Shown here one piece after another: positions 1 through 64,000 of a stretch of DNA of 64,000 nucleotides. Numbering within the stretch: position 1 is the stretch's first letter; the number at the start of each line of letters is the position of its first letter. Made by a program: the position numbers and the translations under genes. A model generated the notes under the pieces. That model ran no database searches and was not told the origin of the DNA. It worked only from the letters and a program-made list of their open reading frames with translations. Source of the DNA: Comamonas terrae (GTDB taxonomy: Bacteria > Pseudomonadota > Gammaproteobacteria > Burkholderiales > Burkholderiaceae_C); assembly GCF_001544075.1 (NCBI RefSeq), contig NZ_BCNT01000006.1:1-64000 (forward strand). Direction: 5' to 3'.

Positions 1-11
1 AATACCTTCAT
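1..11 (-). CDS. 5' end of a leftward gene (three codons visible)
   Basis: On the minus strand an ATG at 11-9 is followed by AAG GTA and then the window edge. An AAGGAG ribosome binding site lies at 25-20, eight bases before the ATG, which is near-ideal spacing. Only Met-Lys-Val can be read, so the product is unknown. The crotonase-like gene upstream and the two palindromes behind this start suggest an acyl-CoA or branched-chain catabolic gene, but that is inference. Confidence 0.6.
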
Positions 12-43
12 TGCTGCGGCTCCTTCATGATTACTGCATTGAC

Positions 44-55
44 GTTTACGTAAAC
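44..55. promoter_or_regulatory. Perfect 12-bp palindrome GTTTACGTAAAC
   Basis: GTTTACGTAAAC is its own reverse complement and sits 33 bases upstream of the leftward start codon at 11. A TTTACGTAAA core recalls sites attributed to MerR-family (LiuR-type) regulators of branched-chain acyl-CoA catabolism. That assignment is from memory and context, not tested. Confidence 0.6.
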
Positions 56-135
56 TGGATTCATTTTATGCGGCACTGCAACAGCTGCTGCAAAAATTCC
101 GGCTGCCGGTGGATGGCCGGCCAGCCGAGCCGACG

Positions 136-167
136 GCATAAAAACGAACGACCGTTCAATTTTATGC
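136..167. promoter_or_regulatory. 32-bp interrupted palindrome, probable TetR-type operator
   Basis: Outer arms GCATAAAA (136-143) and TTTTATGC (160-167) and inner arms GAACG (146-150) and CGTTC (153-157) share one centre, so 13 of 16 base pairs match. A GAACG-N2-CGTTC core is typical of TetR/AcrR operators. It lies about 125 bases upstream of the leftward start at 11 and just beyond the 3' end of the gene at 260. Confidence 0.55.
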
Positions 168-259
168 ATGACTTGCGCAAAACCGAAGACCTTTTGCCGG
201 TTGAATCAGGGTAATACCTAGGTATTCCACCCTGCATCATGCGGGCCAGGCCGGACGCA

Positions 260-1051
260 TCAGGACTGCCAGCGCGGCGCACGCTTTTGCACAAATGCCT
301 GGGCGCCTTCCTGGGCATCCACGTCCATCATATTGGAGGCCATGGTCTGCCCGGCCAGCTGGTAGGCCGCTTCCACGCCCATTTCGCGCTGGCGATAGAC
401 CAGCGCCTTGCCCATGGCGATGGCCGTGCGCGGCTTGCTCACGATGGCCTGTACCAGGCGCTCTATTTCGGCATCGAGCCGGTCCGCAGCGACGACGCCA
501 TTGAGCAGCCCGTACTCCATGGCCTGGGCTGCGTTGATGAATTCGCCGGTCAGCAGCATCTCCATGGCTTTCTTGGCCGGCATGTTGCGCACCAGCGGCA
601 CGCTGGGCGTGGCGCAGAACAGGCCGTACTGGATGCCGCTGGTGGCAAAGCGGGCTTGGTCGCTGGCCACTGCCAGATCGCACTGCGCCACCAGCTGGCA
701 GCCGGCCGCCGTCGCAATGCCGTGCACGCGCGCAATGACCGGCACGGCCAGCTTCTGGATGGCCAGCATGACGCGGCTGCACCGGGCAAACAGCTGCTGG
801 TAATAGGCCAGCTCGGGATGGGCGGCCATGTCCTTGAGGTTGTGCCCCGCGCAAAAGGCCTTGCCGCTGGCCGCCAGCACCACCACGCGCGCCGATGCGT
901 CGCAGGCGATCGCATCCAGGGCCTGCTGCAGGGCCTCCAGCATTTGCTCTCCCAGCGCGTTGAAGCGCTGCGGATCATCCAGCGTCAGCCGCACGACGCC
1001 GCGTTCGTCCTTTTCCATCCGCACCAGCGCTGGCTGCCGAGCTTGTGTCAC
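260..1051 (-). CDS. Enoyl-CoA hydratase/isomerase (crotonase) family protein, ECHDC3-like
   Basis: A 263-residue crotonase-fold protein. The first oxyanion-hole segment is CAGHNLKDM near residues 67-75 and the second is in AAGCQL near 116. The residues matching the two catalytic glutamates of rat enoyl-CoA hydratase (E144, E164) appear to be Gln119 and Gly139, so ordinary hydratase activity is doubtful. The overall pattern resembles the ECHDC3 subgroup, whose reaction I do not know. The GTG start is chosen because AAGGAG lies seven bases before it; the nearby ATG runs straight into a stop. It lies 40 bp downstream of the deacetylase gene on the same strand, and may be cotranscribed with it. 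Confidence 0.85.
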   Translation of the reverse strand: MTQARQPALVRMEKDERGVVRLTLDDPQRFNALGEQMLEALQQALDAIACDASARVVVLAASGKAFCAGHNLKDMAAHPELAYYQQLFARCSRVMLAIQKLAVPVIARVHGIATAAGCQLVAQCDLAVASDQARFATSGIQYGLFCATPSVPLVRNMPAKKAMEMLLTGEFINAAQAMEYGLLNGVVAADRLDAEIERLVQAIVSKPRTAIAMGKALVYRQREMGVEAAYQLAGQTMASNMMDVDAQEGAQAFVQKRAPRWQS

Positions 1052-1091
1052 AGCATGTCTCCTTCACTTCCAAAGGGCCTGCCAGGCCGCA

Positions 1092-2051
1092 TCAGATATC
1101 GGCGAGAACCCTCACATGGGCCTCCACGCTGCGCGCCAGCGCAGACATCACATAGCCGCCTTCCAGACAGGACACGATGCGTCCCTTGGCATAGCGCCGC
1201 GCAATATCCTTGACCCGGGTGGTGATCCAGGCGAAGTCATTCTCGGTCATGCCCAGTTGCCCCATATCGTCTTCGCGATGGGCATCGAAGCCGGCGCTGA
1301 TGAAGATCATCTCGGGCTTGAACGACTCCAGCCGCGGAATCCACATCATCTCGACGATCTCCCGGATGTCCATGCCCTTGGTATACGCGGGCACGGGCAC
1401 GTTGAGCATGTTGGGGGCCGGGTCCTTGTCGCCGCTGAACGGATAGAACGGATGCTGGAAGATGCCGCACATCAGCACGCGCTCGTCGCCGGCCAGGATG
1501 TCCTCCGTGCCGTTGCCATGGTGCACGTCGAAATCGATGACAGCCACGCGGCGCAGCTGGTAGCGCTCCAGTGCATATTTGACGGCAATGGCCACGTTGT
1601 TGAAGAAGCAGAAGCCCATGGCCTGGTTGCGCGTGGCATGGTGGCCGGGCGGGCGCACGGCGCAGAAGGCATTTTCCAGCTCGCCGGCCATGACGGCATC
1701 GGTCGCGGCCAGGGCCGCACCGGCCGCCCGCAGCGCGGCCTTGAAGGTATGGCGGTTGATGGAGGTATCGGTATCGATCTGCCGGTGTTCGGGGCCGCCG
1801 GCCTGCAGCTCCTGCTCCAGGCGGCTGGTCAACCCCTGCAAAGCCGCCACATGCATGGCGTCATGCGCCAGCTCCACTTCGGTCAGCGATGCTTCGGGCG
1901 CGTCGCGCCGGTCCAGCGCGTCGCTCACGCCCGTGATGAGCAACCGGTCTTCGATGGCATCCAGGCGTGCAGGGCACTCGGGATGCCCCGGCCCCATTTC
2001 GTGCAGCCAGCAGTCCCGGTGGGTGAAATATCCTGTCTTGCCCACAGTCAT
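1092..2051 (-). CDS. Class II histone deacetylase-like amidohydrolase
   Basis: From the ATG at 2051 the protein has 319 residues and the arginase/deacetylase fold signatures RPPGHHA (133-139) and DFDVHHGNG (173-181). Asp175, His177 and Asp256 (SAGFDAH) are the expected zinc ligands. Bacterial members remove acetyl or similar acyl groups from small amines such as polyamines, or from proteins; the substrate here cannot be read. The start is uncertain: GGAG is only two bases before this ATG, so the GTG at 2045 (spacing eight) is a good alternative. The moxR gene starts divergently only 36 bp away. Confidence 0.85.
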   Translation of the reverse strand: MTVGKTGYFTHRDCWLHEMGPGHPECPARLDAIEDRLLITGVSDALDRRDAPEASLTEVELAHDAMHVAALQGLTSRLEQELQAGGPEHRQIDTDTSINRHTFKAALRAAGAALAATDAVMAGELENAFCAVRPPGHHATRNQAMGFCFFNNVAIAVKYALERYQLRRVAVIDFDVHHGNGTEDILAGDERVLMCGIFQHPFYPFSGDKDPAPNMLNVPVPAYTKGMDIREIVEMMWIPRLESFKPEMIFISAGFDAHREDDMGQLGMTENDFAWITTRVKDIARRYAKGRIVSCLEGGYVMSALARSVEAHVRVLADI

Positions 2052-2087
2052 GTCTCCGCAATCGTTTTTTTGGGATAACGTCGCGCC

Positions 2088-3008
2088 ATGCACGCTCAGC
2101 ACACAATCAACGCGTTACTGAATCAGCTTAACACGGTAATGGAGGGCAAGCCGGACCAGGTCAGGGACAGCGTGGCCTGCCTGATCGCGGGCGGGCATTT
2201 GCTGATCGAGGACGTGCCCGGCGTGGGCAAGACCACGCTGGCCCATGCGCTGGCCCGCAGCTTCGGCCTGCAGTTCTCTCGCGTGCAGTTCACGGCCGAC
2301 CTCATGCCCAGCGACCTGACAGGCGTTTCCATCTACGACCGAGCCAGCGAGGCCTTTGCCTTCCATACCGGCCCCATCTTTGCCCAGGTGCTGCTGGCCG
2401 ACGAAATCAACCGCGCCAGCCCCAAGACACAGAGCGCGCTGCTGGAGGCCATGGAGGAACGCCAGGTCACGGCCGAGGGCCGCACGCACAGCCTGCCGGC
2501 GCCGTTTTTCGTGATTGCCACGCAGAACCCGCTGGAGCAGCTGGGCACGTTTGCGTTGCCCGAAAGCCAGCTGGACCGCTTCCTGATGCGCGTCAGCCTC
2601 GGCTATCCGCATCGTGCGGCAGAGCGGCTGCTGCTGGCGGGCAATGGCCGGCGCGCCACGGCCGAGGCGCTGCTGCCCGTTGTCTCCCACGGGCAGCTGC
2701 AGCAGCTGCAGCTGCTCGCGCTGGAAATACATGCCAGCGATGCGCTGCTGGACTATGTGCAGGACCTCGTGGACGCCACGCGCAACGGCCAGTGGTTCGT
2801 GCAGGGCCTGTCGCCCCGGGCCGCCATCGCCCTTTTGCGCGCCGCCAAGGCGGTGGCCCTCATGCAGGGGCGCGACTATGTGGCGCCCGACGACGTGCAG
2901 GCCATACTGCCGCAGGTGGCAGCCCACCGTCTCGTGCCCGTGGGCAATGCGGGCCGCGGGGCGGCCGAGCAGGTGCGCGCCATGATGCACGCCGTGCCGC
3001 TGCCGTGA
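2088..3008 (+). CDS. moxR: MoxR-family AAA+ ATPase
   Basis: A 306-residue AAA+ ATPase with Walker A DVPGVGKTT (42-50) and Walker B LLADEINR (102-109), followed by the family segment SALLEAMEERQVT and a C-terminal lid domain. MoxR proteins are chaperone-like ATPases that usually work with von Willebrand-type or DUF58 partners at the envelope. It is the first gene of a chain in which every junction overlaps: its TGA shares bases with the next ATG. No good Shine-Dalgarno precedes the ATG. The start fits the family N-terminus, which runs through an amphipathic helix into ACLIAGGHLLIEDVPG. Confidence 0.93.
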   Translation: MHAQHTINALLNQLNTVMEGKPDQVRDSVACLIAGGHLLIEDVPGVGKTTLAHALARSFGLQFSRVQFTADLMPSDLTGVSIYDRASEAFAFHTGPIFAQVLLADEINRASPKTQSALLEAMEERQVTAEGRTHSLPAPFFVIATQNPLEQLGTFALPESQLDRFLMRVSLGYPHRAAERLLLAGNGRRATAEALLPVVSHGQLQQLQLLALEIHASDALLDYVQDLVDATRNGQWFVQGLSPRAAIALLRAAKAVALMQGRDYVAPDDVQAILPQVAAHRLVPVGNAGRGAAEQVRAMMHAVPLP

Positions 3009-3991
3009 TGCCGGTGTCGCCCGCCGCCCGGATCCGCCGCTGGATATTGGCGCGCCAGCCCCGCACGGACCAGCTCACGCTCACGCAGGCCAATGTCTAC
3101 ATACTGCCTTCGCGCGCCGGCTGGGCCCTGCTGCTGACGCTGCTGGTGCTGCTGGTGGCGGCCATCAACTACCAGCTCAAACTGGGCTACCTGCTGACCT
3201 TTCTGCTGGCGGGCAGCGCCGCGGCCAGTATGATCGTGGGCCACGCCAATCTGCGCGGGCTGCGCCTGCAGCTGCAGGGCGCCGGCGGCGGCTTCGCCCA
3301 TGCGCCGCTGTCCATGCGCATCATGCTGGGCAACCCGGGACGGGGCCGGCGATGGGGCATCGGCCTGGCTCTTCACGAAGCGGCAAAAGCCAGGCCCGGC
3401 GACTGGACCTGGGTGGACGTGCCCGAGCAGTCCGGCACGCCGGCCGAGCTGGCCTTCACGCCCCGGCAGCGGGGCCTGCACGCCCTGCCGGCAGTCCAGG
3501 TGCTCACCCGCTATCCACTGGGTGCGTTCAAGGTCTGGGCCATCTGGCGCCCACAGACCCGGGTCTGGATCTATCCGGCGCCCGAGGCCCATCCGCCGCC
3601 GCTGCCCGAAGCCAGCCCCGAATCCGGCGGCCAGGGCCATGCCGCCGTGCGCAGCGGCGACGAGTTCGACGGCGTACGTGCCTACCGGCCCGGGGATTCG
3701 CTCAAGCTCGTGGTCTGGAAAAAGGCGGCCCAGGCCTTTGCCACGGGCAGCCATCAGCTCATCAGCCGCGACCGCCCCTATGCAAGCCAGCACAGGCTGT
3801 GGCTGGATGCGCGCGCCACGGGCTTGCACGATCCGGAAGCCTGCCTTTCGCGGCTGGCGGCCTGGGTGCTGCTGGCGCAGCAGCAGGGCCATACCTGGGG
3901 GCTGCGCCTGCCCCACGGCCAGGAAATCGCGCCCGACAGCGGAGCGGCCCATGCAACGCGCTGCCTCGAAGCGCTAGCGGCCTGCCCATGA
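3008..3991 (+). CDS. DUF58 domain membrane-anchored protein
   Basis: A 327-residue protein. Two hydrophobic segments near residues 38-80 (GWALLLTLLVLLVAAINYQL and the next helix) come first. The DUF58 core follows, with the typical GDEFDGVRAYRPGDSLKLVVWK region in the second half. DUF58 proteins have a von Willebrand A-like fold and are regular partners of MoxR ATPases. The ATG at 3008 overlaps the moxR stop as TGATG, and its own stop overlaps the next start as ATGA, so the genes are translationally coupled. The exact role is unknown. Confidence 0.88.
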   Translation: MPVSPAARIRRWILARQPRTDQLTLTQANVYILPSRAGWALLLTLLVLLVAAINYQLKLGYLLTFLLAGSAAASMIVGHANLRGLRLQLQGAGGGFAHAPLSMRIMLGNPGRGRRWGIGLALHEAAKARPGDWTWVDVPEQSGTPAELAFTPRQRGLHALPAVQVLTRYPLGAFKVWAIWRPQTRVWIYPAPEAHPPPLPEASPESGGQGHAAVRSGDEFDGVRAYRPGDSLKLVVWKKAAQAFATGSHQLISRDRPYASQHRLWLDARATGLHDPEACLSRLAAWVLLAQQQGHTWGLRLPHGQEIAPDSGAAHATRCLEALAACP

Positions 3992-6180
3992 ACCACAGCT
4001 CTTCCATGGCCGACCTGTCCGCTACCCTGGCGCCTGAAAGCCTGCGCCAGCGGCTCGCCGCGCTGCCGCGCGATGCGCGCGACACCCTGTTCCTGCTGGC
4101 CGTCATCGCCTGGGTGCTGCTGCCGCAGGCCTCCCACACGCCCTGGTGGACCAGTGCCTTCGCCGCCAGCCTGCTGCTGTGGCGGGGCCAGTTGGCCTGG
4201 AAGGCCGCGCCCCTGCCCGGCCGCATGGTGCTGGCCGGCCTGCTGCTGGTGGCGGTTGCCGCGACCTGGGCCACCCACCGCACCCTGGTCGGCAGGGATG
4301 CCGGCGTGACGCTGGTCGTCCTGCTCCTGGCCTTGAAGACCCTGGAGCTTCGCGCGCGGCGCGACGCCATGGTGGTTTTCTTCCTGGGCTTTTTCGCGCT
4401 GCTGAGCAATTTCTTCCATTCGCAGTCGCCTCTCATGGCCCTGGCCATGATCGCCGGGCTCGTGGGCCTGCTCACCGCGCTGGTCAATGCCCACATGACG
4501 GCGGGCAAGCCGCCGCTGCTGCAGGCGCTGCGCACCGCCGCGCTGCTGACGCTGTGCGGCGCGCCGGTCATGCTGGCGCTGTTCATGTTCTTTCCGCGCA
4601 TGGCGCCGCTGTGGGGCGTTGCGTCCGCCGACCTGGCCGGCCGCAGCGGCCTGTCGGAAAACATGCGGGTAGGCGAAGTCGCATCGCTGGCGCTGGACGA
4701 CAGCGTGGCCCTGCGCCTGCGCTTTCTCACGCCCGGCGGCACGGCGCCGCCGGCAGCGGCCCTGTATTTCCGCGGTCCCGTGCTCGCGCACTTCGACGGC
4801 CGCAACTGGAGCGCTTGGCAGGCCGATCCCGCCGCATCGGCCCTGGAAATGCCGCAGCTGCGCGTGAGCGGCGAGCCGCTGCGCTACGAGATGCTGATCG
4901 AGCCCAGCAAGCGCCGCTGGCTGACCCTGCTCGACGCCGCGCGCGACGCGCCGCAACTGCCCGAAGGCGCATCCGTGGGCCGCGCCCGCATGGGAGGCGA
5001 GCTGCAATGGATCACGCAGCGGCCGATCACCGATGTGCTGCGCGTCCATGCCCAGAGCCATACGCAATTCCAGTACGGCCCGCGAGAGGCCACGCCCGAG
5101 CTGCAGCGCTATCTGCAGCTGCCGCCCGAGGGCAGCCCGGGCGGCAACCCGCGTACGCGCGCCCTGGGGCAGCAGCTGCTGGCCTCCATGGCCGGCCCCC
5201 GCTACACCCCGGCCCTGGTGCAGAAAGCACTGGAGCGGCTGCGCAGCGGCGGCTATGTCTATACGCTGGAACCCGGCGTGGTCGATGCGCTGCACACTGC
5301 CGACGATTTCTGGTTCGACAGCAAGCAGGGCTTTTGCGAGCACATCGCCTCGGCCTTTGCCGTGCTCATGCGCAGCATGGGCGTGCCGGCCCGCATCGTC
5401 ACCGGCTACCAGGGCGGCGAACGCAACGCCGTGGACGGTTACTGGACCGTGCGCAACAGCGACGCACATGCCTGGGCCGAAGTCTGGGTCGCCGGCCAGG
5501 GCTGGACGCGCGTGGACCCCACGGCCGCGGTCTCGCCCGCGCGCGTGGGCCAGTTCCAGCGCCTGCAGGCGCCGCGCGGCGCCCTTGCCAGCGCCATGGG
5601 CAACCTGGTCGATACCGGCACGCTGCAGGCGCTGCGCGCCTTCTGGGAAGCCGCCAACCATCGCTGGAACCAGTGGGTGATCAACTACACGCAAAGCCGC
5701 CAGCTCCATTTGCTGCAGGGCCTGGGCCTGCAGTCGCCCGACTGGACGGATCTGCTGCGCCTGCTGGGCGCCAGCCTGGGCACCCTGGCCTTGCTGTGGC
5801 TGCTCTGGGCCCGCATGACGCGACCGCGCCCCGATGCCTGGAGCCAGTTGCTCGGCGAAGCCAGGGCCCGGCTGCAGCGCAGCGGCATTGCCGCGGGGCC
5901 CGCCACCTCGGCGCGCGCCATGGCCTTGCAGGTGCAGGCCCGCTGGCAGACCACCCACGAGCCCTGGGCCCGGGCAATGGGCCAGTGGCTGCTGGACATG
6001 GAGAAACTGCGCTACGCGCCACGCCCGCAGCCGGATTGCGTCGCCGAGCTGGCCTCGCTGCGCCGGCGCTGGCGCCAGCTGCGCGCCTTGCCGTGGCCGC
6101 CAGCCACCCAGGCCTGCGCCGACAAACCCGACGTGAACCCGCCAGCCGCCGCAGGCCTGCACTCATCCGCCACCTCATGA
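3988..6180 (+). CDS. tgpA: TgpA-type membrane transglutaminase-like protein
   Basis: A 730-residue protein. About six membrane helices fill residues 30-210, a periplasmic domain follows, then a transglutaminase core with a full triad: Cys450 in QGFCEH, His494 in NSDAHAW and Asp510 in RVDPTAA. A further helix near 595-612 (LLGASLGTLALLWLLWARM) precedes a cytoplasmic DUF4129-like tail. This matches the TgpA (DUF3488-transglutaminase-DUF4129) architecture; TgpA is essential in Pseudomonas aeruginosa. The ATG at 3988 overlaps the DUF58 stop, and its TGA overlaps the mltB start. Substrate is unknown, probably envelope protein or peptidoglycan-linked peptide. Confidence 0.9.
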   Translation: MNHSSSMADLSATLAPESLRQRLAALPRDARDTLFLLAVIAWVLLPQASHTPWWTSAFAASLLLWRGQLAWKAAPLPGRMVLAGLLLVAVAATWATHRTLVGRDAGVTLVVLLLALKTLELRARRDAMVVFFLGFFALLSNFFHSQSPLMALAMIAGLVGLLTALVNAHMTAGKPPLLQALRTAALLTLCGAPVMLALFMFFPRMAPLWGVASADLAGRSGLSENMRVGEVASLALDDSVALRLRFLTPGGTAPPAAALYFRGPVLAHFDGRNWSAWQADPAASALEMPQLRVSGEPLRYEMLIEPSKRRWLTLLDAARDAPQLPEGASVGRARMGGELQWITQRPITDVLRVHAQSHTQFQYGPREATPELQRYLQLPPEGSPGGNPRTRALGQQLLASMAGPRYTPALVQKALERLRSGGYVYTLEPGVVDALHTADDFWFDSKQGFCEHIASAFAVLMRSMGVPARIVTGYQGGERNAVDGYWTVRNSDAHAWAEVWVAGQGWTRVDPTAAVSPARVGQFQRLQAPRGALASAMGNLVDTGTLQALRAFWEAANHRWNQWVINYTQSRQLHLLQGLGLQSPDWTDLLRLLGASLGTLALLWLLWARMTRPRPDAWSQLLGEARARLQRSGIAAGPATSARAMALQVQARWQTTHEPWARAMGQWLLDMEKLRYAPRPQPDCVAELASLRRRWRQLRALPWPPATQACADKPDVNPPAAAGLHSSATS

Positions 6181-7322
6181 CATCCATGCAATCACCCGCC
6201 CGCACCGCCCTGTCCGTGGCCTTCTCAATGGCACTTTCGCTAGGGCTGGCCCTGGTCCATCCGGCTGCCGCCCAGGCCGCGCCACAGCATGCCAAAGGCG
6301 CCGGAAAGGCCGCTGCCAGCCAGCCAGCGGCGGACATCTACTACGCCGGCCGGCCCGACGCCATGCTGCTGGCCGCCGAGATTGCCGAACACCACGGCCT
6401 GCCGCGCGAGTGGGTGGAAAGCATGCTGGGCCAGGCCCGCTTCCTGCCGCAAGTGCCCAGGCTGGTGACGCCGCCGGCGCGCGGCTTCGTCAAGAACTGG
6501 ACGGTGTACCGCAGCCGCTTCGTCGAGCCCATACGCATCCGTGCGGGCGTGGATTTCTGGCGGGCCCACCGCGAAGCCCTGGAGCGGGCCGAGCGCCAGT
6601 TCGGCGTGCCCGCCGAAATCATCGTGGGCATCATCGGCGTGGAGACCATCTACGGCCGGCAGATGGGCAATTTCCGCGTCATGGACGCACTGGCCACGCT
6701 GTCGCTGGACTTTCCCCGTGCCCATCCGCGCGCCCAGGCGCGTACCGAATATTTCCGCGGCGAACTGGCGCAGATGCTGCTCACGGCCTACCGCTCGGGC
6801 ATCGATCCGTTCTCCATCCGCGGCAGCTATGCGGGCGCCATGGGCATGGGCCAGTTCATGCCCACGAGCTGGGACAAATGGGCCGTGGACTTCGACGGCG
6901 ACGGCCGCATCGACATGTTCAACAGCGCAGCCGATGCCATCGGCTCGGTGGCCAATTACTTCGTGGGCCATGGCTGGCAAAGCGGCCTGCCCTCCACCTT
7001 CGCGGTGGACATGCAGGCCGGGGGCCAGGACCTGGCCGCGCTGCAGGCCCCCGACATCCTGCCCAGCTTCACCGCGGCGCAGATGGCCGCCCGGGGCGTG
7101 CGCGTGCTGGGCGGAGAAAGCTACCAGCGTCCGCTGGCGCTGATCACGCTGGAAAACGGCAGCTCCGGCCCCACGCAATACCTGGCCGGCACCGAGAACT
7201 TCTATGCGATCACGCGCTACAACTGGTCGGCCTTCTATGCGCTGTCGGTGATCGAGCTGGGTCAGCGCGTGCACGAAGCCTATCGGGCCGGACAGCAGGC
7301 CAGCGCCTCTGGCAATCCATAA
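6177..7322 (+). CDS. mltB: Lytic murein transglycosylase B
   Basis: A 381-residue exported SLT_2 (MltB) family protein. A signal peptide occupies roughly residues 1-36 (ALSVAFSMALSLGLALV, then AQAAP). The catalytic glutamate is Glu156 in GIIGVETIYGRQMG, and GSYAGAMGMGQFMPTSW is the other family hallmark. There is no lipobox, so it is probably soluble periplasmic rather than a lipoprotein. It cleaves the MurNAc-GlcNAc bond of peptidoglycan, leaving a 1,6-anhydro end. Its ATG overlaps the tgpA stop (ATGA), which ties a wall-cutting enzyme to the MoxR/DUF58/TgpA set. A hairpin repeat follows directly. Confidence 0.93.
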   Translation: MTSMQSPARTALSVAFSMALSLGLALVHPAAAQAAPQHAKGAGKAAASQPAADIYYAGRPDAMLLAAEIAEHHGLPREWVESMLGQARFLPQVPRLVTPPARGFVKNWTVYRSRFVEPIRIRAGVDFWRAHREALERAERQFGVPAEIIVGIIGVETIYGRQMGNFRVMDALATLSLDFPRAHPRAQARTEYFRGELAQMLLTAYRSGIDPFSIRGSYAGAMGMGQFMPTSWDKWAVDFDGDGRIDMFNSAADAIGSVANYFVGHGWQSGLPSTFAVDMQAGGQDLAALQAPDILPSFTAAQMAARGVRVLGGESYQRPLALITLENGSSGPTQYLAGTENFYAITRYNWSAFYALSVIELGQRVHEAYRAGQQASASGNP

Positions 7323-7329
7323 GAAAAAA

Positions 7330-7373
7330 GCCTCCAGCGCTTATGGAGCAAGCGCTGGAAGCTATGCAATCAG
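7330..7373. repeat. Dispersed palindromic repeat, copy A; also likely bidirectional terminator
   Basis: A ten-base stem TCCAGCGCTT (7333-7342) pairs with AAGCGCTGGA (7350-7359) around a seven-base loop. It lies between two convergent genes. On the minus strand it reads AGCTTCCAGCGCTTGC... and ends in a run of T. The AGCGCTT core and the AGCTAT flank recur near 25070, 31400, 48045 and 62975. Confidence 0.7.
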
Positions 7374-7386
7374 GAGTGCAGGCAAC

Positions 7387-8685
7387 TCAAGGGCGACGCA
7401 TATGGCACAGGGACGGCTGCTCGGCATCGCGGGCCGCGATCTCGCGCACCACCCTGAAGCCATAGCCCGAGCCCTCCACATCGAAAGCCACGCCCTCGCT
7501 GCCCTTGCGCTCCATCACGCCCACCACCAGCGGCTGCTGGAACTGGTGGTCTGCGGCGCGCATCCAGCCCGAACGCCCGGCCAGCTGCACGCTGGCCTGC
7601 TCCATGGCGCGCGCCACGGCCACGGTGTCGGTGCTGCCCGCGCGCTCCATGGACTGGGCCAATGCCTCCATCATGAGCTGCATGCGCATGTGCACATAGT
7701 CGTCCTCGTTGCGCGGAAAGCGCTGGCGGAAAGCCTGGTAGAACGCCCGGCTGTCGGCCACAGGCACATTGGGCAGCCAGTCGGCCACGGCCAGCACCTT
7801 GCCGACGCCGGCGTCGCCCAGCGCGGCGGGCGCGCCCAACGCATTGCCGTAGAAGGTGTAAAAGCGCCCCTCGTACCCTGCCTCGCGCGCCGCCTTGACC
7901 AGCAGCATCAGGTCATTGCCCCAGTTGCCCGTGATCACCGCCTGGGCGCCGCTTTGCCGGATCTTGGCCGCATAGGGCGCGAAGTCCTTGACGCGGCCCA
8001 CCGGATGCAGCTCGTCGCCCACGATGCGGATGTCCGGACGCTGCACGGCCAATTGCCGGCGCGCCTCGCGCAGCACGGCCTGGCCGAAGCTGTAGTCCTG
8101 CCCGATCAGATAGGCGCTGTGCACGGCCTTGTCGTCCCGGATCACCTGCATCAGGGCCGCCATGCGCATGTCGGCATGGGCATCGAAGCGGAAATGCCAG
8201 AAGCTGCATTTCTCGTTGGTCAGCGCCGGGTCCACGGCCGAGTAATTGAGATACAGCACGCGGCGCTCGGGGTCGCGCTCGTTGTGCTTTTCAATCGCAT
8301 CCAGCAAGGCCGCCGCCGTGGCCGAGGAATTGCCCTGCATGACCACGCGCACGCCGTCGTCGATGGCCGAGCGCAGCGCCGACAGCGCCTCCTCGTTCTG
8401 GCCCTTGCTGTCGTAGCGCACGATGGCCAGCGGCCGGGCCCCGCCCTGCGCTGGCGGCAGCCGCACGCCGCCGCGCGCGTTCACGCGCTCGGCGGCCCAC
8501 AGCAGGTTGCGAAACACGGCCTCTCCCGTGTTGGCGAAGGGACCGGACAGGCTTTCGATCAAGGCCAGCCGGATCGGGCGGGCCTCCTTCACCGAATTCC
8601 CGGCCATGGCGTCAAAAGCGCTCAATGGTCCGGCCCATAGTGCCAACTGCAGGTATTTCAAGGCCTGGCGGCGCAATTTATTCAT
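7387..8685 (-). CDS. Branched-chain-amino-acid-type ABC transporter substrate-binding protein
   Basis: A 432-residue periplasmic binding protein of the LivK/Peripla_BP_6 type. The N-terminus has a basic stretch (NKLRRQALKYLQLALWAG) that acts as signal sequence. The binding fold begins IRLALIESLSGPFANTGEAV, and GQDYSFGQAVLREARRQL marks the second lobe. The start at 8685 is preferred because AGAGG lies about eight bases before it. No permease or ATPase genes adjoin, so it is an orphan receptor. Expected ligands are amino acids, amides or urea-like compounds, but nothing here identifies one. Confidence 0.85.
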   Translation of the reverse strand: MNKLRRQALKYLQLALWAGPLSAFDAMAGNSVKEARPIRLALIESLSGPFANTGEAVFRNLLWAAERVNARGGVRLPPAQGGARPLAIVRYDSKGQNEEALSALRSAIDDGVRVVMQGNSSATAAALLDAIEKHNERDPERRVLYLNYSAVDPALTNEKCSFWHFRFDAHADMRMAALMQVIRDDKAVHSAYLIGQDYSFGQAVLREARRQLAVQRPDIRIVGDELHPVGRVKDFAPYAAKIRQSGAQAVITGNWGNDLMLLVKAAREAGYEGRFYTFYGNALGAPAALGDAGVGKVLAVADWLPNVPVADSRAFYQAFRQRFPRNEDDYVHMRMQLMMEALAQSMERAGSTDTVAVARAMEQASVQLAGRSGWMRAADHQFQQPLVVGVMERKGSEGVAFDVEGSGYGFRVVREIAARDAEQPSLCHMRRP

Positions 8686-8864
8686 CCCAAAATCCTCTTG
8701 AAATGCATTGCGAGCCACCTACCTATGAACCAAGCGGCAGCAACGCAAGCCGCGCAGTGTATAGGCAACGACTGACGCAAAACGGGTCGAAGCAGAACGC
8801 CGCCTCCTGGCTGCGGACCTGGATTCATTCTTGTTTGCGCCAGTCAAATTTGGAGTTAACCACC

Positions 8865-9248
8865 ATGATCTTCGCCCCTGTGATGAGCCGCAACAGCTTT
8901 GTCTCCCCCCGTGCAGCCGACCTGGCCCTGCAGCGCTTTCTGCAAGAAACCCTGGGCGCCTCCAGCCCCGTGCAGCAACAGGTCCAGGTCAGCCGCGACG
9001 ACAAGGCCACCACGCTCGCGCTGGACGTTCCCGGCCTGGCGCGCGAGCAGCTGCAGCTCGCCATCGAAGGTGCCGTCGTCCGCCTGCAGAGCGTGGAAGG
9101 CGCTGCCCGCCAGGTGAAGCGCGCCTGGGAACTGGACCATGAGATCGACGCCGCGGCCAGCAAGGCCAAGCTCGAAAACGGCGTGCTGACACTGACACTG
9201 GCCAAGCTGGAGCCGCAGAGCAAGGCCACGGTCCTGCCCATCGAATAA
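8865..9248 (+). CDS. Small heat-shock protein, Hsp20/alpha-crystallin family
   Basis: A short (127-residue) alpha-crystallin-domain protein. The domain covers about residues 40-125: VSRDDKATTLALDVPGLAREQLQLAIEG forms the first strands and ENGVLTLTLAKL the closing strand. Such proteins act as ATP-independent holdases for unfolding proteins. The N-terminal arm is short and the C-terminal I-x-I tail is absent or reduced (VLPIE), which may limit oligomer size. GGAG at 8852-8855 with nine-base spacing supports the start. I could not find a convincing sigma-32 promoter in the divergent 180-bp region upstream. Confidence 0.8.
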   Translation: MIFAPVMSRNSFVSPRAADLALQRFLQETLGASSPVQQQVQVSRDDKATTLALDVPGLAREQLQLAIEGAVVRLQSVEGAARQVKRAWELDHEIDAAASKAKLENGVLTLTLAKLEPQSKATVLPIE

Positions 9249-9359
9249 GCGCTAAGGCGGTGCCGGCCGATGTGGCCGCCGCCTGACGTTTTCGGAGCTG
9301 GCCGGCCTGCCCGACATCCTTTCTTCCGTCTTCTTTAGCACCGGCAGGCCGAACGGCAG

Positions 9360-9397
9360 AAAGCCCGCAATGCGCAATGCACTGCGGGCTTTTTTTA
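9360..9397. terminator. Rho-independent terminator
   Basis: AGCCCGCA pairs with TGCGGGCT across a 13-base loop and is followed by seven T. It serves the Hsp20 gene on the plus strand; metE converges from the other side, and the A-run on the left could serve it too. Confidence 0.8.
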
Positions 9398-9437
9398 GTC
9401 CGCCGCTCCGGATCGCGGAGCTTCAGCCCAAGGGTAT

Positions 9438-11765
9438 TCAGGCCGCCGCGATGGCTTCGGCAGTCCCGGCAGCCGCCGGCGCCTGGCGCAGCGTCCTGGC
9501 GGCGGCCACCATATGGGTCAGGGCCGCGATCACTTCGCTCCACTGGCGTGTCTTGAGGCCACAGTCGGGATTGACCCACAGGCGCCCGGCCGGAATGCGC
9601 CCGGCCGCCTTTCGCATCAGTTGCACGATGTGATCCTGCGTCGGGATGTTGGGCGAATGGATGTCGTAGACGCCGGGACCGATTCCGTTCGGGTACCGGA
9701 AGTTCTCGAACGCATCGAGCAGTTCCATGTCCGAGCGCGAAGTCTCGATGGTGATCACGTCGGCATCCATGTCGGCAATCGAGGCCATGATGTCGTTGAA
9801 CTCCGAATAGCACATGTGGGTGTGGATCTGCGTGTCGTCGGCCACGCCGTTGGCCGCGATGCGGAAGCACTCCACGGCCCAGTGCAGGTACGCCTTCCAT
9901 TGCGACTTGCGCAGCGGCAGGCCTTCGCGCAGTGCCGCCTCGTCGATCTGGATCACGCGCACACCGGCCCTTTCCAGGTCCAGCACCTCCTCGCGTATCG
10001 CCAGCGCCAGCTGCCTGCAGGAGACCGGGCGCGGCTGGTCGTCGCGCACAAAGGACCAGTTCAGCATCGTCACCGGCCCCGTCAGCATGCCCTTCATGGG
10101 CTTGGACGTGAGCGACTGCGCATAGGTGATCCACTCCACCGTCATGGCCCGGGGTCGGCTGATGTCGCCGAACAGGATGGGCGGCTTCACGCAGCGCGAG
10201 CCATAGGACTGCACCCAGCCGAACTGGCTCAACGCATAGCCGGCCAGCTGTTCGCCGAAGTATTCGACCATGTCGTTGCGTTCGGCCTCGCCATGCACCA
10301 GCACATCCAGGCCCAGCGCCTCCTGCTCGCGCACGCTGCGCTCTATCTCGGCGCGCATGGCCGCCCGGTAGAGCGCCGCATCCAGCCTGCCGGCCTTGAA
10401 CTCGCTGCGCGCGCGCCGGATATCGGCCGTCTGCGGGAACGAGCCTATGGTCGTCGTCGGATAGGCCGGCAGCTTCAGCAGCCTGGCTTGCCGGGCCGCG
10501 CGCACGCCGTAGGCGCTGCGGCGTTCGCCCATGCGGAAATCGATGGTGGCCGTGGCAGCCTGCACGGCCGGGTTGTTGACGCGCGGCGACGCGCGGCGGG
10601 ATGCCAGGGCCGCGGCGTTGGCCGCCAGCTGCGCCTTCACTGCCTCGCGGCCTTCGCGCAAGGCCCTGCCCAGCACGCGCAGCTCTTCGAGCTTTTGCAG
10701 CGCGTAGGCCAGCCAGGATTTGATCTCGGCGTCGAGCTTGCCCTCCTGGGCCAGGTCCACGGGCACATGCAGCAGCGAGCAGCTGGGCGCGATCCACAGG
10801 CGCTCGCCCAGGCGCTCGGCCAGCGGCTCCACCCAGTCGAGCACGGCCGCCAGGTCCGTCTTCCAGATGTTGCGGCCATTGATCACGCCCAGCGACAGCA
10901 CCTTGTGCGCAGGCAGCAGGCCCAGCAATTGCTGCACATCCTCACGGCCGTTGACGGCGTCGACATGCAGGCCGGCCACGGGCAGATTGGCCGCCAGGTA
11001 TTTGTTCTCCGCCAGGTCGCCGAAATACGTGGCCAGCAGCAGCTTGGCCTTGGCGGCCTTCAGGTGGTGGTAGGCCGCGTTGAACGCATGCTGCCAGTCC
11101 GCGTCGAGCTCGGTCACGAGGATGGGCTCGTCGACCTGCACCCACTCCACGCCCTGCGCCGCCAGGGTGTCGAGCAGCTCGGCATACACGGGCAGCAGGC
11201 GCGGCAGCAGATCGAGTTTGTTGGAACCGTCCTTGGCCTTGCCCAGGGCCAGGTAGGTGACGGGGCCGATGATGACGGGCTTGGATCTCACGCCTTGCGC
11301 CCTGGCCTCGGACAGCTGCTCCAGCAACCGCGTGGCATCGAGCTTGAACGTGGTGCCGGCCGTGAATTCGGGCACGATGTAATGGTAGTTGGTGTCGAAC
11401 CACTTGGTCATCTCGCCGGCGGCCACGCCGCCGCAGCAGCCCGGATGGTCCCCGGTCCCCGTTGCCGAACGGCCGCGGGCCACGCGGAAATAGTTATCCA
11501 GGGCTTCGCCATGGAAGCCCTGCACGCGCTCGGGCAGATGGCCCAGCGTGAAGCTCATGTCCAGCACCTGATCGTAGAAGGAGAAGTCGCCCACGGGCAC
11601 GAGATCCAGGCCCTGCTGCTCGCTCCAGTGGCGCTGGCGCAGCGCGGCGCCTAAAGCCTTCAGCTCGTCGCGCGAGGATTCGCCCCTCCAGTAGGCCTCG
11701 AGCGCGAACTTGAGTTCCCGCCGGGCGCCGATGCGGGGAAAGCCGAGGTTGTGAATGGTCGTCAT
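9438..11765 (-). CDS. metE: Cobalamin-independent methionine synthase
   Basis: A 775-residue 5-methyltetrahydropteroyltriglutamate-homocysteine methyltransferase, full length for MetE. The N-terminal half starts [20 protein letters not shown]. The catalytic C-terminal barrel holds the zinc-binding HTHMCYS segment and a second Cys in NPDCGLKTR. It makes methionine from homocysteine without B12. The ATG at 11765 matches the family start; the upstream TTG in frame has no support. A LysR gene of MetR type is divergent, 113 bp away, with a consensus MetR box between them, so activation by MetR with homocysteine is expected. Confidence 0.97.
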
Positions 11766-11861
11766 GGAAATTCTTGGATGAGAAAACAAGGGTTCGGAAG
11801 GAGTGAACGCATTCTGGTTTCTTCAATCCATGAAGTAAAATGGTCTTATCTCACACATCCA

Positions 11862-11874
11862 TGAATTTCATTCA
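11862..11874. promoter_or_regulatory. MetR binding site between metE and metR
   Basis: The sequence TGAA-TTTCA-TTCA matches the known MetR consensus TGAA-N5-TTCA exactly. It lies in the divergent metE-metR gap, ending four bases before the metR ATG, so it may also mediate autorepression. Confidence 0.8.
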
Positions 11875-11878
11875 TTAA

Positions 11879-12787
11879 ATGCTGGAACGCATCCATCTGG
11901 CCATCGTCCAGGAAGTCGAGAAACAGGGCTCGCTCACGGCTGCGGCCGACGTGCTGTGCGTCACCCAGTCGGCGCTGAGCCACAGCATGAAAAAGCTGGA
12001 GCAGCAACTGGGCACCGATATCTGTCTGCGCGAAGGCCGCAGCCTGCGCCTCACGCAGGCGGGCCGGTACCTGCTGGCCGTGGCGGGCCGCGTGCTGCCG
12101 CAGCTGGACCTGGCCGAAGAGCGCCTGCGCCAGTTCGCCCAGGGTGAGCGCGGCGCGCTGCGCATCGGCATGGAATGCCACCCCTGCTACCAGTGGCTGC
12201 TCAGGATCGTCTCGCCCTACCTGAGCGCCTGGCCCGACGTGGATGTGGACGTGAAGCAGAAATTCCAGTTCGGCGGCATCGGCGCGCTGTTCGGCTACGA
12301 GATCGACCTGCTGGTCACGCCCGACCCGCTGTTCAAGCCCGGGCTGCAGTTCGTGCCCGTGTTCGACTACGAGCAGGTGCTCGTGGTGGCCGGCTCGCAT
12401 CCGCTGGCCCGGGCCGAATACGTGCTGCCCCGGCATCTGGACCGGGAAGTGCTGATCACCTACCCCGTGGCCACGGACCGGCTGGACATCTACAACCAGT
12501 TCCTGCTGCCCGCCGGCATTGCGCCGCGCCGCCACAAGACCATAGAGACCACGGACATCATGCTGCAGATGGTGGCCAGCGGCCGCGGCGTGGCCGCGCT
12601 GCCGCGCTGGCTGGTGCTCGAATATGCGAGCAAGATGGATGTGGTGCCCGTGCGCCTGGGCAGGAAAGGCATTGCCAAGCAGATCCACCTGGGTGCACGC
12701 GAGGCCGATCTCGATATCGGCTATCTGCGCGCCTTCATCGAGCTGGCGCAGCAGCCGGTGCCAGGAACTCCAAACCACGAAGCCTAG
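11879..12787 (+). CDS. metR: LysR-family regulator of methionine synthesis, MetR type
   Basis: A 302-residue LysR protein. The winged helix-turn-helix is within residues 1-60 (GSLTAAADVLCVTQSALSHSMKKLE) and the effector domain starts near 90 (GALRIGMECHPCYQWLL). Position opposite metE and a perfect MetR box identify it. MetR senses homocysteine. The ATG has no Shine-Dalgarno and lies only four bases after the operator, so the message may be leaderless or nearly so. Confidence 0.9.
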   Translation: MLERIHLAIVQEVEKQGSLTAAADVLCVTQSALSHSMKKLEQQLGTDICLREGRSLRLTQAGRYLLAVAGRVLPQLDLAEERLRQFAQGERGALRIGMECHPCYQWLLRIVSPYLSAWPDVDVDVKQKFQFGGIGALFGYEIDLLVTPDPLFKPGLQFVPVFDYEQVLVVAGSHPLARAEYVLPRHLDREVLITYPVATDRLDIYNQFLLPAGIAPRRHKTIETTDIMLQMVASGRGVAALPRWLVLEYASKMDVVPVRLGRKGIAKQIHLGAREADLDIGYLRAFIELAQQPVPGTPNHEA

Positions 12788-12792
12788 CAAAA

Positions 12793-12826
12793 GAAAAGCC
12801 TGCAAGAACTACCTTGCAAGCTTTTC
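12793..12826. terminator. Terminator after metR
   Basis: GAAAAGC-C-TGCAAG pairs with CTTGCA-A-GCTTTTC around a six-base loop, with one mismatch. Both flanks are T or A rich, so it can stop metR and the convergent lipoprotein gene. Confidence 0.7.
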
Positions 12827-12863
12827 AACTGATTCAGAGCACGATCACCTGAATCAGGTCAAT

Positions 12864-13490
12864 TCAGCGGTCACGGATTCCATAAGGATAAGGTGGGAAG
12901 TCAGTAGGATAGCCGTCCATGTCCACAGGTACCTGGCTGCTGCCTATGTAAAGCTGCTCATAAGTTGCACTGATTTTGGCGCCAACAAGCATTTTCCTGA
13001 CATTTCCCAGCGCCTCTCCTTCGCTGGGCACTAATAACAGGCTGGCGCTGGCCTCATATCCATTAAAGGTAGCTTTAATACGCGCGGCCTTACTCCAACC
13101 CGGAGTACTGGCAGCGCTCCAGGAAAGGTCATAGTTCTCTATCACACGTCCTATCGGTTGAGAGCAATTCCGATCACCATAGATGACTGTTGTCTGTATC
13201 AGCTTGGTTTCGAATATTTCCAATTTTTCAACCCGGAGCGATCCGCCATTCTTCTGTTCACTCGCAGGTACCAGCTCCCAGTTATTCGTACAAACCTGAT
13301 CAACTTGCCAGATGCCCAAGAACGGCGTTGCAACGCTTGCGCTATTTCCGGCAATCCCTGTATCCGTGCCCTGCCCTGCAGAAGTCTCCAGAGCAGGCGA
13401 CGTTGAGCTCCCTCCCTCTCCTCCTCCACATGCAGCCAGGACAATGGCAGTTGCGCCAGCAACCACCCATAAACTCCATTGTTTCCTCAT
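12864..13490 (-). CDS. Hypothetical lipoprotein
   Basis: A 208-residue protein with a clear lipoprotein signal: MRKQWSLWVVAGATAIVLAAC, with the lipobox LAAC and Cys20-Cys21 region followed by a glycine/serine linker. The mature part contains FLGIWQVDQVCTNNW and ends with a proline/tyrosine-rich segment. I recognise no family. The gene is visibly less GC-rich than its neighbours and uses more A/T third positions, which suggests lineage-specific gain. A GAGAGA motif precedes the ATG. It is probably anchored in the outer or inner membrane facing the periplasm. Confidence 0.7.
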   Translation of the reverse strand: MRKQWSLWVVAGATAIVLAACGGGEGGSSTSPALETSAGQGTDTGIAGNSASVATPFLGIWQVDQVCTNNWELVPASEQKNGGSLRVEKLEIFETKLIQTTVIYGDRNCSQPIGRVIENYDLSWSAASTPGWSKAARIKATFNGYEASASLLLVPSEGEALGNVRKMLVGAKISATYEQLYIGSSQVPVDMDGYPTDFPPYPYGIRDR

Positions 13491-13841
13491 TCTCTCGCCT
13501 TTGATTTCTTTGCGTTACACCGCCATTGCAGCAGTTTTTTGCAGAAGGATTCCCTTCTGCGCACGGTAGTATGCCGAAATATTGGGCAATGCAGCACACC
13601 TAGCCATAGCCGATTGTTTCTTTCAGGCAACTTTTAGCCCCTACTCAAGAAACATCCACCTCTAAAAATCGAAGAAAAGTCAATAGGCTTAAGCAAAGGC
13701 AAGCAGTTTTGACCTGACTGAAGAATGCTTGCGGCAGCTTTGCTGCTCACTATTGATACGCAGCATTATGAGAATTTCCTCCGCGCCCAATCAAATAGAA
13801 GCAAAAATTCCAGAAATTCTTTTTGAATAAGCTCCATTGGC
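13491..13841. other. AT-rich intergenic region
   Basis: About 350 bases, much lower in GC than the average here, between the lipoprotein gene and the tsaD terminator. It must hold the leftward lipoprotein promoter. I saw no RNA gene, no strong palindrome and no convincing coding frame. Confidence 0.5.
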
Positions 13842-13872
13842 AAAAAAAAGACAGACCATCGGTCTGCCTTTT
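13842..13872 (-). terminator. Terminator of tsaD
   Basis: On the minus strand GGCAGACC pairs with GGTCTGTC around GAT and is followed by eight T. It starts six bases after the tsaD stop. Confidence 0.85.
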
Positions 13873-13877
13873 GATTT

Positions 13878-14918
13878 TTACTGCAGCGTATCCAGCGGCC
13901 AGCGCGGCTTCACGTCGAAGGCGTATTCCTTGTTCGCCTGTTCACGCCCGGCCTGCAGGCGCATGGCCGCGGCCATGGCGATCATGGCGCCGTTGTCGGT
14001 GCACAGATGCAGCTCGGGGTAGTGAACCCGAATCTTGCGCTGGGCGCATGCGGCATCGAGCTGTTCGCGCAGCAGCCTGTTGGCACCCACGCCGCCGGCC
14101 ACCACCACGCGCTTCATGCCGGTCTGCTGCAGCGCGGCCAGGGTCTTCTTGACCAGCACCTCGACGATGGCCGCCTGGGTGCTGGCCGCGAGATCGGCCT
14201 TGCGCGCCTCCAGCTCTTCGCCCAGTTTCTTGGCCTGGGTCAGCACGGCGGTCTTCAGGCCGGCGAACGAGAAATCCAGATCGCCCGAATGCAGCAGCGG
14301 GCGCGGCAGCTTGAAAGCCTTGGCATCGCCGCCCTCGGCAAGCCGGGACAGCACGGGGCCGCCCGGATACGGCAGGCCCATGAGCTTGGCGGACTTGTCG
14401 AAGGCCTCGCCCGCCGCGTCGTCGATGGTTTCGCCCAGGATCGCGTACTGCCCCACGCCGTCCACGCGCATCAGCTGCGTATGGCCGCCGGAGACCAGCA
14501 GGGCCACGAACGGGAATTCGGGCGGATCCTCGCTCAGAAAGGGCGAGAGCAGATGCCCTTCGAGGTGGTGCACGCCGAGCACGGGCTTGTCCAGTGCCGC
14601 GGCCATGGCGCAGGCCGCGCCCGCGCCCACCAGCAGGGCGCCCGCCAGCCCCGGCCCGCGCGTGAAGGCGACCACGTCCACCTGCTCCAGCGTGGCGCCG
14701 GAATCGGCCAGCACTTTTTCCGTCAGCGGCAGCACGCGGCGGATGTGGTCGCGGCTGGCCAGCTCGGGCACCACGCCGCCATAGGCGCGGTGCATCTCGA
14801 TCTGGCTGTGCAGCGCGTGCGAAAGCAGGACAGGCACGCCTTTGCCCGCATCGGCACGCACCAGGGCCACGCCGGTCTCGTCGCAGGAGGATTCGATTCC
14901 CAGGATCAGCAAACTCAT
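13878..14918 (-). CDS. tsaD: tRNA N6-adenosine threonylcarbamoyltransferase
   Basis: A 346-residue Kae1/TsaD protein. [16 protein letters not shown] opens the ASKHA fold. Metal-binding His118 and His122 lie in HHLEGH, and [10 protein letters not shown] and [20 protein letters not shown] are further hallmarks. With TsaB and TsaE it transfers the threonylcarbamoyl group to A37 of tRNAs that read ANN codons, and is essential in most bacteria. The start at 14918 is set by the conserved [14 protein letters not shown] N-terminus. The CBS protein gene lies upstream on the same strand, separated by two hairpins, so tsaD probably has its own promoter. Confidence 0.97.
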
Positions 14919-14957
14919 GGCCGCAAGTGTAGGTGCTGCGGCTCGCCGGCGCAGGAA

Positions 14958-14987
14958 AGGCGGGCATTGGCCCTGCCCGCCTTTTTG
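14958..14987. terminator. GC-rich hairpin with T run
   Basis: GGCGGGCA (14959-14966) pairs with TGCCCGCC (14974-14981) and is followed by five T on the plus strand. It lies just upstream of tsaD. The transcript entering from the CBS gene would read the weaker orientation. Confidence 0.5.
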
Positions 14988-15100
14988 TGTCTGCCGCCCC
15001 GGAGTTGCGGCATTTCCAATGGGCGCGTGAAACCGACATGCCCCCAGCCAGAAACGGTCAGCCAGGGCCGCCCGCGGCAGGGGCTGTCCGGGCAAAGGCC

Positions 15101-15125
15101 GCCGCCTCCTTCAGAGGGAGGCGGC
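15101..15125. terminator. Hairpin downstream of the CBS gene
   Basis: GCCGCCTCC and GGAGGCGGC form a nine-base stem with a seven-base loop, 20 bases after the CBS stop codon. There is no T run, so it may protect the 3' end or act with Rho. Confidence 0.45.
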
Positions 15126-15144
15126 GCAGGCGCGCAGGAGCAGG

Positions 15145-15588
15145 TCAGGCATGCGTACCCGAGATGTAGTGCTCCAGCTGCTGGATCGTGAACTGTTGGG
15201 CCGAGATGATTTCCTTGACGATGTCGCCGATGGAGATCAGTCCCAGCAGCTGGCGCTGCTCGTCCACCACGGGCAGGTGGCGTATGCGGTTGCTGGTCAT
15301 CAGCGACATGCACTCCTCGCTGGTCTGGTGCGGCAGCACGCAATGGACCTTGCGCGTCATGACTTCCTCGACCTTGGTGCTGCCCGAGCTGCGGCCCTGC
15401 AGGGCGATCTTGCGGGCATAGTCGCGCTCGGTCACGATGCCGGCGATCGCTCCGCCCTCCAGCACCAGCAGGGCGCCTATGCCTTTGTCGGCCATGCGCT
15501 GCAGCGCCACCAGCATGGTATCGGAGGGGGTCACGCTGTGGATGGCGCTGTTGCCTTTGGCGCGCAGGATGTCGGCTACGGTCGTCAT
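15145..15588 (-). CDS. Two-CBS-domain protein
   Basis: A 147-residue protein made of a tandem CBS pair only: first repeat about residues 10-65 (VTPSDTMLVALQRMADKGIGALLVLEGGAIAGIVTERDYARK), second about 75-135 (EVMTRKVHCVLPHQTSEECMSLMTSNRIRHLPVVDE, then GLISIGDIVKEII). Such stand-alone pairs bind adenine nucleotides and report energy state to partners. GGAGGACCCT before the ATG is a strong binding site. The partner is not evident from the neighbourhood. Confidence 0.92.
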   Translation of the reverse strand: MTTVADILRAKGNSAIHSVTPSDTMLVALQRMADKGIGALLVLEGGAIAGIVTERDYARKIALQGRSSGSTKVEEVMTRKVHCVLPHQTSEECMSLMTSNRIRHLPVVDEQRQLLGLISIGDIVKEIISAQQFTIQQLEHYISGTHA

Positions 15589-15749
15589 AGGGTCCTCCTT
15601 TGGGGTTCAGAAAAAGCCGGTGCGGCGGGTCGCTGCACACAGGGACTGAAAACCAGTGTGAGGAGCTTGTTGCATTGCGGCAATCAGGCTATGCCCGTAT
15701 GGCCCGCAGGAAAACAGCTTCCTGCGCGCGCCATCGCGTTCCCCAAGGC

Positions 15750-15777
15750 AAAAAGGCAGCCGAAGCTGCCTTTTTTT
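15750..15777. terminator. Bidirectional terminator
   Basis: GGCAGC-CGAA-GCTGCC is flanked by A on the left and seven T on the right. It lies 15 bases beyond the stop of the DUF937 gene. Confidence 0.8.
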
Positions 15778-15792
15778 ATCCTGCGGCCGGAA

Positions 15793-16488
15793 TCAGCGGC
15801 GGCCGCCCAGCAGGCTGCCGCCCAGCTTGAACAGGTCGCCCATGTCCAGCTTGCCATCGCCATTCTGGTCCAGCAGGCTTCCCAGGATGCCGCCGGCTAC
15901 GCCGCCTTGCGACTGGATCTGGCTGCTTTCCTGCCCCAGGGTGTTGCCCAGTTCGCTGGCGCCCATGCCCTGGGACTGCACGCGATGGGCCAGAAAGGAC
16001 ATCACCAGGGGCGCTAGCATGGCCAGCAGCTGGCCGGCGTTGCTGCCCAGTCCCGTCGCCTGGCCCAGCTGCGCCTGGGCCTGATCCTGGTTGCCGCCGA
16101 AGATATGGCCCAGGATGGAGCCGCCATCGGCCTGCGCGGCATTGGCTCCAGCGCCACCGCCGCCCAGCACGGAGCCCAGGATGCTGCCCAGGCCGCCCGC
16201 GCCGCCGCCGGCCCCGCCCAGCAATCCGCCCAGGCCCCCAAGCAGGCCACCCAGGTCCATGGCGCCGTTGGCACTGCTGTGGTCACGCTGCAGCGCGCCA
16301 AGCAGAGCGGCCGCGCCCTGGGGCTGGGAGGCGTTCTGCCCCAAGGCTCCGAACAGCATGGGCAGGGCCACGCCCACGGCCTGCTCGGCCTGCGCGCTGT
16401 CCACGCCCAGTTGCTGGGCCAGCCCCTGCATGGGCGCGCCCTGCAGCTGGCCCATGAGTTCGTCCGTCAGTGATGCGCTGGTGTTCAT
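15793..16488 (-). CDS. DUF937 (YidB-like) protein with a C-terminal EF-hand-like loop
   Basis: A 231-residue glycine/leucine/alanine-rich protein. The DUF937 part spans about residues 1-130 with low-complexity stretches of GGLLGG type, and a second helical part around 150-200 (QLLAMLAPLVMSFLAHRV). The last 25 residues hold a calcium-loop pattern, DQNGDGKLDMGDL, as in EF-hands or dockerins. Members are small, abundant and of unknown function; YidB is the E. coli relative. GAGC precedes the ATG with suitable spacing. Confidence 0.8.
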   Translation of the reverse strand: MNTSASLTDELMGQLQGAPMQGLAQQLGVDSAQAEQAVGVALPMLFGALGQNASQPQGAAALLGALQRDHSSANGAMDLGGLLGGLGGLLGGAGGGAGGLGSILGSVLGGGGAGANAAQADGGSILGHIFGGNQDQAQAQLGQATGLGSNAGQLLAMLAPLVMSFLAHRVQSQGMGASELGNTLGQESSQIQSQGGVAGGILGSLLDQNGDGKLDMGDLFKLGGSLLGGRR

Positions 16489-16687
16489 GAAAAGCTCCTG
16501 AAAAAACAGAGCACATCGTACGCGTGCCCGGTGACAGCAAATGTGAGCAATGTTCAGGCCCGCAAGTCCGCAGCCCTGCGGTATTCAGTTATTAACCACC
16601 GCCGGGCTGCAGGCGCAAGCACTCACATGTATATATAACGAACAAGTCTTATGGATTGCTGTTTTTATGACGACAATTACATGAATC

Positions 16688-17683
16688 ATGAGCATCAGCG
16701 CCTATCTCAAGGAAATCGGCCGCGGCACCAAGGGTGCGCGGTCGCTTTCGCGTGCACAAGCCCGGGAACTCATGGGCCTGCTGCTCGACAACCAGGTCAG
16801 CGACCTGGATCTGGGCGCGTTCTGCATTGCCATGCGCTTCAAGGGCGAATCCGCCGAAGAGCTGGCCGGTTTTCTCGATGCGGTGGCGGCACGGCAGGCG
16901 CCCTGGCCGCGGCCGGAGGTTCCCGTCGTCGTGCTGCCCAGCTACAACGGCGCGCGCAAGCTGCCCAATCTCACGCCGCTGCTGGCCGCGCTGCTGGCCC
17001 GCGAAGGCCTGCCGGTGCTGGTGCACGGCTGCGACACTGAAGACAGACGCATCGGCACCCAGGCCGTGTGGAGCGCGCTGCAATGGCCGGTGCTGGCAGC
17101 CCCCGCCGCGCTGCAGCCTGGCCAGGCCGTCTGGATGCGCACCCGCCATCTGCTGCCGGCGCTGGAAAAGCTGCTGCAGCTGCGCCGCCGCATCGGGCTG
17201 CGCAACCCGGCGCACAGCATCGTCAAGCTGCTCGATCCGCTGGAACGCCCCCTGCCCGGCCGCACGACCCTCCCCAGCCTGGTGGTGGGCAGCTACACCC
17301 ATCCCGACTATGCCCATCCCATGGCCGAGACACTGGCCCTGCGCCAGGCCAGCGGACTGCTGCTGCGCGGCACCGAAGGTGAGCCGGTGGCGGCGCCCAA
17401 CCGCGAGCCGGCCAGCCAGGGCCTGCTGGCCGGCCAGACCTGCTTTGCACGCTCGGCCGTGCACAGCAGTCTGTATGCCGACGAGACAGCCGCTGCGCCG
17501 CAGCTGCCCCAGGGCCTCGATGCCCTCCAGACTGCGCAGCTCATCCGCGACATGCTGGGCGGGCACCGGCCCGTTCCCGCGCCCATCGCGCAACAGGTGC
17601 AACAGATCAAAACCCTGCATGCGGCCATGTGCGCGCCCAATCCCCATAACATCGGCCGGTTGCAGGGCCTGAGCCGCGACTGA
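16688..17683 (+). CDS. ybiB: YbiB, DNA-binding TrpD2-like protein
   Basis: A 331-residue protein with the anthranilate phosphoribosyltransferase (TrpD) fold: an N-terminal helical domain with LSRAQARELMGLLLDNQVSDLDLGAFCIAMRFKGES, then the alpha/beta domain. The glycine-rich phosphoribosyl-diphosphate loop of true TrpD is replaced by PSYNGARKLPNLTPLLA, as in YbiB/TrpD2. E. coli YbiB binds nucleic acid unspecifically and is linked to the SOS response. In related genomes it stands next to nitrate-assimilation genes, which fits cobA downstream. The start follows the family N-terminus; there is no clear Shine-Dalgarno. Confidence 0.88.
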   Translation: MSISAYLKEIGRGTKGARSLSRAQARELMGLLLDNQVSDLDLGAFCIAMRFKGESAEELAGFLDAVAARQAPWPRPEVPVVVLPSYNGARKLPNLTPLLAALLAREGLPVLVHGCDTEDRRIGTQAVWSALQWPVLAAPAALQPGQAVWMRTRHLLPALEKLLQLRRRIGLRNPAHSIVKLLDPLERPLPGRTTLPSLVVGSYTHPDYAHPMAETLALRQASGLLLRGTEGEPVAAPNREPASQGLLAGQTCFARSAVHSSLYADETAAAPQLPQGLDALQTAQLIRDMLGGHRPVPAPIAQQVQQIKTLHAAMCAPNPHNIGRLQGLSRD

Positions 17684-17730
17684 AACGCGCCGCAGGCGCC
17701 GACCTCTCCAGAACCCTAGAACCCACTGCC

Positions 17731-18531
17731 ATGACGAACTCGACCATTTCCCGCCCGGGCCCGGGCACCTGCACCCTGGTCGGCGCCGGCCCGGGCGATC
17801 CGGAACTGCTCACGCTCAAGGCCGCCAAGGCCATTGCATCCGCCACCGTGCTGTTCGTGGACGATCTCGTCAGCGATGCCGTCGTGGCCCATGCCAGCCC
17901 CCAGGCGCGCATCGTCTATGTGGGCAAGCGCGGCGGCTGCAAGAGCACGCCGCAGGCCTTCATCGAAAAGCTCATGATCGCTGCGGTGCGCGAGGGCGAG
18001 AACGTGGTGCGCCTCAAGGGCGGCGACCCGTTCATCTTCGGCCGCGGCGGCGAGGAAGTGGAGCACTTGCGCGAAGCCGGCATCGCGGTGAGCGTGGTCA
18101 ACGGCATCACCTCGGGCCTGGCCGGCCTGACCAGCCTGGGCGCGCCGCTGACCCACCGCGACCGCGCCCACGGCGTGCTCTTCATGACGGGCCACGCCAA
18201 GCCAGGAGACAAAGGCCCCGACTGGCGCCAGATCGCCGCAACCGCCCACGCGGCCAAGCTGACCCTGGTGATCTACATGGGCGTGAGCAGCGTCGAGCAG
18301 ATCACCGCCGAGCTGCTGACCGGCCTGCCCGGCAGCACGCCCGTAGCCGTGATCCAGCACGCCAGCCTGCCCCGCCAGCGCCATGCGCTGACCACGCTCG
18401 CCACCCTGCCCGAATGCATTGCCCGCAGCGGCCTGGCCAGCCCCAGCGTCATGGTCATCGGCGACGTGGTGCAGGGCGTGGCCGCCTGGCAGGCGCAAGG
18501 CGCATCGGCGCTGCAGACCGCGGCGGCCTGA
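17731..18531 (+). CDS. cobA: Uroporphyrinogen-III C-methyltransferase
   Basis: A 266-residue single-domain SUMT. CTLVGAGPGDPELLTLKA is the SAM-binding start, VVRLKGGDPFIFGRGGEE the central motif, and GVLFMTGHAKPG a later one. It adds two methyl groups to uroporphyrinogen III to make precorrin-2, the entry to sirohaem and cobalamin. It lacks the CysG oxidase/ferrochelatase domain. Located 47 bp after ybiB on the same strand, it probably provides sirohaem for an assimilatory nitrite or sulfite reductase encoded elsewhere. Confidence 0.95.
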   Translation: MTNSTISRPGPGTCTLVGAGPGDPELLTLKAAKAIASATVLFVDDLVSDAVVAHASPQARIVYVGKRGGCKSTPQAFIEKLMIAAVREGENVVRLKGGDPFIFGRGGEEVEHLREAGIAVSVVNGITSGLAGLTSLGAPLTHRDRAHGVLFMTGHAKPGDKGPDWRQIAATAHAAKLTLVIYMGVSSVEQITAELLTGLPGSTPVAVIQHASLPRQRHALTTLATLPECIARSGLASPSVMVIGDVVQGVAAWQAQGASALQTAAA

Positions 18532-18557
18532 AGGCCGCTCGGCGCGTCAAAAGAAAA

Positions 18558-18579
18558 GGCCGCGATGCGGCCTTTTTTC
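18558..18579 (+). terminator. Terminator after cobA
   Basis: GGCCGC-GAT-GCGGCC is followed by six T, 27 bases after the cobA stop. Confidence 0.85.
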
Positions 18580-18601
18580 GTGGTCGCCAGCGACCTTCCG
18601 G

Positions 18602-19102
18602 TCAGCCCGCGACGTTCGCGCTGGTGGTGACATGGATCTGCCTGAAGCGCCCTGCCAGCTCCTTGCGCAGCTCCTTGCGGATCAGCGCGGCCTGCCAGCG
18701 GCGCTTTTCGTCGTCGGTCTGGGGCTGCAGCGGGGGAACGGAAACGGGCTTCTTGTTCTCGTCCACGGCCACCATGGTGAAAAAACAGCTGTTCACATGG
18801 CGCACCACCTGGGTGCGGATGTCCTCGGCCACCACCTTGATACCGATCTCCATGGACGAGGTGCCCGTGTAGTTCACGCTGGCCAGGAACGTCACCAGCT
18901 CGCCCACATGGATGGGCTGTAGGAACATCACCTGGTCCACGCTCAGCGTCACCACATAGCGGCCGGCGTAGCGGCTGGCGCAGGCGTAGGCCACCTGGTC
19001 GAGCTGCTTCAGAATGGCTCCGCCATGGACGTTGCCCGAGAAATTGGCCATGTCCGGGGACATGAGCACCGTCATGCTGAGCTGATGCGATGGGATATTC
19101 AT
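18602..19102 (-). CDS. Hotdog-fold acyl-CoA thioesterase
   Basis: A 166-residue single hotdog domain of the YciA/ACOT type. The segment NFSGNVHGGAILKQLDQVAY carries the Asn, HGG and Asp residues of the active site, and SVDQVMFLQPIHVGELV is the next conserved block. It hydrolyses acyl-CoA to free acid and CoA; chain preference cannot be read. The C-terminal 40 residues are charged and likely helical. The start at 19102 is chosen from the family N-terminus; the reading frame stays open upstream but with no binding site. Confidence 0.9.
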   Translation of the reverse strand: MNIPSHQLSMTVLMSPDMANFSGNVHGGAILKQLDQVAYACASRYAGRYVVTLSVDQVMFLQPIHVGELVTFLASVNYTGTSSMEIGIKVVAEDIRTQVVRHVNSCFFTMVAVDENKKPVSVPPLQPQTDDEKRRWQAALIRKELRKELAGRFRQIHVTTSANVAG

Positions 19103-19321
19103 GGGCGCGATTCTAGGAATATGCGGCTCTGGGCGAGAATGGGCACCCTTTTGTCCCACCCCGGGGCCCGTATTCGCGGCCGGCGCCTGCACGCCGGCGC
19201 ATTTTCCTGATTACGGCTTACGCAAAGCAGGCCCCGGCAAGACCTTTGCTTCAACGAAGCAGTCTCAAAGCCTCCCTGTTTGCGTAAGTCCTACTGATTT
19301 CCTGCTGCTGTGAAATCCTCC

Positions 19322-20593
19322 ATGTTTGATGCCGTCATCGTCGGCGCCGGCGCCGCCGGCCTGTTCTGCGCCGCCCGGGCCGGGCAGCGCGGCCTCAGGG
19401 TCCTGCTCGTCGACCACGCCGACAAGGTGGCCGAGAAGATCCGCATCTCGGGCGGCGGCCGCTGCAACTTCACCAACCGCGACCTGGACGTGCGCGCGCC
19501 GCACCGCCACTTCGTGGGCGCCAATCCCCAGTTCTGCCGCTCCGCCCTGTCGCGCTTCACGCCGGCCGACTTCATTGCCCTCATGGACAGGCACGGCATC
19601 GCCCACCATGAAAAGCACAAGGGCCAGTTGTTCGCCGACCGCTCGGCCGAGGACATCATCGCCATGCTGCTGGCCGAATGCGCAGCCGGCGGCGTGCAGC
19701 GCTGGCAGCCCTGCCGTATCGGAAACATAGCGTTTTCGGCTTCAAACGCTGACGGGGAGAGCGCCGGCAGCTATCAGATCGAGACCGACCGCGGCACGGT
19801 CACGGCGCGCAGCCTGGTGATTGCCACGGGCGGCCTGAGCATTCCCAAGATCGGCGCCACGGATTTCGGCTACCGGCTGGCCCGGCAGTTCGGCCTGCCG
19901 CTGGTGGAGCGCTCGCCAGGCCTGGTGCCGCTGACCTTCGACGGCGCCGGCTGGCAGCCTTATGCCCAGCTCGCGGGCCTGGCCCTGCCGGTCGAGATCA
20001 GCGCGAGCGCAGCAACGGGCAGCAAGAAGGAACGCATGACCTTCCATGAAGACCTGCTGTTCACCCACCGCGGCCTCTCGGGCCCGGCCGTGCTGCAGAT
20101 CTCGAGCTACTGGACGCCCGGCACGCCGCTGACCATCAATCTCGCTCCCCAGGTGGACCTGGAAGCCGAACTGCTGGCCGCCAAGGCCCGCTCGCGCAAG
20201 CTGATCGCCAACGAGCTGTGCCAGTGGCTGCCAGCGCGCCTGGCCGATGCCTGGGTGCAGCAGGACGCAGCCTGGCAACGGCCCATCGATCAGGCCTCGG
20301 ACAAGGCCCTGGTCCAGCTGGCGCACAGGCTCTCGCGCTGGGAGATCACGCCCACGGGGACCGAGGGCTACAAGAAGGCCGAGGTCACGCTGGGCGGCGT
20401 GGACACCAAAGAGCTGTCCCAGCAGACCATGGAATGCAAGAGCCAGCCCGGCCTGTACTTCATCGGCGAGGTGGTGGACATCACGGGATGGCTGGGCGGC
20501 TACAACTTCCAGTGGGCCTGGGCCAGCGCCCACGCCTGCGCACAGGCGCTGCCGGTCTCGGACCGGAAGCCGGTCCAGGACGCAGTCTCCTGA
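19322..20593 (+). CDS. NAD(P)/FAD-dependent oxidoreductase, BaiN/HI0933 family
   Basis: A 423-residue flavoprotein. The Rossmann dinucleotide site is DAVIVGAGAAGLFCAARAG near residue 3, followed by ISGGGRCNFTN, and the C-terminal FAD signature is GLYFIGEVVDITGWLGGYNFQWAWASA. The family (TIGR00275) includes BaiN, but the reaction is unknown for most members. The ATG at 19322 is preferred; a GTG four codons upstream is possible, and neither has a good binding site. Around codons 135-153 the DNA contains an inverted repeat and a stretch resembling the dispersed palindrome found between genes elsewhere in the window. Confidence 0.9.
   Translation: MFDAVIVGAGAAGLFCAARAGQRGLRVLLVDHADKVAEKIRISGGGRCNFTNRDLDVRAPHRHFVGANPQFCRSALSRFTPADFIALMDRHGIAHHEKHKGQLFADRSAEDIIAMLLAECAAGGVQRWQPCRIGNIAFSASNADGESAGSYQIETDRGTVTARSLVIATGGLSIPKIGATDFGYRLARQFGLPLVERSPGLVPLTFDGAGWQPYAQLAGLALPVEISASAATGSKKERMTFHEDLLFTHRGLSGPAVLQISSYWTPGTPLTINLAPQVDLEAELLAAKARSRKLIANELCQWLPARLADAWVQQDAAWQRPIDQASDKALVQLAHRLSRWEITPTGTEGYKKAEVTLGGVDTKELSQQTMECKSQPGLYFIGEVVDITGWLGGYNFQWAWASAHACAQALPVSDRKPVQDAVS
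19726..19779. repeat. Possible intragenic copy of the dispersed palindrome (copy F)
   Basis: Inside the flavoprotein gene, AGCGTTT and AAACGCT form a seven-base inverted repeat (19729-19750). The following bases to 19779 align with copy B near 25060 at roughly two thirds of positions, sharing AGAGCGCC, AGCTA and ATC. It is in frame and encodes a short Ser/Asn/Gly-rich loop. The assignment is tentative. Confidence 0.35.
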
Positions 20594-20610
20594 AGGCTCC
20601 TCCGTATGAA

Positions 20611-20636
20611 AAAAGGATGGCAGCGCCATCCTTTTC
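20611..20636. terminator. Bidirectional terminator
   Basis: AAAAGGATGGC pairs with GCCATCCTTTT around AGC. It lies between the convergent flavoprotein and BMP lipoprotein genes. Confidence 0.85.
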
Positions 20637-20651
20637 CTGTCCAGCAGCCGG

Positions 20652-21722
20652 TCAGGCCGAGAACTCGGGGCCCTCGTAGTGCTCGGGCACCTTGAGCAGG
20701 CCCGCGGCAATCTCCGCGCGGGCCTGGTCCACCCTGGCGCGCACGCTGGCGGGCACGTCCCTGCCCATGACGAGGCGCACGGCCGCAGGGTCCTGCAGGC
20801 CGATCTTGTAGATGCCGGGCCGGGGCGCGCCGGTCTCCTTCATGTCCTTGACCGCCAGGAAGGCGCCAATGCCCACGTCGGCCCAGGCCGAGGCCACGAA
20901 GACCTGCGGATCCACCGCCGTCCAGTCGATCACGTTGCCGATCTGGCGCACCTTCTTCTCGCGGCAGGCGCGCGTCACGCCGTCGCGGCCCGAGTTGAGC
21001 ATGGTGAAGATCACATCGGCACCCGCCGCGATCTGCGCCTGGGCGATGCGGTGCGACAGGGCGTTGTCGTCCTGGTCGCCCGAGAAGTTGGTCAGCAGCC
21101 GCACCTTGGGATCGGTATCGCGCACGCCGGCCGCATAGGCCGCGCGGCCCTTGAGCCCCGGCGGCACGCGGATGCCCGACATATGGCCGACCACGCCGGT
21201 CCTGGTCGTCAGCGCGGCCAGCACGCCGGCCAGATAGGCCGACTCCTCCTGCAGCACGTCGTAGCTGCTCAGGTTGGCCGCCTGCACCGCTCCCTGAGTC
21301 ACGACAAAGCGCGTGCCCGGAAAGCGCCGCGCCACTTCGACGGCCGCCTGGTTGTTCTGCCCGCCATGGGCGATCACCAGCGGCGCGCCCTGCTCGGCCA
21401 GTTGCGCCAGGGCCGCAGCCAGCTTGTCCTGCTGGGGCGCAATGCCGTCGATGAAGCGCAGTTGCACGCCCAGTACGTCGCGCGCCTTCTCCAGCCCGCG
21501 CCAGCCAGCCTCCATGAAACCCTTGTCGCTGCGCGAGCCGGCAAACAGGCCGCCCACCATGCCCAGGCCGCCGGGCTGGCTGCCGGCTGCCGCACCAGCG
21601 GCTGCGCCCTGCGCGCTGGCGCAGCCGCCCAGGACCATGGCACCGGGAGCAACGGCCAGGGCGGCGGCAGAAGCCAGCCACTGGCGGCGCGACATATGGA
21701 AACGGGAAAACTGCTGGGACAC
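20652..21722 (-). CDS. BMP-family (basic membrane protein/TmpC-like) substrate-binding lipoprotein
   Basis: A 356-residue periplasmic binding protein. The N-terminus has SRRQWLASAAALAV, a twin-arginine-like motif, and a lipobox LGGC around residues 31-34. The domain has IAHGGQNNQAAVEVARRFPGTRFVVTQG and GVLAALTTRTGVVGHMSG, hallmarks of the BMP family that binds nucleosides, purines or thiamin-related ligands. The GTG at 21722 is preferred because GGAG lies ten bases before it; an ATG nine codons on is an alternative. No transport partners adjoin. Confidence 0.85.
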   Translation of the reverse strand: MSQQFSRFHMSRRQWLASAAALAVAPGAMVLGGCASAQGAAAGAAAGSQPGGLGMVGGLFAGSRSDKGFMEAGWRGLEKARDVLGVQLRFIDGIAPQQDKLAAALAQLAEQGAPLVIAHGGQNNQAAVEVARRFPGTRFVVTQGAVQAANLSSYDVLQEESAYLAGVLAALTTRTGVVGHMSGIRVPPGLKGRAAYAAGVRDTDPKVRLLTNFSGDQDDNALSHRIAQAQIAAGADVIFTMLNSGRDGVTRACREKKVRQIGNVIDWTAVDPQVFVASAWADVGIGAFLAVKDMKETGAPRPGIYKIGLQDPAAVRLVMGRDVPASVRARVDQARAEIAAGLLKVPEHYEGPEFSA

Positions 21723-22092
21723 GATACAAGGCTCCTAGGGCAACAGCCGGTATGGGCAAAGAGAAAAGCCAATTTCCTTGGCAACCTGAAGAAATTGGAG
21801 TTTCACAAACTGTATGCAATTTGTGCGTACCCGGACCCTCTGGCAAACCCGCTCAGGGTCGCCACCAACCGCGTTTAGCGCCCCTGGCGCAGGGAGTTGC
21901 CGATGCCGTATCGAGACGATTGGAGCCGGGTTTGGACATATCGCCCGCTCATCCCTTATAATGCTCGACTTTGCTGGCATTACCCCGTCGGCCATACTAG
22001 TTGAATAGAGACGGGGAACAACCGCTGTTCATGGCTCTCAGGCCCGATCTTCCCGAGAACCCGCTGTCGGCACAGATATATCTGGAAATTGA
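21723..22092. other. Divergent intergenic region with the rpsU promoter and leader
   Basis: This 370-base region between the BMP lipoprotein gene and rpsU holds the rpsU promoter (21932-21962). In the transcribed leader CCCCGT (21983-21988) can pair with ACGGGG (22011-22016). I recognise no riboswitch. The left part, 21723-21900, is AT-richer and should hold the leftward promoter. Confidence 0.5.
21932..21962 (+). promoter_or_regulatory. Sigma-70 promoter of rpsU
   Basis: A perfect TATAAT at 21957-21962 stands 18-19 bases after TTGGACA (21932-21938). The start codon is about 130 bases downstream, giving a long leader with a hairpin. Confidence 0.7.
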
Positions 22093-22305
22093 ATGACTAC
22101 CATCCGCGTCAAAGAAAACGAGCCCTATGAAGTTGCCCTGCGCCGCTTCAAGCGCACCATCGAAAAGCTGGGTCTGCTGACCGATCTGCGCGCTCGTGAG
22201 TTCTACGAAAAGCCCACAGCCGAGCGCAAGCGCAAGAAGGCTGCTGCCGTGAAGCGCCACTACAAGCGCGTTCGCAGCATGCAACTGCCCAAGAAGCTGT
22301 ACTAA
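22093..22305 (+). CDS. rpsU: 30S ribosomal protein S21
   Basis: A 70-residue, very basic protein with the S21 sequence [21 protein letters not shown] at its start and a lysine/arginine-rich C-terminus. S21 helps the 30S subunit to select mRNA at initiation. GGAAATTGA stands before the ATG. It is followed by its own terminator, with yqeY downstream, a common pairing. Confidence 0.98.
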
Positions 22306-22337
22306 TTCGTTAGGACAGTCGGCCGTCAAACGCCGCA

Positions 22338-22371
22338 AACCCGCGCTCGGGACGCCAGGCGCGGGTTTTTT
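22338..22371 (+). terminator. Terminator after rpsU
   Basis: CCCGCGC (22340-22346) pairs with GCGCGGG (22359-22365), followed by six T. Some read-through into yqeY is likely. Confidence 0.8.
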
Positions 22372-22462
22372 GTTTTCTGGCCACTGCGACCATCGCGCAG
22401 TGACCGCTCAAGCCATGGCGCAATCGTGCGATTTCGCCCCGGCCCTTCACCAGGAGAGAGTT

Positions 22463-22909
22463 ATGAGCCTGAAAGCCCAGATTACCGAAGACATGAAGAC
22501 CGCCATGCGCGCCAAGGACAGTGCACGCCTGGGCACCATCCGCCTGCTGCAGGCCGCCATGAAGCAAAAGGAAGTGGACGAACGCGTGGAGCTGGACGAT
22601 GCGGCCGTGATCGCCATCGTGGACAAGCTGATCAAGCAGCGCAAGGACTCCATCGCGGCCTACGAGAGCGCCAGCCGCCAGGACCTGGCCGATGTGGAAA
22701 AGGCCGAGATCGACGTGCTCAAGGTCTATCTGCCCGAACGCATGTCCGAAGCCGAGATCACCGCAGCCGTGCAGGCCATCGTGGCCGAAGTCGGCGCCTG
22801 CGGCCCTGGCGACATGGGCAAGGTCATGGGCGCGGTCAAGGCCCGGCTGGCCGGCAAGGCCGACATGGGCCTAGTCTCGGCCGCCGTCAAGGCCGCGCTG
22901 AGCCGCTGA
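22463..22909 (+). CDS. yqeY: GatB/YqeY domain-containing protein
   Basis: A 148-residue YqeY protein, matching the C-terminal domain of the amidotransferase subunit GatB: LKAQITEDMKTAMRAKDSARLGTIR, QRKDSIAAYESASRQDLADVEKAEI and GDMGKVMGAVKARLAGKADMGLVSAAVK. It probably binds tRNA, but its cellular task is unsettled. GGAGAGAGTT before the ATG is a strong binding site. Confidence 0.93.
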   Translation: MSLKAQITEDMKTAMRAKDSARLGTIRLLQAAMKQKEVDERVELDDAAVIAIVDKLIKQRKDSIAAYESASRQDLADVEKAEIDVLKVYLPERMSEAEITAAVQAIVAEVGACGPGDMGKVMGAVKARLAGKADMGLVSAAVKAALSR

Positions 22910-22956
22910 TCTCCCGCTATTTCGTACCGCCTGAAGTAACAGGCGAAGCACGGCCG

Positions 22957-22987
22957 AGCCATTTGCAGCACTGCAAATGGCTTTTTT
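22957..22987 (+). terminator. Terminator after yqeY
   Basis: AGCCATTTGCAG pairs with CTGCAAATGGCT around CA, followed by T. The convergent LysR gene ends seven bases further on. Confidence 0.85.
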
Positions 22988-22993
22988 CATGAT

Positions 22994-23899
22994 TCAAGCC
23001 TGCTGGCTGGCCTGGACCAGATGGTCGCGCAAGGCCCTGGCTGCCGGCGGCAGCTGCGCTTCGTCGCGATAGCTGATGGCAAAGCGCCGCCGGGCCCAGG
23101 GGTCCGCCAGGGCAATCACGCGCACATCGGAATAGGCGGCATAGGACAGCGCCACTTCACGCGGCACCACGCTGATGGCCAGATTGGCCTGCACCACGCG
23201 CAAGGCCGCGTCGAAGTTGGAAACATGCACCCGGTGGCGCAAATGCTTGCCCTCCTGCGCCGCCGCGCGCGTCAGCAGGATCTGCACCGCGCTCAGGGCC
23301 GGCATGCTGACATGCTCGTAGTCCAGCACGTCGGCAAAATGCACTTGCCGCAACTGCGCGATCGGGTGGCTGCGATGCGCGGCGACGGCCAGATGGTCGC
23401 TGCGGTACGGCCGGGTCTGCAGGCCGGACAGATCCGTCGCATCCCAGCAGATGCCCATGGCGGCACGCCCTTCGCGCACGCCGCGCGCGACATCCGGGCT
23501 CACGCACTCCTCCAGGGTCACGCGGATATTGGCGTGCGCGGGCTGCTGCAGAAAGCGGGCCACGTCTTCGGCCAGCGACTCGGCCATCACCGAGGCCGTC
23601 ACCAGCACGCGCACCTGGCCCTGCACGCCCTTGCCGTAGGCCGCCATCTCCTGCTGCATGTGGCTGGCCGCCGCCAGGATGGTGCGCGCATGCTCCAGCA
23701 AGGTCTCGCCGGCTGCCGTGGGTTTCAGGCCGCGCTTTTCGCGCAGGAACAGGTCGGCGCCCACCTGGTGTTCCAGCTGCGCCAGCCTCTTGCTGATGGC
23801 TGATGCCACCAGCACTTCGGACTGCGCCACCCTGGCGATGCTGCGCTGCTCGCACACCTGCACGAACAGGCGCAGGTTCAACAGGCTGAGGTCATGCAT
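22994..23899 (-). CDS. LysR-family regulator, divergent from the CoA-ester operon
   Basis: A 301-residue LysR protein: helix-turn-helix in residues 5-65 (RSIARVAQSEVLVASAISKRLAQLEHQVGADLFLREKRG), effector domain from about 90 with GQVRVLVTASVMAESLAEDVARFL. GGAGATCCCC supports the ATG at 23899. It diverges from the lyase-transferase-receptor operon and most likely controls it. The gap contains a perfect ten-base palindrome ATTCTAGAAT at 24036-24045. Confidence 0.88.
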   Translation of the reverse strand: MHDLSLLNLRLFVQVCEQRSIARVAQSEVLVASAISKRLAQLEHQVGADLFLREKRGLKPTAAGETLLEHARTILAAASHMQQEMAAYGKGVQGQVRVLVTASVMAESLAEDVARFLQQPAHANIRVTLEECVSPDVARGVREGRAAMGICWDATDLSGLQTRPYRSDHLAVAAHRSHPIAQLRQVHFADVLDYEHVSMPALSAVQILLTRAAAQEGKHLRHRVHVSNFDAALRVVQANLAISVVPREVALSYAAYSDVRVIALADPWARRRFAISYRDEAQLPPAARALRDHLVQASQQA

Positions 23900-24077
23900 G
23901 GGGATCTCCGGCGTTGCATCCGGCATGCCGCATCGGTCTCGGAGCCAGGGAGCAACCAAGCTGACATGACGGTTATTGAATTTCTATTATGGAATCTAAC
24001 AGCTTCCGAAATTGATTATTGCTGATGCATTGGAAATTCTAGAATCCAGCACGAACAACGCCCACGGAGACTGCCTC

Positions 24078-25037
24078 TTGTCAACCACCCATCCCTCTGC
24101 CGTTGCAACCCTTCGCGAAGTCGGCCTGCGCGACGGCCTGCAAAGCGTGTCCACCATCGTCGGCACGGCCGACAAATGCCGCTGGGTCGATGCCGCCCAT
24201 GCCGCCGGAATGCGCGAGATCGAGGTGGGCTCCATGGTGCCCGCCCGCCTGCTGCCGCAGCTGGCCGATACCGAAGCCGTGCTGCAGCATGCGCTGCAGC
24301 TGCCCGGCCTGGTGGCTTCCGTGCTGGTGCCCAACCTCAAGGGGGCGGAGCGCGCCCTGGCCGCCGGCGCGCACGCGATGATCGTGCCGCTATCGGCCAG
24401 CCATGCCCACAGCCTGGCCAATCTGCGCAAAACGCCGGACGAGGTCGTGGCCGAAGTGGCCCGCATCCGTGCGGCACGCGATGCCTCGGGCAGCCGCGCC
24501 ATCATCGAAGGCGGCGTGGGCACGGCCTTCGGCTGCACCTTACAGGGCGAAGTGTCCGAGGCCGAAGTGCTGCGTCTGCTGCAGGCCTTGCTGGATGCCG
24601 GCGCCGACCGCGTCAGCCTCGCCGACACCGTGGGCCATGCCGACCCGGCCATGGTCAGCCGCCTGTTTGACAAGGCCGTGCACCGGGTGGGTGACAGGCT
24701 GCGCTACGCGCATTTCCACGACACGCGCGGCATGGGCCTGGCCAATGCCTATGCGGCCTGGCAGGCCGGCGTGCGCGGCTTCGACGCCTGCCTGGGCGGC
24801 ATTGGCGGCTGCCCGCATGCGCCCGGCGCCAGCGGCAATGTGGCCACCGAAGACCTGGCCTACATGCTCGAACGCATGGGCGCGCAGACTGGCGCGCAGG
24901 TGCCGGCCCTGCTGCAGCTGCGCCGGCAGTTGCAGCAGTGGCTGCCGAACGAACCCTTGCACGGCAGCCTGTGGCGGGCGGGCGTGATCCGCCCCCACGC
25001 CGGGCCCATGCCCGACACGGCCACCGCCTGCCTTTGA
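24078..25037 (+). CDS. Hydroxymethylglutaryl-CoA lyase family protein
   Basis: A 319-residue HMGL-like TIM-barrel enzyme. REVGLRDGLQ near residue 12 is the signature with the catalytic Arg and metal-binding Asp; HFHDTRGMGLANAYAA gives the metal histidines; GGIGGCPHAPGASGNVATED holds the catalytic cysteine loop. True HMG-CoA lyases give acetyl-CoA and acetoacetate; relatives cleave other 3-hydroxy-acyl-CoAs such as citramalyl-CoA. The TTG at 24078 is chosen because GGAG lies eight bases before it and the family motif follows closely. The gene downstream, a CoA transferase, could supply its substrate. Confidence 0.88.
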   Translation: MSTTHPSAVATLREVGLRDGLQSVSTIVGTADKCRWVDAAHAAGMREIEVGSMVPARLLPQLADTEAVLQHALQLPGLVASVLVPNLKGAERALAAGAHAMIVPLSASHAHSLANLRKTPDEVVAEVARIRAARDASGSRAIIEGGVGTAFGCTLQGEVSEAEVLRLLQALLDAGADRVSLADTVGHADPAMVSRLFDKAVHRVGDRLRYAHFHDTRGMGLANAYAAWQAGVRGFDACLGGIGGCPHAPGASGNVATEDLAYMLERMGAQTGAQVPALLQLRRQLQQWLPNEPLHGSLWRAGVIRPHAGPMPDTATACL

Positions 25038-25050
25038 ACGGATTTTTCAT

Positions 25051-25099
25051 CGAAACACCTTCTAGCGCTTGCCAACAGAGCGCCAAAAGCTACCAAATC
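25051..25099. repeat. Dispersed palindromic repeat, copy B
   Basis: TTCTAGCGCTTG...AGAGCGCCAAAAGCTACCAAAT has the same core and flanks as copies A, D and E, but one arm is degenerate. It fills the gap between two operon genes and ends directly at the ATG of the CoA transferase, so no Shine-Dalgarno remains there. Confidence 0.65.
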
Positions 25100-26317
25100 A
25101 TGAGCAACTCATCCTCCACCCACCCATCGCCCCCCCTTCCACTGGCCGGCTTGCGCGTGGTCGAATTCACCCACATGGTCATGGGCCCGACCTGCGGCAT
25201 GGTGCTGGCCGACCTGGGTGCCGAAGTCATCAAGGTCGAACCGGTGGACGGCGACCGCACCCGCCACCTGCTGGGCGCAGGCGCAGGCTTTTTCCCCATG
25301 TTCAACCGCAACAAGAAAAGCATCGCGCTGGACCTGCGCCAGCCGCAGGGGCTGGAAGCGGCGATCCGCCTTGCCGGCACGGCCGATGTGGTGGCCCAGA
25401 ACTTCAAGCCTGGAGTGATGCGCAAATACGGCCTGGACTATGCCGCGCTCTCCAGGCTGAACGAGCGGCTCATCTACGTGAACCACACCGGCTTCCTGCC
25501 CGGCCCCTACGAGCACCGCACCGCGCTCGATGAAGTGGTGCAGATGATGGGCGGCCTGGCCTACATGACGGGCCGCCCCGGCGACCCCTTGCGCGCGGGC
25601 ACCAGCGTCAACGACATCATGGGCGGCATGTTCGGCGCCATCGGCGCGATGGCCGCGCTGATACAGCGCGCGCAGACCGGCAAGGGCCAGGAGATCGACT
25701 CCGCGCTGTTCGAAAACAATGTCTTCCTCGTGGGCCAGCACATGATGCAGTACGCCGTGACCGGCCAGGCCGCCGAGCCCATGCCCAACCGCATCTCGGC
25801 CTGGTCGGTGTACGACGTGTTCACCGTGCTGGATGGCGAGCAGATCTTCCTGGCCGCCGTCAGCGATGCGCAATGGGCCGCCATGTGCAACGCCTTCGGC
25901 TGGAGCGACCTGCTGGCCCACCCGCAGTACGCGACCAACAACGACCGCGTGCGCCTTCGCCCCACCCTGCTGTCCGAGCTGCGCCGGCGCTTTGCGCCAA
26001 TGACGGCCGCGCACATCGCCAAGCGATTTGAGGACAACGGCCTGCCCTATGCCCCCATCAGCAAGCCCGAGCAACTGCTGGACGATCCGCATTTGCGCGC
26101 CACGGGCGGCCTGGCCGATGTGCGCCTGACCGACGGCGAACGTGCCGGCCAGACGGCACCGGCCACCTTGCTGCCGGTTCGCATGGCGGGCGAACGCCTA
26201 GGCGTGCGCATGGACCCGCCCCAGCTGGGCGAACACACCCAGGAGCTGCTGGACAGCCTGGGTTACGACGCGGCCGCCATCGCCGCGCTGCGCGCCAGCG
26301 GCGCCGTGGCGGGCTGA
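25100..26317 (+). CDS. CaiB/BaiF family CoA transferase
   Basis: A 405-residue class III CoA transferase. VVEFTHMVMGPTCGMVLADLGAEVIKVEP opens the family, and the nucleophilic aspartate is expected in the central region around YEHRTALDEVVQMMGG. It moves CoA from a donor such as succinyl-CoA to a carboxylic acid. With the HMG-CoA lyase-type gene before it and the receptor after it, a dicarboxylic or 3-hydroxy acid substrate is likely. The ATG at 25100 directly follows a palindromic repeat, so translation may depend on coupling with the upstream gene. Confidence 0.92.
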   Translation: MSNSSSTHPSPPLPLAGLRVVEFTHMVMGPTCGMVLADLGAEVIKVEPVDGDRTRHLLGAGAGFFPMFNRNKKSIALDLRQPQGLEAAIRLAGTADVVAQNFKPGVMRKYGLDYAALSRLNERLIYVNHTGFLPGPYEHRTALDEVVQMMGGLAYMTGRPGDPLRAGTSVNDIMGGMFGAIGAMAALIQRAQTGKGQEIDSALFENNVFLVGQHMMQYAVTGQAAEPMPNRISAWSVYDVFTVLDGEQIFLAAVSDAQWAAMCNAFGWSDLLAHPQYATNNDRVRLRPTLLSELRRRFAPMTAAHIAKRFEDNGLPYAPISKPEQLLDDPHLRATGGLADVRLTDGERAGQTAPATLLPVRMAGERLGVRMDPPQLGEHTQELLDSLGYDAAAIAALRASGAVAG

Positions 26318-26397
26318 CAGCGCACAGCCCAACTCCCACTGATTGACAGCGATCCACACCACATAGACGGGAACAGCCCGCATTCCGGAGACAAGGC

Positions 26398-27387
26398 ATG
26401 AAGACAAGCCCACGCATCAGCCGCCGCCAATGGCTGGCCACCACCACCGCATGGGCGGCAGGCAGCGCGCTGCCGCCGCTAGCCCATGCTGCGCCGCACG
26501 ACAAGCCGCTGCGCGTCATCCTGCCGCTGTCGGCCGGCTCGGGGGCGGACGGCGCCATCCGCGCCATCGCCCCCAGCGTGGGCAAGGTGCTGGGCCAGGC
26601 GCTGGTGATCGAGAACCTGCCTGGCGCGGGCGGCATCACCGGCACGGCCCAGCTGGTGCGTGCGCCCAGGGACGGCTCGACGATAGCCATCGTCAGCAAC
26701 AACCATGTCGTCAATCCCAGCCTGTACAAAAACATTCCGTTCGACTCGATCAACGACATCACGCCCATCACCATCATCGGCACCACGCCGTTCGTGCTGG
26801 TGGCCAGCCCCAGGCTGCCCGTGCGCAACCTGCAGGAGCTGATGGCCTATGCCAGGGCCAACCCCGGCGCACTCAACTACGGCTCCTCGGGCAACGGCAC
26901 CATCCTGCACCTGGGCGCAGCCATGTTCGTGCAGCAGGCAGGCCTGCAGATTCCGCATATCCCGTACCGCGGCATGGGCCAGCTGATGAACGATCTGCTC
27001 AGCGGCCAGGTGCAGCTGGGCGTGGTGGCCGTGGCGCCGGCCGCACCGCATGTCAAAACCGGCGCGCTGCGCGCCCTGGGCGTCACCGGCACCCGGCGCT
27101 CCGACACCCTGCCCGAAGTGCCCACGATTGCCGAACAGGGCCTGCCCGACTATGTTCTCAACGGCTGGATTGCCGCCATCGGCCCCGCAGGCCTTGCCGA
27201 TGCCGAGCGCCAGCGCATCTACCAGGGCTTCGTGAAAGGCGTGGCAGCCCCCGAGGCCACGCAGGCCCTGGTGGCGCAGGGCTACGACCTCCAGCTCACG
27301 CCGCCCGCGCAAGCCGCGGCCTTCATCCGCGAAGAGAAACAGCGCATGGAGGCGGTGGTGAAGGCCGCCAATGTGAAGATGGATTAG
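26398..27387 (+). CDS. Bug-type tripartite tricarboxylate receptor
   Basis: A 329-residue periplasmic Bug/TctC protein. A twin-arginine-like signal (ISRRQWLATTTAWAAG) ends near AHA (residue 31). The binding fold has PLSAGSGADGAIRAIAPSVGKVLGQALVIENLPGAGG and YGSSGNGTILHLGAAMF. Members bind carboxylates; the permease subunits TctA/TctB are not nearby. It is 80 bp downstream of the CoA transferase, and its ligand is probably the acid that enzyme activates. Confidence 0.93.
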   Translation: MKTSPRISRRQWLATTTAWAAGSALPPLAHAAPHDKPLRVILPLSAGSGADGAIRAIAPSVGKVLGQALVIENLPGAGGITGTAQLVRAPRDGSTIAIVSNNHVVNPSLYKNIPFDSINDITPITIIGTTPFVLVASPRLPVRNLQELMAYARANPGALNYGSSGNGTILHLGAAMFVQQAGLQIPHIPYRGMGQLMNDLLSGQVQLGVVAVAPAAPHVKTGALRALGVTGTRRSDTLPEVPTIAEQGLPDYVLNGWIAAIGPAGLADAERQRIYQGFVKGVAAPEATQALVAQGYDLQLTPPAQAAAFIREEKQRMEAVVKAANVKMD

Positions 27388-27518
27388 GGTCTGATCGCAT
27401 CACGCACATGGATCGCGGGGGCCATGGGCGCAGGTCCTGGGGCCGAAAGCGCATTCACGGGCATGTCATCCGCGCAGCCTAAGCTGGGCCGGCTGTTCAG
27501 CTTTGCCTCCTCGATGCC

Positions 27519-29120
27519 ATGCCATTGATTCTCCCCCGCCGCCGCTTCCTGCTATCCTCCACCGCCGTGGCCGGTACCGGCCTGCTGCCCGCCGTGCTGC
27601 GCGCGCAGACCGCGCCCGCCGCCATCACCCGCGACGGCGCCCGGCCGCTGCTGCCCTCGGGCGTGCAGAGCGGCGACGTGCTGGCCGACCGCGCCATCGT
27701 CTGGGCCCGCGCCAGCCGCGATGCGCGCATGTGGCTGGAATGGTCCACCACCGCCGGCTTCGCCAACGCCACCCGGCTGCGCGGCCCCGACCTGCTCGCG
27801 TCCAGCGACGGCACCGGCCGCATCGACCTGCAGGGCCTGCCCGCCGGCCAGGAGATCTTCTACCGCGTGGTGCTCGAAGACCTGGCCAGCGCCAACGTGC
27901 GCTCGCCCGCCGTGCTGGGCCACTTCCGCACGCCCGAGGCCAGCGGCGGCCCCGCCACGCGCCCGCTGCGCCTGGTGTGGAGCGGCGACACCGCCGGCCA
28001 GGGCTTCGGCATCAACGAGGCCTTCGGCGGCATGCGCATCTACGAGGCCATGCGCAAGACCAACCCGGACTTCTTCATCCACAGCGGCGACACCATCTAT
28101 GCCGACGGCCCCATTCCCGCCGAGCTCAAGCTCAAGGACGGCACGCTGTGGAAGAACCTGGTCACGCCCGAGGTCGCCAAGGTGGCCGAGACGCTGGACG
28201 AGTTCCGCGGCCGCCACCGCTACAACCTGATGGACGCCAACGTGCGCGCCTTCGCGAGCGAAGTGGCGCAGATCTGGCAATGGGACGACCACGAGGTCAG
28301 CAACAACTACTCCGACAGCAAGAGCGTGGCCGCCGACGCGCGCTACACCGAGAAGAACGTGCAGCTGCTGGCCGCGCGCGGCCAGCGCGCCTTCATGGAC
28401 TACGCGCCTATGCGCCCCTTCGGTGCGGCCGAGTCGCAGCGCGTCTACCGCCACCTGCCACAGGGCCCGCTGGCCGATGTCTTCGTGCTCGACATGCGCA
28501 GCTACCGCGGCCCCAACACCCACAACTTGCAGACCGCCGAGAGCCACGAGACCGAGTTCCTCGGCCGCCCGCAGGTGGACTGGCTGCTGGCCGGCCTCAA
28601 GCAGAGCCGCGCCACCTGGAAGATCATCGCCGCCGACATGCCGATCAGCCTCTTCGTGCCCGACGGCAAGGACGACGAAGGCCGCGCCCGTTGGGAGGCC
28701 GTGGCCAACGGCGACGACGGCGCGCCCAAGGGCCGCGAGATGGAGCTGGCGCGCCTGCTCAAGGGCATCAAGGACGCGGGCATCAAGAACGTGGTCTGGC
28801 TCACCGCCGACGTGCACTACACCGCGGCCCACCACTTCAGCCCCGAGCGCGCCAAGTTCCAGGATTTCGACCCGTTCTGGGAATTCGTCTCCGGCCCGCT
28901 GAACGCCGGCGGCTTCGGCCCGAACCCCATGGACAAGACCTTTGGCGGCGAGGTCGTCTACCAGAAGGGCGCCGGCTACGACAACTCCGCGCCCACCGAG
29001 GGCTACCAGTTCTTCGGCCAGGTGGACATCGACCATCGCAGCCAGGCCATGACCGTCACGCTCAAGGACCTGGACGGCAAGTCGCTGTTCACCAAGGTGC
29101 TGGAGGCGCAGCGGGCATAA
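27519..29120 (+). CDS. phoD: PhoD-type alkaline phosphatase/phosphodiesterase
   Basis: A 533-residue exported metallo-phosphoesterase. Its Tat signal has PRRRFLLSSTAVAG and ends near RAQ (residue 30). A beta-sandwich N-domain with LPSGVQSGDVLADRAIVWARAS follows, then the PhoD core with SGDTIYADGP, WDDHEVSNNY and WLTADVHYTAAHHF carrying the metal ligands. PhoD enzymes use iron and calcium and release phosphate from mono- and diesters outside the cytoplasm. The start is the second of two close ATG codons. No Pho-box was noticed. Confidence 0.9.
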   Translation: MPLILPRRRFLLSSTAVAGTGLLPAVLRAQTAPAAITRDGARPLLPSGVQSGDVLADRAIVWARASRDARMWLEWSTTAGFANATRLRGPDLLASSDGTGRIDLQGLPAGQEIFYRVVLEDLASANVRSPAVLGHFRTPEASGGPATRPLRLVWSGDTAGQGFGINEAFGGMRIYEAMRKTNPDFFIHSGDTIYADGPIPAELKLKDGTLWKNLVTPEVAKVAETLDEFRGRHRYNLMDANVRAFASEVAQIWQWDDHEVSNNYSDSKSVAADARYTEKNVQLLAARGQRAFMDYAPMRPFGAAESQRVYRHLPQGPLADVFVLDMRSYRGPNTHNLQTAESHETEFLGRPQVDWLLAGLKQSRATWKIIAADMPISLFVPDGKDDEGRARWEAVANGDDGAPKGREMELARLLKGIKDAGIKNVVWLTADVHYTAAHHFSPERAKFQDFDPFWEFVSGPLNAGGFGPNPMDKTFGGEVVYQKGAGYDNSAPTEGYQFFGQVDIDHRSQAMTVTLKDLDGKSLFTKVLEAQRA

Positions 29121-29124
29121 AACG

Positions 29125-29205
29125 CCCCCCTGAGCCGCTGCGCGGCTTCCCCCAAGGGACGACGGCCTTTGCTGCGGGGCGGCCCCTGCTGGCCGTCCCG
29201 CGCTT
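29125..29205. repeat. GC-rich interspersed repeat of Comamonadaceae type
   Basis: Starts CCCCCTGAGCCGCTGCGCGG, contains a hairpin AGCCGC-TGC-GCGGCT (29133-29147), and ends with GACGGCC...GGCCGTC arms. From memory similar units lie between genes in many Acidovorax/Delftia-type genomes. Here it separates convergent phoD and the LysR gene and may act as terminator. Confidence 0.55.
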
Positions 29206-29269
29206 AAATCGTGCCAGTTTCGTAGGCCGCGATCCGTGCCATGGATGCGTGCCATGGACCATTGCGCCA

Positions 29270-30178
29270 TCAGGAAACGGGCATGGCCCGCCGGAAATAG
29301 TCCTGCAGGAACTCCACGCAGGCCCGCACCTTGGCCGAGCGGTCGAGCCGCGTGGGGTAGACGGCCCAGACATTGGCCTCCTGGCGCCACTCGGGCAGCA
29401 CCTGCACCAGCTGGCCGGACTGCAGCAGCGCGGCCACGTCCCAGACCGAGCGCAGCACGATGCCGTGGCCGTCCACCGCCCACTGCACCGCGATCTCGCC
29501 GTGGTTGGCCGACAACGGCCCGGTCACCTTCACCGTGCGCTCCTCGGCGCCGGCGCGCAGCTTCCAGACGCCGAACGGATGGTCGCGCTCCTTGATGACC
29601 AGGCAGTCGTGCGCGGAGAGCTCGGCGATGCCGCGCGGCGGGCCCTTGCGCGCCAGGTAGGCGGGCGCGGCGCACAGCACGCGGTGGTTGTCGGCCAGCT
29701 TGCGGGCGATCAGGTGCGGCGCGATCTCGTCGCCCACGCGCACGTCCAGGTCGATGCCTTCGGCCGCCACGTCGACCAGGCGGTCGAACACCTCCAGCCG
29801 CACCTGCAGGCCCGGGTGCCGCGCCACCAGCTGCGACATGGCCGGCGCCACCACGTTGCGGCCGAAGCCGAAGCTGCTGCTCATGCGCAGCAGGCCGCGC
29901 GGCTCGCCAGCGGCGGTGCTCACGTCCTGCACCAGGTGGTCGATGTCGTCGAGGATGCGCTGGGCCCAGCCGAACACGCGCTCGCCGTCCTCGGTGACCG
30001 CCACGCGCCGCGTGGTGCGGTGCAGCAGCTGCACGCCCAGCTCGGCCTCCAGCAGGCGGATGCGCTTGCTCACATAGGCAGGCGAGGCGCCCAGCTCCTG
30101 CGCCGCCGCGGCAAAGCTGGCGCGGCGCACCACCGAGAGGAAGACGCGCAGGTCGTCGGGCAGCAGGTTTTTGAACAC
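29270..30178 (-). CDS. dmlR: LysR-family regulator, DmlR type
   Basis: A 302-residue LysR protein. The helix-turn-helix region is RASFAAAAQELGASPAYVSKRIRLLEAELGVQLLHRTTRRV, and the effector domain begins GLLRMSSSFGFGRNVVAPAMSQL. The sequence style and its divergent position opposite a D-malate/tartrate dehydrogenase match DmlR, the activator of D-malate use. A 27-bp palindromic site lies in the 94-bp gap. Confidence 0.8.
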   Translation of the reverse strand: MFKNLLPDDLRVFLSVVRRASFAAAAQELGASPAYVSKRIRLLEAELGVQLLHRTTRRVAVTEDGERVFGWAQRILDDIDHLVQDVSTAAGEPRGLLRMSSSFGFGRNVVAPAMSQLVARHPGLQVRLEVFDRLVDVAAEGIDLDVRVGDEIAPHLIARKLADNHRVLCAAPAYLARKGPPRGIAELSAHDCLVIKERDHPFGVWKLRAGAEERTVKVTGPLSANHGEIAVQWAVDGHGIVLRSVWDVAALLQSGQLVQVLPEWRQEANVWAVYPTRLDRSAKVRACVEFLQDYFRRAMPVS

Positions 30179-30187
30179 GATCCGTAA

Positions 30188-30214
30188 ACAATCAGACTAC
30201 AAATACGGGATTGT
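30188..30214. promoter_or_regulatory. LysR-type operator between dmlR and dmlA
   Basis: ACAATC (30188-30193) and GATTGT (30209-30214) form a perfect six-base inverted repeat with a 15-base spacer. The layout matches a LysR recognition site and it lies between the divergent starts. Confidence 0.65.
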
Positions 30215-30272
30215 CTTCATAAACGCAGGGTCTGAGAATACGGCCCAGCACTTTCAACGACGGAAACCGCCC

Positions 30273-31361
30273 ATGTCCACCACCTACCACATCGCAGTCC
30301 TCGCCGGCGACGGCATCGGCAAGGAAGTCATGCCCGAGGGCCTGCGCGCCCTGGAAGCCGCCAGCAAGCGCTTCGGCCTGGCGCTCGAATTCCACCATTT
30401 CGAATGGGCCAGCTGCGACTACTACGCCGCGCACGGCCAGATGATGCCGGACGACTGGAAGGCCCGGCTCTCGGGCATGGACGCCATCTTCTTCGGCGCC
30501 GTGGGCTGGCCGGCCACCGTGCCCGACCACGTCTCGCTGTGGGGGTCCCTCCTCAAGTTCCGCCGCGAGTTCGACCAGTACATCAACCTGCGCCCGGTGC
30601 GCCTGTTCGAGGGCGTGCCCTGCCCGCTGGCCGGCCGCAAGCCCGGCGACATAGACTACTACGTGGTGCGCGAGAACACCGAGGGCGAGTACACGTCGCT
30701 GGGCGGCATCATGTACGAGGGCACGGACCGCGAGATCGTGATCCAGGAGTCGGTCTACTCGCGCCACGGCGCCAACCGCCTGCTGAAGTACGCCTTCGAC
30801 CTGGCGCAGAGCCGCAGCAAGAAGCATGTGACCCTGGCCACCAAGAGCAACGGCATCGCCATCAGCATGCCCTGGTGGGACCAGCGCGCCGAGGAGGTCG
30901 CCAGGCAGTACCCCGAGGTCACGCTGGACAAGCAGCACATCGACATCCTGACCGCGCGCTTCGTGCTGCAGCCGGGCCGCTTCGACGTGGTGGCCGCCAC
31001 CAACCTGTTCGGCGACATCCTCTCCGACCTGGGCCCGGCCACCACCGGCACCATCGGCCTGGCGCCGTCGGCCAACCTGAACCCCGACCGAACCTTCCCC
31101 AGCCTGTTCGAGCCGGTGCACGGCTCGGCGCCCGACATCTACGGCAAGAACATCGCCAACCCGATCGCCATGGTCTGGTCGGGCGCGCTGCTGCTGGACT
31201 TCCTGACCCAGGGCCAGGGCGCCGGCCGCGCCGCGCACGACGCCATCGTGGCCGCCATCGAGGAGGTCATCAAGAGCGGCCCGCGCACGCCGGACCTGGG
31301 CGGCACGGCCAATACCACGCAGGTGGGCGAGGCGGTTGCGGCACTGATCGCCCGTGACTGA
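30273..31361 (+). CDS. dmlA: Tartrate dehydrogenase/decarboxylase, D-malate dehydrogenase
   Basis: A 362-residue beta-decarboxylating dehydrogenase of the isopropylmalate dehydrogenase fold. YHIAVLAGDGIGKEVMPEGLRAL opens it; YYVVRENTEGEYTSLGG, LTARFVLQPGRFDVVAATNLFGDILSDLGPA and EPVHGSAPDIYGKNIANP carry the Mg2+, NAD+ and substrate residues. It turns D-malate to pyruvate and also acts on tartrate. Length and motifs match TtuC/DmlA. A GGAAACC lies seven bases before the ATG. Confidence 0.93.
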   Translation: MSTTYHIAVLAGDGIGKEVMPEGLRALEAASKRFGLALEFHHFEWASCDYYAAHGQMMPDDWKARLSGMDAIFFGAVGWPATVPDHVSLWGSLLKFRREFDQYINLRPVRLFEGVPCPLAGRKPGDIDYYVVRENTEGEYTSLGGIMYEGTDREIVIQESVYSRHGANRLLKYAFDLAQSRSKKHVTLATKSNGIAISMPWWDQRAEEVARQYPEVTLDKQHIDILTARFVLQPGRFDVVAATNLFGDILSDLGPATTGTIGLAPSANLNPDRTFPSLFEPVHGSAPDIYGKNIANPIAMVWSGALLLDFLTQGQGAGRAAHDAIVAAIEEVIKSGPRTPDLGGTANTTQVGEAVAALIARD

Positions 31362-31381
31362 TGGTTTGATTGCTATTATAT

Positions 31382-31427
31382 TAATAGCTATTGGCGTTTG
31401 ATGGACTGGCGCTACAAGCCATTTTCA
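31382..31427. repeat. Dispersed palindromic repeat, copy C
   Basis: AATAGCTATTGGCGTTTGAT...GGCGCTACAAGCCATTTTCATC keeps the AATAGCT start and the AAGCCATTTT end of copies D and E with a mutated core. It lies between convergent dmlA and the DUF1275 gene, directly adjacent to the latter's stop codon. Confidence 0.55.
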
Positions 31428-32111
31428 TCATGAATCGCTGCTGTAGCGCAGCGTCAGCGCCGCCACCACCGGCGGCAGCGCAAAGCACCACATGCCCAGG
31501 GCCACATAGGCCAGCGCCGCCAGCGCGCAGCCCACGGCAAAGCTGGCGATGGCGGGCAGCATCTTGCGCAGCCGTCCCATGGCAGCGCCGCGCGCATCGC
31601 CCCACAGGCCCTTGAACAGGTCGGCCAGATCGATCATCACCTGGGTGGTGTTGCCCGTCATCAGAGTCGACGGCGGCAGCTGGGCCAGGTGCATGCGCTG
31701 CATGGCGTTCTGCACGGCCATGGCGCACACCATCAGCATGCCGGCGGCAAACGCGGGCGGCGCGTCGCCGTCCGCGAACGGGCCGTAGCCCAGCATCAGC
31801 GCCGCCGCCAGCGCCAGCAGCAGCACCTGGGCCGCGACCAGGCTGCGCAGGGGCGCCTGCTGCCGCGCCACCAGCGCATTGCTGGCCAGGCGCGCCAGCA
31901 CCACGGCCACGCAGAACACTGGCAGCGCCAGCAGCTTGGAGACGGCGCCCGCGCTGCTGTGGATCAGCGCCGCGCCCAGCGTGACGAAGTTGCCCGTCAC
32001 ATGCGCGGCGAACAGGCCGCCCAGCGCCAGGAAACCCGCCGTGTCCACATAGCCGGCATTGAAGCCCAGCAGGTGGCTCAGGGGGGCGGGGGTGCTGCGG
32101 GTTTCGGGCAT
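31428..32111 (-). CDS. DUF1275 (YoaK-family) membrane protein
   Basis: A 227-residue inner-membrane protein with about six helices. The family motif GYVDTAGFLALGGLFAAHVTGNFVTLGAAL lies near the N-terminus and MTGNTTQVMIDLADLF in the fourth segment. Function is unknown. GGAG six bases before the ATG at 32111 sets the start. It is the last gene of the leftward eight-gene operon and a distant relative of the product encoded at 32744-33457. Confidence 0.85.
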   Translation of the reverse strand: MPETRSTPAPLSHLLGFNAGYVDTAGFLALGGLFAAHVTGNFVTLGAALIHSSAGAVSKLLALPVFCVAVVLARLASNALVARQQAPLRSLVAAQVLLLALAAALMLGYGPFADGDAPPAFAAGMLMVCAMAVQNAMQRMHLAQLPPSTLMTGNTTQVMIDLADLFKGLWGDARGAAMGRLRKMLPAIASFAVGCALAALAYVALGMWCFALPPVVAALTLRYSSDS

Positions 32112-32136
32112 GGGGGCTCCAGGCAAGGCGGGGCGG

Positions 32137-32730
32137 TCAGCGCTGCTGCTCGTTCTGCTGCGCCAGGTATTTTTCGATGCGCGGGTCGGGCCGGAACCAG
32201 AGCACCGCCATCGCCGTGAAAATGAAGAACGCGGCCATGGTGCTGTAGAAGCTGACGCCTATGGCCAGGGCGTACACGGGCAGCGAGAGCTTGCCCTTCA
32301 GGTCCTTGCCCAGAGTGCGCGCGAGCACGGAATCCCGGCCCTCCGACGCGATGATGACACGCTCCAGCCCCCAGTACGAGAGCGCGCACATGAACAGCAC
32401 CGCGGCATAGAGCGCGGTGGGCAGCGCCAGCAGCCCCGACCTGCCGGCCCAGGTGGTGGTGATGGGGATCATGGTCAGCCAGAACAGCAGGTTCAGGTTG
32501 GCCCACATGATGCGGCCGTTGATGCCGCGCACCACCAGGAACAGGTGGTGGTGGTTGTTCCAGTAGATGCCGACATAGATGAAGCTGAGCACGTAGCCGA
32601 AGAAGTTGTGCGCCTCCTTCCACAGCCCGCTCCAGGTGAACTCGGCCGGCAGCTGGATCTGGTAGAGCATCAGCGTCAGGCTCACCGAGATGACCCCGTC
32701 GCTGAAGGATTCCAGGCGGCTCTTGTTCAT
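32137..32730 (-). CDS. TMEM175-like potassium channel family protein (DUF1211)
   Basis: A 197-residue membrane protein with about six helices. The first carries the TMEM175 signature RLESFSDGVISVSLTLM (R-x3-FSDGV), which lines the pore in this family; SFIYVGIYWNNHHHLF and ANLNLLFWLTMIPITTTW follow. Bacterial members are tetrameric potassium channels without the classical selectivity filter. It lies between two DUF1275 genes with gaps of 13 and 25 bp, so it is cotranscribed. Ion selectivity here is inferred from the family. Confidence 0.8.
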   Translation of the reverse strand: MNKSRLESFSDGVISVSLTLMLYQIQLPAEFTWSGLWKEAHNFFGYVLSFIYVGIYWNNHHHLFLVVRGINGRIMWANLNLLFWLTMIPITTTWAGRSGLLALPTALYAAVLFMCALSYWGLERVIIASEGRDSVLARTLGKDLKGKLSLPVYALAIGVSFYSTMAAFFIFTAMAVLWFRPDPRIEKYLAQQNEQQR

Positions 32731-32743
32731 GGCGGCACCTCCG

Positions 32744-33457
32744 TCAGAGAGGCTGCTGGCGAAAGGCCAGGCTGGCCAGGTACAGCACGGCCAGCAGGAA
32801 GGGCAGCACGCTCCAGAAGCCCAGGTGCTGGTAGAGCACCGCGCCCAGGAAAGCGCCGAGCACGAAGCCGCCCACCACGCTGCCGCTCTTGCATACCGCC
32901 TGCCGGTTTTCGCTGCCGGGATGGCGCAGGTAGTTGGACAGGTCGATGCCGAACTGCGTGGTGTTGCCCGTCATCATGGTGCTGGGGCTGATGTGCTTGA
33001 TCAGCGTCTTGCTGGCGGTGTTGCGTATGGCCAGCGCCACCAGGCCCAGCCCGCCGGTCAGCGCCAGCGCGCCGGCATCGGGGTCGCGGAAGGGCTCTAG
33101 CTGCAGGCCCGCGAGCATGAAGCCGGCGAGGAACACCGCCTCCCCCACGAACAGCCAGCCCAGGGTCTTGGGGGACGGGCTGCAGCGGTCTATCCACAGC
33201 TTGGTGAGCATGACCGTGGCGATGAACAGCGGGATCGCGCCCAGCTTGATCCACAGGCCCGCCCCGTCCTTGGCGAAGGCCGCGCCGGCCAGCACCAGGT
33301 TGCCGGTCACATGGGCGGTGAAGAAGCCCAGCAGCGCGATGAAGCCGATGGTGTCTATGGCGCCGCCCACGATGGTGAGCAGCACCGGCGCGCGGCACTG
33401 CGCCCACAGCCCCGGGGCGGGCCCCGTGGCCGGCGTTGCTTGGTTGGCAGCCGTCAT
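32744..33457 (-). CDS. DUF1275 (YoaK-family) membrane protein, second paralogue
   Basis: A 237-residue protein with about six helices and the family blocks GGAIDTIGFIALLGFFTAHVTGNLVLAGAAF and ISPSTMMTGNTTQFGIDLSNYL. It is clearly related to, but diverged from, the product at 31428. Its ATG overlaps the DoxX stop as ATGA, so the two are translationally coupled. Function unknown. Confidence 0.85.
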   Translation of the reverse strand: MTAANQATPATGPAPGLWAQCRAPVLLTIVGGAIDTIGFIALLGFFTAHVTGNLVLAGAAFAKDGAGLWIKLGAIPLFIATVMLTKLWIDRCSPSPKTLGWLFVGEAVFLAGFMLAGLQLEPFRDPDAGALALTGGLGLVALAIRNTASKTLIKHISPSTMMTGNTTQFGIDLSNYLRHPGSENRQAVCKSGSVVGGFVLGAFLGAVLYQHLGFWSVLPFLLAVLYLASLAFRQQPL

Positions 33458-33894
33458 GCGTCCTCCTTTTCCCGCAGGTCCAGCCAGGCCACGAGCAGGA
33501 ATCCGCCCGCCAGGCCCAGGTGCTCGAAAAAGGAATTGGCCGCCATGAAGCGCTCCTGCCCCGCGGGCAGCTCCCAGAAGCGCAGCGCCAGGAAGGTGGC
33601 CAGCAGGGTGAAGCCCCCCAGCGCCAGCGCGCCCAGCCAGCGCAGCCGGCCGATGAGGACCAGCGCCGAGGCGCCCAGTTCCAGCGCGATCACCAGCACC
33701 GCGAACAGCGGCGCCGGCGCCAGGCCGAAGTGCTGCATCTCGGCGATGGCGCCGGGGAAGTCGCTGAGCTTGACCAGCCCGCCCTGCAGGTAGGCCGCGC
33801 ACAGGCCCAGGCAGGCCAGCCAGCGCAGCGCGGCGCTGCCGAAGACGGGGCGCGCCAGCGCGGCCAGGCGGTTTTCCAGGTGGGTGCTTGTCAT
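33454..33894 (-). CDS. DoxX-family membrane protein
   Basis: A 146-residue four-helix membrane protein of the DoxX/DoxD group: YLQGGLVKLSDFPGAIAEMQHFGL is the family N-terminal block, and ALELGASALVLIGRLRWLGALALGGFTLLATFLA forms the middle helices. DoxX proteins often accompany redox or thiol-oxidation enzymes. GGAGGTCCGCC precedes the ATG. It sits 15 bp after the amidohydrolase gene. Confidence 0.85.
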   Translation of the reverse strand: MTSTHLENRLAALARPVFGSAALRWLACLGLCAAYLQGGLVKLSDFPGAIAEMQHFGLAPAPLFAVLVIALELGASALVLIGRLRWLGALALGGFTLLATFLALRFWELPAGQERFMAANSFFEHLGLAGGFLLVAWLDLREKEDA

Positions 33895-33909
33895 GGCGGA
33901 CCTCCTGCG

Positions 33910-35913
33910 TCAGGCCATCCAGCACGAGCAGCCCAGCGCACCGAAGAAGCTCTTCGGATCGGAGGACGGCACGCTGGACGCCCAGGCGCTGGCGTGGCTG
34001 TGGCCGTGCAGGCCGCAGCGGGTGCCACAGCCGCAGGCCGCGGCCAGGCTGCGGTAGCGGGCGGGGTTGAGCGAGTTCTTGCCCGCGCCCTCGGGCTCGC
34101 CCCAGGCGCCGTAGCCGCCGAAGCGGCGCACGGGCGACCAGTCGGGCATGGCGGGCGGCAGCGGGTTGTCGTCGTGCTGCTGGAACGGGCCCGCACCATA
34201 GACCACGCGGCCGCCGACCACGGTGAGCTCGGACGTGAGGAACGAGATCTCGTCCTCGGGCACGGTGAAGTAGTCCTTGCTCGGCACCATCAGGTCGGCG
34301 AACTGGCCGACCTCGATGCGGCCGCGCCGGCCTTCCTCGTTGCTGAACCAGGCGACGTTCTCGGTCCACATGCGCAGCGCGGTCTCGCGGTCGAGCAGGT
34401 TGCGCTCGGGGTACATCTGCAGGCCGCCCACGGTCTTGCCGGTGACCATCCACGACAGCGACACCCAGGGGTTGTACGAGGCCACGCGCGTGGCGTCGGT
34501 GCCGGCCGAGGTCTTCACGCCGCGCTCGAGGATTTTCTTGACGGGCGGCGTGGCCTCGGTGGCGCGCGCGCCGTAGCGCTCGCTGAAGTACTCGCCCTGG
34601 TAGGCCATGCGGTGCTGCACGGCAACGCCGCCGCCCAGCGCCGCGATGCGGTCGATGGAGCGGTCGGAGATGGTCTCGGCGTGGTCGAAGAACCAGTTCA
34701 GGCCGGTCAGCGGCGTGTCGCGGTGCACCTTCTCGAATACGTCGAGCGCGCGGCTGATGGTCTCGTCATAGGTCGCGTGCAGGCGCCAGGGCCAGCGGTT
34801 CTGCACCAGCACGCGCACCACTTCCTCCAGGTCGCCCTCCATGCTGGGCGGCATGTCGGGGCGCGGCTGGCGGAAGTCCTCGAAGTCGGCGGCCGAGTAC
34901 ACCAGCATCTCGCCGGCGCCGTTGTGGCGGAAGTAGTCGTCGCCCTGCTTGTATTGGACCGAGGACGTCCACTTCAGGAAATCGGCCTTCTCTTCCTTGG
35001 GCTTTTGCGTGAACAGGTTGTAGGCCAGGCGCACGGTGATCTGGTTGGCATCGGCCAGCTGCTGGATCACCTCGTAGTCCTCGGGATAGTTCTGCATGCC
35101 GCCGCCCGCGTCGATCACGCCGGTCACGCCCAGGCGGTTGAGCTCGCGCATGAAGTGGCGCGTGGAGTTGACCTGGTAGTCCAGCGGCAGCTTGGGCCCC
35201 TTGGCCAGCGTGGCATAGAGGATGGTGGCGTTGGGCTTGGCCAGCAGCAGGCCCGTGGGGTTGCCGTTGGCGTCGCGCACGATCTCGCCGCCGGGCGGCG
35301 CGGGCGTGTCCCGGGTGTAGCCCACGGCGCGCAGCGCGGCGGCGTTGAGCAGGGCGCGGTCGTACAGGTGCAGCAGGAACACCGGCGTGTCGGGCGCGAT
35401 GGCGTTGATCTCGTCGATGGTGGGCAGGCGCTTCTCGACGAACTGGTGCTCTGTGAAGCCGCCGACCACGCGCACCCATTGCGGCGCCGGGGTCATAGCC
35501 ACCTGGCGCTTGAGCATGTCGAGCGCATCGGCCAGCGAGCGCACGCCGTCCCAGCGCAGCTCGAGGTTGAAGTTGAGGCCGCCGCGCACCACATGGGTGT
35601 GGTTGTCGAACAGACCGGGCAGCACGCTGCGGCGCTGCAGGTCGATCCTGCGCGTGCCGCTGCCGGCCAGGGCCAGCACCTCGGCATCGGAGCCGACGGC
35701 GATGAAGCGGCCGTCCTTGACGGCCACGGCCGTGGCCGTGGGCTGGGCCCGGTTCAGCGTGGTGAACCGGCCGTTATGGAAGATGGCGTCGGGCTTGGCG
35801 TCGGGCGTTTGGTCGGTCATGGAGGCTCCTTGGCGTGAGGGGATGCTGCAGCCCAGCAGGCCACCCATGGCCAGGGTGGCGGCAGAGCCCAGGACTTTTC
35901 TGCGCGTGCTCAT
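33910..35913 (-). CDS. YtcJ-like metal-dependent amidohydrolase, predicted lipoprotein
   Basis: A 667-residue amidohydrolase-3 family protein. The N-terminus MSTRRKVLGSAATLAMGGLLGC has twin arginines and a lipobox ending at Cys22. The barrel starts with the metal motif DNHTHVV (His105, His107); WFFDHAE and SAGTDATRVASYNPW are later ligand regions. An ATG at 35820 (residue 32) has its own AAGGAG and would give a cytoplasmic form. The last 40 residues are rich in Cys and His (CGCGTRCGLHGHSH and GALGCSCWMA), an unusual appendage that may bind metal. Substrate is unknown; relatives hydrolyse amide or formamide bonds. Confidence 0.85.
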   Translation of the reverse strand: MSTRRKVLGSAATLAMGGLLGCSIPSRQGASMTDQTPDAKPDAIFHNGRFTTLNRAQPTATAVAVKDGRFIAVGSDAEVLALAGSGTRRIDLQRRSVLPGLFDNHTHVVRGGLNFNLELRWDGVRSLADALDMLKRQVAMTPAPQWVRVVGGFTEHQFVEKRLPTIDEINAIAPDTPVFLLHLYDRALLNAAALRAVGYTRDTPAPPGGEIVRDANGNPTGLLLAKPNATILYATLAKGPKLPLDYQVNSTRHFMRELNRLGVTGVIDAGGGMQNYPEDYEVIQQLADANQITVRLAYNLFTQKPKEEKADFLKWTSSVQYKQGDDYFRHNGAGEMLVYSAADFEDFRQPRPDMPPSMEGDLEEVVRVLVQNRWPWRLHATYDETISRALDVFEKVHRDTPLTGLNWFFDHAETISDRSIDRIAALGGGVAVQHRMAYQGEYFSERYGARATEATPPVKKILERGVKTSAGTDATRVASYNPWVSLSWMVTGKTVGGLQMYPERNLLDRETALRMWTENVAWFSNEEGRRGRIEVGQFADLMVPSKDYFTVPEDEISFLTSELTVVGGRVVYGAGPFQQHDDNPLPPAMPDWSPVRRFGGYGAWGEPEGAGKNSLNPARYRSLAAACGCGTRCGLHGHSHASAWASSVPSSDPKSFFGALGCSCWMA

Positions 35914-35943
35914 GGGACAGTTTCCTTGAAGTGGGGGCCGGTG

Positions 35944-36228
35944 TCAGCCCTGGCGCTGGTCCGCGCCGGGCTTCTGGCAGCCGGGCCTGCCGGGCCTGCC
36001 GGGGAGTTGGCCCAGCACATGCTCGGTGGCCTCGGCCTGCTCGCAGGCGGCGCTGAAGGCCGTGCCCTGCAATAGCTGCTTGCCGACAGGAATGATCTGC
36101 TCGCCCACCAGGATGCCCAGCAGCCCCACCAGGGCCACCAGCGGCGGCGCGGGCGAGCGCACCTGCAGCAGGCTGTAGACCACGCCGACCAGCAGGCCGG
36201 CTCCCAGGGACAGTGCGTAGAGCTTCAT
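35944..36228 (-). CDS. XapX domain membrane protein
   Basis: A 94-residue protein whose first 50 residues match the XapX domain: two hydrophobic helices, LYALSLGAGLLVGVVYSLLQV and PLVALVGLLGILVGEQIIPVG, joined by RSPAPP. The C-terminal 40 residues are polar with two cysteines and a Gly/Pro/Arg stretch. Function unknown. GGAGTGACACC before the ATG is a good binding site. The gene lies 30 bp before the amidohydrolase gene in the operon. Confidence 0.85.
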   Translation of the reverse strand: MKLYALSLGAGLLVGVVYSLLQVRSPAPPLVALVGLLGILVGEQIIPVGKQLLQGTAFSAACEQAEATEHVLGQLPGRPGRPGCQKPGADQRQG

Positions 36229-36267
36229 GGTGTCACTCCTGTGGCGAGGGGCCGCGGCGCGGGGGGG

Positions 36268-36966
36268 TCAGGCCTGGGCGGGGTTGGGGCCGACGGTCTC
36301 GCCGTGCTGCACGCGCTCGGGCGCCTTGTGCACCATGGTGTAGGCATAGTCCACGCCCATGCCGTAGGCGCCGGAGTGCTCGCGCACGATGTCCATCACC
36401 GCGTCGTAGGTGCCGCGGCGCGCCCAGTCGCGCTGCCACTCCAGCAGCACCTGCTGCCAGGTCATGGGCACCACGCCGGCCTGCACCATGCGGTCCATGG
36501 CGTAGTTGTGCGCATCCAGCGAGGTGCCGCCCGAGGCGTCGGCCACCATGTAGATCTCGTAGTCGGTGTCGTGCAGGCACGAGAGCGCGAAGGTGGTGTT
36601 GCAGACCTCGGTCCACAGGCCCGAGACCACGATCTTCTTGCGGCCCTGGGCGGCACCCGCGGCCAGCGCGTCGCGCACGTTCTGGTCGTCCCAGGAGTTC
36701 ATCGAGCTGCGCTCCAACAGCTTGTGTTCGGGAAAGACAGCCAGCAGCTCCGGATAGGTGTGGCCCGAGAAGCTCTCGGTCTCGACCGTGGTGATGGTGG
36801 CCGGGATGCCGAAGGCCTTGGCCGCCTTGGCCAGGCCCACGACATTGTTCTTCAGCACCTGGCGGTCGATGGACTGCACGCCGAAGGCCATCTGCGGCTG
36901 CTGGTCGATGAAGATGATCTGGCTGTTCTGGGGGGTCAGAACTTCGGTGTAGCGGTTCTTGGGCAT
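36268..36966 (-). CDS. ycaC: Isochorismatase-family hydrolase, YcaC-like
   Basis: A 232-residue cysteine hydrolase. Asp21 in IIFIDQQPQMAFGV and the nucleophile Cys122 in SGLWTEVCNTTFALSCL are present; HNYAMDRMVQAGVVPMTWQQVLLEWQRDWARR is the long YcaC-type C-terminal block. YcaC proteins are homo-octamers of unsettled substrate. AAGGAG seven bases before the ATG at 36966 fixes the start. It lies 53 bp downstream of the pirin gene, a frequent pairing. Confidence 0.9.
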   Translation of the reverse strand: MPKNRYTEVLTPQNSQIIFIDQQPQMAFGVQSIDRQVLKNNVVGLAKAAKAFGIPATITTVETESFSGHTYPELLAVFPEHKLLERSSMNSWDDQNVRDALAAGAAQGRKKIVVSGLWTEVCNTTFALSCLHDTDYEIYMVADASGGTSLDAHNYAMDRMVQAGVVPMTWQQVLLEWQRDWARRGTYDAVMDIVREHSGAYGMGVDYAYTMVHKAPERVQHGETVGPNPAQA

Positions 36967-37019
36967 GGTGAACTCCTTGAGGGTGGTGAAGGGTGGGTGA
37001 AGGAAACGGGGGAGAAAAC

Positions 37020-37730
37020 TCAATGCACCGCGCCGGCATCGACCAGCACGATCTCGGCGTCTTCGCTCGCGGTGATGCGCAGGCTCTTCTCGGCATGCAC
37101 CGCGGCGCCGTCGCGGGCATCCAGCGGCACGCCATTGACCTCGGCGCGGCCCTTGGCCAGCACCAGGTAGCCATAGCGGTCGCCTTCGGCGAACCGGTAT
37201 TCGGCGCTCTCGCCGGCCTTGAGCGTGGCGCCCAGCACGCGGGCGTCGGCGCGGATCGGCAGCGCGTCGTCGTCGCCTTCGGCGCCGCTGGCCAGCGTCA
37301 CGAAGCGGCCGGCGCGGTCGTCCTTGGGGAAAGGCTTGGTACCCCAGGCCGGCCGCTCGCCCTGCCGGTCGGGCAGGATCCAGATCTGGAAGATGCGAGT
37401 GACGCCGGGTTCCAGGTTGTATTCGGAGTGGCGGATACCCGTGCCCGCACTCATCACCTGCACGTCGCCGGCCACCGTACGGCCCTGGTTGCCCAGGTTG
37501 TCGCGGTGGGTGATGGCACCTTCGCGCACATAGGTGATGATTTCCATGTCGGCATGGGGGTGCGGCGGAAAGCCCGAGCCGGGGGCGATGGTGTCGTCGT
37601 TCCACACCCGCAGCGCACCCCAGTGGACACGCTCGGGGTCGTGGTATTCGGCAAAGGAAAAATGGTGCCTGGCGTCGAGCCAGCCATGGTGGGCGGCGCC
37701 CAGGCTTTCCAGGGGACGGCGTTCGATCAT
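37020..37730 (-). CDS. Pirin-family protein (YhhW-like)
   Basis: A 236-residue bicupin. The metal-binding motif of the first cupin is GFPPHPHADMEIITYVREGAITHRDNLGN, with three histidines and a glutamate, followed by VMSAGTGIRHSEYN. Some members oxidise quercetin. GGAGAACACC supports the ATG. It is the first gene of the eight-gene operon and divergent from a LysR gene 167 bp away. Confidence 0.92.
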   Translation of the reverse strand: MIERRPLESLGAAHHGWLDARHHFSFAEYHDPERVHWGALRVWNDDTIAPGSGFPPHPHADMEIITYVREGAITHRDNLGNQGRTVAGDVQVMSAGTGIRHSEYNLEPGVTRIFQIWILPDRQGERPAWGTKPFPKDDRAGRFVTLASGAEGDDDALPIRADARVLGATLKAGESAEYRFAEGDRYGYLVLAKGRAEVNGVPLDARDGAAVHAEKSLRITASEDAEIVLVDAGAVH

Positions 37731-37804
37731 GGTGTTCTCCTGCGGACTCGTTGATGCAATGGAGCCAGTCTAGGAACCGCAGATCACGCTGAGAAGCCAA
37801 GGAC

Positions 37805-37814
37805 TGGAATTCCA
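37805..37814. promoter_or_regulatory. Palindrome TGGAATTCCA in the pirin/LysR gap
   Basis: A perfect ten-base palindrome between the divergent pirin and LysR starts. A second inverted pair, GGCATG and CATGCC with a six-base spacer, follows near 37826-37843. Either could be the LysR operator. Confidence 0.4.
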
Positions 37815-37897
37815 TCCTTTCCGTTTTTGGCATGCGCCGCCATGCCGACTGCTGGCATATTGCGGGCTGTCCTCCCTATCTCTGCTCCATAGCCACC

Positions 37898-38833
37898 ATG
37901 AACAAACTGCCAGACCTGGAAGCGTGGGCTATCTTTGCCAAGGTCGCGGAAACCGGCTCCTTCGCGCGCACCGCGGCCGAGTTCTCGCTGTCCCAGGCCA
38001 CTGTGTCCAAGGCCGTCTCGCGGCTGGAAGCGCGCATGAAGACCACGCTGTTCCACCGCACCTCACGCCGCCTGTCGCTGACCGCCAATGGCCACGCGGC
38101 GCTGGAGCGCGCCGCGCGCATCCTCGAGGAGGGCCAGGCCGTCGAGGCCGAGGTGGCAGAGCAGTCCACCAGCCTGCGCGGCCTGATCCGCCTGTCCGCA
38201 CCCATGTCCTTCGGCCTCGCGCGGCTGGCGCCGGTGCTGCCCGGCTTTCTGCAGGCCCACCCCGACGTGGAGCTGGACGTGCACTTCAACGACCAGCAGG
38301 TGGATCTGATCGGCGACCGGTTCGATCTTTCGCTGCGCATCGCCACCATGGTGGATTCCAGCCTGCTGGCGCGCCAGCTGTGCAAGGTGCGCATCCTGCT
38401 CGTGGGCTCGCCGGAGTACTTCGCGCGCCACGGCCGGCCCCGCCACCCCAGCGACCTGGCGCACCACAAGGCGCTGCAGTACAGCTACCAGCGCAGCGGC
38501 ACGCACTGGCGCTTCAAGCATGCGCGGCATGGCGAGTTCACGCAGTCGATGGCGGTGCAGATGCAGGCCAACAACGCCGACGCGCTGACGCCCGCGCTGC
38601 TGGCAGGCCTGGGCGTGGCGCTGCAGCCGGCCTTCCTGGCCTGGCCGGCGCTGCAGACCGGCGCGCTGGAGGCCGTGATGGAGGACTGGCAGGTGGACCC
38701 GATCGCGCTGCACATCCTGACGCCCCCGGGCCGCAACCGCCCGGCGCGCGTGCAGGCCCTGATCGAGCACCTGGCCGAGGCCTTCGCCAGCGAACCCTGG
38801 GCCGGCGTGGCGGAGCTGGTGCGGCCGCTCTGA
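37898..38833 (+). CDS. LysR-family regulator, divergent from the pirin operon
   Basis: A 311-residue LysR protein: ETGSFARTAAEFSLSQATVSKAVSRLEARMKTTLFHRTSRRLSLT is the winged helix-turn-helix, and RLSAPMSFGLARLAPVLPGFLQAHPDVELDVHFND opens the effector domain. The subgroup resembles regulators beside pirin/YcaC genes elsewhere. The ATG at 37898 has a weak binding site, but the family starts here. It most likely activates the operon at 31428-37730. Confidence 0.88.
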   Translation: MNKLPDLEAWAIFAKVAETGSFARTAAEFSLSQATVSKAVSRLEARMKTTLFHRTSRRLSLTANGHAALERAARILEEGQAVEAEVAEQSTSLRGLIRLSAPMSFGLARLAPVLPGFLQAHPDVELDVHFNDQQVDLIGDRFDLSLRIATMVDSSLLARQLCKVRILLVGSPEYFARHGRPRHPSDLAHHKALQYSYQRSGTHWRFKHARHGEFTQSMAVQMQANNADALTPALLAGLGVALQPAFLAWPALQTGALEAVMEDWQVDPIALHILTPPGRNRPARVQALIEHLAEAFASEPWAGVAELVRPL

Positions 38834-38839
38834 GCCGGA

Positions 38840-39481
38840 CTACTTCGCCCGCGCCGGCCGGCGCACGGCCCGGAGCCTGCCACTGGCCCCTCCGCCGCAG
38901 AAGAAGCGCTCTCCGCCGTCGGACTCCAGCCCCGACACGCCCAGCCCTGCGGGCATCTCCAGCCGCTCCAGCACCGCGCCGCTGCCGGGGTCGATGTGCC
39001 GCAGCTCGCTCTGCTCGCCCTCCCAGGTGCCGTGCCACAGCTCGCCGTCCACCCAGGTGACGCCGGTGACGAAGCGGTTCGAGGCGATGGTGCGCAGCAC
39101 CTCCCCCGTCTCCGGGTCGATCTGGTGGATCTTGCGCTCCTGGTACTGCCCCACCCACAGCGAGCCCTCGGCCCAGGCCAGGCCCGAGTCGCCGCCGCCG
39201 CCGGGCGCGGGGATGGTGGCCAGCACGCGGCTGGTGGCCGGGTCGATCTTCTGGATGCGGTTCTCGGCGATCTGGAACAGGTGCCGGCCATCGAAGGCCG
39301 TGCCCGCGTGGCCCTGCACGTCGAGGCTGCGCACGATCTGGCCGCTGTCGGGATCGAGCGCCTGGATGTGGTCGCCGGTGGCGAACCAGACCTGCCGGCC
39401 GTCGTAGGACACGCCATGCACATGCGTGACGCCGTCAAACGGCCCGTACTCGCGGATGATTTCTGCGGTGGATGCTTTCAT
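38840..39481 (-). CDS. Small cytoplasmic beta-propeller protein (YVTN/glutamine-cyclotransferase-like)
   Basis: A 213-residue protein of repeated blade motifs such as VWFATGDHIQALDPDSGQIVRSLD, LFQIAENRIQKIDPATSRVLATI and LWVGQYQERKIHQIDPETGEVLRTI, roughly every 40-45 residues, giving about five blades. There is no signal peptide. The repeats recall YncE-like and glutaminyl-cyclotransferase propellers; enzymatic residues cannot be assigned. AGGAGTCCCGC precedes the ATG. It lies 36 bp downstream of a TPR/winged-helix gene. Confidence 0.7.
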   Translation of the reverse strand: MKASTAEIIREYGPFDGVTHVHGVSYDGRQVWFATGDHIQALDPDSGQIVRSLDVQGHAGTAFDGRHLFQIAENRIQKIDPATSRVLATIPAPGGGGDSGLAWAEGSLWVGQYQERKIHQIDPETGEVLRTIASNRFVTGVTWVDGELWHGTWEGEQSELRHIDPGSGAVLERLEMPAGLGVSGLESDGGERFFCGGGASGRLRAVRRPARAK

Positions 39482-39517
39482 GCGGGACTCCTGAAAGTTG
39501 CGTTCGGTCAGTCCATG

Positions 39518-40750
39518 CTAGCCACCCGGCAGCGCAGCGGGGAGTAACAAAGTCGTCGTGAATCCCGGCACGGGCTGGCTCAGCCAGCGGCGCGCACGGC
39601 CGCGTCCCACGGGCTGCGCCAGGCCGCCGGCCGCCAGCGCGTCCAGCGCTCTCTGCACGCTACGCTGGCTGGCGCCCACCGCCAGCGCCAGGGCCGAGCT
39701 GGCCCAGGCCTCGCCATCGGACAGCAGCGCCAGCACCGCCCCATCCACCGCGCCCTGGGCCGTTTCCACGGGCCGCGCCAGCACGGCCACAGGCTGATGG
39801 CGAGGCACCAGCACAAAGCCCTGCGCCGTGGCGCGCACGCCGGCCAGCGGCCGCAGCAGCCGGCGCAGCCGCCCCAGCTCGACGCGCAGGCGTGCGCGGT
39901 ACGACTCGTCGGCCTCGCGGGCCCGGAACACCCGCGCCGCCAGCGCATCGCGCGACACATCGGCCGGCCAGGCCTCGGCCAGCAGGCGCGCCAGCGCAAA
40001 CAGCACCGGCCGGCCCGTCAGCGGCACGACCACATCGCCCGCACGCACGGCATGGCGGCAGGCATCGACCACCAGCGTGCCGGAGGCGAACAGGGCCTCG
40101 ACCTCGCCCAGCGCCAGCAGGCGCCCGGCCTGCGCTTTCTGCACCAGCCGCGCCGCGGGCGCGTCCAGGGCCGCGGCGGCGCGCTCCACCTCGACCTCCA
40201 GCGCCGCAATGCCCGCGCTGCCTGCCGCCTGCGCGGCCTGGGCCAGCGCCGTGCACGCCGCCCCGGTATCCAGCCGCCGCATGGCCATGCCCGCCACGGC
40301 CAGTTCGTGGACAGTCCTCAGCATCGGCGGCAGCAGCGCCGGCTGCTGTCCCTCGAGCAGGCGCTCGGCCTCGCCCAGGCGGCCCACCAGCAGGCAGTGC
40401 CGGATTTCCAGGTAGCGCGCATGCGCGGCATTCACCGGGTCGCCGCGCGCCTGCAGCGTGGCGCGCGCCGCATCCAGCCGGCGGGCCGGCCAGCCCAGGT
40501 TGCGCTGGGCCAGCGCGATCTCGGCCTCGGCCACCACGCAGCGGGCGCGGGCCACGGCCTCGCGGGCGCCAAAGGCGCGCGCCGCGCTGCGCACCAGGGC
40601 CCTGGCCCGCTCCAGGTCGCCCAGCTGCGCCATGGCGATGCCGCGCAGCGCGAGCGCCGGTGCATCGCTGCGCAGGGCAATCCGGTTCAGCGCGCCGAAC
40701 GGGTCGCCGGCCGCCAGCGCGCGGGCCGCCGCCGCGATCAGGGAATCCAT
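39518..40750 (-). CDS. TPR-like protein with C-terminal winged-helix domains
   Basis: A 410-residue, very alanine/arginine-rich protein. Residues 1-200 are helical repeats (for example LGDLERARALVRSAARAFGAREAVARAR). Around residues 225-320 is a segment like transcriptional-regulator C-terminal domains (PVLFALARLLAEAWPADVSRDALAARVFRAREADESYRARLRVELGRLRRLL), and residues 335-395 form a helix-turn-helix (ASSALALAVGASQRSVQRALDALAAGGL). It looks like a transcription regulator; its likely target is the propeller gene downstream. No strong binding site precedes the ATG. Confidence 0.6.
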   Translation of the reverse strand: MDSLIAAAARALAAGDPFGALNRIALRSDAPALALRGIAMAQLGDLERARALVRSAARAFGAREAVARARCVVAEAEIALAQRNLGWPARRLDAARATLQARGDPVNAAHARYLEIRHCLLVGRLGEAERLLEGQQPALLPPMLRTVHELAVAGMAMRRLDTGAACTALAQAAQAAGSAGIAALEVEVERAAAALDAPAARLVQKAQAGRLLALGEVEALFASGTLVVDACRHAVRAGDVVVPLTGRPVLFALARLLAEAWPADVSRDALAARVFRAREADESYRARLRVELGRLRRLLRPLAGVRATAQGFVLVPRHQPVAVLARPVETAQGAVDGAVLALLSDGEAWASSALALAVGASQRSVQRALDALAAGGLAQPVGRGRARRWLSQPVPGFTTTLLLPAALPGG

Positions 40751-40863
40751 GCCAGTACCGCCACATCCGCCATGCCGCAGAGCCCTTCACAATGGCCGCC
40801 CTGGAAAGCGCGGCCCCGGCAACAAGGGGCAGGCACCTGCGCCATGCAGGCCTGCCTTGAAAT

Positions 40864-41223
40864 TCAGAAATGGTACTGAATCCAGCGGCACAGCATGTGT
40901 CGCGCCATGGCCGGATCAAACGGCTGCGACGGACTTTGTCCGGCCAGCGCCTCTATGTCCCGCAAGGCCTGCGCACGCTGCATGCGCAAGCCATGCGGCA
41001 GGTCCTGGCCACGCAGCCGCAAGGCGCTGGCTTCCGCGCAATCGTGCTCGCGCAGCAGGAAGGCGAATTCATCCAGCCTCTGCTGGAAGGCCCAGCCCTG
41101 CGCGCCGCCCTGCTCCAGGTCGGACTGGATGGATCTGCACATTTCCAGAAGCTCAATGTGCTGGGCATCCAGCACAGGGTCCTGCACGCTCATGCGGCAA
41201 GACCAATGAGGGATGGAAGTCAT
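40864..41223 (-). CDS. Hemerythrin-like protein, short C-terminus
   Basis: A 119-residue helical protein with hemerythrin landmarks: IPHWSCRMSVQDPVLDAQHIELLEMC (first Trp-Ser and His), FLLREHDCAEASALR (His and Glu) and MLCRWIQYHF at the end, where full-length members continue with the last iron-ligand aspartate. The HxxxH pair is also altered (LPHGLRMQR). It may bind iron poorly or be a degenerate relative of bacteriohemerythrins. AAGGAG eight bases before the ATG at 41223 is convincing. Confidence 0.55.
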   Translation of the reverse strand: MTSIPHWSCRMSVQDPVLDAQHIELLEMCRSIQSDLEQGGAQGWAFQQRLDEFAFLLREHDCAEASALRLRGQDLPHGLRMQRAQALRDIEALAGQSPSQPFDPAMARHMLCRWIQYHF

Positions 41224-41540
41224 GTCGCTGCTCCTTCGGCCGCATTGGAAGCCGATTGTCCCGGAGCCGGTTCCTGCCGCCGGGCAGAAACCCTGACCCC
41301 GGCCAGCCTTCCCCTCCTGCATGCCGGACATGAAAACTCCGGCTTGGCCGGACGGGGCAAGGGAAAGCGGGAAACCCGGGAATTACCCGCTTGTGCAGCA
41401 AACGGATATTCCGGCGTTTTTCCCGCAGGCCAGTGCCTAAAATCCTCCGGCCCGCTTCTCCCTGGACACATGGAGCCGGGCATCTGCATGCACGCCACCC
41501 GTCCCGGGAAATCGCCGCATGCGCCAACGGATACGCAAAC
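41224..41540. other. Intergenic region upstream of the amidase gene
   Basis: About 317 bases between divergently transcribed genes. GCGGG...CCCGC arms near 41370-41391 could form a hairpin. I see no riboswitch, RNA gene or credible small ORF. Confidence 0.4.
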
Positions 41541-42824
41541 ATGACGCTTCACACCACCGGCCTCCCTCCACTGAACGCAGAGCGTCTGTGGCGCCGCATC
41601 GAGACACTTTCCACCTTCACGCTGCCTGATGCACCCTGGACCCGCCGGGCCTTCTCGCCGGAATTCGAACAGGCGCGCCGCTGGCTGGCCGAAGAATTCA
41701 GTAACGCCGGCATGGCGGTCCGCCTGGATGAGGGCGGCAACCTCGTGGGCCGCCTGCCCGCGGCAGCGGGCGCCGCACCGCGCGCGCCCATCGTCACGGG
41801 CTCGCACTGCGACACCGTGATGATGGGGGGCCGCTTCGACGGCATCATCGGCGTGCTGGCCGGCATCGAGGTCGCACACACGCTGCACGAGAACGGGATC
41901 GCGCTGCAGCACCCGTTCGAAGTGATCGATTTTCTTTCCGAGGAGCCCAGCGACTACGGCATCTCCTGCATAGGCAGCCGCGCCATTTCGGGCAAGCTGG
42001 GCCCGGACATGCTGGCCGCAACGAACCCGCAGGGCGAAACGCTGGCGCAGGGGATGCGCCGCATCGGCGCCAGGCCCGAAGCCCTGATCGGCCCGCTGCG
42101 CGGCAAGGGCAGCACGGCAGCCTTCGTGGAACTGCACATCGAGCAGGGCCCGGTGCTGGAGCGCAGCCAGCTGCCCATCGGCGTGGTCACCAACATCGTG
42201 GGCATACGCCGCGTCGCGTTCACCGTGCGCGGCCAGGCCGACCATGCGGGCACCACGCCCATGGACATCCGTCAGGACGCGCTGGCCGGTGCCGCCTGCA
42301 TCATCGGCGCAGCCAACCGCAAGGCCTGGGCGCTGGCCGGCCAACCGCACTATGTGGTGGCCACCGTGGGGCGCCTGTCGCTGACGCCCAACGCCTCCAA
42401 TGCCGTGCCCGGCCTGGTCGAGATGACGATGGAAGTGCGCAGCGACAACGCCGGCGTGCTGGCATCCTTTCCCGAGGAACTGTTTGCCGAGGTCCGGCCC
42501 GCGCTGGCCGGCCTGCGCGTGCAGGCCGACATGCATGAGGTAAGCCGTTCCCAGCCCACCGACTGCCAGGAACTGGTGATGCAGGGCATAGAGCAGGCCT
42601 GCAGGCAGCTTGGCTACGCCAGCATGCGCATGCCCAGCGGCGCAGGCCATGACGCCGTCTACATGGCGGCCACCGGCCCCATCGGCATGATCTTCATTCC
42701 CTGCCTGCAGGGACGCAGCCACGCACCGGAAGAATGGATAGAGCCCGCACAGCTGCTCGACGGCACCCGGGTGCTGTATCAGACGGTCCGCGTGCTGGAT
42801 GAACAGCTGGCCGCCCTGTCATGA
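41541..42824 (+). CDS. M20-family amidase: N-carbamoyl-L-amino-acid hydrolase or allantoate amidohydrolase
   Basis: A 427-residue Zn/Mn-dependent hydantoinase/carbamoylase family enzyme. Metal ligands lie in GSHCDTVMMGGRFDG (His, Asp), DFLSEEPSDYG (Glu), ELHIEQGPVLE (His) and GAGHDAVYMA (His). It releases ammonia and CO2 from N-carbamoyl amino acids, ureidoglycolate or allantoate; the sequence does not separate these. No other hydantoin or purine genes adjoin. Start from the family N-terminus at 41541; there is no strong binding site. Confidence 0.88.
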   Translation: MTLHTTGLPPLNAERLWRRIETLSTFTLPDAPWTRRAFSPEFEQARRWLAEEFSNAGMAVRLDEGGNLVGRLPAAAGAAPRAPIVTGSHCDTVMMGGRFDGIIGVLAGIEVAHTLHENGIALQHPFEVIDFLSEEPSDYGISCIGSRAISGKLGPDMLAATNPQGETLAQGMRRIGARPEALIGPLRGKGSTAAFVELHIEQGPVLERSQLPIGVVTNIVGIRRVAFTVRGQADHAGTTPMDIRQDALAGAACIIGAANRKAWALAGQPHYVVATVGRLSLTPNASNAVPGLVEMTMEVRSDNAGVLASFPEELFAEVRPALAGLRVQADMHEVSRSQPTDCQELVMQGIEQACRQLGYASMRMPSGAGHDAVYMAATGPIGMIFIPCLQGRSHAPEEWIEPAQLLDGTRVLYQTVRVLDEQLAALS

Positions 42825-42986
42825 AGAGAGATGCCGCTTGCAGCGGTTCTTCCTGCCGCCGCCCAACCGGCGGATAGGCGAGCAATCTGGTGAACCAGTA
42901 AATCTCTTGAGCCGGCACTTTTCCGGCACGGCGCACAATAGCAGCTTTCAGCCATTTCCCGCGGCCCCGGCCGGTTCCACTGCGCG

Positions 42987-44363
42987 ATGCACCAAGAGCC
43001 AGACTTTCTCCACAACCTGCATCAGGAACTCCGGGACGGAAGGCGCTGGCTGGACCGCAGCATCGTGCTGGCCTATGCAGCGGCCGCCGGCCTTTGCGTG
43101 GTGGCATTCACGCTGATGGCCGATGCGGGCTTCGAGCTGTTCCAGCGCATCTACCGCTGGCAAGGCGGCTGGGCCGTGCTGCTGTGGCTGCCGGCCATCA
43201 CGGTGGCTGCGGTCTGGGCCACCCGGCGCTGGGCGCCAGGTGCAGCCGGCTCCGGCATTCCCCAGGTCATGGTGACGCTGGACCCGGCCGTGAGCGAACA
43301 CCAGCGCAGCCGCTTCGTATCCCTGTGGCTGTCCTTTTCCAAGATGGCGCTGGCCAGCGCGGGCTTTGCCGCGGGCCTGTCGATCGGCCGCGAAGGTCCG
43401 TCGGTTCAGGTGGCGGCCGGCGTGATGCACAGCGCACGCCGCTGGCTCGGCCCCCATTCGGGCATCAGCAGCCATGCGCTGCTGGTGGCTGGCGGCGCGG
43501 CGGGCATTGCCGCGGCCTTCAACGCGCCACTGGCCGGCGTGGTGTTTGCCATCGAAGAGCTGTCGCGCAAGCTGGAGTCGCGCTCCAGCGGCCTGATCAT
43601 CGCCGCCATCGTGCTCGCAGGCCTGATGGGCGTCTCCGCCTTCGGCAACCTGAGCTACTTCGGCCGCATCCGCGTGCCCAGCCTGACCTGGAATGCCCTG
43701 CTGCCGGGCCTGTGCGTGGCCCTGGCCTCCGGCGTGCTGGGCGGCCTGTTCGCCAAGGTGATGGCCGCCTCGCTGACCTCCCCGGCGGAGCGCATGAACC
43801 GTTGGCGCGCGCGCTTTCCGCTGCGCTTTGCGGCAGGCGGCGCCCTGGTGATCGCGGTGATCGGACTGGTGACGGGCGGCGCCACCTTCGGCGCCGGCTC
43901 CGAAGCCGTCAAGCACATGCTGGCAGGCGAGGCCGATGTGCCGTCGTTCTACGTGACGCTGAAATTCGTCGCCACCTGGCTGTCCGCCTGGGTGGGGGTG
44001 CCGGGCGGCATCTTCGCGCCCTCGCTGTCCATCGGCGCGGGCGTGGGCCACAACGTGGCCACGCTCACGGGCTCGGACTCCATTGCTCCCGCGCTGATCG
44101 CCATGGGCATGGCAGCCTTTCTGGCCGCGGTGACCCAGGCGCCCCTGACCGCCTTCATCATCGTCATGGAAATGGTCGACGGACATGCCATGGTGCTCAG
44201 CCTCATGGCGTCCGCCATGCTGGCAAGCCTGATCTCGCGCATGCTGGCACGCCCGCTGTACGAAACGCTTGCCCACCACATGGCCAGTGCCCTGCCCGGG
44301 CCGGCCAGTACACAGGACCCGCCCGAACCTGCGCACGCCCCGGGCGTCCCGCAGCAGAAATAG
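42987..44363 (+). CDS. clcA: ClC-family chloride/proton antiporter
   Basis: A 458-residue ClC protein. Selectivity motifs are GSGIP (88-92), GREGP with the gating Glu136 (134-138) and GGIFAP, and Glu190-Glu191 in FAIEEL match the proton glutamate pair of E. coli ClcA, so H+/Cl- exchange is expected. There is no C-terminal CBS pair. I looked for a fluoride riboswitch in the 162-bp leader and found none. The final 25 residues are Pro-rich and disordered. Confidence 0.92.
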   Translation: MHQEPDFLHNLHQELRDGRRWLDRSIVLAYAAAAGLCVVAFTLMADAGFELFQRIYRWQGGWAVLLWLPAITVAAVWATRRWAPGAAGSGIPQVMVTLDPAVSEHQRSRFVSLWLSFSKMALASAGFAAGLSIGREGPSVQVAAGVMHSARRWLGPHSGISSHALLVAGGAAGIAAAFNAPLAGVVFAIEELSRKLESRSSGLIIAAIVLAGLMGVSAFGNLSYFGRIRVPSLTWNALLPGLCVALASGVLGGLFAKVMAASLTSPAERMNRWRARFPLRFAAGGALVIAVIGLVTGGATFGAGSEAVKHMLAGEADVPSFYVTLKFVATWLSAWVGVPGGIFAPSLSIGAGVGHNVATLTGSDSIAPALIAMGMAAFLAAVTQAPLTAFIIVMEMVDGHAMVLSLMASAMLASLISRMLARPLYETLAHHMASALPGPASTQDPPEPAHAPGVPQQK

Positions 44364-44378
44364 GCGCGACGGAAACGT

Positions 44379-45314
44379 TCAGCGAATGGAGCCACCCACG
44401 TCGCGCAGGCACTCCAGCAGCCCCTGGGTCACCGGCGTCATCGGCTGGCCGCGCAGCGTGATCAGGCCCACGGGCGGCAGCTCCACCGGCACCGTGAGCT
44501 TCAGCACCGCCAGCAGCCCCTGCTGCGCGAAGTGCCGCGCCACCGTGCGCGCCATGAAGGCCACGGCGCCGCGCTGGTGCAGGAAGCTGATCTGCGACAG
44601 GAACGAGGCCGACTCCACGATGTCGGCCGGCGGATGCAGGTCGTGGGCGAAAAACTGCTGCTCCAGTTTCACGCGCAGCGACGCCCAGGGCGGCGGCATC
44701 ACGCAGGGCTGGCCGGCAATGTCGGCCCAGCGCACCTGGCGCTTGCGCGCCAGCGGATGGCCGGCCTGCACCACGGCCACCATGGGGTCTTCGTACAGGG
44801 CCTCGGTTTCCAGGTCGGGCGCGGCATAGCCGGGCTCCAGCCGGCCCACGAACAGGTCCAGCTCGCCCAGGCGCAGCTTGGGCAGCAGACGCGTCAGGTC
44901 GCCCTCCTCGACCAGCACCGTGGTCTGGGCCGAGCGCGCCTTGAGCCGCTCCACCGCCGGGGCCAGCAGCACCGGCGTGGCCACGACCATGGCGCCCACG
45001 CTGGTGCGGCCGCGCGCGCCGCTGGCCTCGGCGGCGATCTCGTCGCGCGTGCGCTCGAAGCCCGCCAGCACCGAGCGCGCAAAGCGCACCAGGCTCACGC
45101 CGGCGGCCGTGGGCTCGGTGCCGCGCGGGCCGCGCTCGAACAGCGGCGTGTCCAGCATGCGCTCCACCTCGGCCAGGGTCTTGGAGACCGCCGGCTGCGT
45201 GACCGACAGGAACTCGGCCGCCCGGCCCACGTGGCGGAACTGGTCGAGCGCCACCAGCAGTTGCAGATGGCGAAGCTTGAGGTTGCTGCGCAGCACGCGG
45301 TCGATCTTGCTCAT
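44379..45314 (-). CDS. LysR-family regulator of the sugar-acid operon
   Basis: A 311-residue LysR protein: LRHLQLLVALDQFRHVGRAAEFLSVTQPAVSKTLAEVERML is the DNA-binding part, and RTSVGAMVVATPVLLAPAVERLKA opens the effector domain, as in GbpR/CbbR-like regulators next to Bug genes. The ATG at 45314 has GAGG five bases before it. The 180-bp gap to the divergent Bug gene holds ATTGT and ACAAT arms (45356-45381, spacer 16), a possible operator with the same half-site as the dmlR site. Confidence 0.88.
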   Translation of the reverse strand: MSKIDRVLRSNLKLRHLQLLVALDQFRHVGRAAEFLSVTQPAVSKTLAEVERMLDTPLFERGPRGTEPTAAGVSLVRFARSVLAGFERTRDEIAAEASGARGRTSVGAMVVATPVLLAPAVERLKARSAQTTVLVEEGDLTRLLPKLRLGELDLFVGRLEPGYAAPDLETEALYEDPMVAVVQAGHPLARKRQVRWADIAGQPCVMPPPWASLRVKLEQQFFAHDLHPPADIVESASFLSQISFLHQRGAVAFMARTVARHFAQQGLLAVLKLTVPVELPPVGLITLRGQPMTPVTQGLLECLRDVGGSIR

Positions 45315-45494
45315 CATTACCTCTTGGTTATGAAGACAGTCCACATTCTCATTGGATTGTCATGGCGCTATTTTGAACAATCGCGGCTGCACCACCAGGA
45401 ATCGGGCAATCCGGTTGTCGCAGGCCTTCCGCTTCCGGCGGCACCAGCCTTTGGCATCCACGGCCCCGGGCCTGAGAACAATACGGAGACACGC

Positions 45495-46481
45495 ATGCCC
45501 CTCGATCGCCCCAACCGCCGCGACTTTCTCTACACCACGCTGGGCGCCGCCGCGCTGGCGGCCGCCGGCCCGCTGCGGGCCCAGGCCTGGCCCGAGCGCC
45601 CCATCGTCTTCATCTGCCCCTGGCCCGCGGGCGGTACGGCCGACCAGTCGATGCGCGCGCTGTGCACCGTGGCCGGCAAGGTGCTGGGGCAGAGCATCGT
45701 GGTGGAGAACCGCGCCGGCGCCTCGGGCATGATCGGCGCCAAGGCGCTGGCCTCGGCCAAGGCCGACGGCTACACCATCGGCCAGATCCCGATCTCGGTC
45801 ACGCGCTTCGCGCAGCTGGGCATGCTGCAGGCGGATCCGCGCAAGGATTTCAGCTACATCGCCCGCACCTCGGGCCAGACCTTCGGCATCGCCGTGAAGG
45901 CCGACTCGCCGTTCAGGACGCTGCAGGACCTGGTCGATGCCGCCAAGGCCCGACCCGGCCAGGTGACCTATGCCCACGCCGGCGTGGGCGGCGCCACGCA
46001 CGTGGGCATGGAGGAATTCGCCGGCGCGGCCGGCATCCGCCTCAACCAGGTGCCCTACAAGGGCGGTGCCGAGGCGCTGGCGGGCGTGCTGGGCGGCCAT
46101 GTGGACGTGCTGGCCGACTCCAGCTCGTGGGCGCCGCATGTGCAGGCCGGCAAGCTGCGCCTGCTGGCCACCTGGGGCGAGCAGCGGCCGCCGCGCTTCA
46201 AGGACACGCCCACGCTCAAGGAGCTGGGCTACCACGTCGTCGTCGATGCGCCCAACGGCATCGGCGCCCCCAAGGGTGTGGACCCGGCCATCCTGGCCCA
46301 GCTGCGCGCAGCCTTCAGGCAGGCCGTGGCCAGCCCCGAGTTCAAGGCCGTGACCGACAAGATCGACGCGCCGGTGATGTACCTGGACGGCCCCGACTAC
46401 GAAAAATACGTGAACACGGTCTACCAGAAGGAGACCGTGCTGATCGACAAGCTCAAACTCCGTGAATTGATGAAGGGTTGA
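45495..46481 (+). CDS. Bug-type tripartite tricarboxylate receptor
   Basis: A 328-residue periplasmic receptor, first gene of the operon. Signal sequence with NRRDFLYTTLGAAALAAAG (twin arginine) ending near RAQA. Family blocks are PIVFICPWPAGGTADQSMRAL, VVENRAGASGMIGAKALA and YAHAGVGGATHVGMEEFAGAAG. GGAGACACGC precedes the ATG. It lies only two bases before the dehydratase ATG, so receptor and enzyme are made together; the ligand should be the operon's substrate, likely a sugar acid. Confidence 0.92.
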   Translation: MPLDRPNRRDFLYTTLGAAALAAAGPLRAQAWPERPIVFICPWPAGGTADQSMRALCTVAGKVLGQSIVVENRAGASGMIGAKALASAKADGYTIGQIPISVTRFAQLGMLQADPRKDFSYIARTSGQTFGIAVKADSPFRTLQDLVDAAKARPGQVTYAHAGVGGATHVGMEEFAGAAGIRLNQVPYKGGAEALAGVLGGHVDVLADSSSWAPHVQAGKLRLLATWGEQRPPRFKDTPTLKELGYHVVVDAPNGIGAPKGVDPAILAQLRAAFRQAVASPEFKAVTDKIDAPVMYLDGPDYEKYVNTVYQKETVLIDKLKLRELMKG

Positions 46482-46483
46482 CC

Positions 46484-48019
46484 ATGACCTCCAGCCCCCC
46501 CGCCAGCCCGCTGCTGCACCTGCACCCCAACGACAACGTCTTCGTCGCCAAGACCGCGCTGGCGCTGGGCCAGGAAATCCCCGGCCTGGGCGTGCGCACG
46601 CGCGCCCAGGTGCCGGCCGGCCACAAGATCGCCGCGCGCCGCATCGCCGCCGGCGAGCAGGTGAAGAAGTACGACACCGTGATCGGCGTGGCCACGCGCG
46701 AGCTGGAGCCCGGCGACTACGTGCACAGCCACAACCTGCAGCTGGTGGACTACTACCGCGACCCGGCCTTCGGCGCCGACGTGCGGCCGGTGAACTATGT
46801 GCCCGAAGAGCAGCGCGCCACCTTCCAGGGCTTTGTGCGCGCCGACGGCCGCGTGGGCACGCGCAACTTCATCGGCATCCTGTCGTCGGTGAACTGCTCG
46901 GCCACGGTGATCAAGAACATCGCCGCGCACTTCACGCCCGAGCGCCTGGCGGCCTTCCCGAACGTGGATGGCGTGGCCGCCTTCGCGCAGACCAGCGGCT
47001 GCGGCATGTCCTCGCCCAGCGAGCATTTCGACGTGCTGCGCCGCACGCTGGCCGGCTATGCGCGCCACCCCAACCTGGCGGGCGTGCTCATCGTGGGCCT
47101 GGGCTGCGAGCGCAACCAGGTCGATGGCCTGATGGAGTCGCAGGGCCTGCACGAAAGCCGGCTGCTGCGCAGCTTCGTGATGCAGGACGTGGGCGGCACG
47201 CGCGCCACCATCGCCGCCGGCATTGCCGCCATCGAGGAGATGCTGCCCATCGCCAACCAGGCACAGCGCAGCACGGTGAGCGCGAGCCACCTCAAGATCG
47301 GCCTGGAATGCGGCGGCTCGGACGGCTTCTCGGGCATCACGGCCAACCCGGCCCTGGGCGCGGCCATGGACATCCTGGTGCGCCACGGCGGCACGGCCAT
47401 CCTCAGCGAAACGCCCGAGATCCACGGCGTGGAGTTCATGCTCACGCGCCGCGCCATCAGCCCCGAGGTCGGCCAGAAGCTGCTCGACCGCCTGGCCTGG
47501 TGGGAAAAGTACACGGCCGGCCAGAACGCCCAGTTCAACGGCGTGGTGGGCCATGGCAACCAGGCCGGCGGCCTGGCCAACATCTTCGAGAAATCGCTGG
47601 GCTCGGCCATGAAGGGCGGCACCACGCCGCTGCGCGCGGTCTATGAATACGCCGAGCCCATCACCGAGAGCGGCTTCGTCTTCATGGACTCGCCGGGCTA
47701 CGACCCCGTGGCCTCCACCGGCCAGATTGCCAGCGGCGCCAACCTGATCTGCTTCACCACCGGGCGCGGCTCCATGTTCGGCAGCAAGCCCGCGCCCACC
47801 ATCAAGCTGGCCAGCAACACGCCCATGTACCAGCGCCTGTCCGAGGACATGGACATCAACTGCGGCCTGATCGTGGACGGCGAATGCACGGTGCCCGAGA
47901 TGGGCGAGCGCATCTTCGAGCAGATCCTGCGCCACGCCAGCGGCGAAGCCACCAAGAGCGAGCAGCTCGGCCTGGGCGACCACGAGTTCGTGCCCTGGCA
48001 CCTGGGCATCGTGAGCTGA
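46484..48019 (+). CDS. UxaA/GarD-family sugar-acid dehydratase
   Basis: A 511-residue altronate/galactarate dehydratase. It has the small N-terminal SAF domain (about 1-95; NDNVFVAKTALALGQEIPGLGVRTRAQVPAGHKIAARRI) and the large catalytic domain with GFVRADGRVGTRNFIGI, TSGCGMSSPSEHFDVLRRTL, LKIGLECGGSDGFSGITANP and MDINCGLIVDGECTV. UxaA removes water from D-altronate and GarD from D-galactarate; both need Fe2+ or Mn2+. A GAAGGG lies seven bases before the ATG. Which acid is used here is not readable. Confidence 0.9.
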   Translation: MTSSPPASPLLHLHPNDNVFVAKTALALGQEIPGLGVRTRAQVPAGHKIAARRIAAGEQVKKYDTVIGVATRELEPGDYVHSHNLQLVDYYRDPAFGADVRPVNYVPEEQRATFQGFVRADGRVGTRNFIGILSSVNCSATVIKNIAAHFTPERLAAFPNVDGVAAFAQTSGCGMSSPSEHFDVLRRTLAGYARHPNLAGVLIVGLGCERNQVDGLMESQGLHESRLLRSFVMQDVGGTRATIAAGIAAIEEMLPIANQAQRSTVSASHLKIGLECGGSDGFSGITANPALGAAMDILVRHGGTAILSETPEIHGVEFMLTRRAISPEVGQKLLDRLAWWEKYTAGQNAQFNGVVGHGNQAGGLANIFEKSLGSAMKGGTTPLRAVYEYAEPITESGFVFMDSPGYDPVASTGQIASGANLICFTTGRGSMFGSKPAPTIKLASNTPMYQRLSEDMDINCGLIVDGECTVPEMGERIFEQILRHASGEATKSEQLGLGDHEFVPWHLGIVS

Positions 48020-48024
48020 ACCAT

Positions 48025-48080
48025 CAAAAACAATAGCTGCTAGCGCTTTCTGCATAAGCCCTGGATGCCAATTTCATTCA
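48025..48080. repeat. Dispersed palindromic repeat, copy D
   Basis: AATAGCTGCTAGCGCTTTCTGCATAAGCCCTGGATGCCAATTTC has one good and one mutated arm. It fills the 66-bp gap between the dehydratase and aldehyde dehydrogenase genes, displacing any Shine-Dalgarno of the latter. Confidence 0.65.
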
Positions 48081-48085
48081 AAACC

Positions 48086-49564
48086 ATGCCCCTGACCCTC
48101 ACCCGCCCCGACCTGATCCGCAGCGCCAACTTCATCGCCGGCCAGTGGAGCGATGCGCCCGCCGCACCGGCTCCCCGTTTGGCCGTGACCGATCCGGCCA
48201 CCGGCGCCCTCATCACCGAAGTGCCGGATTCGGGCGCGCTTGAGGCGCGCGCCGCGCTGGATGCCGCCCATGCCGCATTTGCCGCGTGGCGCAAGGTTCC
48301 GGCCAAGCAGCGTGCCGCCATCATCAAGCGCTGGAACGACCTGGTCATCGCCCACCAGGATGACCTGGGCGCGCTGATCTCGCTGGAGCAGGGCAAGCCG
48401 CTGGCCGAAGGCAAGGGCGAGGTGGCCTACGCCGCCAGCTACATCGAATGGTTTGGCGAAGAGGCCACGCGCATGAACGGCGAGGTGATTCCCGCGCCCC
48501 TGCCGGGCCGGCGCATGTTCGCGCTCAAGGAGCCCGTGGGCGTGGTGGCCGCCATCACGCCCTGGAACTTTCCCGCCGCCATGATCGCGCGCAAGATCGC
48601 GCCCGCGCTGGCCGCCGGCTGCACCGTGGTCTGCAAGCCCGCCGAGGACACGCCGCTGACCTCGCTGGCCCTGGTGCTGCTGGCGCACGAGGCCGGCGTG
48701 CCGGCCGGCGTGCTCAACATCGTCACCGCCTCGCGCGAGAAGACGCCCGAGTTGGTGGACGTGTGGCTTCAGGATGCCCGCGTGCGCAAGATCACCTTCA
48801 CCGGCTCCACGCCCGTGGGCAAGCACCTGGCGCGCCGCAGCGCCGATACGCTCAAGAAGCTCTCGCTGGAGCTGGGCGGCAACGCGCCCTTCATCGTGTT
48901 CGACGACGCCGACATCGATGCCGCCGTCGACGGCTTCATGGCCGCCAAGTTCCGCAACGGCGGCCAGACCTGCGTCTGCCCCAACCGCGTGTTCGTGCAG
49001 CGCGGCGTGTTCGATGCGTTTGCGCACAAGCTCGCCGCGCGCGTGGCCGCGCTGCAGGTCGGCCCGGCCAGCGACCCGGCCTCGCAGATCGGCCCCATGA
49101 TCAATGCCCGCGCCGTCGAGAAGATAGAGCGCCACGTGCAGGACGCCGTGGCCAAGGGCGCCAAGGTCCTGGTCGGCGGCAAGCGCCTGGCCGAACTCGG
49201 CCCCCACTACTACGCACCCACCGTGCTCACCGGCGCCGACGCCCGCATGGCCTGCGCCTGCGAGGAGACCTTCGGTCCCGTGGCGCCGCTGACCGTCTTC
49301 GACGACGAGGCCGAGGTGCTGGCCGCCGCCAACGACACGCCCTTCGGCCTGGCCGCCTACTTCTACAGCCAGGACGTGCGCCGCATCTGGCGCGTGGCCG
49401 ACGCGCTGGAGACCGGCATCGTCGGCATCAACGAGGGCGCGCTCGCCGCCGAGGCCGCGCCCTTCGGCGGCGTCAAGGAATCCGGCTACGGCCGCGAAGG
49501 CTCGACGCACGGACTCGACGACTACCTGCACACCAAGTACGTCTGCCAGGGACAACTGGATTGA
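48086..49564 (+). CDS. NAD(P)-dependent aldehyde dehydrogenase, succinate/2-oxoglutarate-semialdehyde type
   Basis: A 492-residue ALDH of the GabD group. ITPWNFPAAMIARKIAPALAAGCTVVCKPAEDTP is the NAD(P) site, Glu262 (LELGGNAP) the base and Cys296 (GGQTCVCPN) the nucleophile. Relatives oxidise succinate semialdehyde or 2,5-dioxopentanoate, the latter being the last step of oxidative sugar-acid routes, which fits the operon. ATG 48086 is preferred; an ATG at 48065 lies within the repeat. Neither has a binding site. Confidence 0.92.
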   Translation: MPLTLTRPDLIRSANFIAGQWSDAPAAPAPRLAVTDPATGALITEVPDSGALEARAALDAAHAAFAAWRKVPAKQRAAIIKRWNDLVIAHQDDLGALISLEQGKPLAEGKGEVAYAASYIEWFGEEATRMNGEVIPAPLPGRRMFALKEPVGVVAAITPWNFPAAMIARKIAPALAAGCTVVCKPAEDTPLTSLALVLLAHEAGVPAGVLNIVTASREKTPELVDVWLQDARVRKITFTGSTPVGKHLARRSADTLKKLSLELGGNAPFIVFDDADIDAAVDGFMAAKFRNGGQTCVCPNRVFVQRGVFDAFAHKLAARVAALQVGPASDPASQIGPMINARAVEKIERHVQDAVAKGAKVLVGGKRLAELGPHYYAPTVLTGADARMACACEETFGPVAPLTVFDDEAEVLAAANDTPFGLAAYFYSQDVRRIWRVADALETGIVGINEGALAAEAAPFGGVKESGYGREGSTHGLDDYLHTKYVCQGQLD

Positions 49565-49607
49565 CGCCCCCCGGTCGCTAGAACCACACCACCACAGGAG
49601 ACAAACC

Positions 49608-50600
49608 ATGAGCCATTCCCGATCCCTCACCCGCAGGCCCGTGCTGGGCGCGCTGGCGGCACTGGCCCTGGCCGGCGCCGTGCCGCTGGCGCAGGCCCAG
49701 GGCCCGTTCCCCAGCAAGCCCATCACCTTCGTGGTGCCCTACCCCGCGGGCGGCGCCAACGACATGCTGGGGCGCCTGGTAGGCCAGAAAATGGGCGAGG
49801 TGCTGGGCACGGCAAGTGTCGTGGACAACCGGCCCGGCGCCGGGGCGCTGCTGGGCGCGGGCATCGTGGCGCGCGCACCGGCCGATGGCTACACGCTGCT
49901 GGTCGGCGGCCTGGCCACGCACGCCGCGAGCCCGCACCTCATCAAGGCCGAGTACGACCCGGTCAAGGACTTCGAGCCCATCGGCATGATCGGCAGCGCG
50001 CCCATCATCGCCATCACGGCCAACGACTCGCCCTACCAATCGCTCAAGGACGTGGTGGACGCGGCGCGCAAGGACCCGCAGGCGGTTATGTATGGCTCCT
50101 CCGGCAACGGCTCGCCGCTGCACCTGGCCGGCGAGCTGTTCGTCTCCATCGCCAAGGTCCAGATGACGCACGTGCCCTACAAGGGCGGCAACGCCCACAT
50201 CGTGGACCTGATCGGCGGCCGCGTGCCGGTCATCTTCGACACGGCCACCAATTCCATGCCGCTGCTGCGCGGCGGCAAGGTGCGCGCCCTGGCCGTGGGC
50301 GCGCCTGCCCGCCTGCCCGAACTGCCGAATGTGCCGACCTTTGCCGAGGCCGGCTACCCGCAGTTCAAGTTCTCGGCCTGGTATGCGCTGTTTGCGCCGG
50401 CCAGGACGCCCGCCGACGTGAGCGCCAAGCTCTCCGGCGCGCTGACCAAGGCCCTGAAGCAGCCCGAGGTGGCCTCCAAGCTGCGCGACCTGGGCGTGAC
50501 CCCGGGCAACGGCGATGCCGGCGAGCTGCGCGCCTTCATCCCTGGCGAATACCAGCGCGTCGGCGAGCTGATCAAGAGCGCCAAGATCAAGGCCGATTGA
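49608..50600 (+). CDS. Bug-type tripartite tricarboxylate receptor, second in the operon
   Basis: A 330-residue receptor with a signal peptide of LTRRPVLGALAALALAGAVPLAQAQ type. Blocks ITFVVPYPAGGANDMLGRLVG, VVDNRPGAGALLGAGIVA and YGSSGNGSPLHLAGELFVSIA are typical. GGAG lies 11 bases before the ATG. Sequence divergence from the first receptor of the operon suggests a different ligand, for example a conjugate and its product. Confidence 0.93.
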   Translation: MSHSRSLTRRPVLGALAALALAGAVPLAQAQGPFPSKPITFVVPYPAGGANDMLGRLVGQKMGEVLGTASVVDNRPGAGALLGAGIVARAPADGYTLLVGGLATHAASPHLIKAEYDPVKDFEPIGMIGSAPIIAITANDSPYQSLKDVVDAARKDPQAVMYGSSGNGSPLHLAGELFVSIAKVQMTHVPYKGGNAHIVDLIGGRVPVIFDTATNSMPLLRGGKVRALAVGAPARLPELPNVPTFAEAGYPQFKFSAWYALFAPARTPADVSAKLSGALTKALKQPEVASKLRDLGVTPGNGDAGELRAFIPGEYQRVGELIKSAKIKAD

Positions 50601-50610
50601 GGAGAAGCCC

Positions 50611-51765
50611 ATGCCCGATGGATTGCTGCGCCCCCACCCCGAAGACCCGGCCCGCCAGGTGGCCGACCTGCCCTCGCCGCGTGTGCAGGCCCATGCCGCC
50701 AACCTGATGGTGCTGGGCGACGGCGCCCTGGCCTGCGTATGGTTCGGCGGCTCGATGGAAGGCCGCTCCGACATCTCGGTCTTCCTGTCGCGGCTGGCCC
50801 CCGGCAGCGACCAATGGTCCGAGCCCGTGCAGCTGTCGCACGATGCCGAGCGCTCGGAGCAAAATCCCGTACTGTTTCCGGCCCCCGACGGCACGCTGTG
50901 GTTGCTGCACACGGCCCAGCACTCGGGCCACCAGGACACCTCGGTGGTGCGCCGGCGCCTGTCGCGCGACCACGGCCTGAGCTGGGAGCCCACCGAGACG
51001 CTGGCCGACGCGCCGGCCGGCACCTTCGTGCGCCAGCCCATCCTTGTCCATACCGACGGCAGCTGGCTGCTGCCGGTCTTCCACTGCCGCGCCCGGCCCG
51101 GCCAGGCCTGGGACGGCAGCCACGACGACAGCGGCGTGCTGCGTTCCACCGACCAGGGCGGCAGCTGGCAGCGCATCGCCGTGCCGAGCAGCCTGGGCTG
51201 CGTGCACATGAACATCGTTTCCGCGTCTGACGGCGGCCTGCTGGCGTTCTTCCGCAGCCGCTGGGCCGACCATGTCTACCGCAGCCGCAGCGACGACGGC
51301 GGCCTGAGCTGGCAGGCGCCCGAACCCACGGCCCTGCCCAACAACAACTCCTCCATCCAGGCGCTGCGCCTGGCCGACGGACGCCTGGCCATGATCTTCA
51401 ACGCCAGCAGCGCCGCCGATGCCACCGAACGGCGCGAGTCGCTGTATGACGAGCTGGGCGACGCCTCGGCAACACCTGCCAGCGCCGCGGCCGGCGAGCG
51501 CCGCGCGTTCTGGGGCGCGCCCCGTGCGCCCATGACGCTGGCGCTGTCGGCGGACGACGGCCTCACCTGGCCCTGGCAGCGCAACCTCGAGGTGGGCGAC
51601 GGCTGGTGCATGAGCAACGACTCCGAGCGCGGCCGCAACCGCGAGTACTCCTACCCCTCCATCCGCCAGGGCGCCGACGGCGCGCTGCACCTGGCCTATA
51701 CCGTGTTCCGCCAGCACATCCGCCATGTGCGCGTGCAGCCGGACTGGGTGACCCAACAAGCATGA
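50611..51765 (+). CDS. Sialidase-fold (BNR/Asp-box) six-bladed propeller protein, cytoplasmic
   Basis: A 384-residue BNR_2-type protein with four Asp boxes: SRDHGLSW (118-125), STDQGGSW (179-186), SDDGGLSW (227-234) and SADDGLTW (313-320). No signal peptide is present, so unlike secreted sialidases it acts on something already imported. Arg residues are plentiful, but I cannot assign the sialidase Arg triad. The gene starts ten bases after the receptor and its stop overlaps the dehydrogenase ATG, so it belongs to the sugar-acid operon. It may release or rearrange a sugar acid; sialic acid itself is unlikely, as no nan genes are near. Confidence 0.75.
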   Translation: MPDGLLRPHPEDPARQVADLPSPRVQAHAANLMVLGDGALACVWFGGSMEGRSDISVFLSRLAPGSDQWSEPVQLSHDAERSEQNPVLFPAPDGTLWLLHTAQHSGHQDTSVVRRRLSRDHGLSWEPTETLADAPAGTFVRQPILVHTDGSWLLPVFHCRARPGQAWDGSHDDSGVLRSTDQGGSWQRIAVPSSLGCVHMNIVSASDGGLLAFFRSRWADHVYRSRSDDGGLSWQAPEPTALPNNNSSIQALRLADGRLAMIFNASSAADATERRESLYDELGDASATPASAAAGERRAFWGAPRAPMTLALSADDGLTWPWQRNLEVGDGWCMSNDSERGRNREYSYPSIRQGADGALHLAYTVFRQHIRHVRVQPDWVTQQA

Positions 51766-52736
51766 CCGCCACACATACTCCATTCAATGTTCTTGTCACC
51801 GCCGAGCACTGGGCGCCCGAGGCCCAGGCCCTGGTGCAGGCCGCCGGCGGGCAGATCCACTTCATGGCCGAGCCCGTCACCGAGGCCAGCCTGGCCGGGC
51901 GGCTGGCGCAGACCGGCGCCCAGGCCCTGGTGCTGCGCGGCTCCAAGCCCGTGACGGCCGCCGTGCTGCGCGCGGCGCCGGCACTGCGCATCGTCGCCAA
52001 GAACGGCGCCGGCGTGGACAGCGTGGACCTCGAAGCCGCCCGCGCGCAAGGCGTGGCCGTGGCCGTGGCGCTGGCCGCCAATGCCCCGGCCGTGGCCGAG
52101 CATGCGCTGGCGCTGATGCTGGCCCTGGTGCGCCAGCTGCCGCAGCTGGACCGGCAGGTGCGCGCCGGCGGCTGGGACGGCAACTGGCCCGGCAGCCACT
52201 GGCAGGGGCGCGACTTTCGCGGCTCCACCGTGGGCATCGTGGGCTATGGCGCCATAGGCCGCGCCACCGCACAGCTGGCCGCGGCCCTGGGCGCCCGGGT
52301 GCTGGTGCTGCGCCCCGCGAGCCAGGCCGACGGCTTTGGCTGCGAGCCCGATCTGCACCGGCTGCTGCCCCAGGTGGACATACTGAGCCTGCACTGCCCT
52401 TTGAGCGAGCGCACGCGCGGACTGATCGGCGGGCCCGAGCTGGCGCTGCTGCGCCCCGGCAGCCTGCTGATCAATACCGCGCGCGGCCCGGTCGTCGATG
52501 AGGCCGCGCTGCTGGCGGCACTGCAAAGCGGCCACCTGGCCGGCGCCGGCCTCGACACCTTCGACACCGAGCCGCTGCCCCAAGGCCACCCGCTCACCCG
52601 CCTGCCCCAGGTGCTGCTGACCCCGCATGTGGCCGGCGTCACGCGCCAGGCCGCGCTGCGCGTGGCCACCCTCACCGCCGCCAACATCGTCGACCACCTC
52701 GCGGGCCGGCCCCTGCCCGCCGGCCATCTGCTCTGA
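51762..52736 (+). CDS. D-isomer-specific 2-hydroxyacid dehydrogenase
   Basis: A 324-residue NAD(P)-dependent dehydrogenase. Nucleotide site GIVGYGAIGRATA (158-170); catalytic Arg241 (NTARGPVVDE), Glu270 (FDTEPLP) and His289 (LTPHVAG). It interconverts a 2-oxo and a D-2-hydroxy acid. Inside this operon it could reduce hydroxypyruvate or tartronate semialdehyde-derived products, or oxidise the starting hydroxy acid. Its ATG overlaps the propeller gene's stop (ATGA). Confidence 0.92.
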   Translation: MTATHTPFNVLVTAEHWAPEAQALVQAAGGQIHFMAEPVTEASLAGRLAQTGAQALVLRGSKPVTAAVLRAAPALRIVAKNGAGVDSVDLEAARAQGVAVAVALAANAPAVAEHALALMLALVRQLPQLDRQVRAGGWDGNWPGSHWQGRDFRGSTVGIVGYGAIGRATAQLAAALGARVLVLRPASQADGFGCEPDLHRLLPQVDILSLHCPLSERTRGLIGGPELALLRPGSLLINTARGPVVDEAALLAALQSGHLAGAGLDTFDTEPLPQGHPLTRLPQVLLTPHVAGVTRQAALRVATLTAANIVDHLAGRPLPAGHLL

Positions 52737-52754
52737 CCCTTTCTCCATCGCCCC

Positions 52755-53558
52755 ATGCCCGCCCACAACCCATTCAAGACCGCCCTGGCCGCAGGCCAGC
52801 CCCGCATCGGCCTGTGGCTGTCCATGGCCGACCCCTACCTGGCCGAGGCCGCCGCCACCTGTGGCTACGACTGGCTGCTGATCGATGGCGAACACGCCCC
52901 CAACGACCTGCGCAGCACGCTGGCCGCGCTGCAGGCCGTGGCGCCCCACCCCGGCCAGCCCGTGGTGCGCGTGGTGGAGGACAATACGGCCCTCATCAAG
53001 CAAATGCTGGACATTGGCGCGAAAACGCTGCTCGTGCCCATGGTCGATACGCCGGAACAAGCCAGCGCCATCGTGGCCGCCACGCAGTACCCGCCCCGGG
53101 GCGTGCGCGGCGTGGGCAGCGCCGTGGGGCGCGCCTCGCAGTGGAGCAGCCGCGCCGACTACCTGCAGGTCGCCGACGACGAAATCTGCCTGCTGGTGCA
53201 GGCCGAGACCACCACCGCACTGGCCAACCTCGACGCCATCTGCGCTGTGGACGGCGTGCACGGCGTCTTCATCGGCCCGGCCGACCTGGCGGCCTCGATG
53301 GGCCACCGCGGCAACCCCGGCCACCCCGAGGTGCAGGCGGCCATCGAAGGCGCGATGAAGACCATCATCGCAAGCGGCAAGGCCGCCGGCACGCTGACCT
53401 CGGACCCGGCGCTGGCGCAGCGCTACCTGGACCTGGGCTGCACCTTCGTGGCCGTGGGCGTGGATGTGCTGATGTTCGTGAACGCGGCGCGCAGGCTGCG
53501 CACGCAGTTCGGCGGCACGCCGGCCATGGCGCCCGGCGCCCCCGGAGCGGCCTACTGA
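52755..53558 (+). CDS. HpcH/HpaI-family (GarL-like) class II aldolase
   Basis: A 267-residue pyruvate aldolase. Catalytic His47 ([11 protein letters not shown]), Arg72, and metal ligands Glu151 (VQAETTTAL) and Asp177 ([10 protein letters not shown]) are in place, as is [16 protein letters not shown]. Members split 2-oxo-4-hydroxy acids into pyruvate and an aldehyde; GarL uses 2-dehydro-3-deoxyglucarate made by GarD-type dehydratases, matching the second gene of the operon. It is the last gene, 18 bp after the dehydrogenase. Confidence 0.92.
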
Positions 53559-53628
53559 TAACAGGCGCACCGGCGCAGGCAAAACCCCGCAGGCCACGGC
53601 CGCGCCGGCCCTGCAGGACAATCACGGC

Positions 53629-53880
53629 ATGAATACGCCTGCGCAACCACGCAACCCCTTGCACGGCATCACGCTGGAGCGCCTGCTGACCGAACTCGTG
53701 GACCACTACGGCTGGGAGGCCTTAAGCGAGCACATTCCCCTGCGCTGCTTCAGCGTGGATCCCAGCATCAGCTCCAGCCTCAAATTCCTGCGCAAGACGC
53801 CCTGGGCGCGCGAGAAGACCGAAAGCCTGTACCTCTACACCCTGCGCCGCCAGCAGCGCCAGAGCCAGGGCCGAAGCTAG
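53629..53880 (+). CDS. VF530-family small protein (DUF2132)
   Basis: An 83-residue protein with the VF530 pattern [62 protein letters not shown]. The Vibrio fischeri VF530 structure is a small helical fold thought to bind DNA; function is not established. Its TAG overlaps the stop of the convergent EamA gene by three bases. Confidence 0.85.
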
Positions 53881-54806
53881 GACCGCGCGCCCATCCAGCG
53901 CCCGCCGAACTGGTTGATCACCATGCCGGCCAGCACGGCCAGCGTGCCCAGCCATTGCATGGAATTCGGCCGCTCGCCCAGGATCAGCATGGCCGACAGC
54001 AGGCCCACCACGGGTACCAGCAGCGACAGCGGGGCCACGGTGCTGGCGGCATAGCGCTGCAGCAGCCGGGTCCACAGGCCGTAGCCCAGCAGGGTAGACA
54101 GCAGGGCCAGATAGGCGACCACGCCCAGCTCGCGCAGGCCCATGCCCTGCAGCTGGCGCTGCACGGAGTCCGCGCCATCCACCCAGATCGAGAGCAGCAG
54201 CAGCGGAACAATGGGGAACAGGCTGGTCCAGACGATGAAGGGCACGGGCTCATACGGGCCCTGCCGGGCCGCCAGGCGCGTGAGCAGGTTGGAGCCGGCC
54301 CACATGGCGGCCGCGCCCACGGTCAGCACAAAGCCCACCAGCGTCATGTCCGTGGCGCTGTCGCCATGCGCCGCGCCGATGAAGATCAGGCCGCCGATGG
54401 CAATCGTCAGCCCCAGCCACTGCCAGCGCCGCGGCTTCTCGCCCAGCATGGCCGCGGCCATCAGCATGGTGATGAAGGCCTGGGTCTGCAGCACCACCGA
54501 GGCCATGCCGGCCGGCATGCCCAGCTTCATGCCCGTGAACAGCAGGCCGAACTGGCCCACGCCCTGTACCAGGCCGTAAGCGGCCAGCAGTCCCCAGGAC
54601 AGGTTCCCGGGCGGGCGCACGAACAGCAGGAACGGCAGCGACGCTGCGACAAAGCGCAGCGCGCACAGCAGCAGCGGCGACAGCGTCTCCAGCCCCCACT
54701 TCATGGCAATGAAGTTCAGCCCCCAGACCACGATGACGATCAGGGCGCTGAGCCAGTCGGCCCGGCTCATGCCGGAGGGAGAGGAAGAAGGGCAAGCGCT
54801 GCGCAT
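53877..54806 (-). CDS. EamA/RhaT-type permease (DMT superfamily)
   Basis: A 309-residue membrane protein with ten predicted helices in two EamA repeats: [45 protein letters not shown] starts the first and [21 protein letters not shown] the second. Such permeases export amino acids or metabolites. AGGAGATCC directly before the ATG at 54806 favours this start over the ATG at 54770, which has no binding site. Ligand unknown. Confidence 0.88.
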
Positions 54807-55023
54807 GGATCTCCTGGAACGGGCTGTTGTCTTTGGCGGCAAACCCGCCGAGTATGGCGCGGGAGCGCGCCACTTGTTGCGATGCAAAGAAAATCTTCGC
54901 GCCGGCCGGTGCCCCGTGCGGGTTCCGCGGCAATCGCCCGGGCGGGAAACACCGCGCCCCCGCCGCCCAGGATTCCCCTTCCCAAAAAGCCTCAATCCAT
55001 TGTCCATCAAGCGCAGGCAGCTA

Positions 55024-55055
55024 TAAAAAAGCAGCCCTTGAAGGCTGCCTTTTTG
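55024..55055. terminator. Bidirectional terminator
   Basis: GCAGCC (55031-55036) pairs with GGCTGC (55043-55048), flanked by A and T runs. It lies 28 bases beyond the pmbA stop, upstream of the EamA gene. Confidence 0.8.
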
Positions 55056-55082
55056 TTCCGCGCGGTGAAGCCGATGGCTGGC

Positions 55083-56504
55083 TCAGCTCCCCGCTACCTT
55101 CATGCGGTTGATCAGCATGGAGCCCACGGTCTTGGCGCCGTAGTTGTAGGCATCGGCGCCGATGGCCTCGATGCCCTTGAACATGGTCCTGAGGTTGCCG
55201 GCAATGGTGATCTCCTGCACCGGGAAGGCGATCTCGCCGTTCTCCACCCAGAAGCCCGAGGCACCGCGCGAATAGTCGCCGGTCACGTAGTTCACGCCCT
55301 GGCCCATCAGCTCGATCACGAACAGGCCCGTGCCCAGCTTCTTGAGCATGGCATCCAGATCGTCGCCGGCCTTGGTACGGCGCGAAGTCATGGTCAGGTT
55401 GTGCGAGCCGCCGGCATTGCCGGTGGTCTTCATCCCCAGCTTGCGCGCCGAGTAGCTGGAGAGGAAATAGCCCTCCACGCGGCCGGCATCGACCACCTTG
55501 CGCGCCTGCACGCGCACGCCTTCCTCGTCGAAGGGCGAGCTGCCCTTGCCGCCGAGGATGAACGGGTCTTCGTCGATGTCGATGTGCCTGGGAAAGACGG
55601 GCTTGCCCAGGGAATCGAGCAGAAAGCTGCTCTTGCGGTACAGCGCGCCGCCGCTGACGGCCTGCACGAAGCTGCCCAGCAGGCCGGCGGCCAGCGGGGA
55701 CTCGAACAGCACCGGGCATTCGGTGGTCGGGATCTTGCGGCTGCCCAGGCGCGACAGCGAGCGCTCGGCCGCATAGCGGCCCACGGCTTCGGGCGAGGCC
55801 AGGTCGGCCGCGCGGCGCTGCGAGGTGTACCAGTAGTCGCGCTGCATCTCGCCATTCCTGCCGGGCAGCTTGGCAATCGGCGCCACCGACATGCTGTGGC
55901 GCGAGCTGGCATAACCGCCGCGAAAGCCGTTGGTATGGGCCGTGAAGAAATGGCTTTGCTGGGCCGATACGCCCGCGCCTTCGCTGTTGGCAATGCGCTT
56001 GTGCGTCTTGAAGGCCGCCTCCTCGCAGCGCAGCGCCATCTCGGCCGCTTCCTCGCTGGAGATGTCCCAGGGGTGGAAGAGCTGAAGGTCGCGGTGGGTG
56101 CCGGGCGGGGCGATGTCGGCGCTGTCGGGCAGGCTGGCGAACGGGTCCTCGGCCGTGAAGCGCGCTATGTCGTAGGCGGCCTGCACGGTCTGCTGGATGG
56201 CGGCCTCGGAAAAGTCCGAAGTGCTGGCATTGCCGCGGCGCTGGCCCAGGTAGACGGTCACGCCCAGCGACTTGTCGCGGTTGCGCTCCACGGTCTCCAG
56301 CTGGCCCTTGCGCACGCTCACGGACAGGCCGCAGCCCTCCGACGCCTCGGCCCCGGCATCGGTGGCACCGAGCTTTTTGGCATGCGCCAGAGCCTGGTCC
56401 ACCAGGCCTTCAAAAAAGGATTGGCTGAAGCTGAAACCGGTCTGCGGTTCGGATTGGGCCTGCGCACTCGAAGTGCTTGCGGTGCTGGAACGAGGTTTTT
56501 TCAT
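55083..56504 (-). CDS. pmbA: Metalloprotease PmbA/TldE
   Basis: A 473-residue TldE/PmbA protein: LGVTVYLGQRRGNASTSDFSEAAIQQTVQAAYDIARFT, NSEGAGVSAQQSHFFTAHTNGFRGGYASSRHS and VTGDYSRGASGFWVENGEIAFPVQEITIAGNL are family blocks. PmbA forms a heterodimer with TldD, which carries the zinc; together they process small peptides such as CcdA or microcin precursors. The ATG at 56504 follows a short CATAGCCGCCGCTATG inverted repeat in the 65-bp gap to divergent darP. The pmbA/darP neighbourhood is conserved in proteobacteria. Confidence 0.95.
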   Translation of the reverse strand: MKKPRSSTASTSSAQAQSEPQTGFSFSQSFFEGLVDQALAHAKKLGATDAGAEASEGCGLSVSVRKGQLETVERNRDKSLGVTVYLGQRRGNASTSDFSEAAIQQTVQAAYDIARFTAEDPFASLPDSADIAPPGTHRDLQLFHPWDISSEEAAEMALRCEEAAFKTHKRIANSEGAGVSAQQSHFFTAHTNGFRGGYASSRHSMSVAPIAKLPGRNGEMQRDYWYTSQRRAADLASPEAVGRYAAERSLSRLGSRKIPTTECPVLFESPLAAGLLGSFVQAVSGGALYRKSSFLLDSLGKPVFPRHIDIDEDPFILGGKGSSPFDEEGVRVQARKVVDAGRVEGYFLSSYSARKLGMKTTGNAGGSHNLTMTSRRTKAGDDLDAMLKKLGTGLFVIELMGQGVNYVTGDYSRGASGFWVENGEIAFPVQEITIAGNLRTMFKGIEAIGADAYNYGAKTVGSMLINRMKVAGS

Positions 56505-56569
56505 AGCGGCGGCTATGATAGCCGCCACTGCGGCACGCCCTGTGCTGCCACCCCTATTGCCCCCTAACC

Positions 56570-57274
56570 ATGTCACGCAAACCCAAAAAAGGCTACTTCG
56601 TGAAGGGCAAGTTCGTCGCCGAAGGCAGCGAGCTTGATCTTCAGCTCAAGGCCGAACTCAAAGGCACGACCGAATCCACCAAGACCGACCTCAAGCGCGA
56701 AATGGACGCGCTGCAGGACCTGGGCAAGGATTTGCTCACGCTGCGCGCCGACCTCTTCAAGCGCCTGCAGCTGCCCGACCAGCTCGTGGACGCATTGGCC
56801 GAGGCCAAGCGCATCACCAATTTCGAAGGCAAGCGCCGCCAGATGCAGTTCGTCGGCAAGCTCATGCGCAAGCTGCATGACGAGCAGGTCGAGGCCATCC
56901 GCCAGGCCATGGACGAACAGCGCACCGGCTCGGCCGGCGAGAAGATGGCCCTGCACGTGGCCGAGCAATGGCGCGACCGCCTGGTCGCCGAGGAATCGGC
57001 CCTGTCCATCTGGCTGGACCACTTCCCCGGCACCGACGTGCAGCAGCTGCGCTCGCTGATCCGCCAGGCCCGCAAGGACCTGGACAAGGCCCGGGCGGAA
57101 GCCGCTGCGGCCGCCGAGGCCGCCGGCCCCGATGCCGCGCCCAGGGAAACCGGCAAGGGCCGCGCCTACCGCGAGCTGTTCCAGCTCGTGCGCGAGCAAT
57201 TGGCGAGTACCGACAAGGCCGGCAAGGCCGACAGCGATGCTGCCGCGGACGACGAGGAGGCCGACGATGCGTGA
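56570..57274 (+). CDS. darP: Ribosome biogenesis factor DarP (YjgA)
   Basis: A 234-residue DUF615 protein, all-helical and highly charged: TKTDLKREMDALQDLGKDLLTL, EAKRITNFEGKRRQMQFVGKLMR and EQWRDRLVAEESALSIWLDHFPGTDVQQLRSLIRQARKD. It binds the maturing 50S subunit. The N-terminus is lysine rich, and the C-terminal 70 residues add an Ala/Asp/Glu-rich tail not seen in the E. coli protein. Its stop overlaps the mog start. Confidence 0.92.
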   Translation: MSRKPKKGYFVKGKFVAEGSELDLQLKAELKGTTESTKTDLKREMDALQDLGKDLLTLRADLFKRLQLPDQLVDALAEAKRITNFEGKRRQMQFVGKLMRKLHDEQVEAIRQAMDEQRTGSAGEKMALHVAEQWRDRLVAEESALSIWLDHFPGTDVQQLRSLIRQARKDLDKARAEAAAAAEAAGPDAAPRETGKGRAYRELFQLVREQLASTDKAGKADSDAAADDEEADDA

Positions 57275-57866
57275 GACCCATGATGCCGTGAAGATCGGCA
57301 TCGTCTCCATCAGCGACCGCGCCAGCAGCGGCGTCTACGAGGACAAGGGCCTGCCCGCGCTGCAGGAGTGGCTGACCCGCGCGCTCAAGAACCCCATCGA
57401 GTTCGTGCCGCGCCTGATCCCCGACGAGCAGGCCGGCATCAGCGCCACGCTGGTCGAGCTGGTCGACGCCGGCTGCTCCCTGGTGCTGACCACGGGCGGC
57501 ACCGGCCCCGCGCTGCGCGACGTGACGCCCGAGGCCACGCTGGCCGTGGCCGACAAGCAAATGCCGGGCTTTGGCGAGCAGATGCGCCAGATCAGCCTGG
57601 CCTTCGTGCCCACGGCCATCCTGTCGCGCCAGGTCGCGGTGATCCGCGGCCGCAGCCTGATCATCAACCTGCCGGGCCAGCCCAAGGCGATTGCCGAAAC
57701 GCTGGAAGGCCTGAAGAACGCCGACGGCACGCAAAAGGTCAACGGCATCTTCGCGGCCGTGCCCTACTGCATCGACCTGATCGGCGGGCCCTACCTCGAA
57801 ACCCATGACGAGGTCTGCAAGGCCTTCCGCCCCAAGAGCGCCATCCGCGCCACACCGGCGGCCTGA
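57267..57866 (+). CDS. mog: Molybdopterin adenylyltransferase
   Basis: A 199-residue MogA: VKIGIVSISDRASSGVYEDKGLPAL starts it, VLTTGGTGPALRDVTPEATLAV is the MPT-binding motif, and SLIINLPGQPKAIAETLEGL the C-terminal block. It adenylates molybdopterin before molybdate insertion by MoeA. The ATG at 57267 is inside the end of darP and has GGAGG six bases upstream. The genome therefore makes molybdenum cofactor, consistent with the nitrate-linked ybiB-cobA pair. Confidence 0.95.
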   Translation: MRETHDAVKIGIVSISDRASSGVYEDKGLPALQEWLTRALKNPIEFVPRLIPDEQAGISATLVELVDAGCSLVLTTGGTGPALRDVTPEATLAVADKQMPGFGEQMRQISLAFVPTAILSRQVAVIRGRSLIINLPGQPKAIAETLEGLKNADGTQKVNGIFAAVPYCIDLIGGPYLETHDEVCKAFRPKSAIRATPAA

Positions 57867-58222
57867 GCTTGCCGCTCACGCCTTCCGCAAAGCAGCCCAC
57901 GGGCTGCTTTTTTGTTGCCGCGAATCCCCAGCGCAAGTGATTGATTGCCTTGGCAAACACCAGCTTCCGCTCTTGAAAGAGAAGCATCTTGCGCACGCGA
58001 TTCGCTGCACTCCATGTCGATTCATCCTGAATGCCTGAATCCACAGGCGCTTCCAGCTCCTGAAAACAAAGCGGCGCCCACCGGGGAATCTGGGATTTCC
58101 CGCAAGTGCTTGCCCCGATGCAAGGGCCGCAGCCCGCCCCTAGCATGCCTGATGCAGCGCGGCGCTTAGCAGGGCAACTATCTGGCCCTGCCGCCGGTCC
58201 TCAGTCACTTACAGGAGACTTC
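57867..58222. other. Intergenic region before the receptor gene
   Basis: Holds the mog terminator at its left end. The rest, about 300 bases, should contain the promoter and leader of the substrate-binding protein gene; GGGAATCTGGGATTTCCC near 58082-58100 can fold back. I see no coding frame or known riboswitch. Confidence 0.4.
57891..57913 (+). terminator. Terminator after mog
   Basis: AGCAGCCC-AC-GGGCTGCT is followed by T, 24 bases after the mog stop. Confidence 0.85.
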
Positions 58223-59431
58223 ATGCATCGCTTGTCCATGTCCGCCCCCTCCGCTTCGCTACTGGCCCTGGCATTGGCTGCCGCATTCGCCCAGCCCGCC
58301 ATGGCGCAGGAAAAGGTCAAGATCGGTTTCATCACCGACATGTCCAGCCTCTATGCGGACGTGGAAGGCAAGAACGGCGCCGTGGCCATACAGATGGCCA
58401 TCGACGACTTCGGCGGCAAGGTGCTGGGCAAGCCCATCGAGCTGCTCACGGCCGACCACCAGAACAAGGCCGACATCGCCGCCAGCAAGGCCCGCGAATG
58501 GATAGACACGCAAGGCATCAGCCTGGTGTTCGGCGGCACCAACTCGGCCACGGCGCTGTCCATGGCCAAGGTGGCGCAGGAGAAAAAGCGCGTCTTCGTC
58601 GACAACGGCGCGGGCTCCTCCGCCCTCACCAACGAGCAGTGCAGCCCCTACACCGTGCACTACGCCTTCGATACCGTGGCCCTGGCCAAGGGCACGGGCT
58701 CGGCCGTGGTGGACACCGGCGGCAAGACCTGGTTCTTCGTGACGGCCGACTACGCCTTCGGCCACGCGCTGGAAGCCGACACCAGCAAGGTCATCGAAGC
58801 CAAGGGCGGCAAGGTGCTGGGCTCGGTCAGGACGCCGCTCAACGCCAGCGACTTCTCCAGCTTCATGCTCCAGGCCCAGAACTCCAAGGCCCAGATCCTG
58901 GGCCTGGCCAACGCCGGCGGCGACACCATCAACTCCATCAAGGCCGCGCGCGAATTCGGCGTGACCAAGAACATGAAGCTGGCGGGCCTGCTGATCTTCT
59001 TCACCGACATCCACAGCCTGGGCCTCAAGACCACCGAAGGCATGCAGTTCACCGCCCCCTGGTACTGGGACATGAATGACGCCTCGCGCAAGTTCGCCGA
59101 CGCCTTCATGGCCAAGACCCAGCGCCGCCCCAGCGAGATCCAGGCCGCCGACTACTCGGCCACCATGAGCTACCTCAAGGCCGTGGAAAAGGCCGGCACG
59201 CTGGACGCCGACAAGGTCATGGCAGCCTGGAAGAGCATGAAGATGGACGACTTCTTCGGCCAGGGCTACATCCGCGAGGACGGCCGCTACGTGCACGACA
59301 TGTACCTCATGCAGGTCAAGAGCCCCGCCGAATCCAAGGGCACCTGGGACTACTACAAGGTCGTCAAGAAACTGCCCGCCGACCAGATCTGGACCACCAA
59401 GGCGGAGAGCAAGTGCCAGTATTGGCGGTGA
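58223..59431 (+). CDS. Branched-chain-amino-acid-type ABC transporter substrate-binding protein
   Basis: A 402-residue Peripla_BP_6 protein. Signal peptide LLALALAAAFAQPAMAQ cleaved near residue 29. The fold starts VKIGFITDMSSLYADVEGKNGAVAIQMAIDDFGG, with FFVTADYAFGHALEADTSKVIEAKGGKVLG at the lobe switch. GGAGACTTC precedes the ATG. It is unrelated in detail to the receptor at 7387 and again has no permease partners. Ligand unknown; relatives bind aromatic acids or amino acids. Confidence 0.92.
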   Translation: MHRLSMSAPSASLLALALAAAFAQPAMAQEKVKIGFITDMSSLYADVEGKNGAVAIQMAIDDFGGKVLGKPIELLTADHQNKADIAASKAREWIDTQGISLVFGGTNSATALSMAKVAQEKKRVFVDNGAGSSALTNEQCSPYTVHYAFDTVALAKGTGSAVVDTGGKTWFFVTADYAFGHALEADTSKVIEAKGGKVLGSVRTPLNASDFSSFMLQAQNSKAQILGLANAGGDTINSIKAAREFGVTKNMKLAGLLIFFTDIHSLGLKTTEGMQFTAPWYWDMNDASRKFADAFMAKTQRRPSEIQAADYSATMSYLKAVEKAGTLDADKVMAAWKSMKMDDFFGQGYIREDGRYVHDMYLMQVKSPAESKGTWDYYKVVKKLPADQIWTTKAESKCQYWR

Positions 59432-59459
59432 TTAGGGTTTCGGGGTTGGAAAAGGGAAA

Positions 59460-59490
59460 GGGCTTTGCCGTGACGGCAAAGCCCTTTTTT
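59460..59490 (+). terminator. Strong terminator after the receptor gene
   Basis: GGGCTTTGCCGT and ACGGCAAAGCCC form a 12-base self-complementary pair, followed by six T. It marks the left limit of the accessory segment. Confidence 0.9.
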
Positions 59491-59838
59491 GATGGCGATG
59501 GGGGTCTTGAGTTTGCAATCGCACTGGCTGCTATCTCCCCAGATTTCCCCAGCTGACTGCTTCAGGCTGATTACCGCCGCTGAGCTTTGGCAAGCCTGTG
59601 ACCGCTGCCGCCGATACCAGACGTTGACCCGCTTTCTGACCAGACGTCCGCGGTACGCCTCAAACCGGAAACTCGCTGGACGCAGTGTGCCAGACAACCT
59701 GAACGGCAGCTTTCGTAAGCTGCGAACTGGTCCTGACGACCCTGAGCAGCCGTAGAGCTCTTGGGAAAGCTGTCGTGCAACGCTTGGCTTTGCGGCGTGC
59801 CGAAGCGCAGCGAAGGTGCGTCCGACAATAGCCACTGG
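59491..59838. other. Noncoding left flank of the accessory island
   Basis: About 350 bases without a supported gene. GCAGCTT-TCGT-AAGCTGC (59706-59723) is a tight hairpin. TGTGACCGCTGCC near 59578 resembles TGACTGCTATC and TGACCGCTATC near 61217 and 62607. It looks like decayed mobile or repeat DNA. Confidence 0.45.
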
Positions 59839-60909
59839 TTATACGGATTTATTCAACTCAGTTTCGACAAGCCGCGCTGACTCCATAGGCGATTGAGCAA
59901 TATCACGGCCACAGATTCGTAAACTCCTAATACCTATTTTTTTGAGCTTCTCATCAATCGCCTGATCCTTCTTTATCGCCTCTGGCGAATAATGGTGCGC
60001 AACTGAGTCACAAAATACAGCCAGCTTTTTTTCCGGGAAGTAGAAGTCAGCGTCAGTTATAGTTTTCAGGCGTTTTCGAGATTTATGGTTTTCCCAAAGC
60101 TTATGGAAGCTGGGGACTGTAAATCCATCTTCGCAGATAATAGTTTGCAGCTCTGGGTTCAGGCCGATGGAATCCATTGCATGAATGAGAAACAGCTCAA
60201 TAGGAGAGTCGCAACCCCATATCTTTCTAGGTTTCAGTTTTTTAAAAGGCTTGAAATACCAGTTATTTCTATATTTCTTATAATCATTCAAGACCTGATT
60301 ATGGCCTTGCAGCATTGGAATCCCCGGCAAGAGCACTTCGCTATGTTCAAACCTGTCCGAGAGTGCATATATACTGTGCACAAAACCAAGCATGTCTGAC
60401 TCTATTTTTGAATAATCATGCATCCCTAATATATGTAGACCAAAAGCACCTCTGAACGGATTAAATCCCTTATACAACTTTGGAACCCCACCCATTCGCT
60501 CAAGGTCGATACTCTCTATCCATTCCGGTGGAACGGAGGATATTTCGCCACGTTTACTAGCCGGCAATAGAGAAACACAGTACGGTTTGCCGACTAGCTC
60601 ACCATTGACCTCTCTAAAACCGTAAGCGTTGACGACAACGTAGATAAGCTGAAAATTAACCTGTTCCTCTTTATAGATAGCAATCGACTCTGTAGAGGCA
60701 TTTACACCTATGACTCCGTTATTTGCCTCCATGTGTCGTTTTTCTAATGGCTGAACCCCGTCAAGCTGGAAAATGTCATAGTTCAAGAATTCACCAATAG
60801 TTCCCTCTAGATCAATCCTGACCGGCATAGGCGGTAAGTCCTGATAGAAGGGCAGCCCAGCGAGTTCTTCCGGGCGGTTTTCTATGTTCTTTATTTCCTC
60901 GTCCGACAC
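59839..60909 (-). CDS. Orphan protein with a C-terminal PD-(D/E)XK, DUF559-like region
   Basis: A 356-residue protein with low GC and foreign codon use. Residues 1-230 resemble nothing I know. Residues 234-338 follow the DUF559/Vsr-type nuclease layout: SPIELFLIHAMDSIGL with Glu238, DADFYFPEKKLAVFCDS (Asp286/288, Asp301), a His-His pair at 305-306, then DQAIDEKLKKIGIRSLRI. The usual E of IEVDG is Cys300, so catalysis is uncertain. The GTG start has GGAG six bases upstream. No methylase, helicase or toxin partner adjoins. A defence or mobile-element nuclease is one option. Confidence 0.55.
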   Translation of the reverse strand: MSDEEIKNIENRPEELAGLPFYQDLPPMPVRIDLEGTIGEFLNYDIFQLDGVQPLEKRHMEANNGVIGVNASTESIAIYKEEQVNFQLIYVVVNAYGFREVNGELVGKPYCVSLLPASKRGEISSVPPEWIESIDLERMGGVPKLYKGFNPFRGAFGLHILGMHDYSKIESDMLGFVHSIYALSDRFEHSEVLLPGIPMLQGHNQVLNDYKKYRNNWYFKPFKKLKPRKIWGCDSPIELFLIHAMDSIGLNPELQTIICEDGFTVPSFHKLWENHKSRKRLKTITDADFYFPEKKLAVFCDSVAHHYSPEAIKKDQAIDEKLKKIGIRSLRICGRDIAQSPMESARLVETELNKSV

Positions 60910-61570
60910 TCAAAACTCCATGCTATGAATCTGTATAACGAATAAAATAAGCCGACAGCCGCAGGCGGGTCGGCTTGAGCGCCGGGTAAGAATAACGAAA
61001 AAATCCGTGCACTGAACTTCAATAGTTTACGAATAGTGAGAGGTAGGACAGCACAAGTCAATCCTGGCGGATTCACAACCCCTGCGCGAAGGCCAACGGT
61101 GCCACACCGAACGGCAGGTTGCTGAAAGTCCTCCCGGAGTCAGCTAATGGCCGACAGTGTGAACTCGACACGCATCCTGACAGCGGTCGTTCGGGTTGGG
61201 ACAACACGCGACCCGAATGACTGCTATCTGTGACAAGAACGAACTGGTGCAAGCGGCCAGAAGCAGTCGTCCAGCGCGTGGTCGCGAGCAGCCGGTCCAT
61301 ACCGGGAGCTGACGCTCATTGCCCAGTTGTTGAGCATCCACTTTTGCGACCACACTCATGGCGTCCTAGACGCATCCGTTCCAGCTTGACATGCCTAGTC
61401 AACCCAATAGGCTGTGGCTCATCCCGCCTCTATACGTGCAGCACGTGGCATGTAGAACATGACGTTTGTGCCTAGGTGTTGGCATCAGCGTGGAATTAGT
61501 CTTCAAGATGGTGCATCCGTAGCAGAATATGCCGGCAAAATATAGAGTATCAAAGCTAGAGGGAGAAACC
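60910..61570. other. Noncoding middle of the accessory island
   Basis: About 660 bases between divergent orphan genes. GCCGAC (60951-60956) pairs with GTCGGC (60969-60974). GTCGTTCGGGT (61186-61196) pairs with ACCCGAATGAC (61211-61221) with one mismatch. CTGGCGGATTCA at 61064-61075 is repeated exactly at 62620-62631. Short frames here look random. Confidence 0.5.
61064..61075 (+). repeat. 12-bp direct repeat, left copy
   Basis: CTGGCGGATTCA, identical to 62620-62631. The two copies flank the YiiX-like gene and part of the noncoding DNA, 1,556 bases apart. Confidence 0.5.
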
Positions 61571-62560
61571 ATGAAAGCAATTGACTACAGACGGCTTCAG
61601 TTGGGCGACATTCTGTTGACTACGAGCCAAGGAGCTAGGAGCTGGTCTGTCCGTACCGGTACCAAGAGCGATATCTCTCACGCGATGCTCTACGTGGCGA
61701 ATAGCTCCGTTATCGACTCGACGTCAGATGGAGTCCACGCTCGCAATTTGCAGAAGGTCTTCTACGAGAATGACTGCGCCATCTACGCACTTCGTCCAAT
61801 CAAGCCCCTAACTGTCGAGCAAAGGCAAACGATCATCGCCTATGCCCGCTCTGCGATCGGCACGACGTACGCACTTCGTGAGGCCGTGCGCTCAGTGACC
61901 AAACCGAAAGGCAGCGGAGGGGTGAAGCAGTTTTGCTCTCGCCTTGTGGCGCGGGCGTATGCAGAGGCAGGCATACAGCTAGTCGACAACCCTGACTTCT
62001 GTACGCCAGAACAACTGAAAGGCTCGCCTTGGCTCCAGGAACTCCCTAGCCCCGCGGTTGAGATTTCTGCTGAGGAAATAGCTGAGATCGAGAGCCGCCC
62101 CAACCGAGCAGATGGAATGCTTCAAGTCACCAATGCATTCTTGCAACAAGTGAGGTCCTTCGCCCCCAAGGTTGAGTCGATCAACGATGCCCTGGCGCTC
62201 CTAGTATCGAACCAGGAGTTTGATGATCAAGTTCACGCAGCATTGAAGTCATCGGGTTACCTCGATTTCTGGCAACGTGAACGGCAAGAGTTCAACTGGC
62301 GATACGACCTTGATGCCATGAAGGAGTTGGCGAGCAAGGAGCCCAATCTTCTACCGGATCTCAAAAACTACTGCTTGGATTCGCTTCGCGACATTGACAA
62401 TGGTGACTTTGATCATTGGGGTCGAAGTCTCCATGCATGGCGGCAGAAAGCACAGAGCTCCCCACTAAAAAGCTTCCTGGCAATGGCCCAATTGCATGAG
62501 AACCTCGTTGAAGGAGTGCAACTGCGTCGCTTGGTCGCGGAAAGCTGGTTGGCGAAGTAG
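61571..62560 (+). CDS. YiiX-type permuted NlpC/P60 (papain-fold) hydrolase
   Basis: A 329-residue cytoplasmic protein. Residues 1-165 form the circularly permuted papain fold of the YiiX/YebB (DUF830) group: LQLGDILLTTSQGARSWSV, catalytic His37 in SDISHAML, and the nucleophile Cys122 in KQFCSRLVARAYAEAGI. Residues 170-329 are a helical domain that I do not recognise. Related enzymes cleave lipid amides, acyl-thioesters or peptides. GGGAG six bases before the ATG is convincing. Moderate GC and the hairpin-rich surroundings suggest transfer. Confidence 0.75.
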   Translation: MKAIDYRRLQLGDILLTTSQGARSWSVRTGTKSDISHAMLYVANSSVIDSTSDGVHARNLQKVFYENDCAIYALRPIKPLTVEQRQTIIAYARSAIGTTYALREAVRSVTKPKGSGGVKQFCSRLVARAYAEAGIQLVDNPDFCTPEQLKGSPWLQELPSPAVEISAEEIAEIESRPNRADGMLQVTNAFLQQVRSFAPKVESINDALALLVSNQEFDDQVHAALKSSGYLDFWQRERQEFNWRYDLDAMKELASKEPNLLPDLKNYCLDSLRDIDNGDFDHWGRSLHAWRQKAQSSPLKSFLAMAQLHENLVEGVQLRRLVAESWLAK

Positions 62561-62575
62561 ATCCATTTGCCAGGT

Positions 62576-62619
62576 CGATAGCGGTCAGTCAACGCGCCGC
62601 CGCTGACTGACCGCTATCG
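62576..62619. repeat. Perfect 16-bp inverted repeat
   Basis: CGATAGCGGTCAGTCA and its exact complement are separated by 12 bases. It starts 16 bases after the stop of the YiiX-like gene, but there is no T run. Confidence 0.8.
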
Positions 62620-62631
62620 CTGGCGGATTCA
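62620..62631 (+). repeat. 12-bp direct repeat, right copy
   Basis: CTGGCGGATTCA, same as 61064-61075; it abuts the 16-bp inverted repeat directly. Confidence 0.5.
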
Positions 62632-62727
62632 ATCGGTTGATGCAACACACTGCGACCGACCGCAATGGGTCGGCAACGCCTGTTCATGAGCCGCAATAGC
62701 GGACCTCCAGCACTCCCTCGGGCTGCA

Positions 62728-62770
62728 CTGACGGCTGCTCGCCTAAAACCTGTCGTTGGGCAGCCGTCAG
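62728..62770. repeat. Perfect 11-bp inverted repeat
   Basis: CTGACGGCTGC and GCAGCCGTCAG with a 21-base spacer, in the same hairpin-rich stretch. Confidence 0.7.
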
Positions 62771-62923
62771 CCTAGGAGCTCGGATGACCACTATGTGGCT
62801 GTGATCGATAGATCACGATGCAGCAGTGAGCAGCAGCAACCGCTGCACAACAGACATCGGTTAACCAGCCTCGGACGGCTGCAACGAGTTACAGCCGTAC
62901 AGCAGTCAGAATCCCAGCGCCAA

Positions 62924-62955
62924 CAAAAAAAAGCGCAGGCCAGCCTGCGCTTTTT
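62924..62955. terminator. Bidirectional terminator beyond thiC
   Basis: AGCGCAGGC-CA-GCCTGCGCT with eight A to the left and five T to the right. It serves thiC from the right and marks the right limit of the accessory segment. Confidence 0.85.
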
Positions 62956-63003
62956 ATTTGATAGCTGCCAGCGCTTGATGATCAAGCACTACAGCCATTT
63001 TTC
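62956..63003. repeat. Dispersed palindromic repeat, copy E
   Basis: GATAGCTGCCAGCGCTTGATGATCAAGCACTACAGCCATTTTT has the AGCGCTTG core and the flanks of the other copies. It ends nine bases from the thiC stop codon. Confidence 0.65.
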
Positions 63004-63011
63004 GCTGCAAC

Positions 63012-64000
<989 letters not shown>

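Follow-up and report, generated by a model that had tools for sequence, protein, structure and literature searches.

A sugar-acid operon of Comamonas terrae (contig NZ_BCNT01000006.1) contains a four-Asp-box propeller and two solute receptors, which raises the question of what the propeller does there and why a second receptor is present. The window is the whole stretch of 64,000 nucleotides that was analysed.

Gene content of the operon

The families at 45495–53558 were all confirmed by Pfam profiles (TctC twice, UxaA/GarD, Aldedh, BNR_2, 2-Hacid_dh, HpcH_HpaI and LysR), in the order LysR (divergent) / TctC1-UxaA-ALDH-TctC2-propeller-2HADH-HpaI (Table 1). The operon content, the two receptors and the four-Asp-box propeller described in a first-pass annotation were borne out by Pfam and NCBIfam profiles and by motif positions. 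The order from LysR to HpaI was kept in five other genomes of the same genus, with 80–94% identity. The ALDH start was corrected to 48086, and that of UxaA is 46484 (ATG) or 46478 (TTG); an ATGA overlap at 51762–51765 joins the propeller stop to the 2HADH start.

Table 1. Features of the operon and of one gene outside it, with positions in the window.
Feature	Position	Strand	Profile and remarks
LysR regulator	44379..45344	−	PF03466/PF00126; divergent; core module A
TctC1 solute receptor	45495..46481	+	PF03401; module A
UxaA/GarD-superfamily sugar-acid dehydratase	46484..48022	+	PF08666 + PF04295 + PF20629; module A
SSADH-type aldehyde dehydrogenase (ALDH)	48086..49564	+	TIGR01780; module A
TctC2 solute receptor	49608..50600	+	PF03401; module B
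BNR_2 propeller, four Asp-boxes, probably cytosolic	50611..51765	+	PF13088; module B
D-2-hydroxyacid dehydrogenase (2HADH)	51762..52736	+	PF02826/PF00389; module B
HpaI-type aldolase	52755..53558	+	TIGR02311; module A
Inserted block = module B	49565..52754	+	3190 bases, ALDH stop to HpaI start
Tartrate/D-malate dehydrogenase homologue (TTC)	30282..31343	+	TIGR02089; 19 kb upstream, outside operon

The HpaI aldolase passed the equivalog model TIGR02311 (4-hydroxy-2-oxoheptanedioate aldolase; 376 versus 368.8), and the ALDH, which carries the motifs LELGGN and GGQTC, passed the subfamily model TIGR01780 (succinate-semialdehyde dehydrogenase; 662.4 versus 646.35). Going by family name, the first would cleave a C7 diacid and the second would oxidise a C4 semialdehyde; the HpaI reaction yields succinate semialdehyde. 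The dehydratase was assigned to the UxaA/GarD superfamily by its domains and four cysteines (Cys138, Cys173, Cys208 and Cys276), and it scored far under the galactarate dehydratase GarD equivalog TIGR03248 (365 versus 730.85). Conservation of Cys134/173/208/276 across this superfamily has been described (PMC6336799, excerpt). The TTC homologue passed TIGR02089 (519.5 versus 470.4), and it is a possible downstream enzyme.

Two modules in one operon

A TctC1-UxaA-ALDH-HpaI operon without propeller was found in four genomes (G006, G138, G367 and G587). In these genomes the ALDH stop and the HpaI start were separated by a 4-base overlap to 53 bases, versus 3190 bases in the window, where TctC2, the propeller and 2HADH sit exactly between the two genes; this module B is absent from all four. 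The operon is chimeric, with a receptor, propeller and 2HADH module placed inside a sugar-acid operon.

LysR was a 64–85% identical neighbour of UxaA in G006, G320, G138, G367 and G587, and TctC1 was a 70–84% identical one in the same genomes and in G109. The UxaA of the window was 91% identical to that of G006, whose locus has no propeller. Relatives of TctC2 with at least 70% identity occurred in 4 of 349 genomes (the window's own counted), within 1.2 kb of a propeller in 4/4. Each receptor thus has its own partner, the dehydratase for TctC1 and the propeller for TctC2, and this accounts for there being two. The arrangement suggests how acquisition of a receptor-plus-opener module can add a second entry to an operon.

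One genome of the window type (G759, locus L027) had no HpaI at the locus, an observation that counts against a model with a shared HpaI.

Genes beside the propeller in other genomes

The propeller family was widespread, with at least 559 confirmed stretches among 597 pattern matches. The context survey covered the best 80 of these loci, a sample that leans to close relatives; the loci do not count as independent observations (L047/L048 and L092/L102 may be duplicate pairs, G017 is L026), and Fisher values calculated from them disregard kinship. A family sample of 10 loci had seven already among the 80 (G647, G676, G759, G785, G810, G861 and G928) and three outside (G692, G787 and G800). The phylum sample (398 genomes, chosen regardless of context) gave 10 close propeller orthologues besides that of the window, none among the 80, and 9/10 were located beside PdxA, Fe-ADH and DHDPS.

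Within the best 80 of at least 559 loci, an aldolase-family gene was found near the propeller in 64, as DHDPS in 48, HpaI in 16 and both in none, counts that vary slightly with threshold (e.g. 48–49 for DHDPS). DHDPS and HpaI, two unrelated aldolase families, are mutually exclusive beside the propeller in these loci. Neither was found in the other 16 of the 80, some of them cut by contig ends and one (L082) having a partial DHDPS match. Further neighbours in the same best 80 of at least 559 loci were SDR (63), PdxA (61), Fe-ADH (57), DUF1537 (54), the YhcH family of sialate-anomerase homologues (29), the TIGR02089 tartrate dehydrogenase TTC (8) and UxaA (only 3). The first-pass annotation had called for such a survey of co-occurrence with dehydratase or aldolase genes; the link held for the aldolase families and failed for the dehydratase. 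Its statement that the propeller is foreign to the galactarate and altronate pathways is supported, and a pathway of this kind in which the propeller is indispensable was rejected on the UxaA count and on the propeller-free operon.

UxaA was also present near 2/7 distant propellers (L154 and L157), which was taken as coincidence because several kb of DNA carrying unrelated genes separate the two. Loci of Pantoea and Bradyrhizobium consisted of transporter, propeller and SDR only; these aldolase-free loci count against a propeller-aldolase model. The Bradyrhizobium cassette adds an enolase-superfamily enzyme, for which D-tartrate dehydratase was rejected as identity, its nearest matches being 2ovl and a 3,6-anhydrogalactonate cycloisomerase.

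NCBIfam scans of partner genes covered L012, L015, L019, L030, L046, L067 and L083 only. The Fe-ADH of L015 and L019 was nearest to the model of 4-hydroxybutyrate dehydrogenase, an enzyme of C4 semialdehydes, and scored below its equivalog cut-off. The DUF1537 kinase was nearest to D-threonate kinase NF047819 but under its cut-off (115.9 in L015 and 96.2 in L019 versus 450). PdxA was under the cut-off of D-threonate dehydrogenase NF002891 (334.5 and 304 versus 583) and passed the general pdxA model (365.7 and 342.9 versus 290.35); the D-threonate-4-phosphate dehydrogenase model ranked third in L015 and second in L019. This better match of PdxA to the general model counts against a tetronate reading.

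In the same two loci the DHDPS-family protein was nearest to DapA, not to a sugar-acid aldolase model, just under the equivalog TIGR00674 (190.1 and 198.3 versus 206.15), and under the N-acetylneuraminate lyase cut-off (135.3 and 116.1 versus 281). The nearness to DapA weighs against the proposed pathway. The protein may nevertheless serve as an aldolase, because it occupies the same slot as HpaI. The YhcH protein of L012 was nearest to N-acetylneuraminate anomerase NF040884, below the equivalog cut-off (90.3 versus 160), and passed the subfamily model TIGR00022 (82.6 versus 45.5). No match to the DUF1537 kinase family (PF07005) was found in the genome that holds the window, and the host would therefore seem to lack the tetronate exit.

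The propeller protein

The propeller matched BNR_2 (PF13088) with 220.7 bits versus a gathering cut-off of 31.4, and exactly four Asp-boxes were located at residues 118, 179, 227 and 313. Inspection of its N-terminus (MPDGLLRPHPEDPARQ...) by eye revealed no signal peptide, as had been proposed, and there was no sign of secretion; by the same inspection the N-termini of TctC1 and TctC2 were both signal-like. A crude hydropathy scan gave 1.67 for the window propeller, 1.43 for TctC1, 2.13 for TctC2 and 0.71–1.25 for ten propeller relatives. By its N-terminus as read by eye, the propeller is probably cytosolic.

The RIP motif of GH33 exo-sialidases carries the first catalytic-site Arg. This motif ([FYRVA]RIP, first 60 residues) was found in 0/13 and 0/31 aligned propeller rows, in line with the earlier doubt that the protein is an ordinary sialidase. 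The label 'exo-alpha-sialidase', which stands on many records of the family in plasmid listings, is probably wrong. Invariant in the 13 and 31 rows were Arg116, Arg141, Arg215, Arg217, Arg274, Arg275, Arg305 and Arg367 together with His28, Glu50, Asp54, Glu83, His199, Glu345 and Tyr348, a set of Arg, acidic, His and Tyr residues that fits an anionic substrate.

Proposed pathway and alternatives

We infer every reaction and substrate below, and the role of the 2HADH or SDR, with gene linkage, insertion and aldolase mutual exclusion as the observed starting points. With a probability of about 0.5, the operon is a two-entry funnel in which the propeller makes a 3-deoxy-2-keto acid and both branches lead to the shared HpaI aldolase, giving pyruvate and an aldehyde. 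In the first branch, TctC1 would import an aldonic or aldaric acid, which UxaA would dehydrate to a 2-keto-3-deoxy acid. In the second (TctC2, propeller and 2HADH), another imported compound would be opened or deconjugated by the propeller in the cytosol to a 3-deoxy-2-keto sugar acid. The SSADH-type ALDH would oxidise the aldehyde from HpaI, making the host exit oxidative. In the relatives, the propeller would feed a DHDPS- or HpaI-type aldolase producing pyruvate and a C4 semialdehyde, the latter being reduced by Fe-ADH or an aldo-keto reductase to a tetronate, which would be phosphorylated (DUF1537) and converted to DHAP by oxidative decarboxylation (PdxA).

The putative products, a C4 acid and pyruvate, point to a C7 diacid. 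Dha, a seven-carbon analogue of sialic acid in pectin RG-II, is tentatively proposed as the best-fitting substrate. The earlier suggestion of a sugar acid, cyclic or conjugated, as propeller substrate is supported as a possibility; lactonase, lyase and glycosidase are candidate activities. A large conjugate is less likely, since the transporters (SSS, TctC) are of small-acid types. It is conceivable, though doubtful, that an intracellular Dha pathway is common to many plant-associated proteobacteria and to some actinobacteria. A cytosolic sialidase-fold hydrolase would be its entry, and it would lead to DHAP via D-threonate or, in Comamonas, to C4 diacids by an oxidative route taken over from a different operon. 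If true, this would offer both candidate genes and a substrate hypothesis for what soil and plant bacteria do with a very rare pectin sugar. A literature search of open-licence papers found neither an intracellular Dha pathway nor a described counterpart of the propeller cassette gene set.

The frequent SDR neighbour (63 of the best 80 of at least 559 loci) and the minimal transporter-propeller-SDR set would also agree with a dehydrogenase-lactonase pair, in which the SDR, or 2HADH in the window, would convert a sugar to its lactone by oxidation, leaving the propeller to open that lactone and release an acid for degradation. Dehydrogenase followed by lactonase is a known combination (PMC10079672, excerpt). 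However, with UxaA near only 3 of the best 80 the acid would need another dehydratase to reach the aldolase, and L050, L070 and L090 have a propeller without SDR, so that this pair is unlikely. To our knowledge, moreover, 2-HADH enzymes are not sugar 1-dehydrogenases. The earlier view of one linear route, with the propeller followed by UxaA, HpaI and ALDH on a single substrate, draws on the closeness of the seven genes on one strand, the ATGA overlap and the order kept in the five further genomes of the genus. But UxaA-ALDH-HpaI occurs alone elsewhere, UxaA is rare beside propellers (3/80) and each receptor has its own partner; this route is considered improbable.

A further possibility is that UxaA acts after ALDH in the propeller branch, ALDH producing D-tartrate and UxaA dehydrating it to oxaloacetate. 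D-threonate, D-tartrate and D-altronate have been grouped by their shared (2S,3R) carbons (PMC10079672, excerpt), Dha would yield a D-threo C4 unit by our own Fischer derivation, and TTC genes were found in 8 of the best 80 of at least 559 loci. This reading was demoted to very improbable once the propeller-free operon was found, because the close similarity to the UxaA of G006 implies that its function is probably set by the first branch; in addition, section 8 of PMC10079672 reports significant D-threonate activity for two AraD enzymes only, not for E. coli UxaA. An ordinary sialidase acting on host or environmental sialic acids is suggested by BNR_2 membership and by the plasmid labels. It was rejected as scarcely credible on motif and partner genes: the RIP motif and, by eye, the signal peptide are missing, the DHDPS partner is under the N-acetylneuraminate lyase cut-off in L015 and L019, and the partners in the best 80 of at least 559 loci are of tetronate type instead.

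Comparison with known systems

The UxaA/GarD superfamily serves non-phosphorylative sugar-acid pathways, of D-arabinonate and others (PMC6336799, excerpt). Module A resembles these in its dehydratase of the same superfamily with four cysteines, but combines this with an HpaI aldolase and an SSADH-like dehydrogenase. The D-threonate pathway uses a DUF1537 kinase and PdxA2. Both families were common near the propeller (54 and 61 of the best 80 of at least 559 loci), and D-threonate kinase was the best kinase model; however, scores in L015 and L019 lay below every D-threonate cut-off, and the kinase family is without a match in the window's genome.

The GH143 Dha hydrolase has a propeller-type domain. 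The propeller profile matched its structure 5mqr weakly (hmmsearch E 0.078, profile positions 229–274 only), and unlike the propeller, GH143 belongs to an RG-II-degrading enzyme with two modules. The enzyme of Bacteroides thetaiotaomicron acts on Dha, a C7 sialic acid analogue (PMC6811678, excerpt).

Nan-type sialic acid catabolism combines a transporter, a sialidase-like protein, a NanA-like aldolase and a YhcH anomerase. The propeller cassettes differ in scores below the NanA (L015, L019) and anomerase (L012) cut-offs, in downstream genes of the C4-acid kind, and in a propeller with no RIP motif and, by eye, no signal peptide; yet many relatives likewise carry the propeller, a DHDPS-family protein, a YhcH-family protein and an SSS transporter together.

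The operon is chimeric

Gene calls and profile scans placed the seven operon genes and the divergent LysR gene where the first-pass annotation had put them, with the families it had named. The propeller is a BNR_2 protein of 384 residues; exactly four Asp-boxes were counted, as had been claimed, and the claimed lack of a signal peptide agreed with the N-terminus, read by eye only. An ATGA overlap joins its gene to that of the 2-hydroxyacid dehydrogenase (2HADH). Scores above the cut-off were obtained for the aldolase with the HpaI model and for the aldehyde dehydrogenase (ALDH) with the SSADH model. By profile score the dehydratase (UxaA) did not reach the GarD model, but it has the four cysteines conserved across the UxaA/GarD superfamily (PMC6336799). 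The window's whole genome encodes one BNR_2 protein, two GD_AH_C proteins and two TctA permeases, both outside the window.

With the dehydratase as query over 200 genomes of the order, 62 matched at E 1e-80 or better, and 12 of the loci found were compared for gene order. LysR-TctC1-UxaA-ALDH-HpaI without propeller was found in genomes G006 (same genus), G138, G367 and G587; in G320 the propeller-free set runs from LysR to ALDH, where the contig ends, and G109 has TctC1-UxaA alone. The remaining 6 loci had UxaA without the rest of the set. No propeller match was found genome-wide in G006, G138, G320 and G367, or within the 18 kb stretch examined in G587. The ALDH stop and HpaI start are separated by 30 bases in G006, 53 in G367 and 37 in G587, and overlap by 4 bases in G138; in the window they are 3190 bases apart, with TctC2, propeller and 2HADH in between. 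The operon is thus chimeric, these three genes being set into another operon. Five further same-genus genomes have the insert-bearing arrangement.

Each receptor has its own partners, TctC1 with UxaA and TctC2 with the propeller. UxaA was accompanied by a 70–84% identical TctC1 in G006, G320, G138, G367, G587 and G109. A TctC2 relative of at least 70% occurred in 4 of 349 family genomes, the window's included, with the propeller at most 1.2 kb away in all four, either adjacent or separated by PdxA; none of the seven remaining propeller genomes in the family sample carried such a relative. TctC2 relatives of 54–62% (10 genomes) did not show this linkage: no propeller was matched in nine of the genomes, and G692 carries relative and propeller on separate contigs. 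Nevertheless, a relative of 59–62% does sit inside the propeller cassette at loci L036, L045 and L072. The inserted module seems to stem from the order TctC2-PdxA-propeller-FeADH-HpaI, which is kept in Curvibacter and Caldimonas cassettes (L032, L033, L035).

Neighbours of the propeller family

A propeller relative was found in 314 of 72,556 plasmid records. Among the best 80 of at least 559 confirmed stretches in the genome collection, DHDPS-family genes were present in 48, HpaI in 16, both in none and neither in 16; PdxA was found in 61, Fe-ADH in 57, DUF1537 kinase in 54, SDR in 63, SSS transporter in 47, YhcH in 29 and UxaA in only 3. Six actinobacterial loci had an aldo-keto reductase and no Fe-ADH. 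The 10 family-sample loci (7 genomes shared with the best 80) had one aldolase family in 9 and both in none, PdxA, Fe-ADH and DUF1537 in 8, and SDR in 9. The phylum sample (398 genomes) held 10 close orthologues besides the window's, with PdxA, Fe-ADH and DHDPS adjoining 9 and a DUF1537 match in 7. The tenth is of the Bradyrhizobium type; such cassettes (L099, L100, L104, L145) have no aldolase match nearby but encode an enzyme of the enolase superfamily whose nearest matches are 2ovl and a 3,6-anhydrogalactonate cycloisomerase. At 7 loci of distant BNR_2 proteins PdxA, Fe-ADH and DHDPS were absent, and UxaA lay several kb away in 2. By eye, a membrane-like protein of 184–204 residues adjoins the distant propellers of L154, L157 and L158, and in L154 and L157 also a 573-residue, glycosyltransferase-like membrane protein.

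Coordinates of additional features
Feature	Location	Strand	Remark
Tartrate/D-malate dehydrogenase homologue	window 30282-31343	+	TIGR02089, above cut-off
Second copy of the same	G000:C6:279902-280957		
ErtE (N-carbamyl-L-glutamate amidohydrolase) homologue	window 41391-42821	+	637.7 bits, cut-off 520; may be part of a separate catabolic cluster upstream
Distant BNR_2 propeller	L154 7736-8971		membrane-like N-terminal stretch (by eye)
Distant BNR_2 propeller	L157 7701-8960		as L154
Distant BNR_2 propeller	L158 7777-9003		as L154

Proposed chemistry

That two unrelated aldolase families fill one slot and never occur together suggests a retro-aldol step in propeller cassettes, which would give pyruvate. 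However, the DHDPS-family protein taken alone was nearest DapA, just under its cut-off, which counts against a sugar-acid aldolase role, and minimal transporter-propeller-SDR cassettes, with no aldolase nearby, count against the model. In two cassettes scanned, the reductase was nearest 4-hydroxybutyrate dehydrogenase and the kinase nearest D-threonate kinase, beside a PdxA-family protein; judged from these likenesses, the second product is suggested to be a C4 semialdehyde acid made into a tetronate. D-threonate cut-offs were reached in neither cassette and the PdxA-family protein passed the general pdxA model, both of which count against the model.

Together, pyruvate and a C4 semialdehyde acid make up a C7 3-deoxy-2-ketodiacid, and this describes Dha of RG-II (named in PMC12168206), termed a seven-carbon sialic acid analogue in PMC6811678. 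By our own Fischer derivation Dha would give a D-threo C4 unit, so reduction would yield D-threonate and oxidation D-tartrate; D-threonate, D-tartrate and D-altronate are substrates grouped by their (2S,3R) carbons in PMC10079672. Of the best 80 loci, 8 had a tartrate dehydrogenase near the propeller, as did 2 of the 10 in the family sample, each from one of the same 8 genomes; the figures were 0/10 for phylum-sample, 0/7 for distant-propeller and 1/12 for dehydratase loci. A YhcH homologue (L012) was nearest sialate anomerase, below its cut-off. In Azospirillum the propeller and SDR genes are separated by one of the FAH family (5 of the best 80 loci); PMC6336799 describes 2-keto-3-deoxy acids as substrates of a dehydrogenase and of an FAH-family hydrolase. 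The transporters, being for small acids, speak against long conjugates as substrates of the propeller.

The DUF1537 kinase family has no match anywhere in the genome of the window. There the propeller module sits instead in an operon that contributes HpaI and an SSADH-type ALDH, so the C4 semialdehyde from the propeller branch would be oxidised by this ALDH, not reduced. Most simply, UxaA would catalyse the initial step in the other branch. The window-type operon of G759 (L027/L229), with HpaI absent at the locus after 2HADH, counts against this two-branch model.

Comparison with solved structures

Among solved structures, the propeller best matched NanC and sialidase B, with only short stretches aligned. 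In the sialidase B alignment, propeller Glu50 is opposite the Asp of the GGTHDSKS stretch, which we take to be the acid-base region.
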